The notes under the pieces were generated by a model that had not been told where the DNA came from, did not search any database, and saw nothing but the letters and a program-made list of their open reading frames with translations. The translations under genes and the position numbers were made by a program. Below, one piece after another: positions 1 through 64,000 of a DNA stretch of 64,000 bases; position 1 is the stretch's first letter; each line of letters begins with the position of its first letter. Origin of the DNA: Acidimicrobiales bacterium (GTDB lineage Bacteria > Actinomycetota > Acidimicrobiia > Acidimicrobiales > MedAcidi-G1); assembly GCA_022452145.1 (NCBI GenBank), contig JAKURY010000010.1, forward strand, positions 1-64,000. Direction: 5' to 3'.

Positions 1-135
1 CTGGCCACGCTGGCCGCGGTCGCCCTGGGAGCCACGGTTCTGGTTCTGGCCACGCTGGCCGCGGTCGCCCTGGGAGCCACGGTTCTGGTCCTGGCCACGC
101 TGGCCGCGGTCGCCCTGGGAGCCGCGGGTCTGGTT
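1..135 (-). repeat. 45-bp tandem repeat (3 units) inside rho
   Basis: Units at 1-45, 46-90 and 91-135 are nearly identical. The first two differ only at the last base, and the third has a few substitutions. Each encodes 15 residues, read on the minus strand as N-Q-N/T-R-G-S-Q-G-D-R-G-Q-R-G-Q. The period is a whole number of codons, so copy number can change without breaking rho. The array continues past base 1, so the total number of units is unknown. Confidence 0.95.
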
Positions 136-510
136 CTGCCGCCCCAGACCGCGTCCCTGGCCATCTCCCGGGTCGGAAGCCTCGTCCACGCTCGCTTCGG
201 CAGTCACCGCGACGTCGGTCGGTCCGGTGTCGGTCTGCGCCTCGTCGGCATCGGTGGCAGCCGCAGCGGCGGCCTCCCACTCCGCGGGTGGCTCCCCATA
301 GCCCGCCTCGACCTCGGGGACGTCGACGGTCGCCTCCGATCCGTCGGACGAACCGTTCGACCCGGCGTCGGTCAGGTCCAGGATCATGTCGACGATCTCG
401 GCCTTGCGGGCCCGCGAGCCAGGCTTGCCACCCAGCGCGTTGGCGATGGTCGTCAGTTCGTCGCGGTCCTTGCTCTCCAGCGTGCCGCGTTCTAGTTGGG
501 TGGAGTCCAT
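1..510 (-). CDS. rho: Transcription termination factor Rho, N-terminal part (runs off window)
   Basis: Only the first 170 codons lie in the window; the ATPase core is beyond base 1. The frame starts at ATG (508-510) with a GAGGTG ribosome site about 8 nt upstream. Residues about 10-47 (ESKDRDELTTIANALGG, then KAEIVDMIL) form the SAP-like Rho N domain. An acidic, Ala-rich linker follows, then a run rich in Arg, Gly, Gln and Asn that consists of 15-residue repeats. Actinobacterial Rho proteins carry such an extra RNA-binding insert before the cold-shock domain. Rho is an RNA helicase that ends transcription of untranslated RNA. Its position at the end of an argS-lysA-hom-thrC block matches actinobacterial gene order. 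The identification rests on N-domain, repeats and context, since the Walker motifs are not visible. Confidence 0.85.
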   Translation of the reverse strand, partial: MDSTQLERGTLESKDRDELTTIANALGGKPGSRARKAEIVDMILDLTDAGSNGSSDGSEATVDVPEVEAGYGEPPAEWEAAAAAATDADEAQTDTGPTDVAVTAEASVDEASDPGDGQGRGLGRQNQTRGSQGDRGQRGQDQNRGSQGDRGQRGQNQNRGSQGDRGQRGQ

Positions 511-557
511 GCTCACAACACCTCGGTTTCGTCGGGCCGAGTGGCCCGTCTGGTCTC

Positions 558-725
558 CCCGGTCAGGTTCGACCGGGAGAGGGGGAACGCCATCCGGGTA
601 CCCGACTGGCGGGATCGGAGGACGTGTCGTGGAGCGGTGATCCCCGGTCCCCTCCTGGCCACCACCACGGTCGCGCGATGGTTGCGAGGCGAACCTCGTG
701 GGGATCGTCGCCCGCCCGGCGACGA
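558..725 (-). promoter_or_regulatory. Structured 5' leader of rho
   Basis: The non-coding stretch 511-787 upstream of rho holds three inverted repeats that would fold in the rho transcript. There is an 8-bp stem at 705-712/718-725 with a 5-nt loop. There is a 5-bp stem closed by a UUCG tetraloop at 685-698 (RNA sense CGAGG-UUCG-CCUCG). There is a 7-bp stem at 558-564/571-577. rho is autoregulated through its leader in some bacteria. Whether these hairpins do that here, or partly terminate the upstream operon, is inference. Nothing else is seen in the gap. Confidence 0.4.
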
Positions 726-729
726 CACC

Positions 730-759
730 ACTGTACCCAACAGACCTCGGCGGCGACAA
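730..759 (-). promoter_or_regulatory. Candidate rho promoter
   Basis: On the minus strand, TTGTCG (754-759) and TACAGT (730-735) are separated by 18 bp. This fits an SigA-type promoter, with a start near 723 and a leader of about 210 nt before the rho ATG. It lies just beyond the 3' end of the apgM-like gene, so rho may have its own promoter in addition to read-through. Confidence 0.4.
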
Positions 760-787
760 CCATCCCTGCTACGGCGGGAACGGGTCC

Positions 788-1939
788 TCAGTCGGCCAGC
801 AGCCGGGGAACCAGGCGATGGCCGGGAACAAGGGGTTCTGCGGCCACGCCGGCCTCTGAGAACGTCCCTCCGGGGCCGTCCACGGCCGAGTCCACCAGCA
901 CGTAGGGCACCGGGTCGGCGGTGTGGGTGCGGGTCGTGAGCGGCGTGGCGTGGTCCGGGAGCATGAGGAGGCGCCACGGGCCCATGGCGTCCAGTCCCGG
1001 GATCAACCCGGACAGGATGCGGCGGTCCCAGTTCTCCAGGGCAGCGACCTTCTCGGAGACGTTGCCGGCGTGGCCGGCCTCGTCCGTGGCCTCCACATGG
1101 ATGACGAACAGGTCCAGCCCGGCCTCGAGCTCTGCCAGGGCCACGTCCCTCTTGCCCTCGTAGTCGGTGTCGTACCAGCCGGTGGCGCCCCGGATGTCAC
1201 AGACCTTCATGCCCGACAGCACTCCTATGCCCCGTACCAGGTCCACTGCCGTCACCAGGCCGGCCTCCACGCCGTGGGTGTCGGTGAACGACGGCACCTG
1301 TGGCTGGAAGCCCTGGCCCCACAGCCAGATCTGGTTGGCCTCGATGTCGAAGCCCGCCAGGACGTCCTTCGAGGCCTCCATCAACCCGGTCAGTACCGTG
1401 CCTGCCGGCCCGGACGGGTTCACGATCGTGTCGCCGGAGAGGTCGTGGGGCGGCGTGCAGTCGGCCTCGATCCACGGCCCGGGCGCGATCATGGCGTTAC
1501 GGAAGCCCACCCCTGCCAGGAACTCGACGCCCTCCTGGGCTCCTGCCAGCTCCGCCTGCAGGGCGGCCACCACCGCGGCCCCCTCCTCGTCGGACGGGTT
1601 ACCACCCGCGTAGTCGACCATCACGCCGTCGCGGACGACCACCAGGTTGCAGCGGAAGGCCGTCTGCTCGGGCCGCAGCGAGCGGCCCATGGCGGCCACC
1701 TCGATGGGAGCTCGACCGGTGTGGAACTCGGCCGGGTCGAAGCCCAGGATCGACATGTTGCCCACGTCGCTGCCGGGAGCCATGCCCTCGGGTATGACCG
1801 CCGCGCGGCCCACCGTTCCCCTGGCGGCCAACGAGGCCAGGACCGGCATGTGGGCGACGTCCAGCGGTGTACGGCCGTCGAGGTCGGGAACAGGAAGGTC
1901 GGCACAGCCGTCGGGGATGCAGATCACGTACTTCTTCAC
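788..1939 (-). CDS. ApgM-like 2,3-bisphosphoglycerate-independent phosphoglycerate mutase family; probable homoserine kinase
   Basis: A 383-residue protein of the alkaline-phosphatase-fold ApgM family (COG3635). Visible motifs are the N-terminal KKYVICIPDGCAD, with its metal-binding Asp, and the phospho-acceptor region PGSDVGNMSILGFDP near residues 50-65. HTGRAPIEVAAMG, HVEATDEAGHAGN and PDHATP follow, the last two carrying metal-binding Asp/His. Family members are either phosphoglycerate mutases or a subgroup annotated as proposed homoserine kinases. Here the gene lies between thrC and rho, exactly where actinobacteria such as Mycobacterium carry thrB, and no GHMP-type thrB is visible. I therefore infer it makes O-phosphohomoserine for ThrC. 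I chose the GTG at 1939, just before the conserved KKY. An upstream start at 1987 would add a non-conserved tail. Confidence 0.75.
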   Translation of the reverse strand: MKKYVICIPDGCADLPVPDLDGRTPLDVAHMPVLASLAARGTVGRAAVIPEGMAPGSDVGNMSILGFDPAEFHTGRAPIEVAAMGRSLRPEQTAFRCNLVVVRDGVMVDYAGGNPSDEEGAAVVAALQAELAGAQEGVEFLAGVGFRNAMIAPGPWIEADCTPPHDLSGDTIVNPSGPAGTVLTGLMEASKDVLAGFDIEANQIWLWGQGFQPQVPSFTDTHGVEAGLVTAVDLVRGIGVLSGMKVCDIRGATGWYDTDYEGKRDVALAELEAGLDLFVIHVEATDEAGHAGNVSEKVAALENWDRRILSGLIPGLDAMGPWRLLMLPDHATPLTTRTHTADPVPYVLVDSAVDGPGGTFSEAGVAAEPLVPGHRLVPRLLAD

Positions 1940-2002
1940 AGGTGGGTCATCCTGCCAGCGCCCGGCACCGGCCGGGGCACGGAGCATGGACCCGGCCGTC
2001 GG

Positions 2003-3385
2003 TCATCCGGCACGCCGGTGTGCCTCGACGAACTCCTGCACCACGGCCAGGTCGTTCGGGAGCCGGGTCAGGCGCTCGGGGCGCTCATGGAGGTCGGCCA
2101 GACGTTCCGGGAGAGGCGGCCGGATACCGGTGGCGTCGGCGACGGCGTCGGGGAACTTGGCCGGATGGGCGGTGGCCAGGGCCACCATCGGTACCGACGG
2201 ATCCCGTCGACAGGCCCTGGCAGCCAGCACACCGACGGCGCTGTGGGGATCCAACAGGACGCCGGACCTGTCGGCCTCGGTCGCTATGCAGTCGCGGACG
2301 GTCCCGTCATCGAAGCGGGCACCGGCCCAGCCGTCGGCCAGGGCAGCGTGGAGCACGGGATCCAGGCGGAACGAGCCGCTGGCCCGGAAGCGGTCCAACT
2401 GCTCGGCGACAGCCGCGCCGTCACGGTCGAGTAGCTCGAACAGCAGACGTTCCAGGTTCGACGAGACCTGGATGTCCATGCTCGGCGACGAGGTGGGAAC
2501 CACCTCGTCGATGGTCATCGTGCCCTCGACGAAGAACTGGGTGAGGACGTCGTTGGTGTTGCTCCCCACCACCAGCTGCGGTACGGCCAGGCCCGAGCAC
2601 CGCGCCACGTGGCCGGCGAACACGTTGCCGAAGTTGCCCGTCGGAACCGAGAAGGCCACCGGCGACCGGCGTCCGCCCAGGCGCTCGGCAGCCACCACGT
2701 AGTAGACGACCTGCGCCATGACCCGGGCCCAGTTGATCGAGTTGACCGCCGAGAGGCCCACGCGATCCCGGAACACGACGTCGGCGAACATGGCCTTCAC
2801 CAGGTCCTGACAGTCGTCGAAGGTGCCGTCGACTGCCACGTTGTGCACGTTTGCCGAGGTAACGGTGGTCATCTGCCGCCTCTGGACGTCGGACACCCGA
2901 CCAGCCGGATGGAGGATGACCAGGTCCATGTTGTCCCGGTCCCTACAGGCCTCGATGGCAGCCGATCCGGTATCGCCCGACGTGGCGCCGACGATGGTCA
3001 CCCGCTCCCCCCGCCGGTCCAGCTCATGGTCGAACAGGCGACCGACCAGTTGCAGTGCCACGTCCTTGAAGGCCAGCGTCGGACCGTGGAAGAGCTCAAG
3101 CAGGTGGATGCCGTCGGACAACTCGACGATTGGAGTCACGTCCGGCGCATCGAACACCGCATAGGCGTCCTCCACCATCGCGGCGAAGGCGTCCGCTCCG
3201 ACGGAGTCGCCGACGTACGGCGACATCACCTCCACCGCCGTCTCGACATAGTCGCCCCGGCCACCGTCGCCAAGCACCGGCCAGGCCTCCGGCACGTAGA
3301 GGCCACCGTCGTCGGCCAGCCCTGCCAGCAGGGCGTCGCCGAAGTCCAGGACCGGGGCGGCTCCCCGGGTGCTGACGTAGCGCAT
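2003..3385 (-). CDS. thrC: Threonine synthase
   Basis: A 460-residue PLP enzyme converting O-phosphohomoserine to threonine. The N-terminal RYVSTRGAAP signature is the ThrC substrate-side motif. HGPTLAFKDVALQ carries the PLP-binding Lys at residue 107. GATSGDTGSAAI binds the cofactor phosphate. SVPTGNFGNVFAG and QVSSNLERLLFEL are typical of the longer E. coli/yeast-type ThrC. It starts at ATG 3383-3385, 16 nt after the hom stop codon. It is part of the argS-lysA-hom-thrC-apgM-like operon and would receive its substrate from the downstream putative homoserine kinase. Confidence 0.95.
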   Translation of the reverse strand: MRYVSTRGAAPVLDFGDALLAGLADDGGLYVPEAWPVLGDGGRGDYVETAVEVMSPYVGDSVGADAFAAMVEDAYAVFDAPDVTPIVELSDGIHLLELFHGPTLAFKDVALQLVGRLFDHELDRRGERVTIVGATSGDTGSAAIEACRDRDNMDLVILHPAGRVSDVQRRQMTTVTSANVHNVAVDGTFDDCQDLVKAMFADVVFRDRVGLSAVNSINWARVMAQVVYYVVAAERLGGRRSPVAFSVPTGNFGNVFAGHVARCSGLAVPQLVVGSNTNDVLTQFFVEGTMTIDEVVPTSSPSMDIQVSSNLERLLFELLDRDGAAVAEQLDRFRASGSFRLDPVLHAALADGWAGARFDDGTVRDCIATEADRSGVLLDPHSAVGVLAARACRRDPSVPMVALATAHPAKFPDAVADATGIRPPLPERLADLHERPERLTRLPNDLAVVQEFVEAHRRAG

Positions 3386-3401
3386 CACGGTTCCGGTCGG
3401 T

Positions 3402-4700
3402 TCAGTCGCCGATGACGCGCAGGACACTCCCGACAGCCCGCACGGCATCCAGCGACCTGAGTCCCTGCAACGTGGAGCGCAGGTCCCGTTCCCTTGCCGC
3501 GTGGGTGATGAACACCAGGCGGGCCTCTCCTCCCAGGCCCTCCTGTTCCATGGAGCGGATCGAAACGCCGTTCTCCCCGAACACCGTGGCGACCTGGGCC
3601 AGGACGCCGGGACGGTCGTCGACCTCGACGTTCAGGTAGAACGCCGACGTGACGTCGTCGATCGGGGCTATCCGGGCCCGCTCCAGGGCACCGATCGGCG
3701 CCCCGTGGCCCCGCCGCAGGTTGCCGGCGGCGTCGATCAGGTCGCCCAGCACCGCCGATGCGGTGGGTCGACCGCCGGCCCCCCGGCCGTAGAACATGAG
3801 GTCACCGGACGCTCCACCCTCGACGAACACCGCGTTGAAGCTTCCCCTGACCGACGCCAGCGGGTGGTCGAGCGGCACAAGGGTCGGGTGCACGCGGACG
3901 CCGATCTGGAGCCCGCCGTCGGAGGCCCGGGTCTGCTCGACCACGGCCAGCAACTTTATGCAGTGCTGCAGGTCCGCGGCGAACTCGATGTCGGCGACGG
4001 TGATCCCGGAGATGCCCTCGTGGTACACGTCGCCGGCCACCACCCGTGCGCCGAAGGCCACCGTGGCGATGATGGCCGCCTTGGCCCCGGCGTCGAAGCC
4101 CTCCACGTCGGCCGTCGGGTCCCGCTCGGCGTAGCCCAGGCCCTGGGCCTCGGCCAGGGCGTCGGCGTAGCTGACACCGTCGTCGGCCATACGGCTCAGG
4201 ATGAAGTTGGTGGTGCCGTTCACGATGCCCATCACCCGGGTGATCGGCTCCCCGGCCAACGACTCCCGCAACGGGCGCATGATCGGGATGGCACCGGCGA
4301 CGGCCGCCTCGAACAGCAGGTCCACGCCGGCAGCCTCGGCCGCCTCGTAGAGCTCGGCGCCGTGGTTGGCCAGCAGTTCCTTGTTGGCTGTGACCACCGG
4401 CTTGCCGGCCGAAAGGGCGGCCAACACCAGCTCACGGGCCGGCTCGATGCCTCCCATGACCTCGACCACCACGTCGACATCCGCATCAGCGACGACGGCC
4501 GCCGCATCCGTGGTGAAGGCCGAGGCATCGACACCCACACCGCGGTCGATTGCCGTGTTGCGGACCGCTATGCGGGTCACGTCCAGGTACAGCCCGGTGC
4601 GACGGGCCACCTCGTCACGGCGTTCGGCGATGAGCGACACCAGGGCGGCACCGACGTGGCCGCAACCCAGCAGCCCGACACGGATCTGGGAGGGCTCCAT
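3402..4700 (-). CDS. hom: Homoserine dehydrogenase with ACT domain
   Basis: A 432-residue enzyme reducing aspartate semialdehyde to homoserine. The N-terminal Rossmann nucleotide-binding loop is VGLLGCGHVGAALV. VVTANKELLANHG and the catalytic-domain run GIVNGTTNFILSRM, then YAERDPTADVEGFDAG, are diagnostic. Residues about 350-432 (YLNVEVDDRPGVLAQVATVF) form an ACT domain, the usual site for threonine feedback inhibition. This matches the monofunctional actinobacterial ThrA/Hom, not the aspartokinase fusion of enterobacteria. It starts at ATG 4700, about 70 nt after lysA. Confidence 0.96.
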   Translation of the reverse strand: MEPSQIRVGLLGCGHVGAALVSLIAERRDEVARRTGLYLDVTRIAVRNTAIDRGVGVDASAFTTDAAAVVADADVDVVVEVMGGIEPARELVLAALSAGKPVVTANKELLANHGAELYEAAEAAGVDLLFEAAVAGAIPIMRPLRESLAGEPITRVMGIVNGTTNFILSRMADDGVSYADALAEAQGLGYAERDPTADVEGFDAGAKAAIIATVAFGARVVAGDVYHEGISGITVADIEFAADLQHCIKLLAVVEQTRASDGGLQIGVRVHPTLVPLDHPLASVRGSFNAVFVEGGASGDLMFYGRGAGGRPTASAVLGDLIDAAGNLRRGHGAPIGALERARIAPIDDVTSAFYLNVEVDDRPGVLAQVATVFGENGVSIRSMEQEGLGGEARLVFITHAARERDLRSTLQGLRSLDAVRAVGSVLRVIGD

Positions 4701-4769
4701 GGACCAGACGGTATCGCTCGGACCGGCCCGGTCCAGCGCCGATTCAGTCGGTGGGGGTCGACCGGGTGG

Positions 4770-6041
4770 TCACGCCTCGCGACGCACGAGGTCCTCGTAG
4801 GTCTCCCGGCGGATCACCAGCCTGGCGTCGCCGTCGGCCACGAACACCACGGCCGGACGCAGGACGTGGTTGTAGTTGGAGCCCATGGCGTACCCGTATG
4901 CACCGGTTACCGGCGTGGCCAGCACGTCGCCCACCACCAGGTCGCCGGGAACCCAGCCCTCCCGGACAAGGAGGTCACCCGACTCGCAGTGCTTGCCCAC
5001 CACCCTCACGGACCGGTTGCGCTCGGCATCGGCCGCCCTGGGCAGGAACGTCTCGTATCCGGACCCGTAGAGGACCGGTCTCGGATTGTCGCTCATGCCA
5101 CCGTCGACGGCCACGTAGGTGCGGATGTCCGGCAGGTCCTTGACCGTTCCCACCCTGTACAGGGTGACCGCCGCCGCGGCCACGATGGCCCGTCCCGGCT
5201 CGGCCGAGACCGAGGCCGTGACCCCGGCCGCCTCACAGACGGCGCGGATCCCGGCCGCCCAGTCACCAATGGACGGTGCCGACTCGCCCTCCACGTAGGG
5301 AACCCCGAGGCCTCCCCCGACCGAGAGCTCGGCCAGCCCGTACGGCGCGGCGAACGTGGCCAGCACCTCGACGGCCCTGGCGAACGCCCCGACCTCGAAC
5401 ACCTGGCTGCCGATGTGGGCGTGGAGCCCGACGAGGTCGACCGAGTCCGAGGCGACGGCCCTCTCGACCGCCGCCGCGGCCAGACCCGATGACACGGTAA
5501 AGCCGAACTTGGAGTCGTCCTGGCCCGTGGCTACGAACTCGTGGGTGTGGGCCTCCACCCCGGGGGTGATCCGGAGCAGCACCATCGGCTTGGCGCCGGT
5601 GGCCGCCGCGATGGCGTCCAGGCGGTCCAGTTCGTCGAACGAGTCGACCACGATCCGGCCCACGCCCTCGGCGAGCGCCATGGCCAGTTCGCTGTCGCTC
5701 TTGTTGTTGCCGTGCATGACCAGCCGGTCACCCGGCACCCCGGCGTGGCGAGCCACGTACAGCTCGCCTCCCGTGGCGACGTCGAGGTGCATGCCCTCCT
5801 CATGGGCCAGGCGTGCCATGGCCCCACAGAGGAATGCCTTCGAGGCGTAGGCCACGCCGTCACCGAAGGCGGTCACCGCCTCCCGGCAGCGGGCCCGCAG
5901 TTGTGCCTCGTCGTAGACGAACAGCGGCGTGCCGTACTCGTCGGCCAGGTCAAGGAGGTCACAGCCGCCGATCGAGAGCCGACCGCCGGCACCGATGGAC
6001 GCCGTGTCGGGCAGCAGGTGGGTGGGTATGGGACCGGCCAC
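4770..6041 (-). CDS. lysA: Diaminopimelate decarboxylase
   Basis: A 423-residue fold-type III PLP enzyme performing the last step of lysine synthesis, meso-diaminopimelate to L-lysine. YASKAFLC carries the PLP Lys at residue 68. HGNNKSDSEL, GLHAHIGSQ and SVGGGLGVPY form the TIM-barrel phosphate sites. KHCESGDLL supplies the active-site Cys from the second subunit, and GAYGYAMGSNYN is the C-terminal signature. The start is GTG 6041, only 2 nt after the argS stop, so the two are probably translationally linked. Confidence 0.96.
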   Translation of the reverse strand: MAGPIPTHLLPDTASIGAGGRLSIGGCDLLDLADEYGTPLFVYDEAQLRARCREAVTAFGDGVAYASKAFLCGAMARLAHEEGMHLDVATGGELYVARHAGVPGDRLVMHGNNKSDSELAMALAEGVGRIVVDSFDELDRLDAIAAATGAKPMVLLRITPGVEAHTHEFVATGQDDSKFGFTVSSGLAAAAVERAVASDSVDLVGLHAHIGSQVFEVGAFARAVEVLATFAAPYGLAELSVGGGLGVPYVEGESAPSIGDWAAGIRAVCEAAGVTASVSAEPGRAIVAAAAVTLYRVGTVKDLPDIRTYVAVDGGMSDNPRPVLYGSGYETFLPRAADAERNRSVRVVGKHCESGDLLVREGWVPGDLVVGDVLATPVTGAYGYAMGSNYNHVLRPAVVFVADGDARLVIRRETYEDLVRREA

Positions 6042-6043
6042 GG

Positions 6044-7690
6044 TCAGGCCTCCCCGTCGGCCCGGTCGTCGACCCCGTCACGCCACATCTCGGTGGGGGC
6101 GCCCACGCCGAGCAGGTCCATGGCCACGGCCAGCCCGATCCGGACGCCCTCGAGCAGCCAGAGACGGGCCTGGGTCGTGGACGGGTGCATGCCGTCTCCG
6201 AACACCCGACAGTCGTGGTAGAAGCCGTGGAAGGCCGACGCCAGGTCCCGGACCCAGGCGGTGACCTGATGGGGTGCCCGTTCCCGACATGCCCGTGCCA
6301 CCACCTCGGGCAACTCGTGGAGGTACCGCAGGATCTCTAGCTCCCGGGGATGGACGAGCACCGACAGGTCTGTGTCGGCCAACGGCTCGCGCCCGATGCC
6401 CTCGGCGGCGGCCCTGAGGACCACCGAGTGGATCCGGGCATGGGCGTACTGCACGTAGAAGACCGGGTTCTCGTTGACCTGGCTGGCCACCAGGTCCATG
6501 TCGAAGGTCTGGGGTGAGTCGATCGAGAGCAGCAGGTAGGTGAAGCGGGCTGCGTCGGCACCAACCTCGTCGACCACCTCAGCCAACTCCACCATCTCAC
6601 CCGTCCGCTTGGAGAGCCGGACCTCCCGGCCGTCCCTCTGCAGGTTGACCAGTTGGGTTATGACGATCTCGAGGTCACTCCTGTCGTGGCCGAGCAGCGC
6701 CATGGCGGCGTGCATGCGGGCCACGTAGCCGTGGTGGTCTGCGCCGAACACGTTCACCAGCCGGTCGGCCCGCCCGAACTTGTCCCGGTGGTAGGCCACG
6801 TCGGGCATCAGGTAGGTGGGCTGGCCGTCCCCCTTGACCAGGACGCGGTCCTTGTCGTCGCCATGGTCGGAGCTCCGCAGCCAGACCGCGCCGTCCTCCT
6901 CGTAGACGGCACCGGCGGCCCGCAGGTCGACCAACGTGGCGTCGACGGCCCCCGAGGCGATCATCGACCGCTCCGAGAACCAGGAGTCGAAGTGGATGGA
7001 GAGGGACTCCAGGACCGACCGGTGGGCCGCCAGGGCTCGGGCGTAGCCCCACTCCAACGGATCGGCGTCGCCGGGCATCTCGGCCGCCCAGTCCACGATG
7101 TACCGGCCGTGGTAGCCGTCCTCTCCCACCTCGGTGCCGGCGGCACGGGCTGCCAGCGACGCGGCGAAGTTCTGCATCTGGACGCCACGGTCGTTGACGT
7201 AGAACTCGCGCACCACTTCGTAGCCGCACCGCTCGTAGAGGCGCGCCACCGAGTCGCCGTAGCAGGCGCCCCTGCCGTGGCCGGCGTGCAGGGGACCGGT
7301 CGGGTTGGCGCTCACGAACTCGACGATGACGCTCGTCCCGACGCCGGAGTCGAGACGGCCCCAGCCATCGGTGCCGGCATCCACCACGTCGACCAGCACC
7401 TCGTGCAGCCAGGAGTCGGCCAGGCGGAAGTTGACGAAGCCGGGTCCGGCCACGTCCACGCCGATCACGTGGGGGGGCGGTGCGGTGGACAGGTGGTCGG
7501 ACAGCGCCGTGCCCAGCTCCCGCGGGTTGCGACCCGCCGCCTTCGCGGAGGCCAGGGCCACGTTGGTGGACCAGTCGCCGTGTTCCGGGTTGGCCGGACG
7601 CTCCAACTGGACGACGTCGGGCACCGGCTCGACGCCAAGGTCGGCCAGAGCGGAGCGAACCGCGTCGATGAGGGTGTCGCGCACGTCCAT
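6044..7690 (-). CDS. argS: Arginyl-tRNA synthetase
   Basis: A 548-residue class I aminoacyl-tRNA synthetase. The N-terminal tRNA-recognition (Add-1) domain contains NPEHGDWSTNVAL. The HIGH box is HAGH within SANPTGPLHAGHGRG, and the KMSKS counterpart is LSKRTGE. The DALR anticodon-binding domain ends the protein (QYAHARIHSVVLRAA to FYHDCRVFGDG). I chose ATG 7690 (MDVRDTLIDAV), because residues from an earlier in-frame start would be a low-complexity Pro/Arg run. It is the first gene of the operon that ends in rho, the same order as in mycobacteria. Confidence 0.96.
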   Translation of the reverse strand: MDVRDTLIDAVRSALADLGVEPVPDVVQLERPANPEHGDWSTNVALASAKAAGRNPRELGTALSDHLSTAPPPHVIGVDVAGPGFVNFRLADSWLHEVLVDVVDAGTDGWGRLDSGVGTSVIVEFVSANPTGPLHAGHGRGACYGDSVARLYERCGYEVVREFYVNDRGVQMQNFAASLAARAAGTEVGEDGYHGRYIVDWAAEMPGDADPLEWGYARALAAHRSVLESLSIHFDSWFSERSMIASGAVDATLVDLRAAGAVYEEDGAVWLRSSDHGDDKDRVLVKGDGQPTYLMPDVAYHRDKFGRADRLVNVFGADHHGYVARMHAAMALLGHDRSDLEIVITQLVNLQRDGREVRLSKRTGEMVELAEVVDEVGADAARFTYLLLSIDSPQTFDMDLVASQVNENPVFYVQYAHARIHSVVLRAAAEGIGREPLADTDLSVLVHPRELEILRYLHELPEVVARACRERAPHQVTAWVRDLASAFHGFYHDCRVFGDGMHPSTTQARLWLLEGVRIGLAVAMDLLGVGAPTEMWRDGVDDRADGEA

Positions 7691-7836
7691 AGCCGGATCC
7701 GGGGAGGGGGGGTGGAAGCGACCGGGGTCCGGCCGCCGGCCCGATGCTACCGGCGGCACCCGGGCCCGACCGGCTGCGAATAACGCAGCACATGGTCGGC
7801 GGAGTCACGGGCCGGTGGACAGGCGGATCGGCGACC

Positions 7837-8739
7837 TCAGGAACCGGCGGCGTGCAGCCGGGCGTCGCGGCGTACGACTACGACCAGCGCGGACAGGACC
7901 ACGACCATGCCCAGTACCTGGACGGGAGCCAGCCGCTGGTCGAGCACAAGCCACCCACCTCCGGCCGACAGGACCGGGATGGCCAGCGTCAGGAAACCGG
8001 TCAGGGTGAGGCTCACGTGCAGGTGGGCCCAGTTCATGAGGAAGTGACCCGTTCCCGGCACGGCCAGGAGCAGGGCCAGCCATCCCCACTGCGACCAGGA
8101 CGGGAGCGGCGGGATGACCTGCCCGGCGTCGATGGCGGCCAGGGGCAGCAGGACCACCGCACCGATGGACATCGACGTGGTCTGGAGGGTGAAGGTGTCG
8201 AGGTGGTGCCTCACGTCCTTCACGAACACGAAGTAGGCGGCGAAGAGGACCATCGACATGGCGGCTAGGAGGTCACCCCTGAGGTGCCCACCCGGCCCGC
8301 CTCCGGCACCGAACATCACCAGGGCGACCCCACCGATGGCGACGAGCGCGATGCCGACGAGCCACCCGGTCACCCGCTCCCGGTAGCGGCGGGAGGCTAC
8401 GGCCATGAGGAGGATGGGCTGGAGCGCTCCGATGGTCGTGGCGTTGGCCAACGACGTGTTGTGGAGGGCCACGAAGAACAGGGCGATCTCGAGGGCGATG
8501 GTGACCGCCGGCAACGCCACCAGCCGGACCGTGGCCCAGGTGATGCGCCGGCCGCCGGCGTAGAGGAACGTCCCGTACACGAGCGCTCCCAGGAACAACC
8601 GCCAGAAGCCGATCTGGAGTCCCGGCAGGTCGAATCCGGCGACGATGACGTTGCCTGCCGACCAGCAGCAGATCGCCACGGTGGCCGACGCCCGACCCAG
8701 GCCGGCCCTGTCGTCTGCGGCTCTGGAGAGGCCCGTCAT
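7837..8739 (-). CDS. EamA/DMT-family membrane transporter
   Basis: A 300-residue protein with about ten hydrophobic segments in two EamA halves, including WSAGNVIVAGF, GALQPILLMAVA and AVPGTGHFLMNWAH. Drug/metabolite transporters of this family export or exchange small metabolites; the substrate cannot be told. It resembles a second EamA protein at 59610-60482, with the PGTGH-x-L-x-N-x-AH motif in both, so the two are probably paralogues. ATG 8739 is preceded by TAGGGT (8747-8752) with a 7-nt gap and no ribosome site, suggesting a leaderless message. It is divergent from the phnD-like operon. Confidence 0.85.
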   Translation of the reverse strand: MTGLSRAADDRAGLGRASATVAICCWSAGNVIVAGFDLPGLQIGFWRLFLGALVYGTFLYAGGRRITWATVRLVALPAVTIALEIALFFVALHNTSLANATTIGALQPILLMAVASRRYRERVTGWLVGIALVAIGGVALVMFGAGGGPGGHLRGDLLAAMSMVLFAAYFVFVKDVRHHLDTFTLQTTSMSIGAVVLLPLAAIDAGQVIPPLPSWSQWGWLALLLAVPGTGHFLMNWAHLHVSLTLTGFLTLAIPVLSAGGGWLVLDQRLAPVQVLGMVVVLSALVVVVRRDARLHAAGS

Positions 8740-8783
8740 CCGCGGCACCCTAGGCCTCCGCCCTCTCACCGGCCGCCACGCGT

Positions 8784-8812
8784 TTCACATGCAATGCACC
8801 ATTGGCTACTGT
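8784..8812 (+). promoter_or_regulatory. Candidate promoter with internal inverted repeat, phnD operon
   Basis: TTCACA (8784-8789) and TACTGT (8807-8812) are spaced exactly 17 bp, a good sigma-70-class arrangement. A perfect inverted repeat, CAATG-CAC-CATTG (8792-8804), sits between them where a repressor would block polymerase. The predicted start near 8819 leaves a leader of about 40 nt carrying GGGGAGGA before the phnD ATG. Confidence 0.5.
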
Positions 8813-8859
8813 CGCTTCGTCGGCGAACCAACGAGGGCTCGCCACGAAGGGGAGGACCC

Positions 8860-9927
8860 ATGAAGATCCGTTCGCTGTTCGCCGCCCTACTGGCCCTGGT
8901 GATGATCGCCACGGGCTGTTCCAGTGATGGAGGCGGTGCCGCCGGAGACGGCACCTGGCCGTCCGAGATCACATTCGGGTTCGTCCCCAGCTCGGAGCAG
9001 GAATCGCTCCAGGACGACATCCAGCCGTTCATGGACGTGCTCAGCGACGCCCTCGGCATCAAGGTCAACGGCGTGGTGACCACCGACTACACCGGCCTGG
9101 TCATCGCCATGGGCACCGGCAAGGCCGACCTGGGTGCCTTCGGGCCGTTCGGCTACACGCTGGCCCAGCAGCAGTTCGGCAACATGGAGGTGCTCATCCA
9201 GGCCGTCCGCTACGGAGCCGCCACCTACCACGGCCAGTGGATGACCAACGACCCGTCGTTGTGCGACTCCGCTCCGGAGTCGGCCACGGCGCTGGAGAAC
9301 ACGGCCAAGGGCGTCCAGCAGGTCGGGGCGCTCGACGCCGTGGCACTGCAGGTCGGCGTCTACTTCGGCGACTCCGGCAAGGCCCTGGGCGAGTCGGTGG
9401 ACGCCGGCGACGTGTCTCCGGGTTCGTCCTGCATGGCCGACCTGGCCAAGATCAAGGGCAAGCGGGTGGCGTTCACCTCGGAGTCCTCCACCTCGGGCTA
9501 CCTGTTCCCGGCCCTGCAGCTCATCGAGGCCGGGATCGACCCGGTCAACGACATCACGCCGATCTTCACCGGCGGACACGATGCCGCTGTCGTCGCCGTC
9601 TACAACGGCGACGCCGACGTCGGCGTGTCCTACGACGACGCCCGTCGCTCGCTCCGCAAGGAGAAGACCGACGTGGGCGACAAGGTGATCGTGTTCAACA
9701 TCACCTCGGAGGTACCCAACGACGTGGTGGCCGCCAGCACGCTGCTGCCGACCTCGCTCAGGACGGCCATCTACGACGCCATCTACGCCTACCTCGAAAC
9801 CGACGAGGGCGAGGCGGTCTTCGACGAGACCTACGGCTGGACGTCGATCCGCCGGGCCGTCGAGTCCGACTTCGACGTCGTGCGCCAGGCCGCCGAGGCC
9901 CTGGGCATCACCGAGCCTCTGGGCTGA
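8860..9927 (+). CDS. Phosphate/phosphite/phosphonate ABC transporter, substrate-binding lipoprotein (PhnD family)
   Basis: A 355-residue exported lipoprotein. MKIRSLFAALLALVMIATGC is a signal peptide ending in a lipobox Cys at residue 20. The mature part begins ITFGFVPSSEQ, like PhnD/PtxB. ADLGAFGPFGYTLAQ, and TSESSTSGYLFPAL containing the STSG ligand-binding motif, are family signatures. It would capture phosphonate, phosphite or a similar anion outside the membrane and pass it to the PhnC-PhnE importer encoded next. ATG 8860 has a strong GGGGAGGA site 4 nt upstream. No C-P lyase, phosphonatase or phosphite dehydrogenase lies nearby, so the substrate is open. Confidence 0.9.
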   Translation: MKIRSLFAALLALVMIATGCSSDGGGAAGDGTWPSEITFGFVPSSEQESLQDDIQPFMDVLSDALGIKVNGVVTTDYTGLVIAMGTGKADLGAFGPFGYTLAQQQFGNMEVLIQAVRYGAATYHGQWMTNDPSLCDSAPESATALENTAKGVQQVGALDAVALQVGVYFGDSGKALGESVDAGDVSPGSSCMADLAKIKGKRVAFTSESSTSGYLFPALQLIEAGIDPVNDITPIFTGGHDAAVVAVYNGDADVGVSYDDARRSLRKEKTDVGDKVIVFNITSEVPNDVVAASTLLPTSLRTAIYDAIYAYLETDEGEAVFDETYGWTSIRRAVESDFDVVRQAAEALGITEPLG

Positions 9928-9973
9928 CCAGACGACGGGAACCGACGACCACGACCAGACCGACGCCCGGACC

Positions 9974-10756
9974 GTGATCCGGTTCGACGACGTCTCGGTG
10001 ACCTACCGGGGCGGCGTCCGGGCGCTGCGCAACGTCGATCTCAGGATCGACGACGGCGAGTTCGTCGTGGTCGTCGGGCTCTCGGGAGCGGGCAAGTCCA
10101 CGCTCCTGCGGGCCCTGAACGGCCTGGTCCCGGCCACTTCGGGGTCGATAACCATCGACGGGACCGAGGTGGTCGGCGCCGGCAGCGCAGAACTGCGCAC
10201 CATCCGATCCCGGATCGGGATGATCTTCCAGACGTTCAACCTGGTGAACCGCACCTCGGTCCTGAACAACGTGCTGATGGGTCGGCTGGCATCGGTCCCG
10301 GCGTGGCGCTCCACTATCGGCCTCTGGCCGGCACCGGACAGGGAGATCGCCATGCGGGCGCTCGAGCGGGTGGGCATCGTGGAGAAGGCGTACGTCCGTG
10401 CCGCCAACCTCTCGGGCGGCCAACAGCAGAGGGTGGGCATCGCCAGGGCCCTGGCACAGGAGCCGTCGGTGATGCTGGCCGACGAGCCGGTCGCCGCCCT
10501 GGATCCGGTGACCAGCCGCCAGGTCATGGGAGACCTTCGGCGCATCAACCGGGAACTTGGAATCACCACCCTGGTGAACCTCCACTTCCTGGACCTGGCC
10601 CGGGAGTTCGGCCGCCGCCTCGTCGGGCTTCGGGACGGAGAGGTGGTGTTCGACGGCGACATCTCCGATGTGACCGACGAGACGTTCCGGAACATCTACG
10701 GTCGGGCGATCACCGACGACGACCTTCTGGCCGTCGATGGTGAACCCTCGGAGTGA
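9974..10756 (+). CDS. phnC: Phosphonate-type ABC transporter ATP-binding protein
   Basis: A 260-residue ABC ATPase. It has Walker A GLSGAGKSTLL near residues 35-45, the signature LSGGQQQRVGIARAL, Walker B VMLADEP and the switch His in VNLHFLDLAREF. GMIFQTFNLVNRTSVLNNVL is characteristic of PhnC, which energises uptake through PhnE. It starts at GTG 9974. Its TGA overlaps the first phnE start in a GTGA tetranucleotide, so the two are translationally coupled. Confidence 0.92.
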   Translation: MIRFDDVSVTYRGGVRALRNVDLRIDDGEFVVVVGLSGAGKSTLLRALNGLVPATSGSITIDGTEVVGAGSAELRTIRSRIGMIFQTFNLVNRTSVLNNVLMGRLASVPAWRSTIGLWPAPDREIAMRALERVGIVEKAYVRAANLSGGQQQRVGIARALAQEPSVMLADEPVAALDPVTSRQVMGDLRRINRELGITTLVNLHFLDLAREFGRRLVGLRDGEVVFDGDISDVTDETFRNIYGRAITDDDLLAVDGEPSE

Positions 10757-11550
10757 ACGGAGAGTCGGCCGGCGGCCGCCCCACCCGACCCCGTCCCGGT
10801 GTCCGCACCTGGGCGGTGGTCGGTGCCATCGTCGCCTACACGGTCTTCGCCGGACGCCAGGTCGACTTCGACCTCTCCACGTTCTGGAACGTCTGGTCGA
10901 ACCCGCTCTGGGAGAAGTTCTGGCCGGTCCCGTGGGACTGGGTCCTGGACAGGCACAACGTTCTCGACCCGCTGGTGGAGACGTTCCAGATCGCCGTGGT
11001 GGCGACGCTGGTCGGCTGCGGCCTGGCCCTGCCGCTGGCCTTCACCATGTCGCCGCTGACCTCGCCCAACCGTCCGACCCTGGTGGTCAGCCGGTCGGTC
11101 ATGAACGTGGTCCGGGCGGTACCGGACCTGTTCTGGGCGAAGCTCCTGGTCACCGCCGTGGGTATCGGGGCGTTCGCCGGCTCGTGGGCCCTGTCGGTGT
11201 TCTCGCTGGCCGTGATGGTGAAGCTGTTCAGCGAGACGGTGGACGGCGCCGATCCCAGACCGCTGGAGGCGGCCCGGGCGAGTGGTGGCCGACACCTGGC
11301 GGTGGTCAGGACCGGGGTCCTTCCCACGGTGCTGCCCGAGTACGTCGCCTACGCCCTGTACGTGTTCGAGTTGAACATCCGCGCATCGGTGGTGCTGGGC
11401 CTGGTGGGCGCCGGTGGCATAGGCCGGGTGATCGAGGCCCAACGCCAGTACTTCCGATTCGACAGGGTGCTCGGCATCCTCATGCTCGTGTTAGTGGTCG
11501 TATTCGTGATCGAGCAGGTCAGCGTGGCCATCCGAAGGCGGCTGGTCTGA
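10753..11550 (+). CDS. phnE: Phosphonate-type ABC transporter permease, first copy
   Basis: A 265-residue inner-membrane permease with about six hydrophobic segments. The binding-protein-dependent transport signature EAARASGGRHLAVVRTGVLP contacts the ATPase. Residues about 70-95 (ETFQIAVVATLVGCGLALPLA) match PhnE. It starts at GTG 10753, overlapping the phnC stop by 4 nt. A second, distinct permease follows one base after its stop, and the two probably form a heterodimeric channel. Confidence 0.9.
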   Translation: MNGESAGGRPTRPRPGVRTWAVVGAIVAYTVFAGRQVDFDLSTFWNVWSNPLWEKFWPVPWDWVLDRHNVLDPLVETFQIAVVATLVGCGLALPLAFTMSPLTSPNRPTLVVSRSVMNVVRAVPDLFWAKLLVTAVGIGAFAGSWALSVFSLAVMVKLFSETVDGADPRPLEAARASGGRHLAVVRTGVLPTVLPEYVAYALYVFELNIRASVVLGLVGAGGIGRVIEAQRQYFRFDRVLGILMLVLVVVFVIEQVSVAIRRRLV

Positions 11551-11551
11551 C

Positions 11552-12445
11552 GTGACGACCGACCCGGTGGCCGCAACCGACGGCCGGCCGGCGGCGCCGA
11601 CCGGGGTGGCCCGGCGCCGCTGGACGGCGGCAGGCCTGCTGGTCGTCGCCGTCGGGTGGTCCCTCTCAGGCCTGGACGTGACCCTGGATCGCCTGCTCGG
11701 CGCCCCGGGCGACGCCTGGGACATCTTCCGTCGCATGTTCCCACCGGCCTTCGGCGAGGCCGCCGAACGGGGCGTGGTCGGCAAGGTGTTCGAGTCGGTC
11801 CACATCGCCTGGATCGGCACGCTCATAGGCGCCCTGTTCTCCCTACCCCTGGCCTTCCTGGCGGCCGGCAACGTCGCACCGGCATGGGTCCGTGCTCCTG
11901 TCCGCCAGCTGTTCAACGTGATCCGGGCCGTCCCCGAGCTGATCCTGGCCGTGATCCTCATCCCGATCACCGGCCTGGGCCCGTGGGCCGGGGCACTGGC
12001 CATCGGCGTGCACTCGGTGGGGACCCTGGGCAAGTGGGCCACCGAGGCCATCGAGGGGATCGACGACGGGCCGTTGGAGGCCGTGGCCGCCACCGGGGGC
12101 CGCTGGGCATCGGAGATGCGCTGGGGCGTGCTGCCCCAGATCCTGCCGGTGGTGACCTCGCAGTGGCTGTTCCGGTTCGAGATCAACGTCCGGGCCTCGG
12201 CCGTGCTGGGCATGATCGGTGCCGGCGGCGTGGGCTCCGAACTGGTGTCGCAGCTGGTGTTCCGGAACTTCCCGGCCGTGGGCGCCGTGCTGGCCATGAC
12301 CGTCGTGGTGGTGCTGACCATCGACACCATCTCGGCAGCCGTCCGGCGGCGAATCATCCGGGGCACCGGCCGGGCACCGGGCGACGGAATGGACGAGGAC
12401 CGGAACGCCGCCGTGCTGGCCGACCTGACCGGGTTCGGCCGCTGA
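11552..12445 (+). CDS. phnE: Phosphonate-type ABC transporter permease, second copy
   Basis: A 297-residue permease paralogous to the preceding gene, with SVHIAWIGTLIGALFSLPLA, RAVPELILAVI and the EAA-loop EAVAATGGRWASEMRWGVLP. It begins with GTG 11552, one base after the first permease. Paired PhnE proteins are common in PhnCDE importers for phosphonate, phosphite and hypophosphite. It ends the transporter operon. A ROK kinase starts 36 nt later but seems to have its own leaderless promoter. Confidence 0.9.
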   Translation: MTTDPVAATDGRPAAPTGVARRRWTAAGLLVVAVGWSLSGLDVTLDRLLGAPGDAWDIFRRMFPPAFGEAAERGVVGKVFESVHIAWIGTLIGALFSLPLAFLAAGNVAPAWVRAPVRQLFNVIRAVPELILAVILIPITGLGPWAGALAIGVHSVGTLGKWATEAIEGIDDGPLEAVAATGGRWASEMRWGVLPQILPVVTSQWLFRFEINVRASAVLGMIGAGGVGSELVSQLVFRNFPAVGAVLAMTVVVVLTIDTISAAVRRRIIRGTGRAPGDGMDEDRNAAVLADLTGFGR

Positions 12446-12481
12446 GTCCCGCCCCGTCGGGTTTCTCCTAGCCTCGGGGCC

Positions 12482-13420
12482 ATGCTGATCGGCATCGACG
12501 TCGGGGGAACCAAGGCATCGGCCCTGCTGGTCGATCCGGCGACGGACGCCATCGTCGACAGGGAGCTGACCTCCAGCGACGGGGACGGACCCACGCTGGT
12601 CGGGAAGCTGGCCGCGATGGCGGGCAGCCTCCGGGAACGCAGCCCTACCCCGGTCAGCGCCGTGGGCCTGGGCATCGCCGGACTGGCCGAACGGTCGGGC
12701 ACGGTGGCCTGGTCGCCGAACCTGCGCAGCGCCGTCGGCCACCCCGTGGGCCCCGACCTGGAACGGGCCCTCGGGCTGCCGGTGGCCGTCGGCAACGACG
12801 CCACCACCGCCACGCTCGCCGAGGCCAGGCTGGGAGCGGGCCGTGGATGCGACGACTTCGCACTGATCACTCTAGGTACGGGTATCGGAGGAGGCTTCGT
12901 CCTCGGGGGACGCCTGCAGCGGGGAGCCCACGGCTTCTCAGGGGAGCCGGGTCACATGGTGGTGTCGGCCGACGGCCCGGTCCACGTCACGGGACAACGT
13001 GGGCCCTGGGAGTACTACGCGTCGGGGAGCGCCCTGGGACGCCTCGGCAGCGAGGCGGCGTCGGCCGGGGCCTTCGACCGGGGGGTGGCCCTGGCCGGCT
13101 CCCCCGACGCCGTCACCGGATTCCACGTCATCGAGGCGCTAGCCGACGGCGACCCGCAGGCCGCTTCCGTGTTCGACCGATGGTGCACAGAGGTGGCACG
13201 GGGGGTGGCCAACCTGGTCGTGCTCCTCGACCTCCAGCGTGTGGTGCTGGGTGGTGGGCTGGCCGAGGTGGGTGAGCCGCTGCGGGCCGGCGTCGACTCC
13301 GCCATGGGAGGCCTGGTGGCGGGGGCCGATTCCCGGCCGCCGGTTGAGGTGGTGCTGGCGCAGCTGGGAGCTGACGCCGGGGCGCTGGGTGCAGCGCTCC
13401 TGGCCGGCGACCCGGACTGA
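12482..13420 (+). CDS. ROK-family sugar kinase (glucokinase-like) lacking the usual zinc-site cysteines
   Basis: A 312-residue ROK protein. IGIDVGGTKASALLVD is the ATP phosphate-1 motif. GLGIAGL, VGNDATTATLAEARLGAG and TLGTGIGGGFVLGGRL match the sugar- and ATP-binding core, with HGFSGEPGHM carrying the conserved EpGH. ROK kinases normally continue with a CxCGxxGCxE zinc site. Here that stretch reads HVTGQRGPWEYYASG, keeping the G, the E and YASG but none of the cysteines. It would phosphorylate glucose or a related sugar. TAGCCT 8 nt before ATG suggests a leaderless transcript. It may be independent of the upstream importer. Confidence 0.85.
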   Translation: MLIGIDVGGTKASALLVDPATDAIVDRELTSSDGDGPTLVGKLAAMAGSLRERSPTPVSAVGLGIAGLAERSGTVAWSPNLRSAVGHPVGPDLERALGLPVAVGNDATTATLAEARLGAGRGCDDFALITLGTGIGGGFVLGGRLQRGAHGFSGEPGHMVVSADGPVHVTGQRGPWEYYASGSALGRLGSEAASAGAFDRGVALAGSPDAVTGFHVIEALADGDPQAASVFDRWCTEVARGVANLVVLLDLQRVVLGGGLAEVGEPLRAGVDSAMGGLVAGADSRPPVEVVLAQLGADAGALGAALLAGDPD

Positions 13421-13441
13421 CCGGACCGGCTACGGGGACCT

Positions 13442-13505
13442 ACGTCAGAGGCGGGAGCGCGGAGAGCCCAGCGACGTCAGAGGCGGGAGCGCAGGAAGCC
13501 CACGG
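13442..13505. repeat. 32-bp tandem duplication covering the 3' end of the hydrolase gene
   Basis: 13442-13473 and 13474-13505 are near-identical copies; both begin acgtcagaggcgggagcgc. The second copy contains the real end of the dienelactone hydrolase gene, reading R-S-R-L-stop on the minus strand. The first copy repeats that same ending downstream of the stop. The duplication fills the gap between two converging genes. Confidence 0.9.
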
Positions 13506-14166
13506 TACGGCCCCAGGCCGTGGCGGCCGCGGCCTCGTCCCAGGTGCCCAGGGGGTTCTCCTCGTTGGCGAAGCCGTGCCCGGTGCCCTCGTACACGTGG
13601 AACACCACGTCGCGGCCCGCCTCCCTGAGCTCGGCACCCAGGGCGTTGATGGCCTCCGGCGGGAAGAAGTCGTCGTTCTCGGCCAGGTGGCCCTCGACGG
13701 CGGCCGACAGGCCGGACCAATCGGGTGCGCCGTCGCCCAGCGGTGCCCCGTAGAAGGGTGCGGCGGCAGCCACCCGGTCACCCTCCAGGGCGGCGATCAG
13801 CAGGGTGAGCATCCCGCCCATGCAGAAGCCGGTCACCCCGACGGCGTCGCCGGTGGTGGCGTCGTGGTCCAGCAGGAAGTCGATGGCCGCCGACATGTCC
13901 CGAGCCGCCTGTTCGGGGGGCAGGCCCGTCATGAGCTCCCCGGCTCTGTCCATCTCCGTGTGCTCGGCCATCTCCCCGTGGTACAGGTCGGGGGCCAGGG
14001 CCACGAAGCCCTCGCCGGCCAGGCGATCGCAGACCCCCTTGATCTGGGGGACCAGGCCCCACCACTCCTGGAGCACGACCACGCCAGGTCCGCTACCGGT
14101 CTCGGGCACCACCAGGTAGCCGCCCGCCGTCGTCCCGTTGGCCGGGAACTCCACCATCACACCCAT
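13477..14166 (-). CDS. Dienelactone hydrolase family protein
   Basis: A 229-residue alpha/beta hydrolase. GFCMGG carries the Cys nucleophile (Cys115), an Asp lies in LAENDDFFPPEA, and the His is in GTGHGFAN. This is the Cys-Asp-His triad of dienelactone hydrolases. LQEWWGLVPQIKGVCDRLA is a typical oxyanion-side segment. The natural substrate may be a lactone or ester; chlorocatechol genes are absent. Several in-frame starts are possible. ATG 14166 and ATG 14193 are each preceded by the same GGAGGCGACG, a small 27-bp direct repeat. I chose 14166 because conservation begins there. Confidence 0.88.
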   Translation of the reverse strand: MGVMVEFPANGTTAGGYLVVPETGSGPGVVVLQEWWGLVPQIKGVCDRLAGEGFVALAPDLYHGEMAEHTEMDRAGELMTGLPPEQAARDMSAAIDFLLDHDATTGDAVGVTGFCMGGMLTLLIAALEGDRVAAAAPFYGAPLGDGAPDWSGLSAAVEGHLAENDDFFPPEAINALGAELREAGRDVVFHVYEGTGHGFANEENPLGTWDEAAAATAWGRTVGFLRSRL

Positions 14167-14335
14167 CGTCGCCTCCTGATCGTCCTCGCCCATCGTCGCC
14201 TCCGTCATCCGGGGACACGAACATAGGCCACCTGAGCCGCAGCCCGTCAGGACCCGGACCCGACCAACCCAGACCCCGACCAAGCCCCGGACCATCGGGC
14301 AGACTGCACCGACGACCCGAGACCCGAAGGGCCCC

Positions 14336-14728
14336 ATGTCGATAGCCGACGAGAGGTACGTGCGCCTCACGACGTGGACCGCCGATGGCCGACCCAAGCA
14401 TGTACCGGTATGGATCACCGCCGTCGGCAGGGATCAGGTCGGCTTCACCACCGGCTCGGACTCCTGGAAGGTCCGCAGGATCCGACGGAATCCGCAGGTG
14501 CGGATCCAGGCCAGCGACACCGGGGGGACAATCGTCAACGGCTCGACCCCCCGCACGGGAACGGCCCGACTCGGCGACGCCGACGAGTTGGCAGCGGTCC
14601 GCACCGCCATCCGCCGCAAGTACGGGTTCGGGGTCGTCGTCGTCGTCGTCTGGTTCATGGGCGCCATCGGTCGCCTCGCCGGCAGGGGTGCCGCCGCCGA
14701 TTGCGCCCTGGTGATCACCCTCGACTGA
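14336..14728 (+). CDS. PPOX-class, probably F420-dependent, split beta-barrel protein (Rv2061-like)
   Basis: A 130-residue pyridoxamine-phosphate-oxidase-fold protein. ERYVRLTTWTADGRPKHVPVWI, DQVGFTTGSDSWKVRRIRRNP and VRIQASD follow the order seen in the Rv2061 subgroup of flavin/deazaflavin-dependent enzymes. Its role would be F420- or FMN-dependent reduction, or cofactor binding; the substrate is unknown. Near residue 101 it carries a run of six valines from a GTC trinucleotide repeat (about 14633-14650). It is divergent from the hydrolase gene and upstream of a tRNA. The 170-bp gap before it shows no clear ribosome site. Confidence 0.8.
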   Translation: MSIADERYVRLTTWTADGRPKHVPVWITAVGRDQVGFTTGSDSWKVRRIRRNPQVRIQASDTGGTIVNGSTPRTGTARLGDADELAAVRTAIRRKYGFGVVVVVVWFMGAIGRLAGRGAAADCALVITLD

Positions 14729-14762
14729 ACACCGACGTTCGCGCCCGCCCAGCCTTGCCCGA

Positions 14763-14777
14763 CTACCGGACCGGTAG
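14763..14777. promoter_or_regulatory. 15-bp perfect palindrome upstream of tRNA-Arg
   Basis: CTACCGG-A-CCGGTAG has 7-bp arms around one base. It lies 14 nt before the tRNA and overlaps a TAGCCT hexamer that could be its -10 box. It could be an operator, or the terminator stem of the preceding gene. Confidence 0.35.
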
Positions 14778-14791
14778 CCTGACCCGTCCCG

Positions 14792-14866
14792 GCCCCTGTA
14801 GCTCAGCGGATAGAGCATCGGCCTCCGGAGCCGTGTGCGTGGGTTCGAGTCCCGCCAGGGGCGCCA
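14792..14866 (+). tRNA. tRNA-Arg, anticodon CCG
   Basis: It folds by eye into a full cloverleaf. The 7-bp acceptor GCCCCTG/CAGGGGC is perfect. The D stem is GCTC/GAGC. The anticodon stem is CGGC/GCCG with one mismatch at its top, and the loop CTCCGGA gives anticodon CCG. The variable loop has four bases. The T stem GTGGG/CCCGC closes TTCGAGT. Discriminator G and an encoded CCA complete it. It reads CGG arginine codons, which are common in this GC-rich DNA. Confidence 0.95.
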
Positions 14867-14870
14867 CCAG

Positions 14871-14901
14871 GGCACCGTCACCCAGAGCGGAAGACGGTGC
14901 C
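14871..14901 (+). terminator. Hairpin terminator after tRNA-Arg
   Basis: GGCACCGTC (14871-14879) and GACGGTGCC (14893-14901) form a perfect 9-bp stem with a 13-nt loop, beginning 4 nt after the tRNA CCA end. No T-tract follows, as is usual for high-GC actinobacterial hairpins. Confidence 0.6.
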
Positions 14902-14958
14902 TCCGTCGCGCCCGGCCCGGATCCGGGCACAACCGGGGCCGTGGCTAGGGTGACGTGG

Positions 14959-16113
14959 ATGGCCGCGCAGCGCGAGAAGTGGTCCTTCCAGTGGAAGGAG
15001 CTCTACGAGGAGGTCATCGACACCGGCCTCTGCACGGGTTGCGCAGGCTGCGTGATCGCATGTCCCCACGACGTCATCGGCTACGAACACGAACCCGGGA
15101 AGTACACCCCGTTCCACCTCGAGGAGGACCTGGGCGCAACCGACTGCGGCCACGGCCAGAAGGGCTGCACGTCGTGCACGCGCGCCTGTCCCCGGTTCCG
15201 CAACTGGGAGACCGAGGCCGACCAGCACCTGTTCGCACGGGAGCGCCGACCCGACGAGATGTCCGGCATCTACAAGGACGTCCTGCTCACCCGGGCCAGC
15301 GACGACACCGTCCATGCCATGGGCCAGGACGGCGGGCTGGTCTCGGCCATCCTCATCTGGTGCCTCGAGAACGGGATCATCGACGGCGCCCTGACCAGCC
15401 ACCTGGAGAAGCCGGGCGCAGACGGATCGAACAGCTGGAAGGCCATACCGGCGCTGGCCACCGACAGGAAATCGGTGCTGGCCGGTGCGGGCAGCCGCTA
15501 CACCTACTCGGCCAACACGCTGGCCCTGCCCCAGGCGGTCGAACAGGGACTCTCGGCCCTCGCCCTCGTCGGCATGAGCTGCCAGACGTCCATAGGCCCG
15601 GTCATGTGGCACCGCAAGGTCGGCAAGGTCGGCAGGCCGATCAAGCTGAACATCGGCCTGCTCTGCTCCAAGTCGTTCGACGACTCGATCTTCGAGGAGC
15701 TGTTCTGGGCCAAGTACCGCCTCCGCAAGGAGGAGATGGTCAAGATGAACATCAAGGGCGTGTTCCAGATCTGGATGCGCAACGGCGACTACCACGAGGT
15801 GAACCTCAAGGAGTGCCACGCCTGGACCCGCGAGGGGTGCAACCACTGCCCCGACTTCGCCGCCGAGCACGCCGACATCTCGACCGGCGGCATCGGCGAG
15901 AACAACGACTGGACCCTGACGATCGTGCGCACCGAGTTGGGTCGCCAGATCATCATGAGGATGCTCGAAGAAGGCGTGATCGAGGGCAGACCGGGTGACA
16001 GCGACCCGGGTGCCATCGCCCTCATGCACAAGCTGGCAGCCAAGAGCCGGGAGCGGTGGCCGGTATGGGCCAACGAAAGCGCCCGGGTCGGCCTGCCGGC
16101 CAGGGCCGGCTGA
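14959..16113 (+). CDS. Coenzyme F420 hydrogenase/dehydrogenase beta-subunit (FrhB/FdhB) family protein
   Basis: A 384-residue iron-sulfur flavoprotein-like protein. Residues about 22-36 contain CTGCAGCVIACP, a four-Cys [4Fe-4S] ferredoxin motif. A second cluster motif (CGHGQKGCTSCTRACP) lies near residues 59-74. The middle and C-terminal parts match the FrhB N- and C-terminal domains (GQDGGLVSAILIWCLE, GMSCQTSIGP, LCSKSFDD), and CNHCPDFAAEHADIS near the end adds a further Cys pair. Relatives move electrons between F420 (or NADPH) and ferredoxin or a partner enzyme; no partner subunit is adjacent. ATG 14959 lies 7 nt after TAGGGT, suggesting a leaderless start. GTG 14941 is an alternative. Confidence 0.85.
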   Translation: MAAQREKWSFQWKELYEEVIDTGLCTGCAGCVIACPHDVIGYEHEPGKYTPFHLEEDLGATDCGHGQKGCTSCTRACPRFRNWETEADQHLFARERRPDEMSGIYKDVLLTRASDDTVHAMGQDGGLVSAILIWCLENGIIDGALTSHLEKPGADGSNSWKAIPALATDRKSVLAGAGSRYTYSANTLALPQAVEQGLSALALVGMSCQTSIGPVMWHRKVGKVGRPIKLNIGLLCSKSFDDSIFEELFWAKYRLRKEEMVKMNIKGVFQIWMRNGDYHEVNLKECHAWTREGCNHCPDFAAEHADISTGGIGENNDWTLTIVRTELGRQIIMRMLEEGVIEGRPGDSDPGAIALMHKLAAKSRERWPVWANESARVGLPARAG

Positions 16114-16160
16114 ACCCCCGATGCGTGTGCCGATGGGAACCGGCTGAACCGTAGGGCCGG

Positions 16161-16191
16161 CGGTCGGACGGGAACCACCGTCCGCGGACCG
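16161..16191. terminator. Bidirectional hairpin between convergent genes
   Basis: CGGTCGGACGG (16161-16171) pairs with CCGTCC (16178-16183) and, after a 3-base bulge, with GACCG (16187-16191). It lies between an FrhB-like gene and a lipoprotein gene that converge, a natural place for a shared terminator. Confidence 0.5.
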
Positions 16192-16192
16192 A

Positions 16193-16543
16193 TCAGGTGG
16201 CGCAGGCCTCCGTGGCCTCCACGAACCAGCCGTAGTGCTCACCCAGCATCGCCTTGCTCACGTCGTCCCGGTGTTTGTCAATGAAGTCGTCCAGCTCCGT
16301 GAACTCCTCGAACGTGACCGCTGCCTGCACCTGGTCCAGCACGCAGGCACAGAACGTCTTCGCCTTCATCTGGGATAGGTCGTCGTTGGCCGCCATGCAG
16401 GCGGCGACGAACTCCCGCTCCACCAGGCCCTCGCCCGATTCGTCGGCCTGGTCCTCCCAGGAGACCGGCTCACCGGACGACACGCAGCCGGCGGCCAGAA
16501 CAACTACGGCTAGAACGGCGAGAAGGAAACGGAAGCGAATCAC
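16193..16543 (-). CDS. Small putative lipoprotein, function unknown
   Basis: A 116-residue protein. The N-terminus RFRFLLAVLAVVVLAAGC is a signal peptide with a lipobox ending in Cys, so it is probably anchored to the outer face of the membrane. The mature part is acidic, has two further Cys-containing stretches (AACMAANDD and TFCACVLDQV) and a C-terminal Cys, and looks helical. I do not recognise a domain. The start is GTG 16543. It lies 41 nt downstream of the uracil-DNA glycosylase gene on the same strand. Confidence 0.7.
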   Translation of the reverse strand: MIRFRFLLAVLAVVVLAAGCVSSGEPVSWEDQADESGEGLVEREFVAACMAANDDLSQMKAKTFCACVLDQVQAAVTFEEFTELDDFIDKHRDDVSKAMLGEHYGWFVEATEACAT

Positions 16544-16584
16544 GGCGCAGAGGCTATCGGCGGTCCCCCGACCTCCGGCCGGGA

Positions 16585-17262
16585 TCAGCCCGCTGTGGCC
16601 AGCTCCCGGGCCCTGTCCAGGACGGCGTCGAACATGGGCTCCGTGAGACGACCTGTGAAGGTGTTCTGCTGGCTGACGTGGTACGAGCAGAGGATGGTCC
16701 GGCCATCGGCGAGTGGAGCCTCCACGCCGTGGCCGAACCTCGGCCGGGGTCGGAGCCCGAACTCGGCCGCCGCCGCCACGTAGCCGATCTGCCCAAGGAC
16801 CACCACGACCCGGACCCGGTCCAGTGCGGCGACCTCCCGCTGGAAGAAGGGTCGGCAGGCCGCCTTCTCGTCGGGCGTGGGCTTGTTTGCCGGCGGGGCG
16901 CACTTGACCGGGGCGGTGATGAACACGTCGGTCAGCCGGAGGCCGTCGTCGGGACCGATTGCCTCCGGCTGGTTGGCCAGACCCACCCGGTGGAGGGCCC
17001 CGAACAGGAAGTCGCCGGAGCGGTCGCCGGTGAACACCCGTCCGGTCCGGTTGGCACCGTGGGCCGCCGGTGCCAGGCCCACGATGAGGATCCGTGCCGA
17101 CGGGTCGCCGAACCCCGGCACCGGTCGGCCCCAGTAATCCTGGTCCCGGTAGGCGGCCCGCTTCTCTGTCGCCACCTGCTCCCGCCACGCCACCAGGCGC
17201 GGGCAGGCGCGGCACCCCACCACCTCGTCGTGCACCGCCAGCAGCAGTCGGCGTCCATCCAT
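16585..17262 (-). CDS. Family 5 (UdgB-type) uracil-DNA glycosylase
   Basis: A 225-residue DNA repair enzyme that removes uracil and other deaminated bases. CRACPRLVAWRE near residues 18-29 begins the Fe-S cluster Cys set. GLAPAAHGANRTGRVFTGD is the family-5 motif, in which Ala/Asn replace the catalytic Asp of other families. ITAPVKCAPPANKPTP carries further cluster Cys, and SYHVSQQNTFTGRLT is the C-terminal His motif. ATG 17262 is preceded by TACCCT (minus sense) with 6 nt between, consistent with a leaderless message. It is divergent from the phosphatase gene, whose start is only 24 bp away. Confidence 0.92.
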   Translation of the reverse strand: MDGRRLLLAVHDEVVGCRACPRLVAWREQVATEKRAAYRDQDYWGRPVPGFGDPSARILIVGLAPAAHGANRTGRVFTGDRSGDFLFGALHRVGLANQPEAIGPDDGLRLTDVFITAPVKCAPPANKPTPDEKAACRPFFQREVAALDRVRVVVVLGQIGYVAAAAEFGLRPRPRFGHGVEAPLADGRTILCSYHVSQQNTFTGRLTEPMFDAVLDRARELATAG

Positions 17263-17268
17263 GAAGGC

Positions 17269-17278
17269 AGGGTAGGTT
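17269..17278. promoter_or_regulatory. Overlapping divergent -10 boxes
   Basis: Two hexamers share bases 17273-17274. TAGGTT (17273-17278, plus) lies 8 nt before the phosphatase ATG, and TACCCT (17274 down to 17269, minus) lies 6 nt before the glycosylase ATG. Both genes would be leaderless. Polymerase cannot hold both at once, so the two promoters should compete. Confidence 0.45.
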
Positions 17279-17286
17279 CGACGGCC

Positions 17287-17943
17287 ATGCCCGGAGACGA
17301 CCGCTCCCCGACGCTGGTGCTCTACGTGCGCCACGGTCGCACCCCGACCACCGGTGCCCGGCTCCCCGGCCGCGCACCGGGCCTGCACCTTTCCGACGAG
17401 GGCCGTGCGCAGGCCGAGGCGTTGGCGGCCCATGTGGCCGGGCTGGCCTCGCACCTGCCCGGAAAGGGCGTGGCGGCCGTGTACGCCTCGCCGATGGAAC
17501 GCACACGGGAGACCGCCGCACCGATCGCCCGAGCCGTTGGTCGACGGGTCCGAACCGCCTCCGGGCTCATCGAATGCGAGTTCGGCGCCTGGACCGGGCG
17601 ACGCCTGAAGGACCTCATGAAGCTGAAGGCGTGGTCCACGGTGCAGCACCAGCCCTCGGCCTTCCGGTTCCCGAAGGGCGAATCGTTCGCCGAGATGCAG
17701 GCCCGGATCACCGGCCAGGTCGCCGACCTGGTGGCCCGCCACCCCGGTGAGACCATCGTCTGCGTATCGCACGCCGATCCAATCAAGGCGGCACTGGCCC
17801 AGGCCCTGGGCTCTCCCCTGGACCTGTTCCAACGCCTTGTGGTCGGCCCCTGCTCGGTGAGCGCCGTGCTCCACGGCCCCGAGCGACCCACCGTGCTGAC
17901 CGTCAACTCGACCGGCCCGCTGGGCGGGCTCAGCCCGTCGTGA
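17287..17943 (+). CDS. Histidine phosphatase family protein, MSMEG_4193 type
   Basis: A 218-residue phosphoglycerate-mutase-like phosphatase. LYVRHGRTPTTGARLPGRA carries the phospho-acceptor His in RHG. YASPMERTRETAAPIA and VCVSHADPIKAALAQAL supply the second Arg and the acid-side His. It fits the actinobacterial MSMEG_4193 subgroup of unknown substrate. The next two genes are the DUF3090 and SCO1664 families, which typically accompany it. The three are thought to act together, but no biochemical role is established to my knowledge. Confidence 0.88.
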   Translation: MPGDDRSPTLVLYVRHGRTPTTGARLPGRAPGLHLSDEGRAQAEALAAHVAGLASHLPGKGVAAVYASPMERTRETAAPIARAVGRRVRTASGLIECEFGAWTGRRLKDLMKLKAWSTVQHQPSAFRFPKGESFAEMQARITGQVADLVARHPGETIVCVSHADPIKAALAQALGSPLDLFQRLVVGPCSVSAVLHGPERPTVLTVNSTGPLGGLSPS

Positions 17944-17986
17944 CCACGACCGGCGGCACCCCAGGCGACTCCTAGGCTCCCCCACG

Positions 17987-18487
17987 ATGGAACGACCGGA
18001 GATCGACTGGGACGACACGGACGCCTTCACCGCGGGCACGGTCGGACCACTGGGGCGGCGGGTCTTCTTCATCCAGGCCCGCCGGGCCGGACAGGTGGTG
18101 TCCCTCAAGCTGGAGAAGCAGCAGGTGGCCGGGCTGGCCGACTTCCTGGACGGCCTCATGGGCGACCTCCCGCCGATCGACGAACCGGCCAGCGAGATCG
18201 TGGAGACGGCCGCCGAGTTCGACGACCCGGTCGAGGCCGACTGGGTCGTCGGGAGCCTCGGCATCACCTACCAGCAGTCCACAGACCGGCTGGTGCTCAT
18301 TGCCGAGGAGCTCCTGCGGGACGAGGACCTGCTCCCAGCCCAGGCCCGGTTCCCGATGCGTCGGGAGCTGGTGGCTGCGTTCATCGTCCGGGCCCGCCAA
18401 CTGGTGGCCGCCGGCAGGCCCCCGTGCCCGTGGTGCGGCGCACCGCTGGATCCGACGGTCGACGGCTGGTGCCCCTGTGCCAACTGA
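17987..18487 (+). CDS. DUF3090 family protein
   Basis: A 166-residue protein of a family restricted largely to actinobacteria. RRVFFIQARRAGQVVSLKLEK and the alternating acid-rich middle are typical. The C-terminus CPWCGAPLDP with a later CPC supplies two Cys pairs likely to bind zinc. It lies between the MSMEG_4193-type phosphatase and the SCO1664-like gene, the conserved order. ATG 17987 follows TAGGCT by 8 nt with no ribosome site. Function unknown. Confidence 0.85.
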   Translation: MERPEIDWDDTDAFTAGTVGPLGRRVFFIQARRAGQVVSLKLEKQQVAGLADFLDGLMGDLPPIDEPASEIVETAAEFDDPVEADWVVGSLGITYQQSTDRLVLIAEELLRDEDLLPAQARFPMRRELVAAFIVRARQLVAAGRPPCPWCGAPLDPTVDGWCPCAN

Positions 18488-18578
18488 CGCGGCGGTCCCG
18501 TCACCGACGCCGACGGACCCACACCCGGCAGGAACTGCCCCCGATCCGTTCCGGGAGCGAGGGCCCGTCGAGGACCAC

Positions 18579-19280
18579 ATGGCCGTGGAGATCCTCTCGA
18601 CCGGCGACATCGATGTCCTGGGCCGCATGCCGTGGACGTCCAACGCCACATTCCTCGTAGACGTCACCCACCCGGACACCGGCGATGAACCCGTCCTCCA
18701 GGGCGTGTACAAGCCGCGTCGCGGCGAGCGCCCCCTCCACGACTTCCCCACCGGGCTGTACCGACGGGAGGCAGCGGCCTGGGAGCTGGCCCACCAGCTG
18801 GGATGGGGGCTGGTGCCTCCCACGATCGTCCGGGACGGACCGTTTGGCGAAGGGTCGGTCCAGCTGTACGTACCGTGCGACTACGAGCAGCACTACTTCA
18901 CCCTCCGGGACGACCCCGAGCGGTCCGACGACCTCCGCCGGCTGGCGGCCTTCGACCTGGTGGCCAACAACACCGACCGCAAGGCGGGCCACGTGCTGGC
19001 CGGCCGCGACGGCCACCTCTGGGCCATCGACAACGCCCTCTGCTTCCACCACCAGTTCAAGGTCCGGACGGTGATCTGGGACTTCGCCGGTGATCCGATC
19101 GGCGACGGGCCGACCGCCGACCTGGTCCGCCTGCTCGCCGACGGACTCTCCGAGGGGCTGTCCCGGATGCTGGACCCGTTCGAACGCGACGCCGTGCTCA
19201 CACGGGCACGTGCCGTCGTCGAGGCCGGCGAGCTGCCCGTCGACGCCAGCGGTCGCCGCGTCCCGTGGCCTCTGGTCTGA
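18579..19280 (+). CDS. SCO1664 family protein (PI3/4-kinase-like fold)
   Basis: A 233-residue protein. EILSTGDIDVLGRMPWTSNA, then GVYKPRRGERPLHDFP and YRREAAAWELAHQLGW, match the SCO1664 family, which has remote similarity to phosphatidylinositol kinases. The Lys of YKP and the later AFDLVANNTDRKAGHVL and AIDNALCFH resemble ATP- and metal-binding positions. I chose ATG 18579 because GAGG lies 6 nt upstream and conservation starts at once. A GTG at 18477 overlapping the DUF3090 gene would add a Pro-rich leader. Substrate unknown; a kinase or pseudokinase is plausible. Confidence 0.82.
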   Translation: MAVEILSTGDIDVLGRMPWTSNATFLVDVTHPDTGDEPVLQGVYKPRRGERPLHDFPTGLYRREAAAWELAHQLGWGLVPPTIVRDGPFGEGSVQLYVPCDYEQHYFTLRDDPERSDDLRRLAAFDLVANNTDRKAGHVLAGRDGHLWAIDNALCFHHQFKVRTVIWDFAGDPIGDGPTADLVRLLADGLSEGLSRMLDPFERDAVLTRARAVVEAGELPVDASGRRVPWPLV

Positions 19281-19305
19281 GGATGCCCACCGGGAACCCG
19301 AACCG

Positions 19306-20313
19306 GTGAGCGGACGCCACCTCGACCGGCTGCTGGCCGACGGCGACCTCGACGGGCTCCTCCGGCTGATCGACGGTGCCTGCGAGGACGGCGACTGGGA
19401 GGCCCTGGAACAGGTCTCCATCCGGTCCCGGGCGGCCCACGACCGGGGCCACCAGCTGTGGCCTGCCGCCGACCATGCCGACCACCGCCTGGCGCTGGAG
19501 GCCCCGGCCGAAGCGGCCGTCGCGGCGGTGCTCCGGGACGCCACGACCTTCGGGATCGCCCCGCTGGCCGAAGTGGCGTCGACGTCCCACACCTGGGCCG
19601 AGATGGACGTCCACCTCCCTACCGACGCGGCAGGGCCGATCCGCGCCGTCGTCGCCCACGAGAGGGTGGCCCGGGGCGAGGACCTCACCGGCGCCGAGTT
19701 GGCCGAGGACCCACTCGGCCTGCCGCTGCGCCTCGCCGCCTGGGAGCCGACGCCCGCCGGGCCGACCATCGGGGCCTACGCCATCGACGACCCGGTACCT
19801 GCTCCCGGACCGCTCGCACCGGTCGAGCCCCGGGAGCCGGCGAAGGCGGGCGGGCCCGAGGCGGTACCGGGGCTGGGCGCCCTCCTGGACCTGACGAACG
19901 TGTGGACCGAGCAGTCCAACGGCCGACGATCCGCTGTGGCCGTCCGGGGCGACGCCACACAGGCCGTGACGGCCCTGACCGGGTCAGCCGGGCGGAGGCG
20001 GGCCCTTCGTGGCGACGAGGCCTTCGGGCTCCTGGCCTGGGCCGGAGCCTCAGGTGGTGCCCATGGGCGACGACGGGGCATGGCCCGTGGCCGGTTCGAG
20101 GCGTGGTGGTGCGCATCGGCGCTGGCCGGGCTGGACGCCGACTGGCCGCCTGATGCCGACGACCTGGGCCGCGCCATCGGCGACCTGCGGTGGTGGCGAT
20201 TCGATGACGGCTCGCCGCCGACCGGTTGGCACCTGCAACTGGCCGTAGAGGACACGCTGGACGGCCTGGCGTGGGCACTAAGCGCCCGGGACTCGGCTGA
20301 TCCGACGGATTGA
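19306..20313 (+). CDS. Hypothetical protein following the SCO1664 gene
   Basis: A 335-residue soluble, acidic protein that I do not recognise. There is no signal peptide, membrane segment or nucleotide-binding motif. Residues 1-60 are helical. A Pro/Ala-rich linker near residues 165-190 separates the N-terminal half from a C-terminal half with several Trp-rich segments (LLAWAGASGG, FEAWWCASALAG, LRWWRFDDG). The start is GTG 19306, 25 nt after the SCO1664-like stop, so it belongs to the same transcript. The context suggests it works with the MSMEG_4193/DUF3090/SCO1664 set. Confidence 0.7.
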   Translation: MSGRHLDRLLADGDLDGLLRLIDGACEDGDWEALEQVSIRSRAAHDRGHQLWPAADHADHRLALEAPAEAAVAAVLRDATTFGIAPLAEVASTSHTWAEMDVHLPTDAAGPIRAVVAHERVARGEDLTGAELAEDPLGLPLRLAAWEPTPAGPTIGAYAIDDPVPAPGPLAPVEPREPAKAGGPEAVPGLGALLDLTNVWTEQSNGRRSAVAVRGDATQAVTALTGSAGRRRALRGDEAFGLLAWAGASGGAHGRRRGMARGRFEAWWCASALAGLDADWPPDADDLGRAIGDLRWWRFDDGSPPTGWHLQLAVEDTLDGLAWALSARDSADPTD

Positions 20314-20320
20314 GCCCGGT

Positions 20321-20340
20321 GCGGTGGCCGACGCCACCGC
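20321..20340. terminator. Bidirectional hairpin between convergent genes
   Basis: GCGGTGGC-CGAC-GCCACCGC is a perfect 8-bp stem with a 4-nt loop, midway between the stops of the unknown gene (20313, plus) and etfA (20355, minus). Confidence 0.65.
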
Positions 20341-20354
20341 GGGTGGGTCGGGTC

Positions 20355-21323
20355 TCAGCCCCGGGCTTCGAGTGCCTCGATCAGCCTGGGTAGCACCTTG
20401 TGCACGTCACCCACGATGCCGAGGTCGGCGATGCCGAAGATCGGCGCCTCCTCGTCCTTGTTGATGGCGATGATGTTGGCCGAGCCCTTCATGCCCACCA
20501 GGTGCTGGGTGGCACCGGAGATGCCGCATGCCAGGTAGACGGTGGGCTTCACGACCTTGCCCGTCTGTCCGACCTGGTACGAGTAGGGCACCCAGCCGGC
20601 ATCCACCACGGCACGCGACGCTCCGGGCGCCCCCTTCACCAGTTTGGCCAGCGACTCGATCATCTCGTACTTCTCGGCCTCGCCGAGACCGCGACCGCCT
20701 GACACCACGATCGTCGCCTCGTCCAGCTTCGGCCCGCTGCTCTCCTCGACGAAGCGCTCCTTCACCGTTGCCGACCCGGTGCCGCTGAGGTCGCCTACGG
20801 CAATGTCCACGACCTCGGCCGGGGCACCGCCCGATTCCTCAGCGGTGAACGACTTGGGGCGCACCAGGAAAATGGCGGTACCGGAGTCCGTGAAGCCGGT
20901 CGTCACGTCGGTGGTACCGCCGAAGACGGGCTCGCTGCCAAGCAGGCGGTCACCGTCGGCGATCAGGTCGACCACGTTGGTGATGACGGGACGGTCGATC
21001 TTGGCCGACAGGCGTCCAGCCACGTCACGGCCGTCGTAGGAGGTGGAACAGAGCAGTACGTCGGGACCGGTCCCGACCTCTACGGCGCCGGCGATCGCCG
21101 AGGCGATGCGGGGGCCGGCCAGCGACCCCTCGATGACGCCGATGGTGTGGACGGTGGTGGCGCCGTGGGCGCCCAGGGCGCCGGCGACGGCGCCGGCGTC
21201 ACCGGACATGACCACCTCGACGGTGTCGGCCAGCTGGCGGGCCCTGGTGAGCAGCTCCAGCGTGGAAGCCGTCGCACCGGCCTCGGTGGCCTCACCGAAC
21301 ACCCAGATCTTCGAGATTCCCAT
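20355..21323 (-). CDS. etfA: Electron transfer flavoprotein alpha subunit
   Basis: A 322-residue FAD-binding subunit. The C-terminal domain holds [46 protein letters not shown] and [21 protein letters not shown], which together wrap the FAD. The N-terminal half is the adenine-nucleotide hydrolase-like fold. With EtfB it carries electrons from acyl-CoA and other dehydrogenases to the quinone pool. It lies 9 nt downstream of etfB in a two-gene operon. Confidence 0.96.
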
Positions 21324-21332
21324 GACGGCCTC

Positions 21333-22112
21333 CTACAGGACCTTGAGGTCGTCCAGGAACGCCAGGATGCGCTCGTGGGCGTCGCCGTCGTCGTGGACTA
21401 TCTCACCGGCATCCCGGGCGGGAGCAACGGAGATGTCGATGATCTCCTGGCGGGCGCCGGCCCATCCGACGGTCGCCGGGTCGATCCCCAGGCCGGCCAG
21501 GTCGATCTGGTCGACCGGCTTGTTCTTGGCGCCCATGATCCCCTTGAAGGAGGGATAGCGGGGCTCCACCACGCCGGCGGTCACAGAGACCACGGCGGGC
21601 AGCGGGCATTCGACCTGGTCGAAGCCGGCCTCGGTCTGGCGCTTCACCGTGGCGACGCCGTCAGCCACCTCGATCTCCTTGCCGAACGTCACCGACGGGT
21701 ATCCCAGCAGCTCGGCGACCTGGACCGGCACGGTCCCGGTGTAGCCGTCGCTGGACTCGGTGGCGGTCAGGACCAGGTCGGGCTCGCAGCGCTGGATGGC
21801 GGCGGCCAGCACCTTGGCCGTCGACAGGGCGTCGGAACCGGCGAGTGCCTCGTCGCTGACCAGCACGGCGCTGGCGGCACCCATGGCCAGGGCGGTACGC
21901 AGGCCGCCCACCTCGCCGTCCGGGGCCATGGAGACGAGCCTCACCTCGCCATCGCCGGCGGCGTCCACCAGCTGCAGGCCCATCTCGACGCCGTAGGAGT
22001 CCGACTCATCCAGGATGAGCTTGACGTCTCGCTGGAGGGTCTTGGTTTCCGGATCCATCGCACCAGGGTCCGCCGGATCGGGGATCTGCTTCACACATAC
22101 CACGACGATCAT
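21333..22112 (-). CDS. etfB: Electron transfer flavoprotein beta subunit
   Basis: A 259-residue partner of EtfA. IVVVCVKQIPDP opens the protein. LALTAT-type AMP-site residues lie in LVLTATESSDGYTGTVPVQVAELLG. KRQTEAGFDQVECPLPAVVSV and PRYPSFKGIMGAKNKP near 170-205 are the EtfB signature loop. The start is taken at ATG 22112; an earlier in-frame ATG would add 13 non-conserved residues. The acetoacetyl-CoA synthetase and MaoC genes further along suggest fatty-acid or ketone use in this organism. Confidence 0.95.
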   Translation of the reverse strand: MIVVVCVKQIPDPADPGAMDPETKTLQRDVKLILDESDSYGVEMGLQLVDAAGDGEVRLVSMAPDGEVGGLRTALAMGAASAVLVSDEALAGSDALSTAKVLAAAIQRCEPDLVLTATESSDGYTGTVPVQVAELLGYPSVTFGKEIEVADGVATVKRQTEAGFDQVECPLPAVVSVTAGVVEPRYPSFKGIMGAKNKPVDQIDLAGLGIDPATVGWAGARQEIIDISVAPARDAGEIVHDDGDAHERILAFLDDLKVL

Positions 22113-22233
22113 GTCGGAGAGTGTGCCCTGTGCACCGGGCAACGAGACCATCCGTGGACAGGGTTTTCGCTGCGGTTCTCGGTCACCCGGGCCATCGGAC
22201 GACCCGCCCGACGGCCCGACCTAGGGTTCGACG

Positions 22234-22642
22234 ATGGCCGCGCCAGACCAGATCCGGTGGATGGAGGGATTCCCGCCACCGCCCGAGGCCCGCATCCGCT
22301 TCGACGACGGTTCGTTCTACGCCTGGCCCCAGGTCCGCTGGCGTCAGGGTCCTCCCGGAGGTGGTGGCCGACGAGCCGTTCCTGGGTGGCGACCTGGAGC
22401 TGTTCGCCCTGGCCGACCTGCAGACCATGCAGGGGTGGTCGTACCGGTCGCAGTGGTGGATCCGCCACCTCGACGGCCATGCCCGGCCGATGGCCCGGGG
22501 CGCCCACGGGCAGGTCCTCGCCATCGACCGCCCGGCCGGCGTTGTCGTGGCCCACACGGGGTCGGCCCCACGACCCCCGTCCACCCTGCTGGACCCCGTC
22601 CTCCAGCCCCTGCTCGACGCCATCGTCGCCACCGTCCCGTGA
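22234..22642 (+). pseudogene. Serine hydrolase (beta-lactamase-like) remnant with the middle deleted
   Basis: The ATG at 22234 opens a frame reading IRWMEGFPPPPEARIRFDDG and on to YAWPQVRW, the usual N-terminus of beta-lactamase-family serine hydrolases. About 40 codons in, homology jumps to another frame, which reads PEVVADEPFLGGD, WSYRSQWWIRHLDG and ARGAHGQVLAIDRPAG and ends at TGA 22642. That is the family's C-terminus. The central 250-300 residues, including the SxxK nucleophile and YxN motif, are gone, and the two ends are out of frame. The switch lies near 22340-22350. It cannot be active. The lipid kinase gene starts 11 nt later. Confidence 0.8.
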
Positions 22643-22652
22643 GGAGCCTCCG

Positions 22653-23618
22653 GTGAAGGTCCTGCTGATCGTGAACCCGTCGGCGTCTTCGGTGACGGCC
22701 CGTACCCGCATCGTCATCCAGAAGGCCCTGTCGGCCGACCACCGCCTCGAGGTGGCCGCCACCACCCGACGGGGCCACGCAACCCGCCTGGCCCAGAGCG
22801 CGTCCAACGACGGCATGGACGTGGTCGTGGTTCTGGGTGGCGACGGCACCCTCAACGAGGCTGCCAATGGCCTGGCCGGAACCGACACGGCGTTGGCCGC
22901 CCTGCCCGGCGGGTCGACCAACGTCTTCGCCCGCACCATCGGCCTGCCCGACGACGCTGTCGAGGCCACCGGTGCCCTGCTGGATGCCATCGAGGCCGCT
23001 TCGATCCGACGGGTTGGCCTTGGCGCCATTGGCGACCGGTACTTCCTGTTCCACGCCGGCATCGGCTTCGACGCCGCGGTGGTCGAGCAGGTGGAGCGGC
23101 GCGGTGGCCTGCTCAAGCGGTTCGCCGGCCATCCCCTGTTCATCGCCGCCGCCGTCGACACGTGGATCCGCCACTACGACCATCGACGCCCGGTGTTCCG
23201 GGTGGCCAGTCGACGCCTAGACGAGCCGGGTCCGCCAGATCCGGCCTCAGGGGTCCCGGGCGTGTTCACCGTGTGCCTCAACACGGACCCCTACACATAC
23301 CTGGGTACCCGGGGCCTATCCCTGGTTCCCGAGGCGACGCTGGACAGCCCACTGGCCATCGTCACCTTCCGGTCACTCTCACCAGGCAGGCTCCTTCCGG
23401 CGTTAGCCGGCGCACTGGGGGTAGGCCGGGCGACCGTCGGGTCCAGTCCGTCGGTCGACGTCAGGACCGACGTCGCCGAGGCCGTCATAGCAGCCTCGCG
23501 TCCCGTGCCATGGCAGGTCGACGGCGACCACCTCGGCGAGGCGACGACCCTGTCGGTCCGCCACGTTCCGGATGCCCTGGACCTGGTGGTCCCCCTGGCC
23601 TCGGCCGCCTTCGGTTGA
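22653..23618 (+). CDS. Diacylglycerol/lipid kinase family protein (YegS/BmrU-like)
   Basis: A 321-residue lipid kinase. VLLIVNPSASS begins the ATP-cone domain. VVLGGDGTLNEAANGL near residues 60-75 is the nucleotide-binding GGDGT motif, and LPGGSTNVFARTIGLP follows. The C-terminal beta-rich domain ends with WQVDGDHLGEATTLSVRHVP, containing the conserved DGE/D-type position. It probably phosphorylates diacylglycerol or a similar lipid at the membrane. GTG 22653 follows GAGGAGCC. Confidence 0.9.
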   Translation: MKVLLIVNPSASSVTARTRIVIQKALSADHRLEVAATTRRGHATRLAQSASNDGMDVVVVLGGDGTLNEAANGLAGTDTALAALPGGSTNVFARTIGLPDDAVEATGALLDAIEAASIRRVGLGAIGDRYFLFHAGIGFDAAVVEQVERRGGLLKRFAGHPLFIAAAVDTWIRHYDHRRPVFRVASRRLDEPGPPDPASGVPGVFTVCLNTDPYTYLGTRGLSLVPEATLDSPLAIVTFRSLSPGRLLPALAGALGVGRATVGSSPSVDVRTDVAEAVIAASRPVPWQVDGDHLGEATTLSVRHVPDALDLVVPLASAAFG

Positions 23619-23649
23619 GCCCGAGGGTGAGGCTCCGACCGGGAACCCG

Positions 23650-24384
23650 TCAGCCGTCGACCCAGGTTCCATCCAGGTGCCCGTCGATCACCCGACGCGC
23701 CACCCCGGGGCAATCGGTGATGATGCCGTCCACTTCCCAGTCGGCCAGCTGCAGGATGCGCCCGGGATCGTCGACCGTCCAGACCACCACCCGGAGGCCC
23801 CGCTCGTGGGCCGCCTCCACCATCGACTCGTCGACCAGGGTGTCCCACGGGCACACCGCCCCATGCCCGTGTGCCACCGCCCGGTCCAGCATCAGGTCGG
23901 TTCCGTGTCGTTCCATCACCAGCCATCCGGTGGGCAGCGATGGCTCGGAGGCCCGGATGCGGTCCACCGCGGTGATGTCGAAGGATGAGACGAGCAGTTC
24001 GTCGGTAGGCCGGTAGGCGGCCACCAGGCCGGCCACCGCCTCGCACACCAGGTCCGAAGCGTCGTGGTCGGGGTCGCCGGGGAGGTTCTTGACCTCCACG
24101 TTGACACCCATTCCGTCGCAGGCCTCCAGCGCCTCGGCCAGGTTCAGGACGTCCTCCGGAGAATCGCCGGCCGGGACCTCGCGCACGAGACGCCCATCGC
24201 CGTAATGGGCGTCGTGGTGGACCATCAGCACGTCGTCGGCCGACAGCCGGACGTCGAGCTCCACCCAGTCGGCGCCCTGGAGCCGGGCCTCGGTGAAAGC
24301 GGCCGCCGTGTTCTCCGGCCTGTCGTGGGATGCGCCCCGGTGGGCCACGACCATGGGCCGCCCGTCTGAGCGGGGATCGGTCAC
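23650..24384 (-). CDS. Glycerophosphodiester phosphodiesterase
   Basis: A 244-residue TIM-barrel enzyme that hydrolyses glycerophosphodiesters to glycerol-3-phosphate and an alcohol. VVAHRGASHDRPENT carries the catalytic His and the Arg/Glu. WVELDVRLSADDVLMVHHDA supplies the metal Glu-x-Asp and second His, and VNVEVKN the third acid. VWTVDDPGRI and the closing DGIITDCPG are standard. No signal peptide, so it is probably cytoplasmic. GTG 24384 follows GGAGGT. It converges with the lipid kinase gene. Confidence 0.92.
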   Translation of the reverse strand: MTDPRSDGRPMVVAHRGASHDRPENTAAAFTEARLQGADWVELDVRLSADDVLMVHHDAHYGDGRLVREVPAGDSPEDVLNLAEALEACDGMGVNVEVKNLPGDPDHDASDLVCEAVAGLVAAYRPTDELLVSSFDITAVDRIRASEPSLPTGWLVMERHGTDLMLDRAVAHGHGAVCPWDTLVDESMVEAAHERGLRVVVWTVDDPGRILQLADWEVDGIITDCPGVARRVIDGHLDGTWVDG

Positions 24385-24459
24385 GCAGACCTCCGCGCGC
24401 GGACGCCACGTACGGACGATGGGCTGTTCACGCCATCGACCCTAGGGCGGGAACCCGGC

Positions 24460-25989
24460 TCAGGTCGTGGGCTCATTGGCGTCACCCCACGGGCCGACCA
24501 GACGTGCGGCGGGCACCCACACCTCGGCCATGGTCCCGGTCCCCCGCTCCACGGGCAGAAGTCGTATTCGACCCCCCAGCTCGCCCTCAACGAACGTGCG
24601 GACGATCGTCAGGCCCAGGCCGGTGACCTCCGACAGGTCGAAGCCCTCGGGGAGTCCCACCCCGTCGTCGACCACACGGACGAACAGGCCGTCAGGTCGC
24701 CGATCCAGGTGGATGCCGACCTGGCCCGAACCGACCGGGCCGTCCGACGTGCCGTCGTCCGCCAACCCTGACCCCGGCGGGAAGGCATGGTCGACGACGT
24801 TCTGGAGCAGTTCGGTGAGGACGACGGCCATCGTCGTCGTGACCTGCCCGGGCAGCACCCCAGCATCACCTTCGACGGTGAACGCCAACGGCCGCAGGGG
24901 CGACGACACGCTCTCCTCGACCACCCGGACCAGGGGGCTCACGATCTCCGAGAACGCCACGTCGGCCTCGGCGCTCTGAGCCAGCGTCTCGTGCACCACC
25001 GAGATCGCCCCGATGCGGCGAACCGATTCATCGAGCGCCGCCCGGGCCTCAACTCCCTGCAGGCGCCGGGCCTGGAGCCGCAGCAGTGACGAGATGGTCT
25101 GCAGGTTGTTCTTCACCCGGTGGTGGATCTCCCGGATGGTGGCGTCCCTGGACACCAGCTGGCGGTCCCGCCGACGCAGCTCGGTCACGTCGCGTACGAG
25201 CACGATGGCGCCCGTGGCCGTCCCGGACTCGAGCAGCGGGAAGCAGTGGCTGACCACCGCCACCTCGTCGTGGCGCTCCATTTCTTCGATCACGGCCGAG
25301 CGACGGGCGAACGCGGCACGCAGCATCGACGACCCGAGCCCCGTGTCGTCGAACCGGGCACCGATGACTCCCCGGGTCATCCCGAGGCGATGGAGCAGGG
25401 AGACGGCATTGGGCGAGGCGAACTCGATCCTTCCTTCGGAGTCGACCAGCAGCAGGCCGTCGCCGACCCGTGGGGTGCGGTGGCGGAGCCGTTCCTCCTC
25501 GCGGTACGGGAACTCACCGGCCTCCAGCATCATGGCGAACCTGTCGAACACCGTCAGGTAGGTCCTCTCCTGCTCGCTGGTCGGTCGGTCGACGGGCCGT
25601 ATACGTTCCCGCGCCATCACAGCGACCGTCGTGTCGGAACATCGGACCGGCACGGCAAGCAGGTTGACGTCGCGGTCGGCCCCGACGTTGACGGTGCCGG
25701 AGGTGGCTGAACCGGTGGCGAACGCCTCGGCGACCAGCGGACGGCGGAGTGGCTCGAAGACATGACCGACCAGGTCCGCGCGGTAGAGGGTGGTGCCGGT
25801 GGTGGGCCGCACGTGTCCCAACAGGATCAGCGGCGCCTCTGGATCGCCGCGTCGGCGTCCGAAGAGGAGCAGGTCGGCAAAGGAGAGGTCGGACAGCAGC
25901 CCCCAGATGCTGACCAGGTCCTGGAGGTGGCCTATGTCGGCATCGTCGAGTTCCGTGTGCGCCCGGGCCAACTCGGCCAACGTTGCCAC
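24460..25989 (-). CDS. Sensor histidine kinase, PdtaS-like (HisKA_2)
   Basis: A 509-residue soluble kinase. Residues about 10-150 form a GAF-like domain and 170-275 a PAS domain (LLLVDSEGRIEFASPNA). The HisKA_2 phosphorylation box is REIHHRVKNNLQTISSLLRL. The HATPase part is VLTELLQNVVDHAF, VVDDGVGLPEGFDL and TGLGLTIVRTFV. It has no membrane segment. This is the order of actinobacterial PdtaS, whose partner PdtaR is an RNA-binding ANTAR antiterminator; no such regulator lies in this window. GTG 25989 is taken as start. Confidence 0.92.
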   Translation of the reverse strand: MATLAELARAHTELDDADIGHLQDLVSIWGLLSDLSFADLLLFGRRRGDPEAPLILLGHVRPTTGTTLYRADLVGHVFEPLRRPLVAEAFATGSATSGTVNVGADRDVNLLAVPVRCSDTTVAVMARERIRPVDRPTSEQERTYLTVFDRFAMMLEAGEFPYREEERLRHRTPRVGDGLLLVDSEGRIEFASPNAVSLLHRLGMTRGVIGARFDDTGLGSSMLRAAFARRSAVIEEMERHDEVAVVSHCFPLLESGTATGAIVLVRDVTELRRRDRQLVSRDATIREIHHRVKNNLQTISSLLRLQARRLQGVEARAALDESVRRIGAISVVHETLAQSAEADVAFSEIVSPLVRVVEESVSSPLRPLAFTVEGDAGVLPGQVTTTMAVVLTELLQNVVDHAFPPGSGLADDGTSDGPVGSGQVGIHLDRRPDGLFVRVVDDGVGLPEGFDLSEVTGLGLTIVRTFVEGELGGRIRLLPVERGTGTMAEVWVPAARLVGPWGDANEPTT

Positions 25990-26011
25990 GGTCCGACCCC
26001 GCCGTCAGCGG

Positions 26012-26242
26012 TCAGCCGAAGCCGACCGGGTTCTCGGAACCTGCCGCGCCGATGTCCACGTAGGCGATCCTGCCTGAGGGCACGCCCACCTGGCGTCCCC
26101 TCACGTCGGTGAACCACAACACGGCCTCTCCACCGGCGACGGCGGCATCCACGTCGGCCCGCAGGGCGCCAACGTCGGTGTCGTCGGCCATCTCGACCCT
26201 GATCTCCCTGGGGTTGTCCCTCACACCGATTCGCAGGTCCAC
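26012..26242 (-). CDS. DUF3107 family protein
   Basis: A 76-residue actinobacterial protein of unknown function. DLRIGVRDNPREIRVEM, then WFTDVRGRQVGVPSGRIAYVDIG, covers most of the conserved length. It ends FG. It starts at GTG 26242 with GGAGGAG about 8 nt upstream and lies between the mrp gene and the histidine kinase gene on the same strand, a recurring arrangement. It is too short to carry an enzymatic domain; a binding or adaptor role is a guess. Confidence 0.85.
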   Translation of the reverse strand: MDLRIGVRDNPREIRVEMADDTDVGALRADVDAAVAGGEAVLWFTDVRGRQVGVPSGRIAYVDIGAAGSENPVGFG

Positions 26243-26286
26243 GTCATGCTCCTCCGGGGTATCCGGTCCTGGTCCGAGCCGAGGGC

Positions 26287-27426
26287 TCAGACGATCCTGA
26301 GTTCCCTGTGCCGACGCTTCGTCGGCTTCATGTCCACGTCGATGGTCCTGGCCATCTCTACGAACAGCGCTCCCACCTCGGTCGACGGGTCGCCGGCGAC
26401 CGGACGACCACGGTCGGCACCGTCGCACAGTGCAGGCACCAACGGCACCTGCCCTACGAGGGGCACCTTCAACAGGTCGGCGAGGGCCTGACCGCCACCC
26501 GCACCGAACAACTCGTACCGAGTGCCGTCGTCGCCGGTGAACCACGACATGTTCTCGATGACGCCGTGGACCTTCAGGTTGACCTTCTCGGCCATGAACG
26601 CCGCCCGCTGGGCCACCGACTGGGCCACCACCTGCGGCGTCGTGACGACGTACATCTCGGCGGTGGGCAGGAAACCCGCCAGCGAGATGGAGATGTCACC
26701 GGTACCGGGGGGCAGGTCGACCAGCAGGTAGTCGGGCTCGTCCCAGTAGACGTCCGTCAGGAACTGCTCGAGCGCCTTATGGAGCATCGGGCCCCGCCAG
26801 ATGACCGGCTGGTCCTCGTCGGCGAAGAAACCCATCGAGATGCAGCGCACACCGTGGGCCTCCGGTGGGATGAGCATGCCGTCGATCACCGTCGGAGAAT
26901 GCGACACGCCCAGCATCCGCGGAATGGAGAAGCCCCAGACGTCGGCGTCGACCACGGCCACGTCCCTGCCCAGTCCGGCCAGTGCCACGGCCAGGTTGGT
27001 GGTGACCGAAGACTTGCCGACCCCACCCTTGCCCGACGCGATGAGCAGCACCCGGGTGGACGAGTTGGCCTCGGCGAACGGCACGGCCCGGCCCTCGGAG
27101 TGCCCGTAGGTGGAGTTGGTTCCGGCGGTGGCCGACGGGTCTCCGTGGAGGCCCTCCCGGAGTTCCTCCCGCTCCTGGTCCGTCATGACGGTGAAGTCGA
27201 CGCCGATGGCCTCCACGCCGTCCAACTGCGAGACGGCGTCGCTCACGGACTGCTGGATCTCGGCCTTCAGCGGGCACCCGGGCACGGTCAGGGCTATCTG
27301 CACCTCGACACGTGATTCGTCGATTCGAACCTCCCGGACCATGCCGAGGTCCACGATGCTGCGGCGGAGTTCCGGGTCCTGTACAGGCCGGAGGGCCTCG
27401 ATAACCTGGATTTCGGTGACCGCCAC
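26287..27426 (-). CDS. mrp: Mrp/NBP35 family iron-sulfur cluster carrier ATPase
   Basis: A 379-residue protein. Residues 1-90 are a MIP18/DUF59 domain (RPVQDPELRRSIVDLGMVRE, VPGCPLKAEIQQ). After a short linker comes a ParA/MinD-type ATPase with deviant Walker A ASGKGGVGKSSVTTNLAVAL, VDADVWGFSIPRMLG and LLVDLPPGTGDISISL. Such proteins deliver Fe-S clusters to target enzymes. The C-terminal CxxC of many homologues is absent; the protein ends KRRHRELRIV. GTG 27426 follows GAGGAGAACCC. The SufR-like regulator next door on the opposite strand fits a shared Fe-S function. Confidence 0.92.
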   Translation of the reverse strand: MAVTEIQVIEALRPVQDPELRRSIVDLGMVREVRIDESRVEVQIALTVPGCPLKAEIQQSVSDAVSQLDGVEAIGVDFTVMTDQEREELREGLHGDPSATAGTNSTYGHSEGRAVPFAEANSSTRVLLIASGKGGVGKSSVTTNLAVALAGLGRDVAVVDADVWGFSIPRMLGVSHSPTVIDGMLIPPEAHGVRCISMGFFADEDQPVIWRGPMLHKALEQFLTDVYWDEPDYLLVDLPPGTGDISISLAGFLPTAEMYVVTTPQVVAQSVAQRAAFMAEKVNLKVHGVIENMSWFTGDDGTRYELFGAGGGQALADLLKVPLVGQVPLVPALCDGADRGRPVAGDPSTEVGALFVEMARTIDVDMKPTKRRHRELRIV

Positions 27427-27543
27427 GGGTTCTCCTCGGCTGCGGTGGGATCGGCCCCACCATCGGATCTCGTCGGCATCCACCAGCGACCGGGTGACCG
27501 GCAGAAACAAGCGGTGGACCCGGCCGGATGGCCGAGGTGCCGT

Positions 27544-27567
27544 ATTCGTTAGAATATCCACGTGGAT
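27544..27567. promoter_or_regulatory. Promoter and palindromes at the SufR-like gene start
   Basis: TAGAAT (27550-27555) is a good -10 box ending 6 nt before the GTG start (27562), implying leaderless transcription. It lies in an inverted repeat ATTC-GTTA-GAAT (27544-27555). Immediately after comes a perfect 12-bp palindrome, ATCCACGTGGAT (27556-27567), centred on the start codon. A site covering both -10 and +1 is well placed for self-repression. The divergent mrp gene begins 135 bp away. Confidence 0.5.
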
Positions 27568-28281
27568 GGAGCCCCCCTCACGGCCACCGAGTTCGCCTCG
27601 GCGGTCACCGCCATCACCGGAGCCTTCGGCGACCGGACACGCCGGAACATCTACCTGCGCGCCCGGGAGTCCGAGGACGGGGTGACGGCCGGCGACACCG
27701 CAGAGGCGTTCGACCTCCACCCCAACGTTGCCCGCCACCACCTCGACAAGTTGGCGGCCGGCGGCTACCTGGAGATCGTCGTGGAACGCCAGGAGGGCGC
27801 CTCGGCCGGGCGGCCGTCGAAGCACTACCGGGTCTCCGACCCCGGTACCCCGCTCGAGCTGCCGCTCCGCCAGGATGCCGTGCTGGTCAGCCTGCTGGGT
27901 AGGGCCCTCGCCCTCCTGCCTGCCGACCAGGCCGAGGCGATGGCCGAGGAGGTCGGCATCGAGGTGGGACGGAACATGGCCGAGGCCATCGGCGAACAGG
28001 GGGTCCACCGGTCGTTCCGCTCGGCACTCCAGGTGGTGGCCGAGGCCCTCACGGCCCACGGCTTCGCGGCACGGGCCGAACACACCGGCGACGACCGCCT
28101 GCGCATCGTCTCCGAACACTGCCCCTTCGGTGGCGTTCCGATCGAACACCCGGTGATCTGCGCCGTGGACCGCGGCCTGGTCACGGGGATGCTGGCCGCC
28201 CTGTACGGAGAGGCGAAGGCCGAGATGCGGTCCTCGCTGCCCATGGGCGACGCCGTGTGCATCACCGACGTGACGGCCTGA
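27562..28281 (+). CDS. SufR-like Fe-S-sensing winged-helix regulator
   Basis: A 239-residue regulator. An N-terminal winged helix-turn-helix (GDRTRRNIYLRA, then LHPNVARHHLDKLAAGGYLE) is followed by GRPSKHYRVS. The C-terminal domain holds HCPFG, then PVICAVDRG, giving Cys-x12-Cys, and a third Cys in DAVCITDV. That pattern resembles the cluster-binding cysteines of SufR, which represses Fe-S assembly genes. Spacing to the third Cys (32 residues) is longer than I expect for SufR. The next frame is a cysteine desulfurase remnant, and mrp is divergent. A plain ArsR/MarR-like repressor is the alternative. Confidence 0.75.
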   Translation: MDGAPLTATEFASAVTAITGAFGDRTRRNIYLRARESEDGVTAGDTAEAFDLHPNVARHHLDKLAAGGYLEIVVERQEGASAGRPSKHYRVSDPGTPLELPLRQDAVLVSLLGRALALLPADQAEAMAEEVGIEVGRNMAEAIGEQGVHRSFRSALQVVAEALTAHGFAARAEHTGDDRLRIVSEHCPFGGVPIEHPVICAVDRGLVTGMLAALYGEAKAEMRSSLPMGDAVCITDVTA

Positions 28282-28305
28282 ACCCGCCGCTGCGCCCGAC
28301 CTTTC

Positions 28306-28470
28306 GTGACCCGCCACTACCTCGACCACGCCTCCACCTCGCCGGTGCTCGAGGCCATGGGGGTCGACGCACAGCGTTCGCTGCGCCTCTCCGTCGGCTG
28401 GAACACCACCGATGCCGACCACGACGCCGCATTGGACGCCGTCCCGGGGATCCTCGGCGACCTGCGGTGA
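28306..28470 (+). pseudogene. Cysteine desulfurase remnant, middle deleted in frame
   Basis: An open 54-codon frame from GTG 28306. It begins TRHYLDHASTSP, the conserved first residues of NifS/IscS-type desulfurases, and passes directly into VLEAMGVDAQRSLRLSVGW, then NTTDADHDAALDAVPGIL, the family's C-terminus. About 300 residues containing the PLP-Lys and catalytic Cys are missing. Start, frame and stop are all kept, and the stop overlaps the next start (GTGA). The product could be made but cannot be a desulfurase. Its position after a SufR-like gene suggests an ancestral regulator-desulfurase pair. Confidence 0.8.
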
Positions 28471-28943
28471 CGATCCTCCTGGTCCGCCACGGGTCGGCAG
28501 GCGACCCCTACCGCTGGTCGGGTGACGACGTCGACCGACCGCTGGATGCAGGTGGCGTCGTCCAGGCCAGCCGGCTGAATGCCGCCGTGGCCGAACTCCA
28601 CCGGCCGGTCACCCAGGTCATGAGCAGCCGGGCCGTCCGGTGCCTCCAGACCGTGGGGCCTCTCTGCGACCAGCACGGCGTGGAGCCGGAGGCGGTGGAC
28701 ACCCTGTTCGAGGGAGCCGCGGACATGACCACCCTGCTGGTCCGTGACCTGGCCGTCACGGATGGCAACGGGTCTGTCACGGTCCTGTGCAGCCATTCCG
28801 ACGTGATCCTCGACGTCATCAGGGACCTGGTGGCAGACGGCGCCGGCCTCAGCGGAGGCCGCGGCTGCGGCTACGCCTCGATCTGGGAGCTGACGGCCAC
28901 CAACGGTCGGGTCGAGCACGCCCACTACCGGGCGACCCCCTGA
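28467..28943 (+). CDS. SixA-like histidine phosphatase
   Basis: A 158-residue short histidine phosphatase. TILLVRHGSAGDP carries the nucleophile His, SSRAVRCLQTVGPL the second Arg, and VLCSHSDVILDVI the second His. The length matches SixA-type phosphohistidine phosphatases rather than full phosphoglycerate mutases. GTG 28467 overlaps the stop of the desulfurase remnant by 4 nt, so its translation may depend on that remnant being read. It converges with the ccm operon. Confidence 0.85.
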   Translation: MTILLVRHGSAGDPYRWSGDDVDRPLDAGGVVQASRLNAAVAELHRPVTQVMSSRAVRCLQTVGPLCDQHGVEPEAVDTLFEGAADMTTLLVRDLAVTDGNGSVTVLCSHSDVILDVIRDLVADGAGLSGGRGCGYASIWELTATNGRVEHAHYRATP

Positions 28944-28965
28944 CCCCGGTCGCTGCGCCGGTGGG

Positions 28966-30210
28966 TCAGGAACCGCTTCCCGTCCCGGCGACCAGCAGGC
29001 CCGTCCCGACCAGCAGGTCGACCAGCTCGGCGGGAGGCCCGTCCAGCCCTGTGAACGTCGCCACGTCGATAGCGGCATCCTCCGGCCGGTCGACCAGCGT
29101 GGCCAGGACCGCCGCCCGGTAGGCCAGGCCGTACGGATCCACCGGGTCCACGGCAAGAGCCTCGTCCAGGCTTGCGAGGCCCCGCTCGACCAGCTCCGGC
29201 GACCGGGTGGCCGCCAGCAGCCAGCCCCGCTCGGCCAGCAGGGCGGCGGCATCCGGTCGGGATTCCAAGCCCGAGTCCAACAACTCCACGGCGGCCAGCA
29301 ACTCCCCGGACGCCGCCAGGCCGGTAGCGATCCGCTGGCGCAGACGACTGGCCGCCAGCAGGTCGCCCACGATCGGCGGGGCCTCCAGTTCGTCCAGCAC
29401 CACGAGGTCCCCGGCAGCCCCCACGTGGTCGCCGTCGGCATGGCGCTGCGACGCCCGGAAGACACGGACGTCCGGATACGCCGGGTCGACGGCGACCGCC
29501 TCATCCAGGTCGGACCGCCCCTGAGCGGCATCGCCGGTCCTCCAACGGACCCAGCCCCGGTAGGCCAGGGCCTCGGCGTTGGACGGCTGGATCTCCAGCA
29601 CCCGGGTGTAGAGAGCGACGGCCTCGTCGGGGGCCGCCACGCCGGCCTCTACCAGCAGGGTCCGGGAGGAGGACCTGATGTCTCCGCTCAACGTGTCGCC
29701 GGCCGACCGGTCGCCGGCGGTGCCGGCCACCAGCACGCCGGCCAGGACGGCCACAGCGACCACCGCGGCCAGCACCAGCGGGCGCCGTGGCGCAGGACCG
29801 CCACCGCGACCCTGCCACCGCCGGACCGACGCCACCCCCCCGGCCAGGGCCACGCCGCCGACCATGACCGGAAGCACCCAGACCAGGCCGACGAGGCCGT
29901 CACCGCTCGGCATGTAGTCGATGTCCTCGCCGAACCGGTCGACCAGCATCGACCTGATCTCGCCGTCGGTACGACCCCGGTCGACCATGGTCCTGATGGT
30001 CGACCGGATGGTCCGGGCGATCGGTACGTCGGACTCACCGAGCGACTGCCCCTGGCAGACCGGACAGGCGAAATCCCCGGCCAGGTCGCGGACGCGGTCG
30101 GCGTTGGTGAGCGCCGGCCGCTCCGCCACCTCTGACACCACCAGGCTGCCCACAGCCACGACCAGCACGAGGAGCCAGGTGAGGCGTCGACGAGAGTCGC
30201 CGGGCCTCAT
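28966..30210 (-). CDS. ccmH: CcmH with C-terminal TPR region (CcmH/CcmI-like fusion)
   Basis: A 414-residue membrane protein. A signal-anchor (residues 10-28) is followed by FACPVCQGQSLGES, the CcmH thiol-reducing CxxC motif, and by the helical domain RSMLVDRFGEDIDYMPS. Two more membrane segments follow (VWVLPVMVGGVALAGG and LVLAAVVAVAVLAGVLVAG). Residues about 215-400 are TPR-like (YTRVLEIQPSNAEALAYRGW), resembling the apocytochrome-holding part of CcmI, for which no separate gene exists here. ATG 30210 overlaps the ccmG stop (ATGA). It is the last gene of the ccm operon. Confidence 0.88.
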   Translation of the reverse strand: MRPGDSRRRLTWLLVLVVAVGSLVVSEVAERPALTNADRVRDLAGDFACPVCQGQSLGESDVPIARTIRSTIRTMVDRGRTDGEIRSMLVDRFGEDIDYMPSGDGLVGLVWVLPVMVGGVALAGGVASVRRWQGRGGGPAPRRPLVLAAVVAVAVLAGVLVAGTAGDRSAGDTLSGDIRSSSRTLLVEAGVAAPDEAVALYTRVLEIQPSNAEALAYRGWVRWRTGDAAQGRSDLDEAVAVDPAYPDVRVFRASQRHADGDHVGAAGDLVVLDELEAPPIVGDLLAASRLRQRIATGLAASGELLAAVELLDSGLESRPDAAALLAERGWLLAATRSPELVERGLASLDEALAVDPVDPYGLAYRAAVLATLVDRPEDAAIDVATFTGLDGPPAELVDLLVGTGLLVAGTGSGS

Positions 30211-30740
30211 GGGACGACCGCCACGGCACGGGCCAGCAGGTCCTCCAGGTCGTCCAGGGTCACGCCGCCGATCACCTTCGCCGCCACGTGCCCCGACGGG
30301 GTGACCAGGTACGACTCGGGAACGGCCACCACTCCCCAGTCCACGGCGATCCGTCCCGTGTCGGCGGTGAGGACCGGCCAGCCACCCCCGTGTTCGACGA
30401 AGAAGGCGGCCACGGTCGACGGCCGGTCGTCGAAGGCGACGGTCACGATCCGCACGTCGTCGGCACCGGAGTGGGTGGCGGCGAACGCCACCAGCTCGGG
30501 GTGCTCCCTGACACAGGGCACACAGGTGGTGGAGAAGAAGTTGACAAGCACCCAGCGACCCCGCTGGTCGTCCAGGTCCCAGGTCGAGCCCTCTATCGTC
30601 GTTCCCACGACCGCAGGGGCCACGGCTCCGACCAGGTGGGTGGTCATACGGTCCCGGTTGGTGTCGCGGGTGGCGAACACGGCGATCAGGAGGGCCAGCA
30701 CGAGGCCCACGGCCAGCGCCGCGGACCGGACCGGGCTCAC
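30207..30740 (-). CDS. ccmG: Thioredoxin-like CcmG/DsbE thiol-disulfide protein
   Basis: A 177-residue protein with an N-terminal membrane anchor (AALAVGLVLALLIAVFA) and an extracytoplasmic thioredoxin fold. The active site is FFSTTCVPCVREHP, a Cys-Val-Pro-Cys redox pair rather than the more common WCxxC. The cis-Pro lies in AVPESYLV. It keeps apocytochrome cysteines reduced for haem attachment. GTG 30740 overlaps the ccmF stop, and its own stop overlaps ccmH. Confidence 0.92.
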   Translation of the reverse strand: MSPVRSAALAVGLVLALLIAVFATRDTNRDRMTTHLVGAVAPAVVGTTIEGSTWDLDDQRGRWVLVNFFSTTCVPCVREHPELVAFAATHSGADDVRIVTVAFDDRPSTVAAFFVEHGGGWPVLTADTGRIAVDWGVVAVPESYLVTPSGHVAAKVIGGVTLDDLEDLLARAVAVVP

Positions 30741-32704
30741 GCCGACACCCCGTCCGACGACCGCCTCTCCGCCTCTGCGCCGTCGCCGTCACGCCGTCGC
30801 GCAGCGCCGGCTCCGGGCACGGCGGCCAGGGCCGTCCCGACGGCCATCACCGCGCCACCCACCCACAACCAGAGCACGAGGGGCTGCACGGTGACCCGCA
30901 GGACGGTCGTCGTCGACCCGTCGTCGGGCACGGCCAGTACGGCCAGCTGCAGGTCGTCCCTCAGGGTGGACCGGGTGGCCGGCGTCCCGATGGTCTGGCC
31001 GGCGAAGGGGAACATGCTGATGGCGGGAAGGTATGGGTGCCCGTCGACGCGCACCGAGACGCGGATCTCGGTCTTCTCCGGAAGGTCGACGGTGGTCAGG
31101 CCGTCGAAGACCAGCTCGTGTCCGGCGAAGGAGGCCCGGTCGCCGGGCCGGTCGAACCGGAACTCGGCCTGCCTGACGAAGGCCGAGGAGCAGGCGAGCG
31201 CCACGGCCACCACGGCCACACCGACGTGGACGACCATGCCGCCGCTGGAGCGTCCGACGAGGCCCCGTAGGCCCCGGGCCCGCACGGCCATCCAGAGTTG
31301 GCGGGCCGCGCCGCCGATCGAGAACCCCGCAAGGCCCACGGCCAGGGTCGGCGCCCACCCCCGGCTCCCCACAACCACTGCCAGCAGCATCGACGCAGCA
31401 CCGAAGACGGCCGGCCAGCGCAGGCGGGTGGCCAGCAGCACAGCGGTGGCCCGCCCCCACGGCAGGACCGGTGCCACCGCCATCAGGAAAAGGAGGGCGA
31501 ACCCGATCGGCATGGTCATGCGCTCGAAGTACGGGTTGCCGACCGAGATCCGGTCCCCATTGGCGGCCTCGACCAGCAGGGGGAACACCGTGCCCAGCAG
31601 CACCACGAAGGCGAACGCCCCGAATAGCAGGTTGTTGAACAGGAACGCCCCGGTACGCGAGACCGGCGAGTCGATCGAACCGGCCGTCCGCAACTCGTCT
31701 CCCCGCCAGGCGATGAGGCCGACGGTCGTGACCACCACCAGCCCGAAGAATCCCAGCAGGAGAGGGCCGATACCGGACTCCGTGAAGGTGTGGACCGACT
31801 CCAGCACCCCCGACCGGGTGATGAAGGTACCGAGGATGGTCAGCGAGAACGTGGCGCAGAGCAGCGACAGGTTCCAGACCCGCAGCATCCCCTGGCGCTC
31901 CTGGACCATGACCGAGTGCAGGTAGGCCGTGCCGGTCAACCACGGGAGGAACGAGGCGTTCTCCACCGGGTCCCACGCCCAGTAGCCGCCCCACCCCAGG
32001 ACCTCGTACGACCACCATGCGCCCAACAGGACCCCCACCGTCAGGCAGCCCCAGGCCATGAGCGTCCAGCGGCGGGCCTCCAGCAGCCAGCCCTCCCCCA
32101 TGCGACCCGTGGCCAGCGACGCCACCGCCAGGGCGAACGGCACGGTGAAGCCCACATAGCCCAGGTAGAGCACCGGCGGGTGGAACGCCATGAGGACGTG
32201 GTTCTGGAGCAGTGGGTTGGGGCCCGGGCCGTCGTAGCCGGCCCACGGCTCGAAGCGGGCGAACGGGTGGGCCGGACCGGCCAGCAGGAGGAAGAAGAAG
32301 GCGCACACCACGAACAGCACCAGCAGTGCCCAGCCCACGACGGGATCGTGCAGCCGGTGCCGGAACCGTCGTACCACCAGCACCACGTAGCCCACCAGGA
32401 TCAGGACCCACAGCAGGATCGACCCCTCGAGCGCCGACCAGAGGGTGGCCACGTTGAACAGGGCCGGGGTGCGGTGGCTGCCGTGTTCGGCCACGAACGC
32501 AACGGTGAAGTCGCGGGTGATGAGCGCTCGCTCCATGACCGCCACCTGACCTACCGCGGCGATGGCCACCAGGGCCACCCAGGCACGGGACCGCACCACG
32601 AAGACGGGATTACGGGTCGCGAGGCCCCAGGCCACGCTGAGCAGGCCGGCCACCGAGGCGGACAGCCCGAGGGCGACGAATGCCGTGCCGAGGGTGGCGT
32701 TCAA
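30737..32704 (-). CDS. ccmF: Haem lyase subunit CcmF
   Basis: A 655-residue protein with about 14 hydrophobic segments. The haem-handling WWD motif is WGGYWAWDPVENASFLPWL. Conserved His-bearing loops include HVLMAFHPPVLYLGYVG and HSVMVQERQG. GTFITRSGVLESVHTF and the large C-terminal periplasmic loop follow. CcmF attaches haem from CcmE to cytochrome c. The start is TTG 32704, overlapping the ccmE stop (TTGA), a rare codon supported by coupling and by conservation from the first residues. Confidence 0.95.
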   Translation of the reverse strand: MNATLGTAFVALGLSASVAGLLSVAWGLATRNPVFVVRSRAWVALVAIAAVGQVAVMERALITRDFTVAFVAEHGSHRTPALFNVATLWSALEGSILLWVLILVGYVVLVVRRFRHRLHDPVVGWALLVLFVVCAFFFLLLAGPAHPFARFEPWAGYDGPGPNPLLQNHVLMAFHPPVLYLGYVGFTVPFALAVASLATGRMGEGWLLEARRWTLMAWGCLTVGVLLGAWWSYEVLGWGGYWAWDPVENASFLPWLTGTAYLHSVMVQERQGMLRVWNLSLLCATFSLTILGTFITRSGVLESVHTFTESGIGPLLLGFFGLVVVTTVGLIAWRGDELRTAGSIDSPVSRTGAFLFNNLLFGAFAFVVLLGTVFPLLVEAANGDRISVGNPYFERMTMPIGFALLFLMAVAPVLPWGRATAVLLATRLRWPAVFGAASMLLAVVVGSRGWAPTLAVGLAGFSIGGAARQLWMAVRARGLRGLVGRSSGGMVVHVGVAVVAVALACSSAFVRQAEFRFDRPGDRASFAGHELVFDGLTTVDLPEKTEIRVSVRVDGHPYLPAISMFPFAGQTIGTPATRSTLRDDLQLAVLAVPDDGSTTTVLRVTVQPLVLWLWVGGAVMAVGTALAAVPGAGAARRRDGDGAEAERRSSDGVSA

Positions 32705-33237
32705 CCGGTCTCCCCACAGGGCTCCAACTCGGCGCCATCCGACCGGTAGTCGTTGTCGTGCTTCACCACCATGTGGTCCGTCCGGAGAAACCAGCCGTCA
32801 TCGGCCGCTCCGGAGAGACCGTCGACGCCGGGTGGCCGCCCGGCGGTCCAGGCGCCCTGGAGCACCACCGGCACCCCGGGCTGGAACAGCTCGGCCGGAT
32901 CGCCCATGTGGACGACGTCAGCCAGCACGTCGCCTGCGCAGAGGGTGAACACGACGGCCGATCCGCCATCCAGCTCTGCGACCACAAGCCCGGGCTCCGG
33001 GGTTCCGACCACGCGGAACCGGCCGTCACCCAGCTCGGACCGCAGCTCGACAGCCTCGGCCACGTCGTAGAAGAACAGCGAGGCGTCGCCCAGCGTGCGA
33101 AGCAGGACGTACACCAGGGCACCCACCACCACCAGCACGAGGGCGATGGCCCCGGGGCGACGGGTCCCGGCCCCCGGCCTCGACGGCCGGGGCGTCAGGT
33201 CCAGGGGCGACGGCTCCGGTCCGGCGTCGTCAGCCAC
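32701..33237 (-). CDS. ccmE: Haem chaperone CcmE
   Basis: A 178-residue membrane-anchored protein with a single N-terminal segment (IALVLVVVGALVYVLL). The OB-fold contains FRVVGTPEPGLVV and VVLQGAW. Near the C-terminus TDHMVVKHDNDYRSDG carries the His of the H-x-x-x-Y motif that covalently holds haem before transfer to CcmF. The N-terminal cytoplasmic tail is longer than in proteobacteria. GTG 33237 overlaps the ccmD end by 8 nt. Confidence 0.92.
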   Translation of the reverse strand: MADDAGPEPSPLDLTPRPSRPGAGTRRPGAIALVLVVVGALVYVLLRTLGDASLFFYDVAEAVELRSELGDGRFRVVGTPEPGLVVAELDGGSAVVFTLCAGDVLADVVHMGDPAELFQPGVPVVLQGAWTAGRPPGVDGLSGAADDGWFLRTDHMVVKHDNDYRSDGAELEPCGETG

Positions 33238-33388
33238 CGTCGGTCCCCGGGGACTCCAACCACCGACGGTGGCCCTCGGGAACCAGGGCGCTCAGCCGGC
33301 GACCGCGCCTGACCACGCGGAGGGCATAGCCGCCCAGCACGGCCAGGGAGATCCCCCAACCGGCGATCAGGTAGCCGAGATGGGTCAT
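33230..33388 (-). CDS. ccmD: CcmD-like small membrane protein
   Basis: A 52-residue protein with one membrane helix (GYLIAGWGISLAVLGGYAL) followed by a basic VVRRGRR turn, the CcmD pattern. CcmD helps release haem-loaded CcmE from the CcmABC complex. ATG 33388 overlaps the ccmC stop by 4 nt, and its own end overlaps ccmE by 8 nt. Its place between ccmC and ccmE confirms the identity. Confidence 0.85.
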   Translation of the reverse strand: MTHLGYLIAGWGISLAVLGGYALRVVRRGRRLSALVPEGHRRWLESPGTDGG

Positions 33389-34209
33389 GGCGACGCCTCC
33401 CCGGCCGGTCCGTCCCGACCACCGACGGCGGCATCCAGCTCGGCGGGAGACGTCTCGCCACGACGTTCGGCTATGGCCGCCTCGATCCCGTGGTCGATCG
33501 CCGCCTGCTCCAGCCATCCGACCCGGAACCTCTGCAGGATCAGCCAGCAGACCACCAACCCGAAGGCCAGGAAGCCGAACATGAGGGTGAACAGCGTGAG
33601 GTCCTCGATCTTGAGCTCCTCCAGCGTGGACTGCTGGTGCAACGTGCGGTTCTCCCACCATGCCACCGACCTGTTCACTAGCGGGATGTCCAGTACGGCC
33701 ACGAGGGCCACCACGGCCGCCCGCCGCGCCTGGCGCCGGGGATCGGCGGTCGTGCGGCGCAGGGCCAGGTAGCCGGCGAACAGCAGGAACAGAACCAGCG
33801 TGGTCATGAGGCGCACGTCGCCCCACTCCCACCAGGTGTTCCACACCGGGCGACCCCAGATCGAACCGGTGACCAGCACGAGGCCGCAGAGCACGGTGCC
33901 CACCTCGGCCGCCGAATGGGCCATGACGTCCCACCAGCGCGTGCGCTTCACCAGGACGCCGACGCTGGCCACCGCACACAGGAGGTATGACACGTACATG
34001 AGAACGGCCATCGGCACGTGCAGGTACAGCATGCGAACGGCATCGAGCTGGCCGAACTCCTCACCGGTGGTCGGGTGGATCCGGACGTCCGGCCCGGTCA
34101 GGACGAAGGCCAGGACGCCGAGTGCCGCAAGTCCCACCAGGGCGGCGCATCCCAGCAGGCGCGAGCCGCGGGACCCTGTGGTGTCTCGTCGCTCGTCTCG
34201 TCCGGCCAT
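33385..34209 (-). CDS. ccmC: Haem exporter/handling protein CcmC
   Basis: A 274-residue membrane protein with six segments. The tryptophan-rich haem-binding motif reads WGRPVWNTWWEWGDVRLM. MLYLHVPMAVLMYV carries the first conserved His, and WWENRTLHQ the second. CcmC loads haem onto CcmE. The C-terminal 50 residues form a hydrophilic tail longer than usual. ATG 34209 lies 12 nt after ccmB. Confidence 0.94.
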   Translation of the reverse strand: MAGRDERRDTTGSRGSRLLGCAALVGLAALGVLAFVLTGPDVRIHPTTGEEFGQLDAVRMLYLHVPMAVLMYVSYLLCAVASVGVLVKRTRWWDVMAHSAAEVGTVLCGLVLVTGSIWGRPVWNTWWEWGDVRLMTTLVLFLLFAGYLALRRTTADPRRQARRAAVVALVAVLDIPLVNRSVAWWENRTLHQQSTLEELKIEDLTLFTLMFGFLAFGLVVCWLILQRFRVGWLEQAAIDHGIEAAIAERRGETSPAELDAAVGGRDGPAGEASP

Positions 34210-34221
34210 CGGGGCTCCCGG

Positions 34222-34926
34222 TCAGTCCTCGATCAGCACGCCGTGGGCCAGGGCGCCGACCACGGTGACGACCAGGGCGGCCACGGCCAGCAGCCCGGTC
34301 CAGGCCCAACCGTCGACCGCCGCGGCCCCTAGGGCATCGTCGAACGCCCGGGTGGCCCCGATCAGCACCGGCGCCAGAACCGGGAGCAGCAGGATCGGCA
34401 GGAGGGTCTCCCGCACCCCTAGCCCCGAGGCCAGCGCGCCGTAGAGGGTACCGGCAGCCGCCACGGCGACCCCGGCCAGCAGACCGGCCACCACCAACAG
34501 GACCGGGTCGACCACCTCGACCCCGTAGAGCACCAGCAGGCCGCCGACCAGCACCGCCTCCAGCAGCACCAGCTGCACGAACACCGCTGCGGCCTTGCCC
34601 AGGAACAGCGACGACGGTGGGAGTCCGGACATGCGCAACGCATCCAGGGTTCCGTCCGACTGGTCCACCGACGCCGACCGGTGCACGGCCAGCAGGGCGC
34701 TGAGCAGGACCGCCACCCAGAACAGGCCCGGTGCGAACGTCCGGAGGGTGCGATGGTCGGCGTCCAGGGCGAAGCCGAACAACACCAGCACCAGCAGGGC
34801 GAACGGCACCACCTGGTCGACCACCACCCGGGACCGGACCTCTATCCGCAGGTCGCGTGCCGCCACCAGCCACGCGTCGCCCAGGAACCTACGCAGCTCA
34901 GCCACGGGAACCACCCCCGTCGCCAC
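34222..34926 (-). CDS. ccmB: Haem ABC exporter permease CcmB
   Basis: A 234-residue permease with six hydrophobic segments. ARDLRIEVRSR leads in, then VDQVVPFALLVLVLFGFALD, SDGTLDALRMSGLPPSSLFLGK and RETLLPILLLPVLAPVLIG, all typical of CcmB. With CcmA and CcmC it forms the complex that releases haem-bound CcmE. GTG 34926 lies inside ccmA, a 29-nt overlap. Confidence 0.92.
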   Translation of the reverse strand: MATGVVPVAELRRFLGDAWLVAARDLRIEVRSRVVVDQVVPFALLVLVLFGFALDADHRTLRTFAPGLFWVAVLLSALLAVHRSASVDQSDGTLDALRMSGLPPSSLFLGKAAAVFVQLVLLEAVLVGGLLVLYGVEVVDPVLLVVAGLLAGVAVAAAGTLYGALASGLGVRETLLPILLLPVLAPVLIGATRAFDDALGAAAVDGWAWTGLLAVAALVVTVVGALAHGVLIED

Positions 34927-35605
34927 GACCGGTGTCGTCGACCACCACTCCCCCGGCGATGGTCACCACCCGCGGACCCAGCACGGCCACCCGGTCCAGT
35001 TCGTGGGAGGAGACCAGCACCGTGGCCCCGGAGGCCACGGCATCGCCGATGAGGACGTCGACGACGTCGCGTCCCGCCTGGTCCAGACCGGCGTGGGGTT
35101 CGTCCATGAGCCACAACTCCGGTCGACGGACGACCAGGGCTGCCAGCGACGCCCGCCGCCGCTGCCCGGCCGACAGGGTGTGGACGGGTTGCCCGAAGAG
35201 CCGCTCGGCCACGCCCAGTCGGACCATCGCCACCCCGACCCTGTCGGTGGCCTCTTCGGCCGACAACCCCGCGGCACGGGCCCAGAAGTGCACGTTCTGC
35301 ACGACCGTCAGGTCGTCGTAGAGGCCCATGGCATGACCCAGCAGGGCCACGCGCCTGCGAACCGAACGGCGTTCGTGGACGAGGTCATGGCCGAGCACCT
35401 CGACGGATCCGGCCTCGGGCCGCACCAGGCCGGCGCAAAGGCGGAGCAGGGTGGTCTTGCCGGCCCCGTTCGGCCCCCGGACGAGGACGATCTCACCGGG
35501 TTCCACCGTGAGGTCGACCCCGGCGAGCGCTGGGAAGTTCCCCAACAGCGCCACCGCCCCGCGTAAGTCGACCACTGGCACCCCGTCACGGTACCGGTCG
35601 GCCAT
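34898..35605 (-). CDS. ccmA: Haem ABC exporter ATP-binding protein CcmA
   Basis: A 235-residue ABC ATPase. Walker A is [19 protein letters not shown], the signature LSAGQRRRASLAAL, Walker B LWLMDEP and the switch His SSHELDR. ALLGHAMGLYDDLTVVQNV resembles other CcmA proteins. It is the first gene of ccmABCDEFGH. The ATG at 35605 is only 11 bp from the start of a divergent lipoprotein gene. Confidence 0.92.
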   Translation of the reverse strand: MADRYRDGVPVVDLRGAVALLGNFPALAGVDLTVEPGEIVLVRGPNGAGKTTLLRLCAGLVRPEAGSVEVLGHDLVHERRSVRRRVALLGHAMGLYDDLTVVQNVHFWARAAGLSAEEATDRVGVAMVRLGVAERLFGQPVHTLSAGQRRRASLAALVVRRPELWLMDEPHAGLDQAGRDVVDVLIGDAVASGATVLVSSHELDRVAVLGPRVVTIAGGVVVDDTGRGDGGGSRG

Positions 35606-35616
35606 ACCCTGACCCC

Positions 35617-36195
35617 ATGCCCGATCCCCGGAGCACCTGTCGCCGGCTGCTGACGGCGGTCACTATGGCGATCCTCCTGGCCGCTTGCACGGACGATCCG
35701 TCCGACCCGCAGTCGCCGACGTCCGATCCGGCGGAGGCGACCACCTCGATCGTGGAGGTCCGACCGACGCTGGCCGACGAGGGCATCCCGAACTGGGTGG
35801 GCGACGTGGTGAACCTCCACGACCTGGAGGACGGTGCCTGCTTCAACCGCTACTCGTGGGTGCAGGACGATCGGCACGTCGAGCTCGACACACGGGTCCC
35901 CTGCGGTGGACCCCACCAGCACGAGGTCTACCTCCGGACCGAGCACCCGGCCCGGGCCGGGGCACCATGGCCGGGAGACCGGGAGATGGAGGCGTTCGCC
36001 AGGGCGCAGTGCTACGGGGCATTCGCCGACTTCGTGGGCGAGATCTACGAGCTGTCAGAGCTGGAGCTCGGCTACCTCACCCCGTCCAGAACCGACTTCG
36101 AGCACGAGGATGCCCGGTTCCGCGGAATCCACTGCTACCTCCTCCGCGACGACGGCGAGGAGATGGTCGGTTCGGCACGGGACAGCCGCCGCTAG
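35617..36195 (+). CDS. Septum-formation-family lipoprotein
   Basis: A 192-residue protein. RRLLTAVTMAILLAAC is a signal peptide with lipobox LLAAC, so the mature protein is lipid-anchored outside the membrane. After a Thr/Pro/Ser linker come DLEDGACFNRY, VPCGGPHQHEVY and AQCYGAFADFVGE, the paired-Cys pattern of the actinobacterial Septum_form family. The role is not established here. TACCCT 6 nt before ATG 35617 suggests a leaderless transcript divergent from ccmA. Confidence 0.75.
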   Translation: MPDPRSTCRRLLTAVTMAILLAACTDDPSDPQSPTSDPAEATTSIVEVRPTLADEGIPNWVGDVVNLHDLEDGACFNRYSWVQDDRHVELDTRVPCGGPHQHEVYLRTEHPARAGAPWPGDREMEAFARAQCYGAFADFVGEIYELSELELGYLTPSRTDFEHEDARFRGIHCYLLRDDGEEMVGSARDSRR

Positions 36196-36199
36196 CCCG

Positions 36200-36285
36200 A
36201 CCCCCGGGAACCCCTCCGGCCGACCCGGCATCGCGTGGGCCCACCCCCGGGGAGCCCCTCAGGCGCCCCCCGCATCGCGTCGGCC
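36200..36285. repeat. 43-bp imperfect tandem duplication covering the 3' end of the GH63-like gene
   Basis: 36200-36242 and 36243-36285 align with scattered differences; shared blocks are acccccggg, cccct and gcatcgcgt. The second copy contains the last codons and stop of the hydrolase gene (36259). The first copy lies beyond the stop, in the gap to the converging lipoprotein gene. Confidence 0.75.
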
Positions 36286-37464
36286 GGCCAGCAGCAGGGC
36301 CAGGCCGGCCCATGACTGGGGCACGGCACCCAGGCCACCACCGGTATCGGCGTTCCAGTACTCGGCCAGCCCCGAGGCCCACGCGCCGGCCACCGTCGTC
36401 CGGGCCAGGGTGCGAGCCGACACGGGAGAGTGCCGATCCGTGGCCAGGACCATGAGGTAGGCCAACTGTGGCCACACCGGCCCACGCCAGTAGGCATCGG
36501 GATCGAACGACGGTTCGCCACGGTGCACTCCGGTCGGCCCTGCCGGACCACCGTGGGCTGTCGGATCCAGGAGCTGGTCGATGACGGTTGCCGCCCGCCG
36601 CGGGTCGTCCTCGACCAGGAGGGGGAGCAGGCCGTCCAGCGTCCGGGCCCGTCCCGACCCGTCGGCCGTGGGCCCGGCATCCACCCAGGTTCCGGCCTCG
36701 TCGGACCACCGGTCCCCCAGCGCCCCCGCCAGCTCGTCGGACGCGGCGGCCAGGCCATCGTCGCCGACCACGGCGGCCAGCTCACGGGCGTTGAAGGCCA
36801 CCAGGGCGTTGAACCCGACCGGGGCCACCGGAAAGGCGGGGTTCTGGATGGGCGAACCGTCGGATCCGGCCTGGATGGTCGACACCAGCCGGTCCTTGGC
36901 CACCCCCCACCGGTCCCGGTCGAAGCCGTCGGGGCAGCGGTCGTCCCACCGTGGAGAGTCGTCGATTCCAGTCTCCCACGGGTGGCACACCAGGAGCAGG
37001 CCCGACCGGTGGCGGGCCCGCTGGTCAATCAGGAAGCCGACGCCGGCGACCGCCGCGTCCACCACCTCGTCAGGAGGTGGCGACCCGGCACGTACCAGCT
37101 CGGCGACAGCGTGCCCGTACATGGGCGGCTGGGTGATCGACGAACCGTCCCGACGGCCCCAGAGGTCCTCATGGGCGCCGGGCGCCTGCACGTAGTTCAT
37201 GTGGGGGACGAACCCGGACGGGGCCTGTGGACGGAACACCTCGGCCAACTCTCTCTGGGCGCGCCCGCCCTCGCCCAGTGCCTGCCAGATGAGCACGTGG
37301 AAGCAGGAGTCCCACAGCCACTGCCACGGGTAGATCCCCGGGTTGGGGGCTGCGTACCCTTCCGACACCCAGTGGTCCTCCAGCAGCCGTCCCACGGCGG
37401 CCCGGAGGTCAACGAACGATGGGTCCGGGAGACCATTGCCACCCACCAGGAAGCCTCGCTGCAC
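36259..37464 (-). CDS. GH63-like (mannosyl/glucosylglycerate hydrolase-type) glycoside hydrolase
   Basis: A 401-residue (alpha/alpha)6-barrel glycosidase, by motifs. NPGIYPWQWLWDSCFHVLIW near residues 35-55, LVCHPWETGIDDSPRWD and YWRGPVWPQLAYLM are typical of GH63/GH15-like trehalose, glycogen or osmolyte-glucoside hydrolases. No signal peptide, so it acts in the cytoplasm. GTG 37464 has AAGGAG 7 nt upstream; GTG 37446 is an alternative. The glycosyltransferase on the other strand starts within a few tens of bases, hinting at a make-and-break pair for a glucoside. The substrate is inference. Confidence 0.72.
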   Translation of the reverse strand: MQRGFLVGGNGLPDPSFVDLRAAVGRLLEDHWVSEGYAAPNPGIYPWQWLWDSCFHVLIWQALGEGGRAQRELAEVFRPQAPSGFVPHMNYVQAPGAHEDLWGRRDGSSITQPPMYGHAVAELVRAGSPPPDEVVDAAVAGVGFLIDQRARHRSGLLLVCHPWETGIDDSPRWDDRCPDGFDRDRWGVAKDRLVSTIQAGSDGSPIQNPAFPVAPVGFNALVAFNARELAAVVGDDGLAAASDELAGALGDRWSDEAGTWVDAGPTADGSGRARTLDGLLPLLVEDDPRRAATVIDQLLDPTAHGGPAGPTGVHRGEPSFDPDAYWRGPVWPQLAYLMVLATDRHSPVSARTLARTTVAGAWASGLAEYWNADTGGGLGAVPQSWAGLALLLAGRRDAGGA

Positions 37465-38509
37465 GATCGTCTCCTTCCGGCTCGGGCCCACCGACGGTGT
37501 CTCGGTAGTAGCACGGAACTGGTCCGATGCGCTCACCCGGATGGGTTTCGACCTGACCTGGGTGGCCGGTGACGTCGAGCCGGGCTGGACCGACGAGCGT
37601 CCTCTGACGCTGGTGGGCGGGCTCGGGATCGACGCCGGGTTCCCGCCGGACCCCGACGAGTTGGCCGCAGCCCTGGAGGACGCCGACCTGGTGGTGGTCG
37701 AGAACCTGTGCACCATCCCCCTGAACCTCCCGGCCTCGGTGGCCGTCGCCGAGGCGCTCCGCGGTCGACCGGCCGTGCTCCACCACCACGACCCCCCGTG
37801 GCAGCGGGCCCGCTTCGCCCATGTCACCGAACTTCCCCCGGAGGACCCCACCTGGCTCCACGTCACCATCAACGACCTGACACGCCACCAGATGGCGGAA
37901 CGAGGCATCACCGCCACCACCATCCGCAACGGGTTCGAACCCGACCCGCCGCCGGGCGACCGCCAGCGCACCCGTGCTCGGCTCGGCCTGTCACCCGACG
38001 ACCGCCTTGTGGTCCACCCGGTGAGGGCCATCGGCCGCAAGGCGGTGGGTCGGGCCGTGGGCATCGCCGAGGCGCTGGACGCCACCTACTGGCTGCTCGG
38101 TCCGGCCGAGGACGGCTACGGCCCGGAACTGGCCCGCGAGCTTGCAGCCGCCCGGTGCCCGGTAATCCACGCCTCCCAGGCCGACCGGTCCGACCTGTAC
38201 GCGGCCGCCGACGTCGTGGTGTTCCCCTCGACCTGGGAGGGCTTCGGGAACCCCCCGGTGGAGGCCTCTCTGGCCCGACGGCCGGTGGTGGTGGGTGGCT
38301 ATCCGGTGGCCGATGAGCTCCGCGCCCTGGGGTTCAGCTGGTTCGACGCCGACGACCTCGACCCGCTGATGGCGTGGCTGGGGTCGCCTGCGACCCGGCG
38401 CCACGCCCTGCTCGAGGCCAACAGGGCGGTGGCCGTCCGGGAACTCTCGCTGGATCGCATGGCCGATCGTCTGGAATCCCTCCTGGCCGCGGCAGGCTGG
38501 CTCCCGTGA
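37436..38509 (+). CDS. GT4-like glycosyltransferase
   Basis: A 357-residue GT-B transferase. CTIVSFRLGPTDGVSVVARN is the usual opening, with the donor-side GxxxGVS. The C-terminal half holds VHPVRAIGRKAVG, VIHASQADRSDLYAAADVVV and STWEGFGNPPVEASLARRPV, the E-x7-E-like sugar-nucleotide region. The start is uncertain. No ATG or GTG lies close to the conserved beginning, and TTG 37436 with GGGAG upstream is the best candidate. It overlaps the divergent hydrolase gene's 5' end by up to 29 bp. Acceptor unknown. Confidence 0.78.
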   Translation: MPPTRKPRCTIVSFRLGPTDGVSVVARNWSDALTRMGFDLTWVAGDVEPGWTDERPLTLVGGLGIDAGFPPDPDELAAALEDADLVVVENLCTIPLNLPASVAVAEALRGRPAVLHHHDPPWQRARFAHVTELPPEDPTWLHVTINDLTRHQMAERGITATTIRNGFEPDPPPGDRQRTRARLGLSPDDRLVVHPVRAIGRKAVGRAVGIAEALDATYWLLGPAEDGYGPELARELAAARCPVIHASQADRSDLYAAADVVVFPSTWEGFGNPPVEASLARRPVVVGGYPVADELRALGFSWFDADDLDPLMAWLGSPATRRHALLEANRAVAVRELSLDRMADRLESLLAAAGWLP

Positions 38510-38793
38510 ACACGGTCGGTGGAACTTCATCGCCGCACGAGGACCCGGTGCTGGCCCGCCGAGCCTCACTTCGACGCCTGGCCCACCTGGGCCAGCGGCT
38601 CGGGTACCTGGCCTTCGTTGTCTCCATCGTGGTGTTCGCCATCGGGCTCTCCACGGGATTCTCGGACGGCGTGGCAACCTCGCTGGTGGTGCTGCTGGTC
38701 GCCGGATCGTTCGTCCTCGCCCCGGCCATCGTGCTCCACCACGCGGTCCGGGCAGCCGATGACGAGGACCGGGGCACCACCGGAGGCCACTGA
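38506..38793 (+). CDS. Small membrane protein, unknown function
   Basis: A 95-residue protein with two hydrophobic segments (LGYLAFVVSIVVFAIGLSTG and VATSLVVLLVAGSFVLAPAI) and charged ends, probably a hairpin in the inner membrane. GTG 38506 overlaps the stop of the glycosyltransferase gene (GTGA), so the two are co-translated. I see no family motif. Confidence 0.7.
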   Translation: MNTVGGTSSPHEDPVLARRASLRRLAHLGQRLGYLAFVVSIVVFAIGLSTGFSDGVATSLVVLLVAGSFVLAPAIVLHHAVRAADDEDRGTTGGH

Positions 38794-38857
38794 GAGGCGG
38801 CCACATTATCTTCCGCCCGGTTCCCGCTGGCGGGCCCGGTATGCCTACCGTCACAGC

Positions 38858-39445
38858 ATGACCACCACGGCCACCCGATCCCGCATGCCGGCCGCAGAGC
38901 GGCGGCGGCAGATCCTCGACGTCGGGCTGGAGGTGTTCGCCCGCCACGGCTACCACGACACCTCGATGAGCGCCCTGGCGGCAGAGGCCGGTGTGACCAA
39001 GCCGGTTCTGTACCAGCACTTCGCATCCAAGCACGACCTGTTCGAGGTCCTGCTGGCCGAGACCGGCGACCGGCTGATGAGGGCCATCGAGGCGTGCGAG
39101 GTGGAGGAGACGCCGAGGCGTCGGGTCGAAGCCGGCTTCCGGGCCTTCTTCAGGTTCTTCGAGGAGCAACCTGCCGCCTTCGCCGTCCTCTACGGCTCCA
39201 GCCTGGCCGTCGACCCGGAGTTCCGCCGCGATGCCAGACGGGTCCGTGACACCTTCGCCGAGTACCTGACCGGCCTCATCCGCACCGTCGACCACGAGTC
39301 GGCCCTGGCCATGGCTGCCGGGATCAACGGGCTGTCGGAGGGCATGATTCGCCACTGGATGCACGGGCAGCGGACCCGCCCCGCCGAGGAGATGGCCGCC
39401 CTGGCTGCCCGCCTGGCGTGGGGTGGCCTGGACTCCCTGGCCTGA
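38858..39445 (+). CDS. TetR/AcrR family transcriptional regulator
   Basis: A 195-residue regulator. AAERRRQILDVGLEVFARHG, YHDTSMSALAAEAGVTKPVL and YQHFASKHDLFEVLL make the N-terminal TetR helix-turn-helix domain. The all-helical C-terminal domain binds an unknown ligand. TACCGT lies 6 nt before ATG 38858 with no ribosome site, suggesting leaderless expression. The converging NUDIX gene is not an obvious target. Confidence 0.92.
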   Translation: MTTTATRSRMPAAERRRQILDVGLEVFARHGYHDTSMSALAAEAGVTKPVLYQHFASKHDLFEVLLAETGDRLMRAIEACEVEETPRRRVEAGFRAFFRFFEEQPAAFAVLYGSSLAVDPEFRRDARRVRDTFAEYLTGLIRTVDHESALAMAAGINGLSEGMIRHWMHGQRTRPAEEMAALAARLAWGGLDSLA

Positions 39446-39467
39446 GGCCACCGGGCCCCGGCTGGGG

Positions 39468-39959
39468 TCAGTCCAGGGGCTCCGGGGAGATGTCGATGGG
39501 TACCTCTGGCAGGTCGCCAGCCACAATGGGTGCCAGGTGCTGGCGCAGCAGTGCCGGCAGGACCGGCTCGGTCGAGGCCAGGAGCTCGTCCAACGTCCAC
39601 CAGCGTGCGCCCCGGAATGCCGCTGCCTCCAGTGCCTCCAGGTGCCTTGGCCGGTACTCGCCACCGTCGCACCACGCCACGTGGATCTTCTCGTGGCTGT
39701 CGAAGAAGTAGCCACCAAAGGTGAACTGCACGTGCTGGGTCCATATGACCGGCCCCATCTCCACGTCCTCGATGCCGGTCTCCTCGACGAGCTCCCGGGT
39801 GGCTGCCACCGCCGAGTCCTCTCCCAGGTCGATTCCCCCGCCGGGGATCTCCCACCAGGCGGGCTTGTAGGGGTCGAGGGGGTCCTCGGCGTTCACCAGG
39901 AAGATCCGCCCCTCGCCGTCGAGAAGCACCACCCTGGCCGCCGGTCGCCTCAGGAACAC
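39468..39959 (-). CDS. NUDIX hydrolase
   Basis: A 163-residue hydrolase. The Nudix box, within GGGIDLGEDSAVAATRELVE and continuing ETGIE, is complete (G-x5-E-x7-R-E-x2-E-E-x-G). RVVLLDGEGRIFLVN precedes it, and FEEH-like residues follow. It would cleave a nucleoside diphosphate linked to another group. GTG 39959 is the only usable in-frame start after the fur gene. Its ribosome site is weak. Confidence 0.85.
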   Translation of the reverse strand: MFLRRPAARVVLLDGEGRIFLVNAEDPLDPYKPAWWEIPGGGIDLGEDSAVAATRELVEETGIEDVEMGPVIWTQHVQFTFGGYFFDSHEKIHVAWCDGGEYRPRHLEALEAAAFRGARWWTLDELLASTEPVLPALLRQHLAPIVAGDLPEVPIDISPEPLD

Positions 39960-40011
39960 TGGCGGTAGACCTGGTGCCGCTTCGACGGGTCCGTCATGGT
40001 CGGGCGGACCG

Positions 40012-40482
40012 TCATCGGCAGTCGGCGCAGCGGCCGAGCATGTCGAAGCGGTGGGCCTCCACACGGAACCCGCCGTCGGCCGCCACCTCCACCAGGGCGG
40101 CCACCTGCTGTTCGAACTCGTCCGGCACGTGGAAGTCCTCCACCCGCCCGCAGACGTCACAGACCAGGTGGTGGTGGTGCCCGGTCAGCGACTCGTGGAG
40201 CTCGAACCGGGCGTGGTCGTCGCCTGCGTCCACCCTCCGCGCCACCCCGACGTCCACCAGCTCACCGAGGTTGCGGTAGGCGGAGCTCTGGGCCAGGCGC
40301 CGTCTGGCGTCGACGGCCAGGATCTCGGGCAGGGTCAACGGTCGACCGGCACCGGCCAGTACCTCGACCACGGCGTGCCGCGATCGGCTGTAGCGCATCC
40401 CGGCGGCCCGGAGGCGACGGCCCACCGTGACGTGCAGGTCATCGATGGCTCCGTCGTCGACGTGTGGGTGGTCCTCGGACAT
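40012..40482 (-). CDS. Fur/Zur family metal-dependent repressor
   Basis: A 156-residue regulator. An N-terminal winged helix (RYSRSRHAVVEVLAGAGRPL, SSAYRNLGELVDVGV) is followed by the dimerisation domain with HHHHLVCDVCGRVEDFHVP and a C-terminal CADC, giving two CxxC pairs for structural zinc. I cannot say whether it senses iron or zinc. ATG 40482 lies 8 nt after TAGGCT (minus sense, 40491-40496) with no ribosome site, so it is probably leaderless. Confidence 0.88.
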   Translation of the reverse strand: MSEDHPHVDDGAIDDLHVTVGRRLRAAGMRYSRSRHAVVEVLAGAGRPLTLPEILAVDARRRLAQSSAYRNLGELVDVGVARRVDAGDDHARFELHESLTGHHHHLVCDVCGRVEDFHVPDEFEQQVAALVEVAADGGFRVEAHRFDMLGRCADCR

Positions 40483-40545
40483 GGAGGCCAAGCCTAGGCC
40501 TGGCAGCCGGTATCGGGAATCCCTGAGAACGAGTACCGGCCCACC

Positions 40546-41031
40546 TCAGGGGCGTCGACGCATCAGCGCGTTGCGGCGAGTCCGGCACACCAGCTCGTCA
40601 CGCTGGTTGTGCGCCCGGTGATCGAAGGTCACTATGCCCGCGTCGGGACGTGAACCGGACGCCCGGACGGACACCACCTCGGTCTCGAACCTCAGCGTGT
40701 CGCCGAGCAGCACCGGTGCGGGGAACGCCGACTCCTCGAAACCCAGGTTGGCCACCGTGGTGCCCAGCGTGGTGTCGCCCACGCTCACCCCGACCACCAG
40801 GCCCAGCGTGAACAGGCTGTTGACGAGGCGCTCCCCGAACTCCGTCGCCGCGGCGAACGTGGCGTCCAGGTGCAGCGGCTGCGGATTGTGGGTCAGGGCG
40901 CAGAACAGGGTGTTGTCGGCCTCAGTGACCGTCCGGGTCAGAGCGTGGCGGACCACCAGCCCCACGGGGAGTTCCTCGAACCAGCGACCCATCGCACCGT
41001 CGACCAGTTCCGGGGTGGTGGCGGCATCCAT
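40546..41031 (-). CDS. MaoC-like (R)-hydratase family protein
   Basis: A 161-residue hot-dog-fold protein. [20 protein letters not shown] followed by NPQPLHLD is the hydratase-2 active-site motif (Asp and His). [17 protein letters not shown] and [19 protein letters not shown] follow the family. It probably hydrates an enoyl-CoA in a fatty-acid or ketone pathway. ATG 41031 is taken as start; a longer form from 41089 would overlap the divergent acetoacetyl-CoA synthetase promoter. Confidence 0.85.
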
Positions 41032-41075
41032 GTTCGCAGTCTGGCCGACCGGACGTGAACCCGCGTCGAGGGCCC

Positions 41076-41081
41076 TAATCT
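41076..41081 (+). promoter_or_regulatory. -10 box of acetoacetyl-CoA synthetase gene
   Basis: TAATCT ends 8 nt before the ATG at 41090, and no ribosome-binding sequence lies between, so the transcript is probably leaderless. Confidence 0.45.
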
Positions 41082-41089
41082 CACGAGCC

Positions 41090-43033
41090 ATGACCACCCC
41101 CATCTGGACGCCCGACGTGCATCGCCGATCCACGAGCCAGGTCGAGGAGTTCCGGGTGGCGGTCGGCGTCGAGGGTGGCTACCGGGACCTCCACCGCTGG
41201 TCGGTGGACCATCCGGGCGACTTCTGGCGCGCGGCATGGGACCACCTGGGCGTGGTGGGCGACCCGGGCGACCAACCGATCCAGTCGATCGGCGACCACC
41301 CCACCGGCACCCGCTTCTTCCCGGACGGCTACCTGAACTTCGCCGAAAACCTCCTGGCCCACGCCGACGACTCGCCAGCACTGGTGTTCCGGGGCGAGGA
41401 CGGCTCTCGCCGGGAACTCTCCCGGCAGGACCTCCACGACCTGGTCTCGCGACTCCAACAGGCACTCCTGGACCTCGGGGTGGAGCCAGGCGATCGGGTG
41501 GCGGCGTGGCTTCCGAACGTCGCGGAGACGTACGCCGTCATGCTGGCCTCGGCTTCGATCGGCGCCGTGTTCTCCTCCACCTCGCCCGACTTCGGAACCG
41601 ATGGCGTGCTGGACCGGTTCGGCCAGATCGAACCGGTCGTGCTGTTCGCCACCGACGGCTACCACTACGGGGGTCGCCACCACGACGTCACCCCCCGGCT
41701 GGCCGACGTGGCCGCCGGACTGCCCACCCTCCGCCGGGTAGTGGTAGTTGGTGGCGACCCGGAAGAGACCACCTACGGGCCGCTGCCGGGTGGCGCTGTC
41801 ACCCTCGACGCGTTCCTGGACCCGTACGACGCCGGGCCGGTCCGGTTCCTGAACCTGGCGTTCGACCACCCGCTCTACGTCCTGTACTCGTCCGGAACGA
41901 CCGGAAAGCCCAAGTGCATCGTGCACAGGGCCGGCGGAATCCTCCTCAAGCACCTGGTGGAGCACCGGCTCCAGTGCGACGTCCGGTCCGGCGACCGGGT
42001 CTTCTACTTCACGACGGCTGGCTGGATGATGTGGAACTGGCTGGCCTCGGGCCTGGCCGCCGGAGCCACGCTGGTCCTCTACGACGGCTCGCCCTTCCAC
42101 CCGGATGGCACCCGGCTGTTCGACCTCGTGGACGACTGTGACGTGACGTTGTTCGGCGTGTCGGCCAAGTTCATCGACTCGGTGGCCAAGGCCGGACTAC
42201 GTCCGGCGGGGACCCACGACCTCGGCTCGTTGCGGACCATCTGCTCCACCGGTAGCCCGCTCAGCCCCGAGGGCTTCGCCCACGTCCACGCCGACTGGAA
42301 GGCGGACGTCCACCTGGCGTCGATCTCCGGCGGTACCGACCTGTGTGGCTGCCTCGTCGGTGGCCAGCCGACGGGACCGGTCCACGCAGGCCAGATCCAG
42401 GGCCCGATGCTGGGCATGGACATGGACGTCGTCGACGAGGGCGGTTCGCCCGTCGGACCCGGGACACGGGGCGAGCTGGTCTGCCGATCGGCCTTCCCGT
42501 CCATGCCCCTCGGATTCTGGGACGACCCGGACGACCGGAGGTACCACGCGGCCTACTTCGACCGGTTCGCCGGCCTCTGGCACCAGGGCGACTTCGCCGA
42601 ACGGACCGTCGAGGGGGGCTTCGTCATCCACGGACGATCGGACGCCACGCTCAATCCGGGCGGCGTCCGCATCGGTACCGCCGAGATCTACCGGCGCGTC
42701 GAAGGCCTCGCCGAGGTCACCGAGGCGCTGGTCATCGGCCAGCGGTGGGAGGCAGACACCCGGATCGTGCTGTTCGTGGTCACCGCCGCCGGCATCAACC
42801 TCGACGACGACCTGCGCGCCCGCATCCGGGCCGACATCCGGACCGGAGCCTCACCCCACCACGTGCCGTCGATCATCCTCGAGGTGCCCGAACTCCCCAG
42901 GACCCGTTCGGGCAAGTTGGTGGAGCTGGCCGTCCGAAACGTCGTTGAAGGTCGCCCCGTCACCAACTCCGAGGCGCTGGCCAACCCCGCCGCCCTGGAC
43001 CACTTCAGGAACCTGCCCGAGCTGGCCGTCTGA
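41090..43033 (+). CDS. Acetoacetyl-CoA synthetase
   Basis: A 647-residue acyl-adenylate-forming ligase that activates acetoacetate. [20 protein letters not shown] and [14 protein letters not shown] are typical. [18 protein letters not shown] is the AMP-binding P-loop, [18 protein letters not shown] marks acetoacetate-CoA ligases, and [11 protein letters not shown] with [16 protein letters not shown] form the hinge. [16 protein letters not shown] carries the catalytic Lys. It would let the cell use ketone bodies or polyhydroxybutyrate breakdown products. It is divergent from the MaoC gene. Confidence 0.93.
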
Positions 43034-43079
43034 CCGCCCGGCCGATCAGGACCCTTGCGATGGCACTCCGCCCGCCCGC

Positions 43080-43703
43080 TCAGAACTCGTACAGTGGCAC
43101 CCCGGCCACCTGAAGGTGGCCCAGTTCGTTCACCGACCGCATTGTGCGGTGCCCGGCAGAAGACGCTGCGACCCGGCTGATCGACGTGTAGCGGGCCTCG
43201 TAGAACATCACGGAGTCGATGCCCAGGACGTGTGACAGGTAGGCGGAGACCACGCCCCCGTGGCAGCCCACGGCCACGGTCCGACCCGGGTTGGCTGCGA
43301 TGATCCGGTCCATCCCGGTCACCACCTGGTCCCGGAACGCCTCGGGATCGGCCAGGACCTCACCGGCCATGATCTGGTCCCAGCGGGGATCGCCGATGGC
43401 CCTGAGCCGCTCCATGGGTATGTACTCGACCTCACCCTCGTCGTACTCGGTGACCAGTGGTTCCACGACCACGTCGAGTCCGAGCCGCCGTGCCAGAGGG
43501 ACCACCGTCTCGCGGGCCCTGGCTTTGGGGCTGGCGTAGACGGCGTCGATGCGCGCCTCGGCCGTGGGCCCGTCGGTCAACCAGTCGGCCAGCGCCTCGG
43601 CCTGGCACCGTCCCAGGGCCGAGAGGTGCGGGTCGGCCTCCTCCCCGGTGACGGTGTTGTCGACGGTGACCGGGAGCGCGTGTCGGATGAGGAGCAGTTC
43701 CAT
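43080..43703 (-). CDS. Histidine phosphatase (phosphoglycerate mutase-like) family protein
   Basis: A 207-residue phosphatase. ELLLIRHALPVTVDNT has the RH nucleophile motif, with Ala where most have Gly. YASPKARARETVVPLARRLG and VAVGCHGGVVSAYLSHVLG supply the second Arg and His. EGEVEYIP-like acid residues precede the last helix. It is a third member of this superfamily in the window, not closely similar to the other two. ATG 43703 is used; an extended form would start in the divergent oxidoreductase gene's promoter. Confidence 0.85.
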   Translation of the reverse strand: MELLLIRHALPVTVDNTVTGEEADPHLSALGRCQAEALADWLTDGPTAEARIDAVYASPKARARETVVPLARRLGLDVVVEPLVTEYDEGEVEYIPMERLRAIGDPRWDQIMAGEVLADPEAFRDQVVTGMDRIIAANPGRTVAVGCHGGVVSAYLSHVLGIDSVMFYEARYTSISRVAASSAGHRTMRSVNELGHLQVAGVPLYEF

Positions 43704-43752
43704 GACCGGCCGGACGCTAGCCCTGCCCGGTCCCACGGGTACCGTCGGCACC

Positions 43753-44787
43753 ATGAAGATCGACGGTGGCCTCACCGGCCTGACCACGCCGGCTGACTCC
43801 GGTGGCCTGGCCGCGATCGGCGAATCGGCACGACGGCTCGAGGAGGCCGGCTACGCCGGCGCATGGACCGCCGAGACGAGCCACGACCCGTTCCTGCCCC
43901 ACATGCTCGCCGCCGAGCACACCCGCCGGATCGAGCTAGGCACGTCAATCGCGGTGGCCTTCGCCAGGAACCCGATGCTGCTGGCGAACCTCGGCCACGA
44001 CCTCCAGCGCTACACCGACGGCCGCTTCATCCTCGGCCTCGGCACCCAGATCAGGCCCCACATAACCAAGCGGTTCTCCATGGAGTGGTCCCGGCCGGCG
44101 GCCCGCATGAGGGAGATGATCAGCGCGGTGCGGGCCATCTGGACGACGTGGAACGAGGGAACGAAGCTCGACTTCCGGGGCGACTTCTACCGACACACCC
44201 TCATGACCCCCTTCTTCGACCCGGGCCCCAACGAATGCGGCCCGCCCAAGGTGTTCCTGGCCGCCGTCGGACCGCTCATGTGCGAGGTGGCCGGCGAGGT
44301 CTGCGACGGGCTGATCTGCCACGCCTTCAGCACCGAGAGGTACCTCCGGGAGGTCACCATCCCCGCCGTGGAGCGGGGCCTGGAGAAGTCCGGACGGACC
44401 CTGGCTGACTTCGAGTTCGTCGGACCGGGCTTCGTGGTCACCGGAGAGACCGAGGAGGCCATGGCCAGCGCCGCCACCGGGGTGCGTCAACAGATCGCCT
44501 TCTACGGGTCCACCCCGGCCTACCGCCCGGTGCTGGACGTGCACGGCTGGGGCGAACTCCAGGCCGACCTGAACCGCATGTCCAAGCAGGGTGAGTGGCA
44601 GGCCATGGGCGATCTCATCGACGACGAGATCCTCTCGACCTTCGCAGTCGTCGGAGAACAGGACGCCATCGCGCGGGGGTTCCGTGACCGCTACGGCGAC
44701 TGTGTCGACCGGCTCAGCTTCTACGCCTCGGGCTCCGAGGGTGGGCTGGACTTCTGGGAGCCGATCGTCGCCGACCTCTCGTCCTGA
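43753..44787 (+). CDS. LLM-class F420-dependent oxidoreductase
   Basis: A 344-residue luciferase-like TIM-barrel enzyme. ARRLEEAGYAGAWTAETSHD, RRIELGTSIAVAFARNPMLL and GRFILGLGTQ are characteristic of the F420-dependent branch. VFLAAVGPLMCEVAGEVCDG and FVGPGFVVTGETEEAM follow. It probably transfers hydride to or from F420; the substrate is unknown. Other F420-linked families lie at 14336 and 14959. TACCGT 7 nt before ATG suggests a leaderless start. Confidence 0.9.
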   Translation: MKIDGGLTGLTTPADSGGLAAIGESARRLEEAGYAGAWTAETSHDPFLPHMLAAEHTRRIELGTSIAVAFARNPMLLANLGHDLQRYTDGRFILGLGTQIRPHITKRFSMEWSRPAARMREMISAVRAIWTTWNEGTKLDFRGDFYRHTLMTPFFDPGPNECGPPKVFLAAVGPLMCEVAGEVCDGLICHAFSTERYLREVTIPAVERGLEKSGRTLADFEFVGPGFVVTGETEEAMASAATGVRQQIAFYGSTPAYRPVLDVHGWGELQADLNRMSKQGEWQAMGDLIDDEILSTFAVVGEQDAIARGFRDRYGDCVDRLSFYASGSEGGLDFWEPIVADLSS

Positions 44788-44882
44788 TCCCGCCTGCCGA
44801 CCACCGTCAGTCCGCCGGGTCACCCGACCTCGGTACTGAGGCTGGCGACGTATCCGCCGCGGTCCGGCCGACGGTCGCCCGA

Positions 44883-44888
44883 TAGGTT
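44883..44888 (+). promoter_or_regulatory. -10 box of class I fumarase gene
   Basis: TAGGTT ends 6 nt before the fumarase ATG at 44895. There is no ribosome site between, which points to a leaderless message. Confidence 0.45.
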
Positions 44889-44894
44889 TCACAC

Positions 44895-46547
44895 ATGGCC
44901 GATCAGGAGGAGTTCGCCTACACGGACCTGCTCCCGCTGGTCCAGGATGCTTACGACACCACCACGTTCCGGAAGCTCTCCGACGAGGGGGTGTCGCCGG
45001 TGGGGGGCCCGGGAGGCCGGACCTTCCTGGAGGTCGACTCCGAGGCGATCCGCCTGCTCACGGCCACGGCGATGCGTGACATCGCCCACCTCCTGCGTAC
45101 GGGCCACCTGGCACAGCTGGCGGCCATCCTGGACGACCCGGAGGCCTCGGCCAACGACCAGTTCGTGGCTTCCGAGCTCCTCCAGAACGCCTGCATCGCA
45201 GCGGGCGGCGTCCTTCCGTCCTGCCAGGACACCGGCACGGCCATCGTGTCAGCCAAGAAGGGCGACCTGGTGCTCACCGACGGCAACGACCGGGAGGCCA
45301 TCTCCCGCGGCGTATACGACACCTACCTGACGTCCAACCTGCGCTACTCCCAGCTGGCACCGCTAGACATGTTCGCCGAACGGAACACCGGGTCGAACCT
45401 CCCCGCCCAGATAGAAATCGAGTCGGTACCCGGCGACGCCTACAAGTTCCTGTTCATGGCCAAGGGCGGCGGCTCGGCCAACAAGAGCTTCCTCTTCCAC
45501 GAGACGAAGGCCCTGCTCAACCCCGAGAGCCTGGCCCGGTTCCTGGACGAGAAGCTGCGGACGCTGGGCACCTCGGCCTGTCCGCCGTACCACCTGGCCG
45601 TCGTCATCGGCGGCACCTCGGCCGAGCACACCCTGCGGACCGCCAAGTACGCCTCGGCCCACTACCTCGACAACCTCCCGACCACCGGAAGCCCGACGGG
45701 CCACGGCTTCCGGGACCTCGGATGGGAGGAGGAGATCCTGGAGATGACGCGCGGGTTCGGAATCGGGGCGCAGTTCGGCGGCAAGTACTTCTGCCACGAC
45801 GTCCGGGTGATCCGACTCCCCCGACACGGCGCCTCCAACCCGGTCGGGATAGCAGTCTCGTGCTCCGCCGACCGACAGGCCCTGGGAATGATCACCGGCG
45901 ATGGCGTCTTCCTGGAGCACCTGGAGGAGGACCCCGCCCGGTTCCTCCCCGAGGTGGTGGATGACGACCTGTCGGCCACCGTGGTCCCCATAGACCTCGA
46001 CCAGCCCATGGACGCCATCCGCAGCGAGCTGTCGAAGCACCCGGTCAAGACCCGGCTGTCGCTGACCGGGACCCTCGTGGTGGCCCGCGACATCGCGCAC
46101 GCCAGGATCGCCGAGCTGCTCGATGCCGGACAACCCATGCCGGAGTACCTACGGGACCATCCCGTCTACTATGCCGGTCCTGCCAAGACCCCTGAAGGCC
46201 ATGCCTCCGGATCGTTCGGACCCACCACGGCGGGCCGGATGGACGCCTACGTGGAACGCTTCCAGGCGGCCGGCGGCAGCCTCGTCATGCTGGCGAAGGG
46301 GAACCGGTCCCGGCAGGTCACCGAGGCGTGCGCACGCCACGGCGGCTTCTACCTCGGATCGATCGGCGGGCCGGCGGCCCGACTGGCCCGGGACTCCATC
46401 CGCAGCGTCGAGGTCCTCGAGTACCCGGAGCTGGGCATGGAGGCCGTCTGGCGCATCCGGGTCGAGGACTTCCCGGCGTTCATCGTGGTCGACGACAAGG
46501 GTGGAGACTTCTTCGACGAGGTCTCCACGAGGGTCGACCTCGACTAG
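44895..46547 (+). CDS. Class I fumarate hydratase
   Basis: A 550-residue iron-sulfur hydratase converting fumarate and malate in the TCA cycle. [10 protein letters not shown] near residue 112, [19 protein letters not shown] and [12 protein letters not shown] provide the three [4Fe-4S] Cys ligands. [16 protein letters not shown] and [20 protein letters not shown] are active-site segments. The single-chain length matches E. coli FumA/FumB rather than two-subunit archaeal forms. It appears monocistronic. Confidence 0.94.
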
Positions 46548-46597
46548 ACCGCTGACGCCGCCTCGTACCCGGCCATTGCCATCGTGGGGAACGGGGA

Positions 46598-47470
46598 TCA
46601 GACGCAGTTGTTGACCATGTGGCCGACCCCGGCGATGTGGGATTCGATCCGCTGGCCGCGGCGCAGGCACCTGCCCTGGGCGTCCCCCACCCCGGCCGGC
46701 GTACCGGTGAACACCAGGTCACCCGGCTCCAGCGTGCATATGCCCGACAGGTAGGCGACCAACTGCTCCACCCCGACCATCATCCGGCTGGTCCGGCTGT
46801 CCTGTCGGACCTCGCCGTCCACCGCGCACCTGAGGAACAGGTCGTCGGGCGCCTCGAGGAGGTCGACGGAAACCACGTTCGGGCCGATGGGTCCGAACGT
46901 GTCGTAGCTCTTACCGAGGCTGAACTGGGCCGGCTCCGAGGCCGTCTGCAGGGCGCGTTCGGAGATGTCCTGGCCCACGGTCACCCCGGCCAGGGCGTCC
47001 CACACGTCGGACTCGTCGAGGTCGCGGCACCGGCGACCCACCACGACCACCAGCTCCACCTCGTAGTCGGTGCGATCCCCCACCACGACGACGTCGTCGG
47101 ACGGTCCGACCAGGCAGGACGGGAACTTGGTGAAGATGACCGGAGCAGTCGACGGCGCCCGGTGCATCTCATCGATGTGGGCCAGGTAGTTCATGCCGAT
47201 ACCAAACACCTTCTGTGGCCGGGGCACGGCCGGGCCCAGGCCGTCGAGGCCGACCGAACCGTCTGCCTCCCCGGCGGGGATACCCGTCAGATCGGTGAGG
47301 GCGTGCAGGGTCCCGGGGTCGGCGAGGGCATCCATCGGGGCGGCCAGGCGACCGTCGGTGAGGCGTCCCAGGTCCCACCAGCGGGCCGTGGCACCGTCAG
47401 CTGGCGCCTCCAAGCCGTCGTCCATTAGCACGGCCCGGCCATCGCGGAGGTTTCCAAGTCGAAATGCCAT
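46598..47470 (-). CDS. Fumarylacetoacetate hydrolase (FAH) family protein
   Basis: A 290-residue protein. KVFGIGMNYLAHIDEM and PVIFTKFPSCLVGPSDDVVV, then RTDYEVELVVVVGRRCRDLD with its metal-binding Glu/Asp, and GDLVFTGTPAGVGDAQG make up the FAH catalytic fold. Members act as hydratases, decarboxylases or acylpyruvases on ring-cleavage products. The sequence does not tell which. ATG 47470; it converges with the fumarase gene. Confidence 0.9.
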   Translation of the reverse strand: MAFRLGNLRDGRAVLMDDGLEAPADGATARWWDLGRLTDGRLAAPMDALADPGTLHALTDLTGIPAGEADGSVGLDGLGPAVPRPQKVFGIGMNYLAHIDEMHRAPSTAPVIFTKFPSCLVGPSDDVVVVGDRTDYEVELVVVVGRRCRDLDESDVWDALAGVTVGQDISERALQTASEPAQFSLGKSYDTFGPIGPNVVSVDLLEAPDDLFLRCAVDGEVRQDSRTSRMMVGVEQLVAYLSGICTLEPGDLVFTGTPAGVGDAQGRCLRRGQRIESHIAGVGHMVNNCV

Positions 47471-47638
47471 GGTCAAAGAGTCTCGCCGGAACGGGCCCCG
47501 ATCCCTCGCCCGACGGGAACCGAGCCACTGCCGGTCGGGTGGATGGGCCGGGGCTGACAAGACGGCGGCAACGCGCCATGATGGGCGGATACATACCCGG
47601 TCGGTGCTGGGCCGGGGCCGACACATGAAGGAGGAGGC

Positions 47639-48400
47639 TTGGCCAAGCCACATGCCGTCTGTGAAGTCGAACTTCTCACCCAGGGGCCGGTGGAGTTCGG
47701 CGATCGGGAACATGCGACCGGCAAGGTACGGGAGTTGTGCGAGCTGGGGCACGAACCGGTGCTCACCGCCGTGGTCAAGTTGAGGCTCAGGGAAAACGTG
47801 GCCGAGCCGATGATCGCCGAGGCGACCATCGACATGAACGGTGTGGCGATCCGGGCCCACGCATCGGGCGACACGATGACCGAGGCCATCGACAGGCTCG
47901 ACGACCGCCTCGGCAGGCGCCTCCGCCGACACCGCAAGCGCCTCGAGGACCGCCGACACGACCGCGAACCGGAGCCGACGAGGAGTCATCCCGGCTACGC
48001 CTCGATCCCACGCGACGAGCGGGAGGTGGTCCGCCACAAGTCGCTAGCCATGCATCCGATGACCGTCGAGGAGGCTGTCGACGAAATGGACCTCCTGGAC
48101 CACGGCTTCTACCTGTACCTCGACACAGACCACGACATCGACCGCGTGGTGTTCCACAACGGCGACGGCACCATCCACGTAGTGCCGTCCGTGATCGGCG
48201 AGGACCTGCCTGGCGACACCCGTCCCCCGATCCACCCGACGCCAACCGTGCTGAACCACCTGCCGCTGGTAGACGCCGAGGTGTTGCTGGACGAGGGCGA
48301 CGAACCGTTCGTGTTCTTCGCCGAACCGGACTCGGGCAGAGGCCAGGTGCTGTACCGGCGCTTCGACGGGCACTACGGGCTGATCTCCCCGGCCATCTGA
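47639..48400 (+). CDS. hpf: Long-form ribosome hibernation promoting factor
   Basis: A 253-residue protein. Residues 1-105 match the S30AE/sigma-54-modulation domain that occupies the decoding centre (KVRELCELGHEPVLTAVVKL, ending in the basic RLGRRLRRHRKRLEDRR). Two C-terminal beta-domains follow: KSLAMHPMTVEEAVDEMDLL continuing to GTIHVVPS, and NHLPLVDAEVLLDEGDEPFV continuing to YGLISP. Mycobacterial RafH/MPY also has two such domains. It stabilises idle ribosomes in stress. The start is TTG 47639, supported by AAGGAGGAGG 2-3 nt upstream. Confidence 0.88.
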   Translation: MAKPHAVCEVELLTQGPVEFGDREHATGKVRELCELGHEPVLTAVVKLRLRENVAEPMIAEATIDMNGVAIRAHASGDTMTEAIDRLDDRLGRRLRRHRKRLEDRRHDREPEPTRSHPGYASIPRDEREVVRHKSLAMHPMTVEEAVDEMDLLDHGFYLYLDTDHDIDRVVFHNGDGTIHVVPSVIGEDLPGDTRPPIHPTPTVLNHLPLVDAEVLLDEGDEPFVFFAEPDSGRGQVLYRRFDGHYGLISPAI

Positions 48401-48409
48401 CCTGAGGTG

Positions 48410-49012
48410 ATGAAGGTCGTCGGCCTCTGCGGGGGCATCGGCGCGGGCAAGTCGACCGTGGCCCAGCTGCTGGCCGAACGGGGCGCCGTGGTAATTGACG
48501 TCGACGCCCTCGGGCGCAGTGTCCTGGCCCATGACGAGGTCCGGCATGCCGTGGTGGCCGAGTTCGGGGACGGCGTGCTGGACGCCGACGGTGGGATAGA
48601 CCGGGCGGCGCTGGCCCGGGAGGTGTTCTCCTGTGAGGGCCGCCTCACCGACCTGGAGGCGATAAGCCACCCGGCGATCGACCGCGAGATCGCCCGACAC
48701 CTCGAGGCGCTGGCCTCCGACCCGCCGGACCTGGTGGTGCTGGACATGGCGGTGCTCGTCGAGAGCGACCTGGGAAAGCTGTCAGACGGACGTGGCTACA
48801 CCGAGGTGGTCGTGGTGGAGGCCCACGCCGAGGTGCGCCTGGAGCGGCTGGTGGCCAGGGGTATGGCGGCCGACGACGCCAGGGCCCGCATGGCCGCCCA
48901 GGCAACCGATGCAGAACGTCGCGCGGTGGCCGACCACGTGCTGGTCAACGACGGCGACGAGGCCGACCTCGCCGAACGGGTCGATGAGCTGATCCCCCTG
49001 CTGGTGGCCTGA
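48410..49012 (+). CDS. coaE: Dephospho-CoA kinase
   Basis: A 200-residue P-loop kinase that completes coenzyme A synthesis. VVGLCGGIGAGKSTVAQLLA is the Walker A region. VVIDVDALGRSVL carries the catalytic Asp, HPAIDREIARHL and LDMAVLVESDLGKL line the substrate pocket, and LVARGMAADDARARMAAQ is the lid. GTG 48407 directly precedes ATG 48410; GAGG is close to both, so the exact start is open. Confidence 0.92.
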   Translation: MKVVGLCGGIGAGKSTVAQLLAERGAVVIDVDALGRSVLAHDEVRHAVVAEFGDGVLDADGGIDRAALAREVFSCEGRLTDLEAISHPAIDREIARHLEALASDPPDLVVLDMAVLVESDLGKLSDGRGYTEVVVVEAHAEVRLERLVARGMAADDARARMAAQATDAERRAVADHVLVNDGDEADLAERVDELIPLLVA

Positions 49013-49037
49013 GCCGCCCCCTCTGCCAGCGGAGCGC

Positions 49038-49775
49038 CTACCAACGGAGGGCGCCGAGCACCGACCCGGTGTACTCCGGTCGGCTGATGACCAGGCCCGG
49101 TACCACCGGTCGTGCCTTGTTGAACTCGAGGCGGGAGCCGTCCACGCCATAGACGTCCAGGCCGGCAGCCATGGCCACCCCGGCCGGCGCACAGGCGTCC
49201 CACTCGTAGAGGCCCGACGGGTGGACGTAGACGTCGGCCGATCCGGCGACCACGGCCATGGCCTTCACGCCGGCCGACCCGCAGGACCGCACCACTCCCC
49301 CGATGGCCGCCGCCACCTCCTCGGCCTCACCCCACTGGGAGCGGCTGGTGATCACCACCGGACGGTCCCGCACCGGCGGGCGGGATGCCACCGACATGCC
49401 GGTCCCGTAGAGCTGATGACTGGCCGGCAAGCACACCGCGGCGGCAACCGGCGAACCGTCCACCACCAGGGCCACGTGGACGGCCCACTCGACGCTCCCC
49501 GGCCGGCCGAAGTCATGGGTGCCGTCCAACGGATCCACGATCCAGACCCGATCGGCGCCCACACGGCCACCGTCGTCGTACCCCTCCTCGGACAGCACGG
49601 CGTCATCGGCTCGGAGCTCGGACAGGCGGTCCACCAGGTGTCGGTGGGCGTGGCGGTCACCCTCTCCCTGGAGCCGGTGGGACGCCCACCCGTCGGCCAC
49701 GGCCCGGTCCCGGATCCCGAGCAGCAGGTCACCGGCCTCCCGGGCTAGGAGTCCGGCGACCTCGTGATCCTCCAT
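49038..49775 (-). CDS. cysQ: Inositol monophosphatase-family, CysQ-like 3'(2'),5'-bisphosphate nucleotidase
   Basis: A 245-residue metal-dependent phosphatase. AVLSEEGYDDGGRV, VWIVDPLDGTHDFGRPG and GLYEWDACAPAGVA form the three metal- and phosphate-binding motifs. The E-E and D-P-L-D-G-T set is intact. In actinobacteria such proteins clear 3'-phosphoadenosine-5'-phosphate from sulfate assimilation or hydrolyse inositol phosphates. ATG 49775 has TAGGGT 9 nt upstream on the minus strand. Confidence 0.85.
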   Translation of the reverse strand: MEDHEVAGLLAREAGDLLLGIRDRAVADGWASHRLQGEGDRHAHRHLVDRLSELRADDAVLSEEGYDDGGRVGADRVWIVDPLDGTHDFGRPGSVEWAVHVALVVDGSPVAAAVCLPASHQLYGTGMSVASRPPVRDRPVVITSRSQWGEAEEVAAAIGGVVRSCGSAGVKAMAVVAGSADVYVHPSGLYEWDACAPAGVAMAAGLDVYGVDGSRLEFNKARPVVPGLVISRPEYTGSVLGALRW

Positions 49776-49912
49776 GCGGCGTCGACCCTAACCCGACCTC
49801 CTCCTATCATCGGCCCAGGACACCGGCCGCCACGGCTCCCGTCGCCACCTGACTACCCTTTCAGCGGGCCGGTCACCGTCCTGCCTCCCCGACGACCGCA
49901 TCGGAGCACCCC

Positions 49913-50848
49913 ATGGCCCACGGCCGCATCACCGGTTGGGCGACCCACCTCCCCGAGCGGCGGCTCACCAACCATGATCTGGCCGAGTTCGTCGACACCT
50001 CCGACGAGTGGATCAGGGAACGCACCGGGATAGCCGCCCGCCACGTTGACGGCAGGGTGACCGAGATGTCAGCCATTGCCGGGCGCGACGCCCTGGCGAT
50101 GGCGGGTGTAGACCCGGCCGACGTGGGCCTCCTGCTCCTGGCCACCTGCAGTTCCGACCAGCAGTTCCCGGCCAGCGCCTCGGTCGTCCAGCACGAGCTG
50201 GGGCTCACGTGCGGAGCGATCGACATGAACGCCGCCTGCTCGGGCTTCGTGTACGGCCTGGTGACCGCCATGCAGTTCGTCGCCGGCGGCGTCGAGCGCA
50301 TCCTCCTCATCGGCAGCGACGCCCTCAGCGGCATCATCGACTGGACCGACCGCGGGACCTGCGTGCTGTTCGGGGACGGCGCCGGGGCGGTGGTGATCGA
50401 ACGGTCGGCCGACGCCCCCACCCTGCTCGGTTGGGACCTCATGTCGGACGGCTCGGCCGCCGGGATCCTCTCCTGCGAACACGGCGGCAAGATCTTCATG
50501 AACGGCAAGGAGGTGTTCCGCCGGGCCGTGCTGGCCATGGAGAGTGCCGCCCGCAACGCAATGGACCGGGCAGGGGTGACCATGGAGGACATCACCCTCG
50601 TGGTGCCCCACCAGGCCAACATCAGGATCATCGACGCCGCCATGAAGCGCCTGGAGATCCCTCGCGAGAAGGCGGCAATGGTCCTCGAGCGGACCGGGAA
50701 CACGTCGGCGGCCTCCATCCCGCTGGCCCTGGTCGACGCCCTGGACAACGACCGGGTGGCCCCCGGCGACCTTGTGCTGATGGTCGGCTTCGGGGCCGGA
50801 ATGTCCTCGGCGGCTGCCGTGATCCGCTGGGATCCGCCGGGTTCCTGA
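49913..50848 (+). CDS. fabH: Beta-ketoacyl-ACP synthase III family protein
   Basis: A 311-residue thiolase-fold condensing enzyme. The catalytic triad is complete: Cys109 in NAACSGFVYG, His233 in VPHQANIRII and Asn263 in TGNTSAAS. TSDEWIRERTGIAARH opens it, and VLFGDGAGAVVIE is conserved. FabH starts type II fatty-acid synthesis by joining acyl-CoA to malonyl-ACP. No other fab genes are adjacent, so a specialised role is possible. Confidence 0.92.
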   Translation: MAHGRITGWATHLPERRLTNHDLAEFVDTSDEWIRERTGIAARHVDGRVTEMSAIAGRDALAMAGVDPADVGLLLLATCSSDQQFPASASVVQHELGLTCGAIDMNAACSGFVYGLVTAMQFVAGGVERILLIGSDALSGIIDWTDRGTCVLFGDGAGAVVIERSADAPTLLGWDLMSDGSAAGILSCEHGGKIFMNGKEVFRRAVLAMESAARNAMDRAGVTMEDITLVVPHQANIRIIDAAMKRLEIPREKAAMVLERTGNTSAASIPLALVDALDNDRVAPGDLVLMVGFGAGMSSAAAVIRWDPPGS

Positions 50849-50908
50849 CGGGCCCCGACCGCCCTGGCGCCGCCCGGGCACAGCCCGGCTCGGCGGTACC
50901 CTCCCGGG

Positions 50909-52846
50909 GTGCTGACCGCCTCGGGCCTGTCGCGAGCCTTCGGGCCCCGAACCCTCTTCAGCGACGCCTCCCTGCAGCTCGGGCCGGGCCGGCGGGTTGC
51001 GCTCGTCGGCGGGAACGGCACAGGCAAGACCACCCTGATCGAGACCATCGTCGGCCTCCAGGACGCCGATGCCGGCGAGGTACACCGTCCCAAGAGCCTC
51101 CGGATCGGCTACCTACCCCAGGAACTGCCCACCGAGACCGGCAGGTCGGTATTCGAACAGGTCATGCTGGGAGCCGGCCCGGTCACGGATCTGGCCCACC
51201 GCATCGAGGCGCTGGGGGCCCAGATCGGCGAGACCTCGGGTGCCGAACAGGAGCGGGCGTTGGCCGAGTTCGGCGAGGCCCAGTCACGCTTCGAACAGAT
51301 CGGCGGCTACGCCGTGGAATCCGACGCCCACCGGATCCTCTCCGGGCTGGGCTTCGACCCGGCTGACCACGGTCGGCCGATGGACGAGATGTCGGGAGGC
51401 TGGCGCATGCGGGTGGCCCTGGCCCGCCTGCTGCTGTCGGCTCCCGACCTGCTCATCATGGACGAACCCACCAACCACCTCGACGTGGACAGCGTGGCAT
51501 GGCTGGAACAGCACCTGGCCGCCTGGTCGGGCGGCCTGCTGTTCGTAAGCCACGATCGGGACTTCATCGACGCCGTGGCCAACCGCGTTCTGGAGCTGGC
51601 GGGAAGCCGCCTGACCGAGTACATCGGGGGCTTCGCCGACTTTGTGGTGGCCCGCGAGGAGAAGTTGGCCCTCCAGGAGGCCATGGCCGCCCAGCAGTCC
51701 CGACAGGTAGCCCAGACCGAGCGGTTCATCGAGCGCTTCAGGTACAAGGCCTCCAAGGCCCGTCAGGTCCAGAGCAGGGTCAAGTCCCTGGAAAAGCTGG
51801 ACAGGATCATGGTCGACCGGCCCGACGCCCCCGCATCCCGGTTCGGGTTCCCGAAGCCACGCCGCTCGTCTCGCCTGGTGGCCGAGTTGGACGGGGTCAC
51901 CGCCGGGTACGACGACGGCGACGGCAGGGAGCCGGACATCGTGCTCCGGGACGTGACGTTCGACATCGAACGGGGGCGCACGGTCGCCCTGATAGGACCC
52001 AACGGCGCAGGCAAGACGACCCTCGTCCGCCTCCTCACCGGTGAGATGGCCCCGCTGGCCGGGCGCGTCACCCGCGGCACCAACGTGGACCTGTCGCACT
52101 TCGACCAGCTCCAGGCCGAGATCCTGGATGATCGCCGCACGGTGCTCGAGGAGCTCAAGACCGTGCCCGGCGTCGAAACCGACGGCAGGAACCCCCGTAC
52201 ATACCTGGCATCCTTCGGCTTCCGTGGCGATGCCGTGGACCGACGGGTGGGCGACCTCTCGGGCGGCGAACAGACCCGGCTGGCGCTGGCAAAGGCCCTC
52301 GCCGTCCCGGTGAACCTGCTCATCCTGGACGAGCCCACCAACCACCTGGACCTCCCCAGCTGCGACGTCCTAGAGGACGCCCTGGAGGCCTACCCGGGGA
52401 CCGTGGTGCTGATCACCCACGACCGGCACCTCATCCGGTCGGTGGCCGACGTCCTCGTCGAGGTCAGAGACGGCCAGGTGGTCTGGCACGAGGGCGTACC
52501 GGACCGGGTCCTCTATCCGATGAGGCCCGACGCCGCTCCGGCACCCTCCCCGCACAGATCCGCCGACCGGAACGCCGAACGGGCCGCCCCGGCACCGAAG
52601 AAGCCGAAGAAGGGCAGGCCCAGGGACCCCACCCAGGGACTCCGCCGGCGCCTCGAACGGGCCGAGCGCGACTGGGAGGCCGCCGAGGCGAGCGTTGTCG
52701 ATGTCCAGGGGCGCCTGGCCGACCCGGACCTGTACCAGGAACCTGACCGGGCCGCCGCGGTGGTGGCCGAACACGAGGCGGCGAAGGATGCCGCCGCCCG
52801 GCTCATGGCCGAATGGGAGCGCCTCAGCACGCAGCTCGGCGGCTGA
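50909..52846 (+). CDS. ABC-F family ATPase (translation factor / ribosome-associated)
   Basis: A 645-residue soluble protein with two ABC domains and no membrane part. Walker A sequences are [10 protein letters not shown] and [10 protein letters not shown]; signatures are [14 protein letters not shown] and [14 protein letters not shown]; both Walker B regions read DEPTNHLD. A basic linker ([20 protein letters not shown]) joins them. After residue 550 comes a charged region ending in a coiled coil, as in Uup-like ABC-F proteins. Such proteins act on the ribosome rather than in transport. GTG 50909 follows TACCCT by 7 nt. Confidence 0.9.
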
Positions 52847-52882
52847 GGCCCCGGAGCCGGGCCACCGGTACGGTCGACGGCC

Positions 52883-53704
52883 GTGAGGATCCTGGTCACC
52901 AACGATGACGGCATCGACTCGGACGGCCTCCACAAGTTGGCACGGTCCCTCGTCGACCTGGGCGACGTCACGGTGGTCGCACCCGACACCGAGTATTCGG
53001 GAGCCGGCGCCTCGCTCGGCGCCATGCACCTCATCCGACCCGAGGTCCATGACGCCCACGTCGAGGGCGTCGACCGTGCGTGGTCGGTGAGCGGACCACC
53101 CGGCCTCTGTGTCATCTACGGTCGCCTCGGCCTGTTCGGTGACCCGTTCGACCTCGTCGTCTCGGGCATCAACCCGGGGATGAACGTGGGCCGGTCCGTG
53201 TACCACTCGGGGACGGTGGGCGCGGCGCTGACGGCCCGCAACGGGCGCATAACCGGGATCGCCGTCAGCCAGGCCGTGACCGGATGGGGGATCGAGGGCC
53301 AGGGGGCCGACGAGGTGCTCATCGACCAGCGGTGGTCGACGGCCGCCACCGTGGCCCGTGCCGTGGTCGCCAGCGTCATAGCCGCCCCGCCGGCCGAGCC
53401 GTCGGTCCTGAACGTGAACGTGCCCAACCTGGCGTTGGACGAACTCCGGGGCTGGCGGCACACGGTGACCGGGTCGGCACCGCCCAGGAGCCTGACAACC
53501 GCCGGGCTGGTACCCAAGGAGGGCCACGTCGGCACCTACCGGGTGGAGATGGACTGGGGCGAGCCGGGCGATCTACCACCGGAGACCGACGGCGGAGCTG
53601 TGATGGCCGGCTACGTCAGTCTGACCTGGCTGAACCGCCTGCACGAGGAACCGCCACCTGCCTACGATCCGGCTGCCGACGGCCTGGCACGCCTTCTGGG
53701 CTGA
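52883..53704 (+). CDS. surE: 5'/3'-nucleotidase SurE
   Basis: A 273-residue nucleotidase. ILVTNDDGIDSDGLHKLA carries the metal-binding DD pair. APDTEYSGAGASLG holds the Ser ligand, and VSGINPGMNVGRSVYHSGTV the Asn. It removes phosphate from nucleoside monophosphates and possibly polyphosphate. GTG 52883 is preceded by TACGGT 8 nt upstream, with no ribosome site. Confidence 0.94.
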   Translation: MRILVTNDDGIDSDGLHKLARSLVDLGDVTVVAPDTEYSGAGASLGAMHLIRPEVHDAHVEGVDRAWSVSGPPGLCVIYGRLGLFGDPFDLVVSGINPGMNVGRSVYHSGTVGAALTARNGRITGIAVSQAVTGWGIEGQGADEVLIDQRWSTAATVARAVVASVIAAPPAEPSVLNVNVPNLALDELRGWRHTVTGSAPPRSLTTAGLVPKEGHVGTYRVEMDWGEPGDLPPETDGGAVMAGYVSLTWLNRLHEEPPPAYDPAADGLARLLG

Positions 53705-53770
53705 CAGCCATTCCTCCCGACGGGCCGGCCCTGCGACACTGGACCCCATCTCCCCCCACCCGAGGACGCC

Positions 53771-55039
53771 ATGGATGCCCACGTCGACGTGCTGGTGATC
53801 GGTGCCGGACTGGCCGGCCTGGTGGTCGCCAACCGGCTCGCCGACCGGGGACGGTCTGTCGCGGTGGTCGAGAAGCGGAGCGGACCGGGTGGCCGGGCCC
53901 GGACCACCGAACTGGGCGACCATCTGGTGAACCAGGGCCCTCACGCCCTCTTCCTGGAGGGTGAGGCCATTGACGGACTCCGGACCCTCGGGATCGAGCC
54001 GACGGGCACTCCACCGCCGACCCGGGGTTCGATGGCCCTCCACGGAGGCCGCCTGCACCTCCTCCCCTCGGGCCCGACCTCCCTCCTGCGCACCGGGCTC
54101 CTCAGCGTCCGGGCCAAGGTGGAGGCCGGTCGGCTCCTGGCCGGGCTGCCCCGGACCGATCCGGGGCCACTGGACGGCGTCCGAGTGGGCGACTGGCTGG
54201 ACGGTGCGACCTCGGATCCGGTGGCCCGGCACCTGGTGGAGGGCGTGGTCCGCCTCAGCACCTACGCCGATCCGGTCAGCCACCGGGGCCTGAGTGCCGG
54301 GGCCGCCGTCCGCCAGGTGGTCCGGGGCATCGGGGCCGGCGTGCTCTACCTGAACGGCGGCTGGCAGCAGATGGTCGACGCCCTGGTCGACCGGGCCGTG
54401 CGGCGCGGGGTCCGCTTCGGCTACGGCGACCCGGTGGCCACGGTCGATGTCGATGACACCGGCCTCGTCGTCAGGACCGCCTCCACCGATGTCACGGCCC
54501 GTGCCGTTGTCGTGTCGGCGGGCGGACCCTCGACCGCCGAACACCTAACCGGCGCCACCGGCCTGTCCGGGGCCGTCGGGCCGCCCGCTCGGGTATCCGT
54601 GCTGGACCTCTCCCTCGATCGTCCACCTGGCCATCGCTTCCTGCTCGGGTTGGACGAGCCGGTCTACGGATCGGTCCACGGGCCACCGGCCCGCCTTGGA
54701 CCCGACGGCACCGCCGTGCTGAGCCTGGCCCGGTACCTGGGCACGGACGAGCAACCGGATCCCGACGAGAGCCGGGCGGCCCTCGAGGCGGTGGCGACCG
54801 CCATGGGCGTGGACCCGTCGATGCGACTCGGGGAGCGCTATCTGCACGCCATGACCGCCACCCACGGCCTGCCGCTGGCCGACCGGGGCGGATCTGCCGG
54901 CCGCCCAGCCCTCGACGCCACGGGCCTCGAAGGGGTCTTTCTGGCCGGGGACTGGGTCGGCCCCACCGGCCTGCTGGCCGACGCCGCGGTGGCCAGCGCC
55001 GAAGAGGCCGCCGATGCCGCTCTGGCGGCGACACGATGA
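53771..55039 (+). CDS. FAD-dependent amine-oxidase-like / phytoene desaturase-like oxidoreductase
   Basis: A 422-residue flavoprotein. VLVIGAGLAGLVVANRLADR is the N-terminal dinucleotide-binding fold, followed by VVEKRSGPGGRART. The middle shows YLNGGWQQMVDALVDRAVRR, typical of protoporphyrinogen oxidase and carotenoid desaturase relatives. The C-terminus VFLAGDWVGPTGLLADAAVA is the second FAD motif. The substrate is unknown; there are no carotenoid or haem genes nearby. ATG 53771 follows GAGGA. Confidence 0.85.
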   Translation: MDAHVDVLVIGAGLAGLVVANRLADRGRSVAVVEKRSGPGGRARTTELGDHLVNQGPHALFLEGEAIDGLRTLGIEPTGTPPPTRGSMALHGGRLHLLPSGPTSLLRTGLLSVRAKVEAGRLLAGLPRTDPGPLDGVRVGDWLDGATSDPVARHLVEGVVRLSTYADPVSHRGLSAGAAVRQVVRGIGAGVLYLNGGWQQMVDALVDRAVRRGVRFGYGDPVATVDVDDTGLVVRTASTDVTARAVVVSAGGPSTAEHLTGATGLSGAVGPPARVSVLDLSLDRPPGHRFLLGLDEPVYGSVHGPPARLGPDGTAVLSLARYLGTDEQPDPDESRAALEAVATAMGVDPSMRLGERYLHAMTATHGLPLADRGGSAGRPALDATGLEGVFLAGDWVGPTGLLADAAVASAEEAADAALAATR

Positions 55040-55073
55040 GCGACCCTGACCGGGCTCGGCACCCGGACCGCCG

Positions 55074-55658
55074 ATGATCGCCACCGATCCCATCTGGTAC
55101 GTGGCCTACGGATCGAACCTGCTTGCGGACCGCTTCGAGTCCTACATCCTCGGCTGTGGCGACGATGCCGCATGGGGCGGCCACAGGGGCAGCGCCGATG
55201 CGACGCTGCCAGCGGGCGACCGGCAGGTCGTGGTCCCACACCCGGTGTACTTCGGCGGCCACTCCCGACGCTGGGACGGTGCCTGCTGCTTCTGCCCGGT
55301 TGAACCGCTGGGCGACGACCGGCTGCCGGTGGTCGGACGGGCCTGGCTGGTCATGTGGGGCCAGATGGTCGACATCGTGGCCCAGGAGAATGGCCTACCC
55401 ACCTCGGCCGCCACGCTCCCCGGCCTGGTGCCCGAGCCTGGTGCCGCGGTCCGGGTGCTCGACGGCGTCATCGACCTGCTGCTCGGCATGGATGACATCG
55501 ACGGCCACCCTGCGTGCACCCTGGCCTCCAGCAACCTGCCACCGGCTGCTCCGCCCAGCCCGTCCTACCGTCAGGTGCTGGCCGCCGGGATGGCGGAGAT
55601 GGGCCTGGCCCCCGAAGTGGCGGAACGCCATCTGGTCGACCTCGACCGCACACGCTGA
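55074..55658 (+). CDS. Gamma-glutamylcyclotransferase-like protein
   Basis: A 194-residue protein. PIWYVAYGSNLLADRFESYI opens with the YGSN motif that binds substrate in the GGCT/AIG2 fold. HPVYFGGHSRRWDGACCFCP suggests one of the larger actinobacterial forms. The catalytic acid of true gamma-glutamylcyclotransferases could not be placed with confidence, so activity is uncertain. It starts 34 nt after the flavoprotein gene on the same strand. Confidence 0.7.
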   Translation: MIATDPIWYVAYGSNLLADRFESYILGCGDDAAWGGHRGSADATLPAGDRQVVVPHPVYFGGHSRRWDGACCFCPVEPLGDDRLPVVGRAWLVMWGQMVDIVAQENGLPTSAATLPGLVPEPGAAVRVLDGVIDLLLGMDDIDGHPACTLASSNLPPAAPPSPSYRQVLAAGMAEMGLAPEVAERHLVDLDRTR

Positions 55659-55680
55659 GCGGCGGGAAGGTCGGGCGGTC

Positions 55681-55706
55681 GATCTGAGAGGTTGATCTGA
55701 GAGGTC
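55681..55706. repeat. 13-bp tandem repeat (2 units)
   Basis: gatctgagaggtt (55681-55693) is followed at once by gatctgagaggtc (55694-55706). It lies in the 106-bp gap between the GGCT-like gene and the DUF222 remnant, where nothing else but a -10-like CATGAT is seen. Confidence 0.9.
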
Positions 55707-55764
55707 GGTACTGGCCCCTCGGGGTACCGGGGTGGCTGTCTCACCCCTCGTTCATGATTGGTCC

Positions 55765-56288
55765 ATGACCGATCTGGTGACTCTCCTTTCAAGGCAGGGT
55801 GGTCCGGTACCTGCGGTCGAGTCGGCTGCGCTGGTGGCCGCCGGGTCGTCTCCGGAGGGGTTCACCCGCTCCCTCGCGGACCTGCTCGCCGGTGCCGTGT
55901 GTGACGAGATGACGCCTGATGTCCGGGCGGAGTGGTTGCGCGCCTGCTCGGTGTTCGATGCTGCGGTGACCACTCACCGTGCGCGTGTTGTGTCCACGCC
56001 GCCGGGTGTTCGGACTCAGCGAGCCGTCGAACGTTCCACCGACCTGGTGAGGACCACAGGCTTGTCCAGGGGTGACGCCCGGCCAGCGGTCCGAATGGCA
56101 GACACCCTGGCTGCGATGCCGGAAGCGGCTGACGCTCTGGCGGCCGGTCACCAACCGGTCGAGAATTCGAAGCCCGGCCCCGGAACAGACAGGGTGACAT
56201 GCCGGACACCACGCCGCCAGACAGCCACGACCCGCCAGACAGCCATGACCTGCCGGCCAACCGCGGCCCACCAGCCGGGCACACCTAG
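55765..56288 (+). pseudogene. DUF222 (13E12-repeat type) protein remnant, middle probably deleted
   Basis: ATG 55765 opens a frame whose residues 1-130 match the start of DUF222/HNH-endonuclease proteins (RARVVSTPPGVRTQRAVERS, then ARPAVRMADTLAAMPEAADA). After AAGHQPVEN the frame turns to low-complexity sequence and stops at 56295. At the same point another frame reads EFEARPRNRQGDMPDTTPPD and ends at TAG 56288, which looks like a Pro/Asp-rich C-terminal tail of such a protein. I infer that the body, including any HNH domain, is lost between about 56155 and 56163. CATGAT 6 nt before ATG suggests the gene was leaderless. Confidence 0.65.
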
Positions 56289-57058
56289 ATGGTGATCAGG
56301 CCCCCGTTGGGAGACAGCCACTGGCCGGTGGTGAACGAGCTCTCGTCCGACGCCAGGTAGAGGGCGGTGGCGGCGATCTCCTCGGCTGTCCCCTTCCGCC
56401 TCAGGGGCGTCATCATGACCATCGGAGCCAGCATGGCCTCGTCGACGCCCGCTGTCATCGGAGTGTCGATCACCCCCGGAGCGATGGCGTTGATACGGAT
56501 GCCCATGGCCCCCAGCTCCCGACAGGCCGCCCTGGTGAAGCCCAGGATGGCTCCCTTGGCGGAGGCGTAGTGGATCGGTCCCCAACCGGCCAGTCCCGCG
56601 ATGCTGGAAAGCGTGATGACCGATCCACCCCTGTCCATGAGCCTGACGGCCTCACGGGTACACAGGAAGGTGCCACCGGCATGGATGGCCAGCATCCGGA
56701 TGAACGCACCGTGGTCCATGAGGGAGATCTGGGGGCCCTCGCCTGCCAGCATCTCGTCGAAGCCGTCGCCCGGTAGCCGGTCCACGCCGGCGTTGTTGAC
56801 CTGCACGTCGAGCCGTCCGTAGGCGCCGTATATCTCGGCGAAGACCGCTCCCATCGCCGCCTCGTCCGACACGTCGCCGGCGAAGGCCCGGTGCCCGTCA
56901 CCATCCAGCAGGTGCACGGTCTCGTCGGCCGCCTCCCAGCGGAGGTCCTGGGCGGCCACCGTGGCTCCCTCCTCGGCGAACCGGATGGCCATGGCCCTAC
57001 CAAGGCCGGAACCCGCACCGGTGATGCAGGCGATCCTTCCGTCAAGTCGTCCCGTCAT
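56285..57058 (-). CDS. Short-chain dehydrogenase/reductase
   Basis: A 257-residue Rossmann oxidoreductase. ACITGAGSGLGRAMAIRFAE is the TGxxxGxG cofactor loop. LDVQVNNAGVDRL carries NNAG. The catalytic Ser lies in VITLSSIAGL, and Tyr-x3-Lys in HYASAKGAILGF. The C-terminus ASDESSFTTGQWLSPNGG is classical SDR. The Asp after the second strand (AAQDLRW) favours NAD(H). Substrate unknown. ATG 57058 follows GGGAG. Its stop overlaps the DUF222 remnant by a few bases. Confidence 0.92.
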   Translation of the reverse strand: MTGRLDGRIACITGAGSGLGRAMAIRFAEEGATVAAQDLRWEAADETVHLLDGDGHRAFAGDVSDEAAMGAVFAEIYGAYGRLDVQVNNAGVDRLPGDGFDEMLAGEGPQISLMDHGAFIRMLAIHAGGTFLCTREAVRLMDRGGSVITLSSIAGLAGWGPIHYASAKGAILGFTRAACRELGAMGIRINAIAPGVIDTPMTAGVDEAMLAPMVMMTPLRRKGTAEEIAATALYLASDESSFTTGQWLSPNGGLITI

Positions 57059-57124
57059 GGATGCTCCCTGCTGAGGTTGCTGCCCGATGCTGGCATGAAC
57101 GCTCCGTGGTGGACGATGTCCGAC

Positions 57125-57346
57125 TCATCCGGGGTGGCATGCGCAGGCTCCGCCACACCCGCCCGTCGACACCGGGCCGGCAGCCCGGTCCGATCCGGAG
57201 GCGCCTACGGCGGCGAAAACCGAAAGCATGCGGCGCGCCCCGTCGTGGCCGTTCGGGCAGGTTGCTGGATCCGATGACTCGGCCATCGGGCGACGCATAT
57301 CGAAGACCGAGCCGCATTCGCCGCATCGGTAGTCGTAGGTGGGCAC
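57125..57346 (-). CDS. FmdB-family zinc-ribbon protein
   Basis: A 73-residue protein. PTYDYRCGECGSVFDMRRPM is the FmdB start with one CxxC. ATCPNGH follows, giving CxxxH where a second CxxC is usual, so the zinc site would be Cys3-His or incomplete. The C-terminal tail is Gly/Cys-rich (GGCGGACACHPG) and could bind metal. Function unknown; it is often a small regulatory ribbon. GTG 57346. Confidence 0.82.
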   Translation of the reverse strand: MPTYDYRCGECGSVFDMRRPMAESSDPATCPNGHDGARRMLSVFAAVGASGSDRAAGPVSTGGCGGACACHPG

Positions 57347-57385
57347 GGCGGCGAGTGTAGGACCACCTCCCCCGGCGGGCACACT

Positions 57386-57820
57386 GTGGCCGTGAACGTG
57401 GTCGTCATCCACCAGAGCCGCACCGGCAACACCCGACGGGCGGCCGAGTTGATAGGTGGAGCCGTCGCCGCGACCGGAGCGACGGTCGCCGTCCGTCCGG
57501 TCACCAACCTCGACTACAAGGAATTGGCCCGGGCCGACCTGGTGTTCGTAGGCACATGGGTCGACGGGCTGATCCTGTTCGGCCACCGGCCGGGCGACGC
57601 CGGCAAGGTGATGCAGATCCCCAGGCTCTGGGACAAGAAGGTGGTCGCCTTCATGACGCACGCCGTGAACCCCGGCAACGCTGCCGACAAGTTGGCCGCC
57701 CTGCTCACCGGGCACGGTGCCGAGGTCGTGGCCGCCCGGTCGTTGAACCGTCGTCGCCTCGACGACGAGGCTCCGGCATTCGCCGCCGAGGCGCTGGCCG
57801 CTGTCGGCGCCGGTAGCTGA
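57386..57820 (+). CDS. Flavodoxin-like protein
   Basis: A 144-residue protein with a flavodoxin fold. VVIHQSRTGNTRRAAELIG is the FMN phosphate loop (S-x-T-G-N-T). LVFVGTWVDGLILFGHRPGD is the ring-binding loop. No motif points to a particular partner. GTG 57386 or 57392 may be used. It is divergent from the FmdB gene. Confidence 0.82.
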   Translation: MAVNVVVIHQSRTGNTRRAAELIGGAVAATGATVAVRPVTNLDYKELARADLVFVGTWVDGLILFGHRPGDAGKVMQIPRLWDKKVVAFMTHAVNPGNAADKLAALLTGHGAEVVAARSLNRRRLDDEAPAFAAEALAAVGAGS

Positions 57821-57887
57821 CCCGCAGGCCCGCAGGCACGTAGACAGGACCGGCACGCAGACCCCGGACAAGCCGGCCCGCAGACCC

Positions 57888-58769
57888 TCAGACCCGGCGT
57901 CGCGGTGGACGGGCCGCCCTGATCCTGTCCACGGTGAAGACGGCCAGACCCGTCCACACCAGGACGAAGCCGACCAGTCGACCGGCGCCTAACGGCTCAC
58001 CGAACGCCAGCACGCCCAGCAGGAAGTTGATCGAGGGCGACAGGTACTGCAGGCCTCCGATCACCGACAACGGGACCCGCCGCACACCCCCGGCGAAGAA
58101 CAGCAGGGGGATCGCGGTGAACGCCCCGCTGGCCACCAGCACCAGTGCCTCGGTGGGCGTGGCGGTCAGCAGCACCTCGTGGCCGCCAGCCGACCGGATC
58201 GCCAAGAACCCGACGGCCACCGGCAGCATGACCGTCAGCTCGATCGCCAGCATGTCCAACGGCGGTTGGTCCACCTTCTTCTTGATGAGTCCGTAGCTCC
58301 CGAAGGTGGCGGCTAGGAACAACGAGACCCAGGGTAGGCGCCCCATGTCGACGGTCAGCCAGACCACGCTGGCAAGGCCGAACGCCACGGCGACCCACTG
58401 GCCCCGGCGCAGGCGTTCACCGACCACGACCACGCCCAGCACGATGCTGACCAGCGGCGTGATGAAGTAGCCGAGGCTTCCCTCCAGGACCCTCTCGTTG
58501 TTGACGGCCCACACCCATACCAGCCAGTTGGAGCCGATCAGGATTCCGGCCATCGCCTCCAGGCCCAGAACTCTCAAAGACCGTGTCGCCTCACGCACGT
58601 CCCGCAACGATCGGCGGACCAGGTGCACCACGAACAGCGCCACGAACGTCCAGAGCGCCCGGTGGGCCAGCACGTCCATCGCCGGAACGGCGGCCACGCC
58701 ACGCCAGAAGGCCGGCGACACGCCCCACATCACCTGGGAGGCCAGGATGAACAGAAGGCCCCGACGCAT
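57888..58769 (-). CDS. rarD: RarD-type EamA family transporter
   Basis: A 293-residue membrane protein with about ten segments. GLLFILASQVMWGVSPAFWR, LAHRALWTFVALFVVHLV, IGSNWLVWVWAVNNERVLEG and SLGYFITPLVSIVLGV are the RarD hallmarks. QYLSPSINFLLGVLAFGEPL closes the second half. RarD proteins are predicted permeases of unclear substrate. ATG 58769 is taken; a GTG at 58805 would add 12 hydrophilic residues and sit 13 bp from the divergent amidotransferase start. Confidence 0.88.
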   Translation of the reverse strand: MRRGLLFILASQVMWGVSPAFWRGVAAVPAMDVLAHRALWTFVALFVVHLVRRSLRDVREATRSLRVLGLEAMAGILIGSNWLVWVWAVNNERVLEGSLGYFITPLVSIVLGVVVVGERLRRGQWVAVAFGLASVVWLTVDMGRLPWVSLFLAATFGSYGLIKKKVDQPPLDMLAIELTVMLPVAVGFLAIRSAGGHEVLLTATPTEALVLVASGAFTAIPLLFFAGGVRRVPLSVIGGLQYLSPSINFLLGVLAFGEPLGAGRLVGFVLVWTGLAVFTVDRIRAARPPRRRV

Positions 58770-58818
58770 CGGCGGAGTCTCGCCGCTCGAGGGGTCATCC
58801 TCCACTACGTTTCGGCCG

Positions 58819-59532
58819 GTGCGGATAGGGCTGCTGAGGTGTGACGAGATCTTCGAGGACCTGCAGCCGCGTTACGAGGGCTACCAGAAGCTCTTCACCG
58901 ACCTGTTCTCGGCGGTCGAACCCGGCGTGGAGTTCGTCGACTACCCGGTCATGGATGGCGCCTTCCCGTCGGCACCCGACGAACAGGACGGCTGGCTCAT
59001 CACTGGATCGGTCCGCGGGGCCTACGAGGACGAGCCGTGGATCCACGACCTGCTGGACCTGGTACGGGACCTCGACGCCGCCAGAGCCCCGACGGTGGGC
59101 GTGTGCTTCGGCCACCAGGTCATAGCCCAGGCGCTGGGCGGCCGGGTCGAGCGCGTCGAAACGTGGGGCATCGGCAACCGGGCGATCCACGTGGACCAAC
59201 GGGAGGGCTGGATGACTCCGGGGCAGGACACGGTCGGAATCTTCTACTGCCACCGGGACCAGGTCCTGGAACTGCCGGCCGCCGCCCGCCATCTGGCCTC
59301 GTCGGCCCACTGTCCCCTGGCCGCCCTGGCCGTCGGTGACCACCTACTCGGCATCCAGGCCCATCCGGAGTTCGATGCCGCGTACGCCGAGATCCTCTAC
59401 CGGGGCAGGTACACGTCGTCCAGCCCGCCCGGCGTGTTGGAAGATGCCCTGGCGACCCTCGACGCACCTCTCCACCGGGTGGACGTGGCTGGTTGGATGC
59501 TCCGCTTCCTGCGGGGCGACACCGACTCATAG
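58819..59532 (+). CDS. Class I glutamine amidotransferase-like protein
   Basis: A 237-residue GATase1 domain protein. TVGVCFGHQVIAQALGG carries the nucleophile Cys96. GIQAHPEFDAAYAE has the catalytic His and Glu. WLITGSVRGAYEDEPWIHDL is the usual G-S loop. Stand-alone forms of this type resemble gamma-glutamyl-gamma-aminobutyrate or carbamoyl-type hydrolases or GuaA-like enzymes. The substrate is unknown. GTG 58819 follows TACGTT by 7 nt. Confidence 0.85.
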   Translation: MRIGLLRCDEIFEDLQPRYEGYQKLFTDLFSAVEPGVEFVDYPVMDGAFPSAPDEQDGWLITGSVRGAYEDEPWIHDLLDLVRDLDAARAPTVGVCFGHQVIAQALGGRVERVETWGIGNRAIHVDQREGWMTPGQDTVGIFYCHRDQVLELPAAARHLASSAHCPLAALAVGDHLLGIQAHPEFDAAYAEILYRGRYTSSSPPGVLEDALATLDAPLHRVDVAGWMLRFLRGDTDS

Positions 59533-59609
59533 GACGCCGACACATAGGTAGGACTGGACACCACCGGTTGCCAGTCCCGGCCGAACCCGGCACTGCTGGT
59601 AACCGGCTG

Positions 59610-60482
59610 CTAGCCCCGGCCTACCACCTTGACCGGACGGGTCACCACGAAGGCCAGAGAGGCCATGACCACTCCCATGCCGACGGCCTGCAACCCGCCG
59701 ATCCGTTCACCCACCAGCCACCAGGCGTAGAGGGGCGCCACCGCTGTGAATAACAGGTTGATGAGGCTCATCATGGTCAGCGACGTGTGGCCGTGGGCGT
59801 AGTTGGTGAGCAGATGGCCGGTGCCGGGCAGGACGGCCATGGCAACCACCAGTAGCCAGTCGTCGCCGATCGGGAGCGCCAACCCGCCCTCGATCACCAG
59901 GGCGAACGGCAGGACGGCCACCGCGGCGACCACGGTTAGGGCCAGCTGGTAGTTGGCCGAGTCGACCGTCCGACGGGCGCGCTTGCTCGCCACGTAGTAG
60001 GCGGAGAACAGGAGCATCATGATTAACGCCAGCAGGTCGCCCTGACGGGTGGCCACGCCGCTGGCGTCCGAGGCGTACATGGCCAGCACGACGCCGCCGA
60101 AGGCCACCACCGACCACCCGTAGATGGCACGGTCGGGGCGCTCTCCGAACATGGGCCCGGCCACCGCCAGAAGGACAACCGGCTGCAACGACGCTATGAC
60201 CACGGCGTTGGCCGCGCTCGTCCGCCGCATGGCGAAGATGAAGAACACCAGGTTGATCCCGAACAGGAGGCCACCCACCACCGAGTGACGGACGTCGTCG
60301 AGGCTGAGGCGCTTCCCAGAGGCGATGACGACGATCCCGTAGAGCAGGGCCGCAATGGCAAGGCGCCAGCACACGAAGGCCATCTCGTCCATGGCCACCT
60401 TCTTGACGATGCTCGGACCTAGCGCCATGAAGCCGACGGCGGCGATCGCCGCGGCGCGGCCACGCGCCGCCCGATCCTGCAT
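59610..60482 (-). CDS. EamA/DMT-family membrane transporter
   Basis: A 290-residue protein with about ten segments in two EamA repeats: GFMALGPSIVKKVAMDEMAF, NAVVIASLQPVVLLAVAGPM and MAVLPGTGHLLTNYAHGHTS. The loop PGTGHLLTNYAH matches the EamA protein at 7837-8739, so the two are likely paralogues with related substrates. ATG 60482 is preceded by CAGGGT 6 nt upstream. Substrate unknown. Confidence 0.86.
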   Translation of the reverse strand: MQDRAARGRAAAIAAVGFMALGPSIVKKVAMDEMAFVCWRLAIAALLYGIVVIASGKRLSLDDVRHSVVGGLLFGINLVFFIFAMRRTSAANAVVIASLQPVVLLAVAGPMFGERPDRAIYGWSVVAFGGVVLAMYASDASGVATRQGDLLALIMMLLFSAYYVASKRARRTVDSANYQLALTVVAAVAVLPFALVIEGGLALPIGDDWLLVVAMAVLPGTGHLLTNYAHGHTSLTMMSLINLLFTAVAPLYAWWLVGERIGGLQAVGMGVVMASLAFVVTRPVKVVGRG

Positions 60483-60500
60483 GCGACCACCCTGCCACCC

Positions 60501-60542
60501 CGGTGTCGGAGGCCCGGTGTCGGAGGCCCGGTGTCGGAGGCC
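60501..60542. repeat. 14-bp tandem repeat (3 units)
   Basis: cggtgtcggaggcc occurs three times in a row at 60501-60514, 60515-60528 and 60529-60542. A partial fourth copy, cggtgtcggagg, lies at 60554-60565. It sits in the 84-bp gap between the plsC-like and EamA genes, just 19 bp upstream of the EamA start. Confidence 0.95.
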
Positions 60543-60566
60543 CGGAATCAGCGCGGTGTCGGAGGG

Positions 60567-61250
60567 TCAGCCGCCTCCCACCTGACGACCAGACGCCGCG
60601 TCCTGTGCCGCCTGCAGGGCGTCCGTCAGGTCCTGTGTCCAGGCCCGCAGGGTGCTTCGGGCCGCCTTCGGCTCCGGTGGGTCGATGGCCGGCCCCACGA
60701 CCATCCGAACCCTCGTGGGTCGGGGAAGACGGGCACCGGTCGGCATGGCATCACCGGTTCCGGCGATGCCCACCGGCACCACCCGGGATCCGGTCTTGGC
60801 CGCCAGCCACGCCGTACCGTCGAACAACTCGGCCACCCGATCGCCCTCGTGCCGGGTTCCCTCCGGGAAGACCAGCAGCATGTTGTCGTCGTCCAGCAGT
60901 TCGCGGGCGACCCGCATCGACTCGCGGTCGGCTGAGTCCCGGCGCACCGGGAAGGCCCCCAGGGAGGCCATCAGCCATGCCGTCGGCGATGACTTGAACA
61001 GGCTCTCCTTGGCAAGGGACCGCAGGCGCCGACGGGTCAGCGGCGAGAGCATCAGCGAATCCAGGTTGGAGCGGTGGACGGGAGCCAGGATCACCGGTCC
61101 ATCGGTTGGAATGTGCTCCCGACCGGAGACCCGGGTCCGGAAGTAGGGCCAGAGCAGGAACCGGACGAGCGATCGGACTGTCAGGTAGACGGGCGTCGCG
61201 GTCCAGGCCCCGCTTGTACGCCGGGCACGGTCCTGGCGGTCCGAGGCCAT
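60567..61250 (-). CDS. plsC: 1-acyl-sn-glycerol-3-phosphate acyltransferase family protein
   Basis: A 227-residue acyltransferase. ILAPVHRSNLDSLML carries the H-x4-D catalytic motif near residue 60. LGAFPVRRDSADRESMRVA and LLVFPEGTRHEGDRVAELF supply the phosphate-binding Arg and the FPEGTR box. A single N-terminal hydrophobic stretch (YLTVRSLVRFLLWPYF) would hold it at the membrane. It makes phosphatidic acid. ATG 61250 overlaps the tail of the serS fragment, and no ribosome site is apparent there. Confidence 0.9.
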   Translation of the reverse strand: MASDRQDRARRTSGAWTATPVYLTVRSLVRFLLWPYFRTRVSGREHIPTDGPVILAPVHRSNLDSLMLSPLTRRRLRSLAKESLFKSSPTAWLMASLGAFPVRRDSADRESMRVARELLDDDNMLLVFPEGTRHEGDRVAELFDGTAWLAAKTGSRVVPVGIAGTGDAMPTGARLPRPTRVRMVVGPAIDPPEPKAARSTLRAWTQDLTDALQAAQDAASGRQVGGG

Positions 61251-61389
61251 GGTCGATGATGGCCGCCTCGGCCCGGGCCAGGATGTCGGCATGGACCTCG
61301 GGGGCTTGCTCCTCGGTCGCATAGGCCAGAAGCTCTACCTTGTCGAACTCATGGACCCGCAACAGGCCCCGGGTGTCACGGCCCGCCGA
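61243..61389 (-). pseudogene. serS: Seryl-tRNA synthetase internal fragment
   Basis: On the minus strand, SAGRDTRGLLRVHEFDKVEL, continuing to LAYATEEQAPEVH and ARAEAAIIDHGL, reads as about 49 residues from the catalytic domain of SerRS, the region just after motif 2 begins. Nothing before or after matches SerRS. One edge lies in the last codons of the CBS-domain gene and the other at the PlsC start. SerRS is essential, so an intact copy must exist elsewhere unless this is an assembly error. Confidence 0.75.
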
Positions 61390-61777
61390 GGTCCACACCG
61401 CGGCTGCGGGCGATACGGGCGCTCAGGACGTCGCGCAAGCTGACCATGCCGATCAGCTCGCCGTCGACGACCACCGGCAGGTGCCGGAAGCCGCGGCTCA
61501 ACATGAGGGCGGCCGCATCCTCGGTATCCAGGTCTGGCGATGCGGTCTCGGGCTCGGGGGTCATCCACCGGTCCACCGGAGCTTCCCTCAGGTCGACCTC
61601 CTCGGCGGCGGCCCGTAGGACGTCACGCTCGGTGAGGATCCCCAACAGCATCCGACCCTGGACCACGACCACCGAGCCGAAGCCGCCACGGACCATCACC
61701 TGGGCGGCGTCGCAGACCGAGGCCTCGGACGACAGGGTGACCACGTCGGGCGTCATGACCTCGGCAAGGGAGACCAT
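61376..61777 (-). CDS. CBS-domain pair protein
   Basis: A 133-residue protein made of two CBS motifs: VMTPDVVTLSSEASVCDAAQ to GILTERDVLRA, and WMTPEPETASPDLDTEDAAA to GMVSLRDVLSARI. CBS pairs bind adenosine nucleotides and regulate partner proteins, but no partner domain is attached. ATG 61777 overlaps the stop of the next upstream small gene by one base. Its last codons overlap the serS fragment, so its C-terminus may have been altered by that junction. Confidence 0.88.
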   Translation of the reverse strand: MVSLAEVMTPDVVTLSSEASVCDAAQVMVRGGFGSVVVVQGRMLLGILTERDVLRAAAEEVDLREAPVDRWMTPEPETASPDLDTEDAAALMLSRGFRHLPVVVDGELIGMVSLRDVLSARIARSRGVDLGGP

Positions 61778-62022
61778 CAGCCGCTCCCCCCGACCTCGTC
61801 GACCTCCCGGTCCAGCCGCTCACTGGCCGGAACCTCGAGGTCCCGATTCAGGGTGCGCCAGAGGTTGCCAGCCCACACGCTGGTGTGCGGCCACTCCCGC
61901 CAGAAGGCCTGGAGGACCACCGGATCCAACCGCTCGGCGGCTTCGGCGGGCGTGCAGGAACGGGCCAACTCGTCGAGCGAGTCGATCACGCCGAGTAGTC
62001 GTTCGGACGGATTGTCAGCCAT
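61777..62022 (-). CDS. Small hypothetical protein
   Basis: An 81-residue acidic, helical protein (ERLLGVIDSLDELARSCTPA, VVLQAFWREWPHTSVWAGNL) with no recognised domain. ATG 62022 has a strong AGGAGG site 3-4 nt upstream, and the gene abuts the CBS gene, so the two are co-transcribed. A role linked to the CBS protein is inference. Confidence 0.7.
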   Translation of the reverse strand: MADNPSERLLGVIDSLDELARSCTPAEAAERLDPVVLQAFWREWPHTSVWAGNLWRTLNRDLEVPASERLDREVDEVGGSG

Positions 62023-62089
62023 GGTCCTCCTAGCCAGCCGAACCCCAATCATCCCCCGAATCCGGCGGATCGGCAAACGCACCGGCGTG

Positions 62090-63349
62090 TCAGCCGGCGA
62101 CGTCCGCCTCATGGTCGAGCAGGGCGAAGGCCCCGCGCCGACCGGTGACAGTTGCGTCCAGGCATAGCGCCAGCCCAGCACCCAGGACGACCCATCGCAG
62201 GCCGACGAGGTCGCCGAGGATCCCGAAGGCCAACCCACCGATCGGGATCCCGCTGAGGATCGCCACCAGGAACACCGACATCACCCTTCCTCGGAACTCC
62301 TCGTCGACCCGGAGCTGGAGGGCCGTGCTCAGCGTCGTGCCGTGGAGCATGTGCGCAGCGCCTGTCAGGAGGTAGCCGAACATCCCGACGCCCAGCCAGG
62401 ACGACGAGGCCACGACGAGCAGACCGGCCCCGTAGAGGAGGATGGCGCGGCGCTCCAGCACCGCGCGGGACATGCGCCCACCGCGGCCGCTGATGAAGGC
62501 GCTCGCCAGCAGGGATCCCACCCCGAGGCTCGTGGACAGGACCCCCAGTCCGCCGCCTCCCCTCCCGAACAGGTCATCGGCGACGCCGGCGGCCAGCGAG
62601 AAGGCGAACACCGCACCGAGGCCAGCCACAGTGAATGCCAGGCGGAAGGCAAGGCGCATCTCCGGCCGGGTCCGGACGTAGGCGAGGCCCTCCCGGAACT
62701 GGTCACCCAGGGAGCCGTCGGCGCCGGAAGGCGCCCAGGTCGTACGCACCGTGGCAAGGATGCCCAGGCCCACCACGTAGAGGCCCAGCGCCACGGCGAA
62801 CGCGAGACCCGGCCCGTGGAAGGCGAGGGTCACGGCTGCGATGGCAGGACCCACCGAACGTCCGACGGTGAAGGTGATCGACACCAGCCGTACCGCTGCG
62901 ACCAACGACTCGCGGGGCACCAGGACCGCCGCCATCGACTGGATGGGTGCCCACTGGAACGACGCAGCCGAGCCGCCGACGAAGTTCAGCAGGAGGATGC
63001 GCCATGGGGTCAGCTGGCCCGAGGCGTAGAGGCCGACTACCACGGACATGGTCGCCACCTGGAGGGACAGGCCGACGAGCAGCAGCATGCGGCGATCCAT
63101 CCTGTCTGCCAGGGTGCCCGACAGGGGGGTCCCCACCACGGCCGGGATGAGCGCCACGAAGGACGAGGCCCCGACCCACGTGTTCGAGTCGGTGAGCTGG
63201 TTCACCAGAAAAGGGGTGGCTAAGCCACCCAGGAACTGGGCGATCCCGCACAGGGTCTGGCCGGCGGCGAACCGGGCGAAGGCGGGGTGGCGCAGCGAGC
63301 TGAATGGGCTGGACTGTCCGGGCGCTGCCGATCGGGCCTCGCCGCTCAC
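62090..63349 (-). CDS. Major facilitator superfamily transporter
   Basis: A 419-residue protein with about twelve membrane segments. LSGTLADRMDRRMLLLVGLS is the MFS loop 2-3 motif, and LRVDEEFRGRVMSVFLVAIL is typical of MFS_3 (enterobactin-exporter-like) proteins. It is probably an efflux carrier; the substrate is unknown. GTG 63349 overlaps the stop of the YceI-like gene (GTGA), so it is coupled to it. Confidence 0.9.
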   Translation of the reverse strand: MSGEARSAAPGQSSPFSSLRHPAFARFAAGQTLCGIAQFLGGLATPFLVNQLTDSNTWVGASSFVALIPAVVGTPLSGTLADRMDRRMLLLVGLSLQVATMSVVVGLYASGQLTPWRILLLNFVGGSAASFQWAPIQSMAAVLVPRESLVAAVRLVSITFTVGRSVGPAIAAVTLAFHGPGLAFAVALGLYVVGLGILATVRTTWAPSGADGSLGDQFREGLAYVRTRPEMRLAFRLAFTVAGLGAVFAFSLAAGVADDLFGRGGGGLGVLSTSLGVGSLLASAFISGRGGRMSRAVLERRAILLYGAGLLVVASSSWLGVGMFGYLLTGAAHMLHGTTLSTALQLRVDEEFRGRVMSVFLVAILSGIPIGGLAFGILGDLVGLRWVVLGAGLALCLDATVTGRRGAFALLDHEADVAG

Positions 63350-64000
63350 CGGGTCAGGAACAACTGGAATTCGACCAGGCCGTGGTCCTCTACCGACACC
63401 ACGATCGACGCACTCGGTGCCTCGATGGCGTGGTCGGCGAACACGATCGGGAACGAACCGACCACCGTGACCACGTCGCCGACCAGCGTGGCCGCTACGG
63501 CAACATCGACGGCGCCGGCCACACCGTTGATGGCCACCGTGCCGGCCGCCACCACCTCGATCGACGTTCCGTCCCCGGCCACGTCCCCGAGGGCGACTGG
63601 CCCGACCAGGGTGAACGTGGCCGTGGGATGGTCGTCGGTGTGCAGCGCACGCCGGACCCTGCCGTCGCGGTACACCTTGTCTGACCGCAGGCCGCGCAGG
63701 TCGGCCGTCACCTCTACAGCCAGCAGGGCATCATCGGAGAGCTCCACGGACCCGGCCACAAGCGGTGTGCGGCCGACCGCCGTGTTGGCACCGATGCCGT
63801 TGCCCAGCACCTCCTCGACCCGGTAGCCGACCCACGCCGAGGTGAAGTCGTTGAACGAGCCGATGGTCGTGTCGACAGTCCAGGTTCCCGCCGGGCCCGC
63901 CACGGACACGGCCGTCGTGGAGGCCGGAGCGGTCGTCGGCGGCGCCGTGCTGGTAGCAGACGCTGTCGTGCCGTAGCCCGACACGGTCGTCGTCGGAGTG
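63346..64000 (-). CDS. YceI-family protein, 5' end outside window
   Basis: At least 212 residues; the frame is still open at base 64000, so the start lies beyond. The first visible part is a Thr/Ser/Ala/Pro-rich linker, as after a signal peptide or membrane anchor. AGTWTVDTTIGSFNDFTSAW then begins the YceI lipocalin-like fold, with HPTATFTLVGPVALGD and VVGSFPIVFADHAIEAP later. YceI proteins bind polyisoprenoids or other hydrophobic molecules outside the membrane. It precedes an MFS carrier and may share a cargo with it. Confidence 0.85.
   Translation of the reverse strand, partial: TPTTTVSGYGTTASATSTAPPTTAPASTTAVSVAGPAGTWTVDTTIGSFNDFTSAWVGYRVEEVLGNGIGANTAVGRTPLVAGSVELSDDALLAVEVTADLRGLRSDKVYRDGRVRRALHTDDHPTATFTLVGPVALGDVAGDGTSIEVVAAGTVAINGVAGAVDVAVAATLVGDVVTVVGSFPIVFADHAIEAPSASIVVSVEDHGLVEFQLFLTR

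Follow-up and report, generated by a model that had tools for sequence, protein, structure and literature searches.

The question raised by this locus is how homoserine is phosphorylated in an acidimicrobial bacterium in whose threonine operon the place after thrC, held in other actinobacterial classes by the GHMP homoserine kinase gene thrB, is occupied by a gene (here called X) for a relative of the archaeal-type cofactor-independent phosphoglycerate mutases (ApgM). The window, by which the whole analysed stretch of 64,000 nucleotides from contig JAKURY010000010.1 (assembly GCA_022452145.1) is meant, carries the following genes at its beginning:

1..510, minus strand: rho, truncated where the contig ends (window position 1), so that just the N-terminal part is present; this part is conserved in relatives
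788..1939, minus strand: X, ApgM-type alkaline-phosphatase-fold protein of 383 aa with a GTG start; proposed homoserine phosphotransferase
2003..3448, minus strand: thrC, threonine synthase (TIGR00260, 245 bits against a cut-off of 167; Thr_synth_N, PF14821)
3402..4700, minus strand: hom, homoserine dehydrogenase with an ACT domain (NF004976, 530.6 bits against 205; PF00742, PF01842)
4770..6041, minus strand: lysA, diaminopimelate decarboxylase (TIGR01048, 438 bits against 298)
6044..7759, minus strand: argS, arginyl-tRNA synthetase (TIGR00456, 379.9 bits against 261.65)

The gene order argS-lysA-hom-thrC-X-rho, as first read from the sequence alone, proved correct. thrC, hom, lysA and argS lie upstream of X on the same strand and all four exceed their NCBIfam cut-offs, and the rho fragment, for which the Pfam Rho_N match is sub-threshold, has its first 46-47 residues matched at 83-96% in seven of the eight relatives searched, the frame running over 546-580 aa in the three relatives that were traced further. 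By eye, the contig end falls inside tandem repeats of about 45 bp units (window positions 1-130) which give the N-terminus of Rho a tract resembling RGQNQNRGSQGD, and these repeats are perhaps the cause of the assembly break. Judged from its translation, thrC may have its true start at an internal ATG at 3385. A promoter and terminator scan found nothing.

The frame of X is intact, running without interruption on the minus strand from the GTG at 1939 to 788; a longer ATG frame reaching to 1987 is disfavoured, and the GTG preferred, because relatives start with MKY. Pfam finds PF10143 (E 1.8e-39), PF01676 (E 7.4e-34) and no other domains in the protein, and the apgM model TIGR00306 gives 373 bits, above its curated cut-off of 320. 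The predicted structure (mean pLDDT 95.7, from a 17-sequence alignment) has its best structural match in the archaeal ApgM 2zkt (VIA-align Z 43.7 over 354 residues at 2.6 A; Foldseek E 7.1e-34), in line with the earlier assignment of the gene to the ApgM family and the alkaline phosphatase fold. Two further NCBIfam models are missed by the window protein, namely NF003242, 'cofactor-independent phosphoglycerate mutase' (393.7 bits, below 426), and TIGR02535, 'proposed homoserine kinase' (387.4 bits, below the curated 446.3).

In the genome to which the window belongs (2,075,283 bases in 46 contigs, 95.07% complete), the thrB model TIGR00191 gives no match and no candidate, and it is likewise without matches in the five other sampled genomes of that family. 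The sole GHMP_N match scores only with ispE models (best 115.9 bits against a cut-off of 204) and adjoins a ksgA-like frame, the sole shikimate kinase lies within a cluster reading aroE...aroK-aroB (aroE and aroB named by eye), and a homoserine kinase model was matched by none of the four proteins scanned with NCBIfam among seven APH-domain matches (of the others, L014 was scanned with Pfam only and L013 and L017 were left out). A known homoserine kinase elsewhere in this genome, of the GHMP, shikimate kinase or APH type, was accordingly rejected as a candidate among the proteins scanned. As to phosphoglycerate mutases, the 2,3-BPG-dependent gpmA is present (373.4 bits against an equivalog cut-off of 366), the bacterial iPGM_N domain has no match, and X is the single PF01676 match. 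The sequence-only reading had regarded a genuine thrB elsewhere, combined with the lack of any other phosphoglycerate mutase, as favouring a glycolytic role; the genome turned out the other way on both counts, with no thrB match and with gpmA present.

Profile searches of 295 genomes of the class (Acidimicrobiia) place the TIGR02535 matches in two score groups, a high one of 381-498 bits, to which two partial matches of 238 and 294 bits also belong, and a low one of 137-179 bits, a few scraps of about 20 bits aside. The high-scoring group, X, is found in 70 genomes from 25 families (two of them, G152 and G060, counted from partial matches), and the low-scoring group, a second ApgM paralogue, in 11; the TIGR02535 cut-off is passed in only three of the 295 genomes, and 67 of the 70 X genomes stay below it. 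With strong-match limits of 1e-20 for thrB, 1e-50 for gpmA and 1e-65 for X, chosen after the tables had been seen, 61 X genomes have gpmA without the second ApgM, nine have the second ApgM without gpmA, and none has both or neither. The nine without gpmA are spread over seven families, and one family (f37) holds both states. The second ApgM occurs without X in two genomes, one (G032) without a strong gpmA match and one (G291) with gpmA and a divergent protein. That protein (L122), 31% identical to another paralogue, shares the G291 genome with gpmA and thrB. The phosphoglycerate mutase model NF003160 is passed by each of the four paralogues that were scanned, out of 11, and at none of the 11 paralogue loci are hom, lysA, argS or rho found, a ThrC-like gene of 38% identity being present at one. 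The fact that all 70 X genomes have another phosphoglycerate mutase, with gpmA and the paralogue strictly alternating, argues against X as the glycolytic mutase. Read most simply, the glycolytic job is divided between gpmA and the second ApgM, and X does something else.

When X is compared with GHMP thrB (match below 1e-20) across the 295 genomes, both are present in 12, X only in 58, thrB only in 180 and neither in 45, and the 75 genomes in which the TIGR00191 cut-off is passed include no X genome. The Fisher p of 1.6e-21 for X against thrB assumes independent genomes, which they are not; since the class X rows form one clade, the gpmA/ApgM switch pattern is relied on instead. The 12 overlap genomes comprise ten with a divergent GHMP relative of ThrB, one with a split gene and one with a GHMP-TIR fusion. 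The divergent type (L159-L168, L101, L105), with GLGFS or GMGYS where ThrB has GLGSS, occurs across several families of the class, both alongside X and in its absence; in G071 (L105) and G015 (L101), which are without X, it may be a working kinase, and some X genomes may therefore hold two enzymes. In the X genome G162 the GHMP gene (L169) lies in two separate frames, perhaps as a pseudogene, perhaps through an error of assembly. In G226 a 796-aa protein (L108, 6591-8981, minus strand) consists of a ThrB-like GHMP kinase and, by eye, a C-terminal TIR-like stretch, and could be a defence or signalling protein. The 45 of 225 non-X genomes with neither gene imply that further routes, or auxotrophs, exist in the class.

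The surroundings of X were examined in 50 of the 70 X genomes (window excluded). Upstream of X and on its strand, 42 of them have thrC, 40 have hom, 32 have lysA and 20 have argS; downstream of X, 44 have rho. No thrC was seen upstream at eight of the 50 loci, about 6 kb of upstream sequence being available in four of these (L055, L076, L086, L087) and 0-3.8 kb in four. The thrC genes beside X are of two unlike types, which suggests that thrC has been exchanged and X retained. GHMP thrB loci in other classes have thrC upstream in 18 of 20 cases and rho downstream within the stretch in 14 of 20, and thrC adjoins thrB in 28 of the 30 best thrB matches of the phylum sample. Around the GHMP thrB genes of the class itself, hom, thrC and rho were found at none of the 25 loci fetched, over a span of about 8 kb wherever the contig reached that far (these 25 include the TIR fusion, L108, of an X genome). 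The hom region of 20 class genomes with GHMP thrB and without X (L269-L288) has thrC in 19, rho in 19, and X or thrB in none. As thrB, X or neither can thus be found at the slot, it has three states: thrB, X and empty. The earlier description of X as a clean replacement at the same position is borne out in so far as thrB does hold the place after thrC in other classes; it does not extend to the class itself, where genomes with thrB carry neither gene at hom and keep thrB away from hom, thrC and rho. The replacement history is more complex than a single swap. A search for fusions of X that would reveal its function gave none that was convincing.

In a motif-led retrieval, the best 80 of 574 loci come from Acidimicrobiia, Omnitrophota, Planctomycetota, Myxococcota, Binatota, Bacteroidota and others, and hom or thrC is present in the stretch at at least 49 of these 80 named loci, including loci of Omnitrophota, Planctomycetota, Myxococcota and Binatota, the count being a lower bound as the hom and thrC probes are actinobacterial. 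A quick tree calculated for 130 proteins splits every X-type row from ApgM (SH-aLRT 100), and all class X rows fall within a 79-row clade (SH-aLRT 97) whose remaining 24 rows are named loci, mostly labelled Actinomycetota; among these 24 are one Streptomyces protein (L221, with a long branch) and a MAG that carries the label Acidobacteria. The proteins which pass TIGR02535 (L018 in G012, L019 in G040 and L020 in G006) fall in this clade with X, and the window protein groups with loci titled Candidatus Microthrix and MedAcidi-G2B. In Streptomyces sp. NRRL WC-3626 the X homologue (L221, 6006-8158) stands beside a cysteine-synthase-like PLP enzyme, with an LDH2-like dehydrogenase nearby (both by eye) and neither hom nor thrC in the stretch; the locus is possibly a natural-product cluster with phosphohomoserine-like chemistry.

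As the 70 named X sequences were fetched by motifs which include W205, W207 and E283, conservation was counted in 55 class X sequences found by HMM and compared with 13 ApgM sequences (11 from the class, two from the PDB). Identical sequences were entered once; L027, L076 and L083, whose X frames are odd or incomplete, and the N-terminally cut L211 and L212 were dropped from both the counts and the tree, L122 is absent from the tree and retained among the 13, and in one ApgM reference, 2zkt, about 60 missing residues were supplied from X. Invariant in all 55 X sequences are D10, S57, R76, R96, N98, R147, D286, H290, K297, D305, D329, H330 and H339, which we take, by homology to cofactor-independent phosphoglycerate mutases, to include the catalytic Ser and the ligands of two metals. 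The basic residues R110, R111, R114, H146, R207 and K283 are each present in 12 or 13 of the 13 ApgM sequences, and none of them is found in any X. The changes from ApgM to X are R110 to F/Y, R111 to A/S/T, R114 to H/N/S, H146 to Y/F, D163 to P, L205 to W, R207 to W, K283 to E, V323 to R/K and G328 to P; R111, K283 and G328 are present in 13/13 ApgM and A/S/T, E and P in 55/55 X, and R207 in 12/13 against W in 55/55. Acids are also gained at position 233 (P or A to D) and position 166 (to D or E), and position 287 is E in 54 of 55 X and in one of 13 ApgM. E283 stands three residues before D286 and E287 one after it. Metal-ligand position 290 is Glu in 10 of 13 ApgM as against His in X, and the metal site is therefore not identical throughout. 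The loss of basic residues, combined with the acids acquired close to the metal ligands in the sequence, would fit an amino-acid substrate rather than phosphoglycerate.

A homoserine role for related proteins has been proposed before, on co-occurrence among other grounds, as the sequence-only reading had stated (PMC7311316, PMC9026213). The TIGRFam curators proposed that TIGR02535 proteins transfer phosphate to homoserine from a donor such as PEP; mutants of BT2402 of Bacteroides thetaiotaomicron require threonine, and an E. coli thrB mutant was not complemented by BT2402. In GapMind, homoserine kinase is among the two commonest low-confidence steps, in 29 of 148 organisms able to grow with no amino acids supplied, and TIGR02535 is present in 15 of those 29 (all PMC7311316). 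The group has been named ThrB2 on co-occurrence and co-localisation (PMC9026213), and BT2402 has been called 'the alternative homoserine kinase', with its zinc sites conserved and the calcium site lost (PMC9765024). Archaeal-type iPGM in bacteria has also been counted as phosphoglycerate mutase, homoserine being unmentioned in the portion of that report at hand (PMC2964296), and a complementation of E. coli thrB with a B. thetaiotaomicron library, among others, names no hit for the X family in the accessible text (PMC11535334). No report of purified or demonstrated homoserine-phosphorylating activity for the X family was found in the literature searched, as far as its available parts extend.

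The best explanation, to which we give a probability of roughly 0.8, is that X substitutes for the GHMP kinase ThrB and makes O-phospho-L-homoserine. It is supported by the lack of a match to any searched homoserine kinase type, the presence of another phosphoglycerate mutase, the operon place, the clade-wide residue changes and the threonine need of BT2402 mutants (PMC7311316). Weighing against it are the failure of BT2402 on the E. coli thrB mutant (PMC7311316), the score of X under the TIGR02535 cut-off (387 against 446), a GHMP relative of ThrB also in 12 of the 70 X genomes, the lack of both X and thrB in 45 of 225 non-X genomes, the eight of 50 X loci without a visible thrC, the approximately 5% of the genome that is possibly missing, and the Glu at position 290 in 10 of 13 ApgM, which makes the shared core not identical. 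X would act between homoserine dehydrogenase and threonine synthase, converting homoserine to O-phospho-L-homoserine. A two-metal alkaline-phosphatase site (D10, D286, H290, D329, H330, H339) would activate Ser57, which would accept a phosphoryl group, with ATP or a phosphoester as the donor, and pass it to the homoserine hydroxyl. Phosphate or carboxylate is probably bound by R76, R96, N98 and R147, which the mutase ancestor already had, and the homoserine amino group may be bound by E283 with the other acids gained in the clade; the substrate, the phosphoenzyme and the residue roles are those that we infer. What stands of the earlier label 'probable homoserine kinase' is the substitute role, with ATP or a phosphoester as the possible donor. 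That a phosphomonoester (3PG, 2PG, PEP or phosphoserine) is used and not ATP has, in our estimate, somewhat below an even chance. Relatives of X shift phosphoryl groups between phosphoesters via phosphoserine, the structure matches include the substrate-bound relatives 1ejj and 1o98, and R76, R96, N98 and R147 are kept in X. The PEP-like donor of the curators' proposal (PMC7311316) points the same way, as does Pseudomonas ThrH, which PMC2700814 and PMC10714395 cite as a phosphoserine:homoserine phosphotransferase; but with R110, R111, R114 and R207 of ApgM lost, X may have ceased to bind phosphoglycerates.

Three other roles may be considered for X. It could be a glycolytic cofactor-independent phosphoglycerate mutase that stands in the threonine operon by chance, as its fold and family and the name carried by NF003242 and TIGR00306 would have it, the NF003242 cut-off being exceeded by three of the four X relatives scanned (L054, L068, L070). 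This role was rejected on the gpmA/ApgM complementarity and is very improbable, as every X genome has another phosphoglycerate mutase, all four scanned paralogues exceed NF003160, the Arg/Lys/His set kept by ApgM is lost in X, and the paralogue loci, apart from one ThrC-like gene, are devoid of the operon genes that surround X. Just as improbable is an L-threonine kinase or a similar amino-acid phosphotransferase of another pathway, for which the Streptomyces homologue beside a cysteine-synthase-like gene, and a corrinoid-operon TIGR02535 protein, Dehre_1608, with a suggested threonine kinase role in cobamide synthesis (PMC4285132), are the grounds; within the class, 42 of 50 X loci show linkage to hom or thrC, and the searched homoserine kinase types are unmatched in the window's genome. 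Hardly more probable is that X merely aids threonine synthesis, for example as a repair or regulatory phosphatase, and that the step itself is carried out by an unrecognised enzyme such as the HAD protein ThrH. Ilumatobacter coccineum is an acidimicrobial species. ThrH has been reported in it (PMC3910706), and an accessory role would accommodate BT2402, which is needed for threonine yet does not replace thrB in E. coli (PMC7311316); against this, none of the 70 X genomes has thrB over the cut-off, and X stands where other classes have thrB, which is the pattern of a substitute.

Returning to X as the maker of O-phospho-L-homoserine, a role already proposed for related proteins (TIGR02535, ThrB2, BT2402), the class adds strong circumstantial evidence. 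The acidimicrobial X genes form an independent test set, with their operon place, a glycolytic step covered by another enzyme and a residue signature apart from that of the mutases. They also expose a naming conflict, one clade being called homoserine kinase by TIGR02535 and phosphoglycerate mutase by NF003242. Most of the class falls under the TIGR02535 cut-off, and automatic annotation would tend to name X a glycolytic enzyme; the X relatives L054 and L068, for instance, pass NF003242 and TIGR00306 and not TIGR02535, and would therefore be named mutases. Should the donor be a phosphoester, threonine synthesis would be tied directly to lower glycolysis. More tentatively still, about a quarter of the sampled class genomes (70 of 295) and several other phyla might draw the phosphate for threonine from a glycolytic or serine-pathway ester by means of a phosphotransferase derived from phosphoglycerate mutase, with no ATP-dependent homoserine kinase needed.

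Compared to known systems, X is closest to the TIGR02535/ThrB2 group (type BT2402, B. thetaiotaomicron), falling in the same ApgM branch by score and tree with the class members that pass the model, through which the likeness is drawn, BT2402 itself being outside the alignment. Linkage to thrC and hom and presence where thrB is missing are shared with this group, as it has been described (PMC7311316, PMC9026213), whereas the window protein lies below the cut-off and sits in an actinobacterial argS...rho cluster. With the archaeal-type cofactor-independent mutases (TIGR00306; 2zkt, 3kd8) X shares the whole fold, the catalytic Ser and most metal ligands, but it is only 25-34% identical to them, has other residues at the places of four Arg, one Lys and one His, has gained acids, and stands in another gene context. 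The GHMP kinase ThrB (TIGR00191) is alike in the proposed reaction and in the place after thrC which thrB holds in other actinobacterial classes, and unlike in that X is without a GHMP domain in Pfam; we take the two folds to be unrelated. ThrH, as cited in PMC2700814 and PMC10714395, offers a precedent for a phosphoester as the source of the phosphate on homoserine, although no HAD domain is found among the Pfam matches of X. Finally, PhpG, the CMP-5'-phosphonoformate--3-phosphoglycerate phosphonoformyl transferase (NF038358), is an ApgM relative that its model description names as a two-molecule transferase, as X is proposed to be, although X reaches 155.6 bits with this model against a cut-off of 545.
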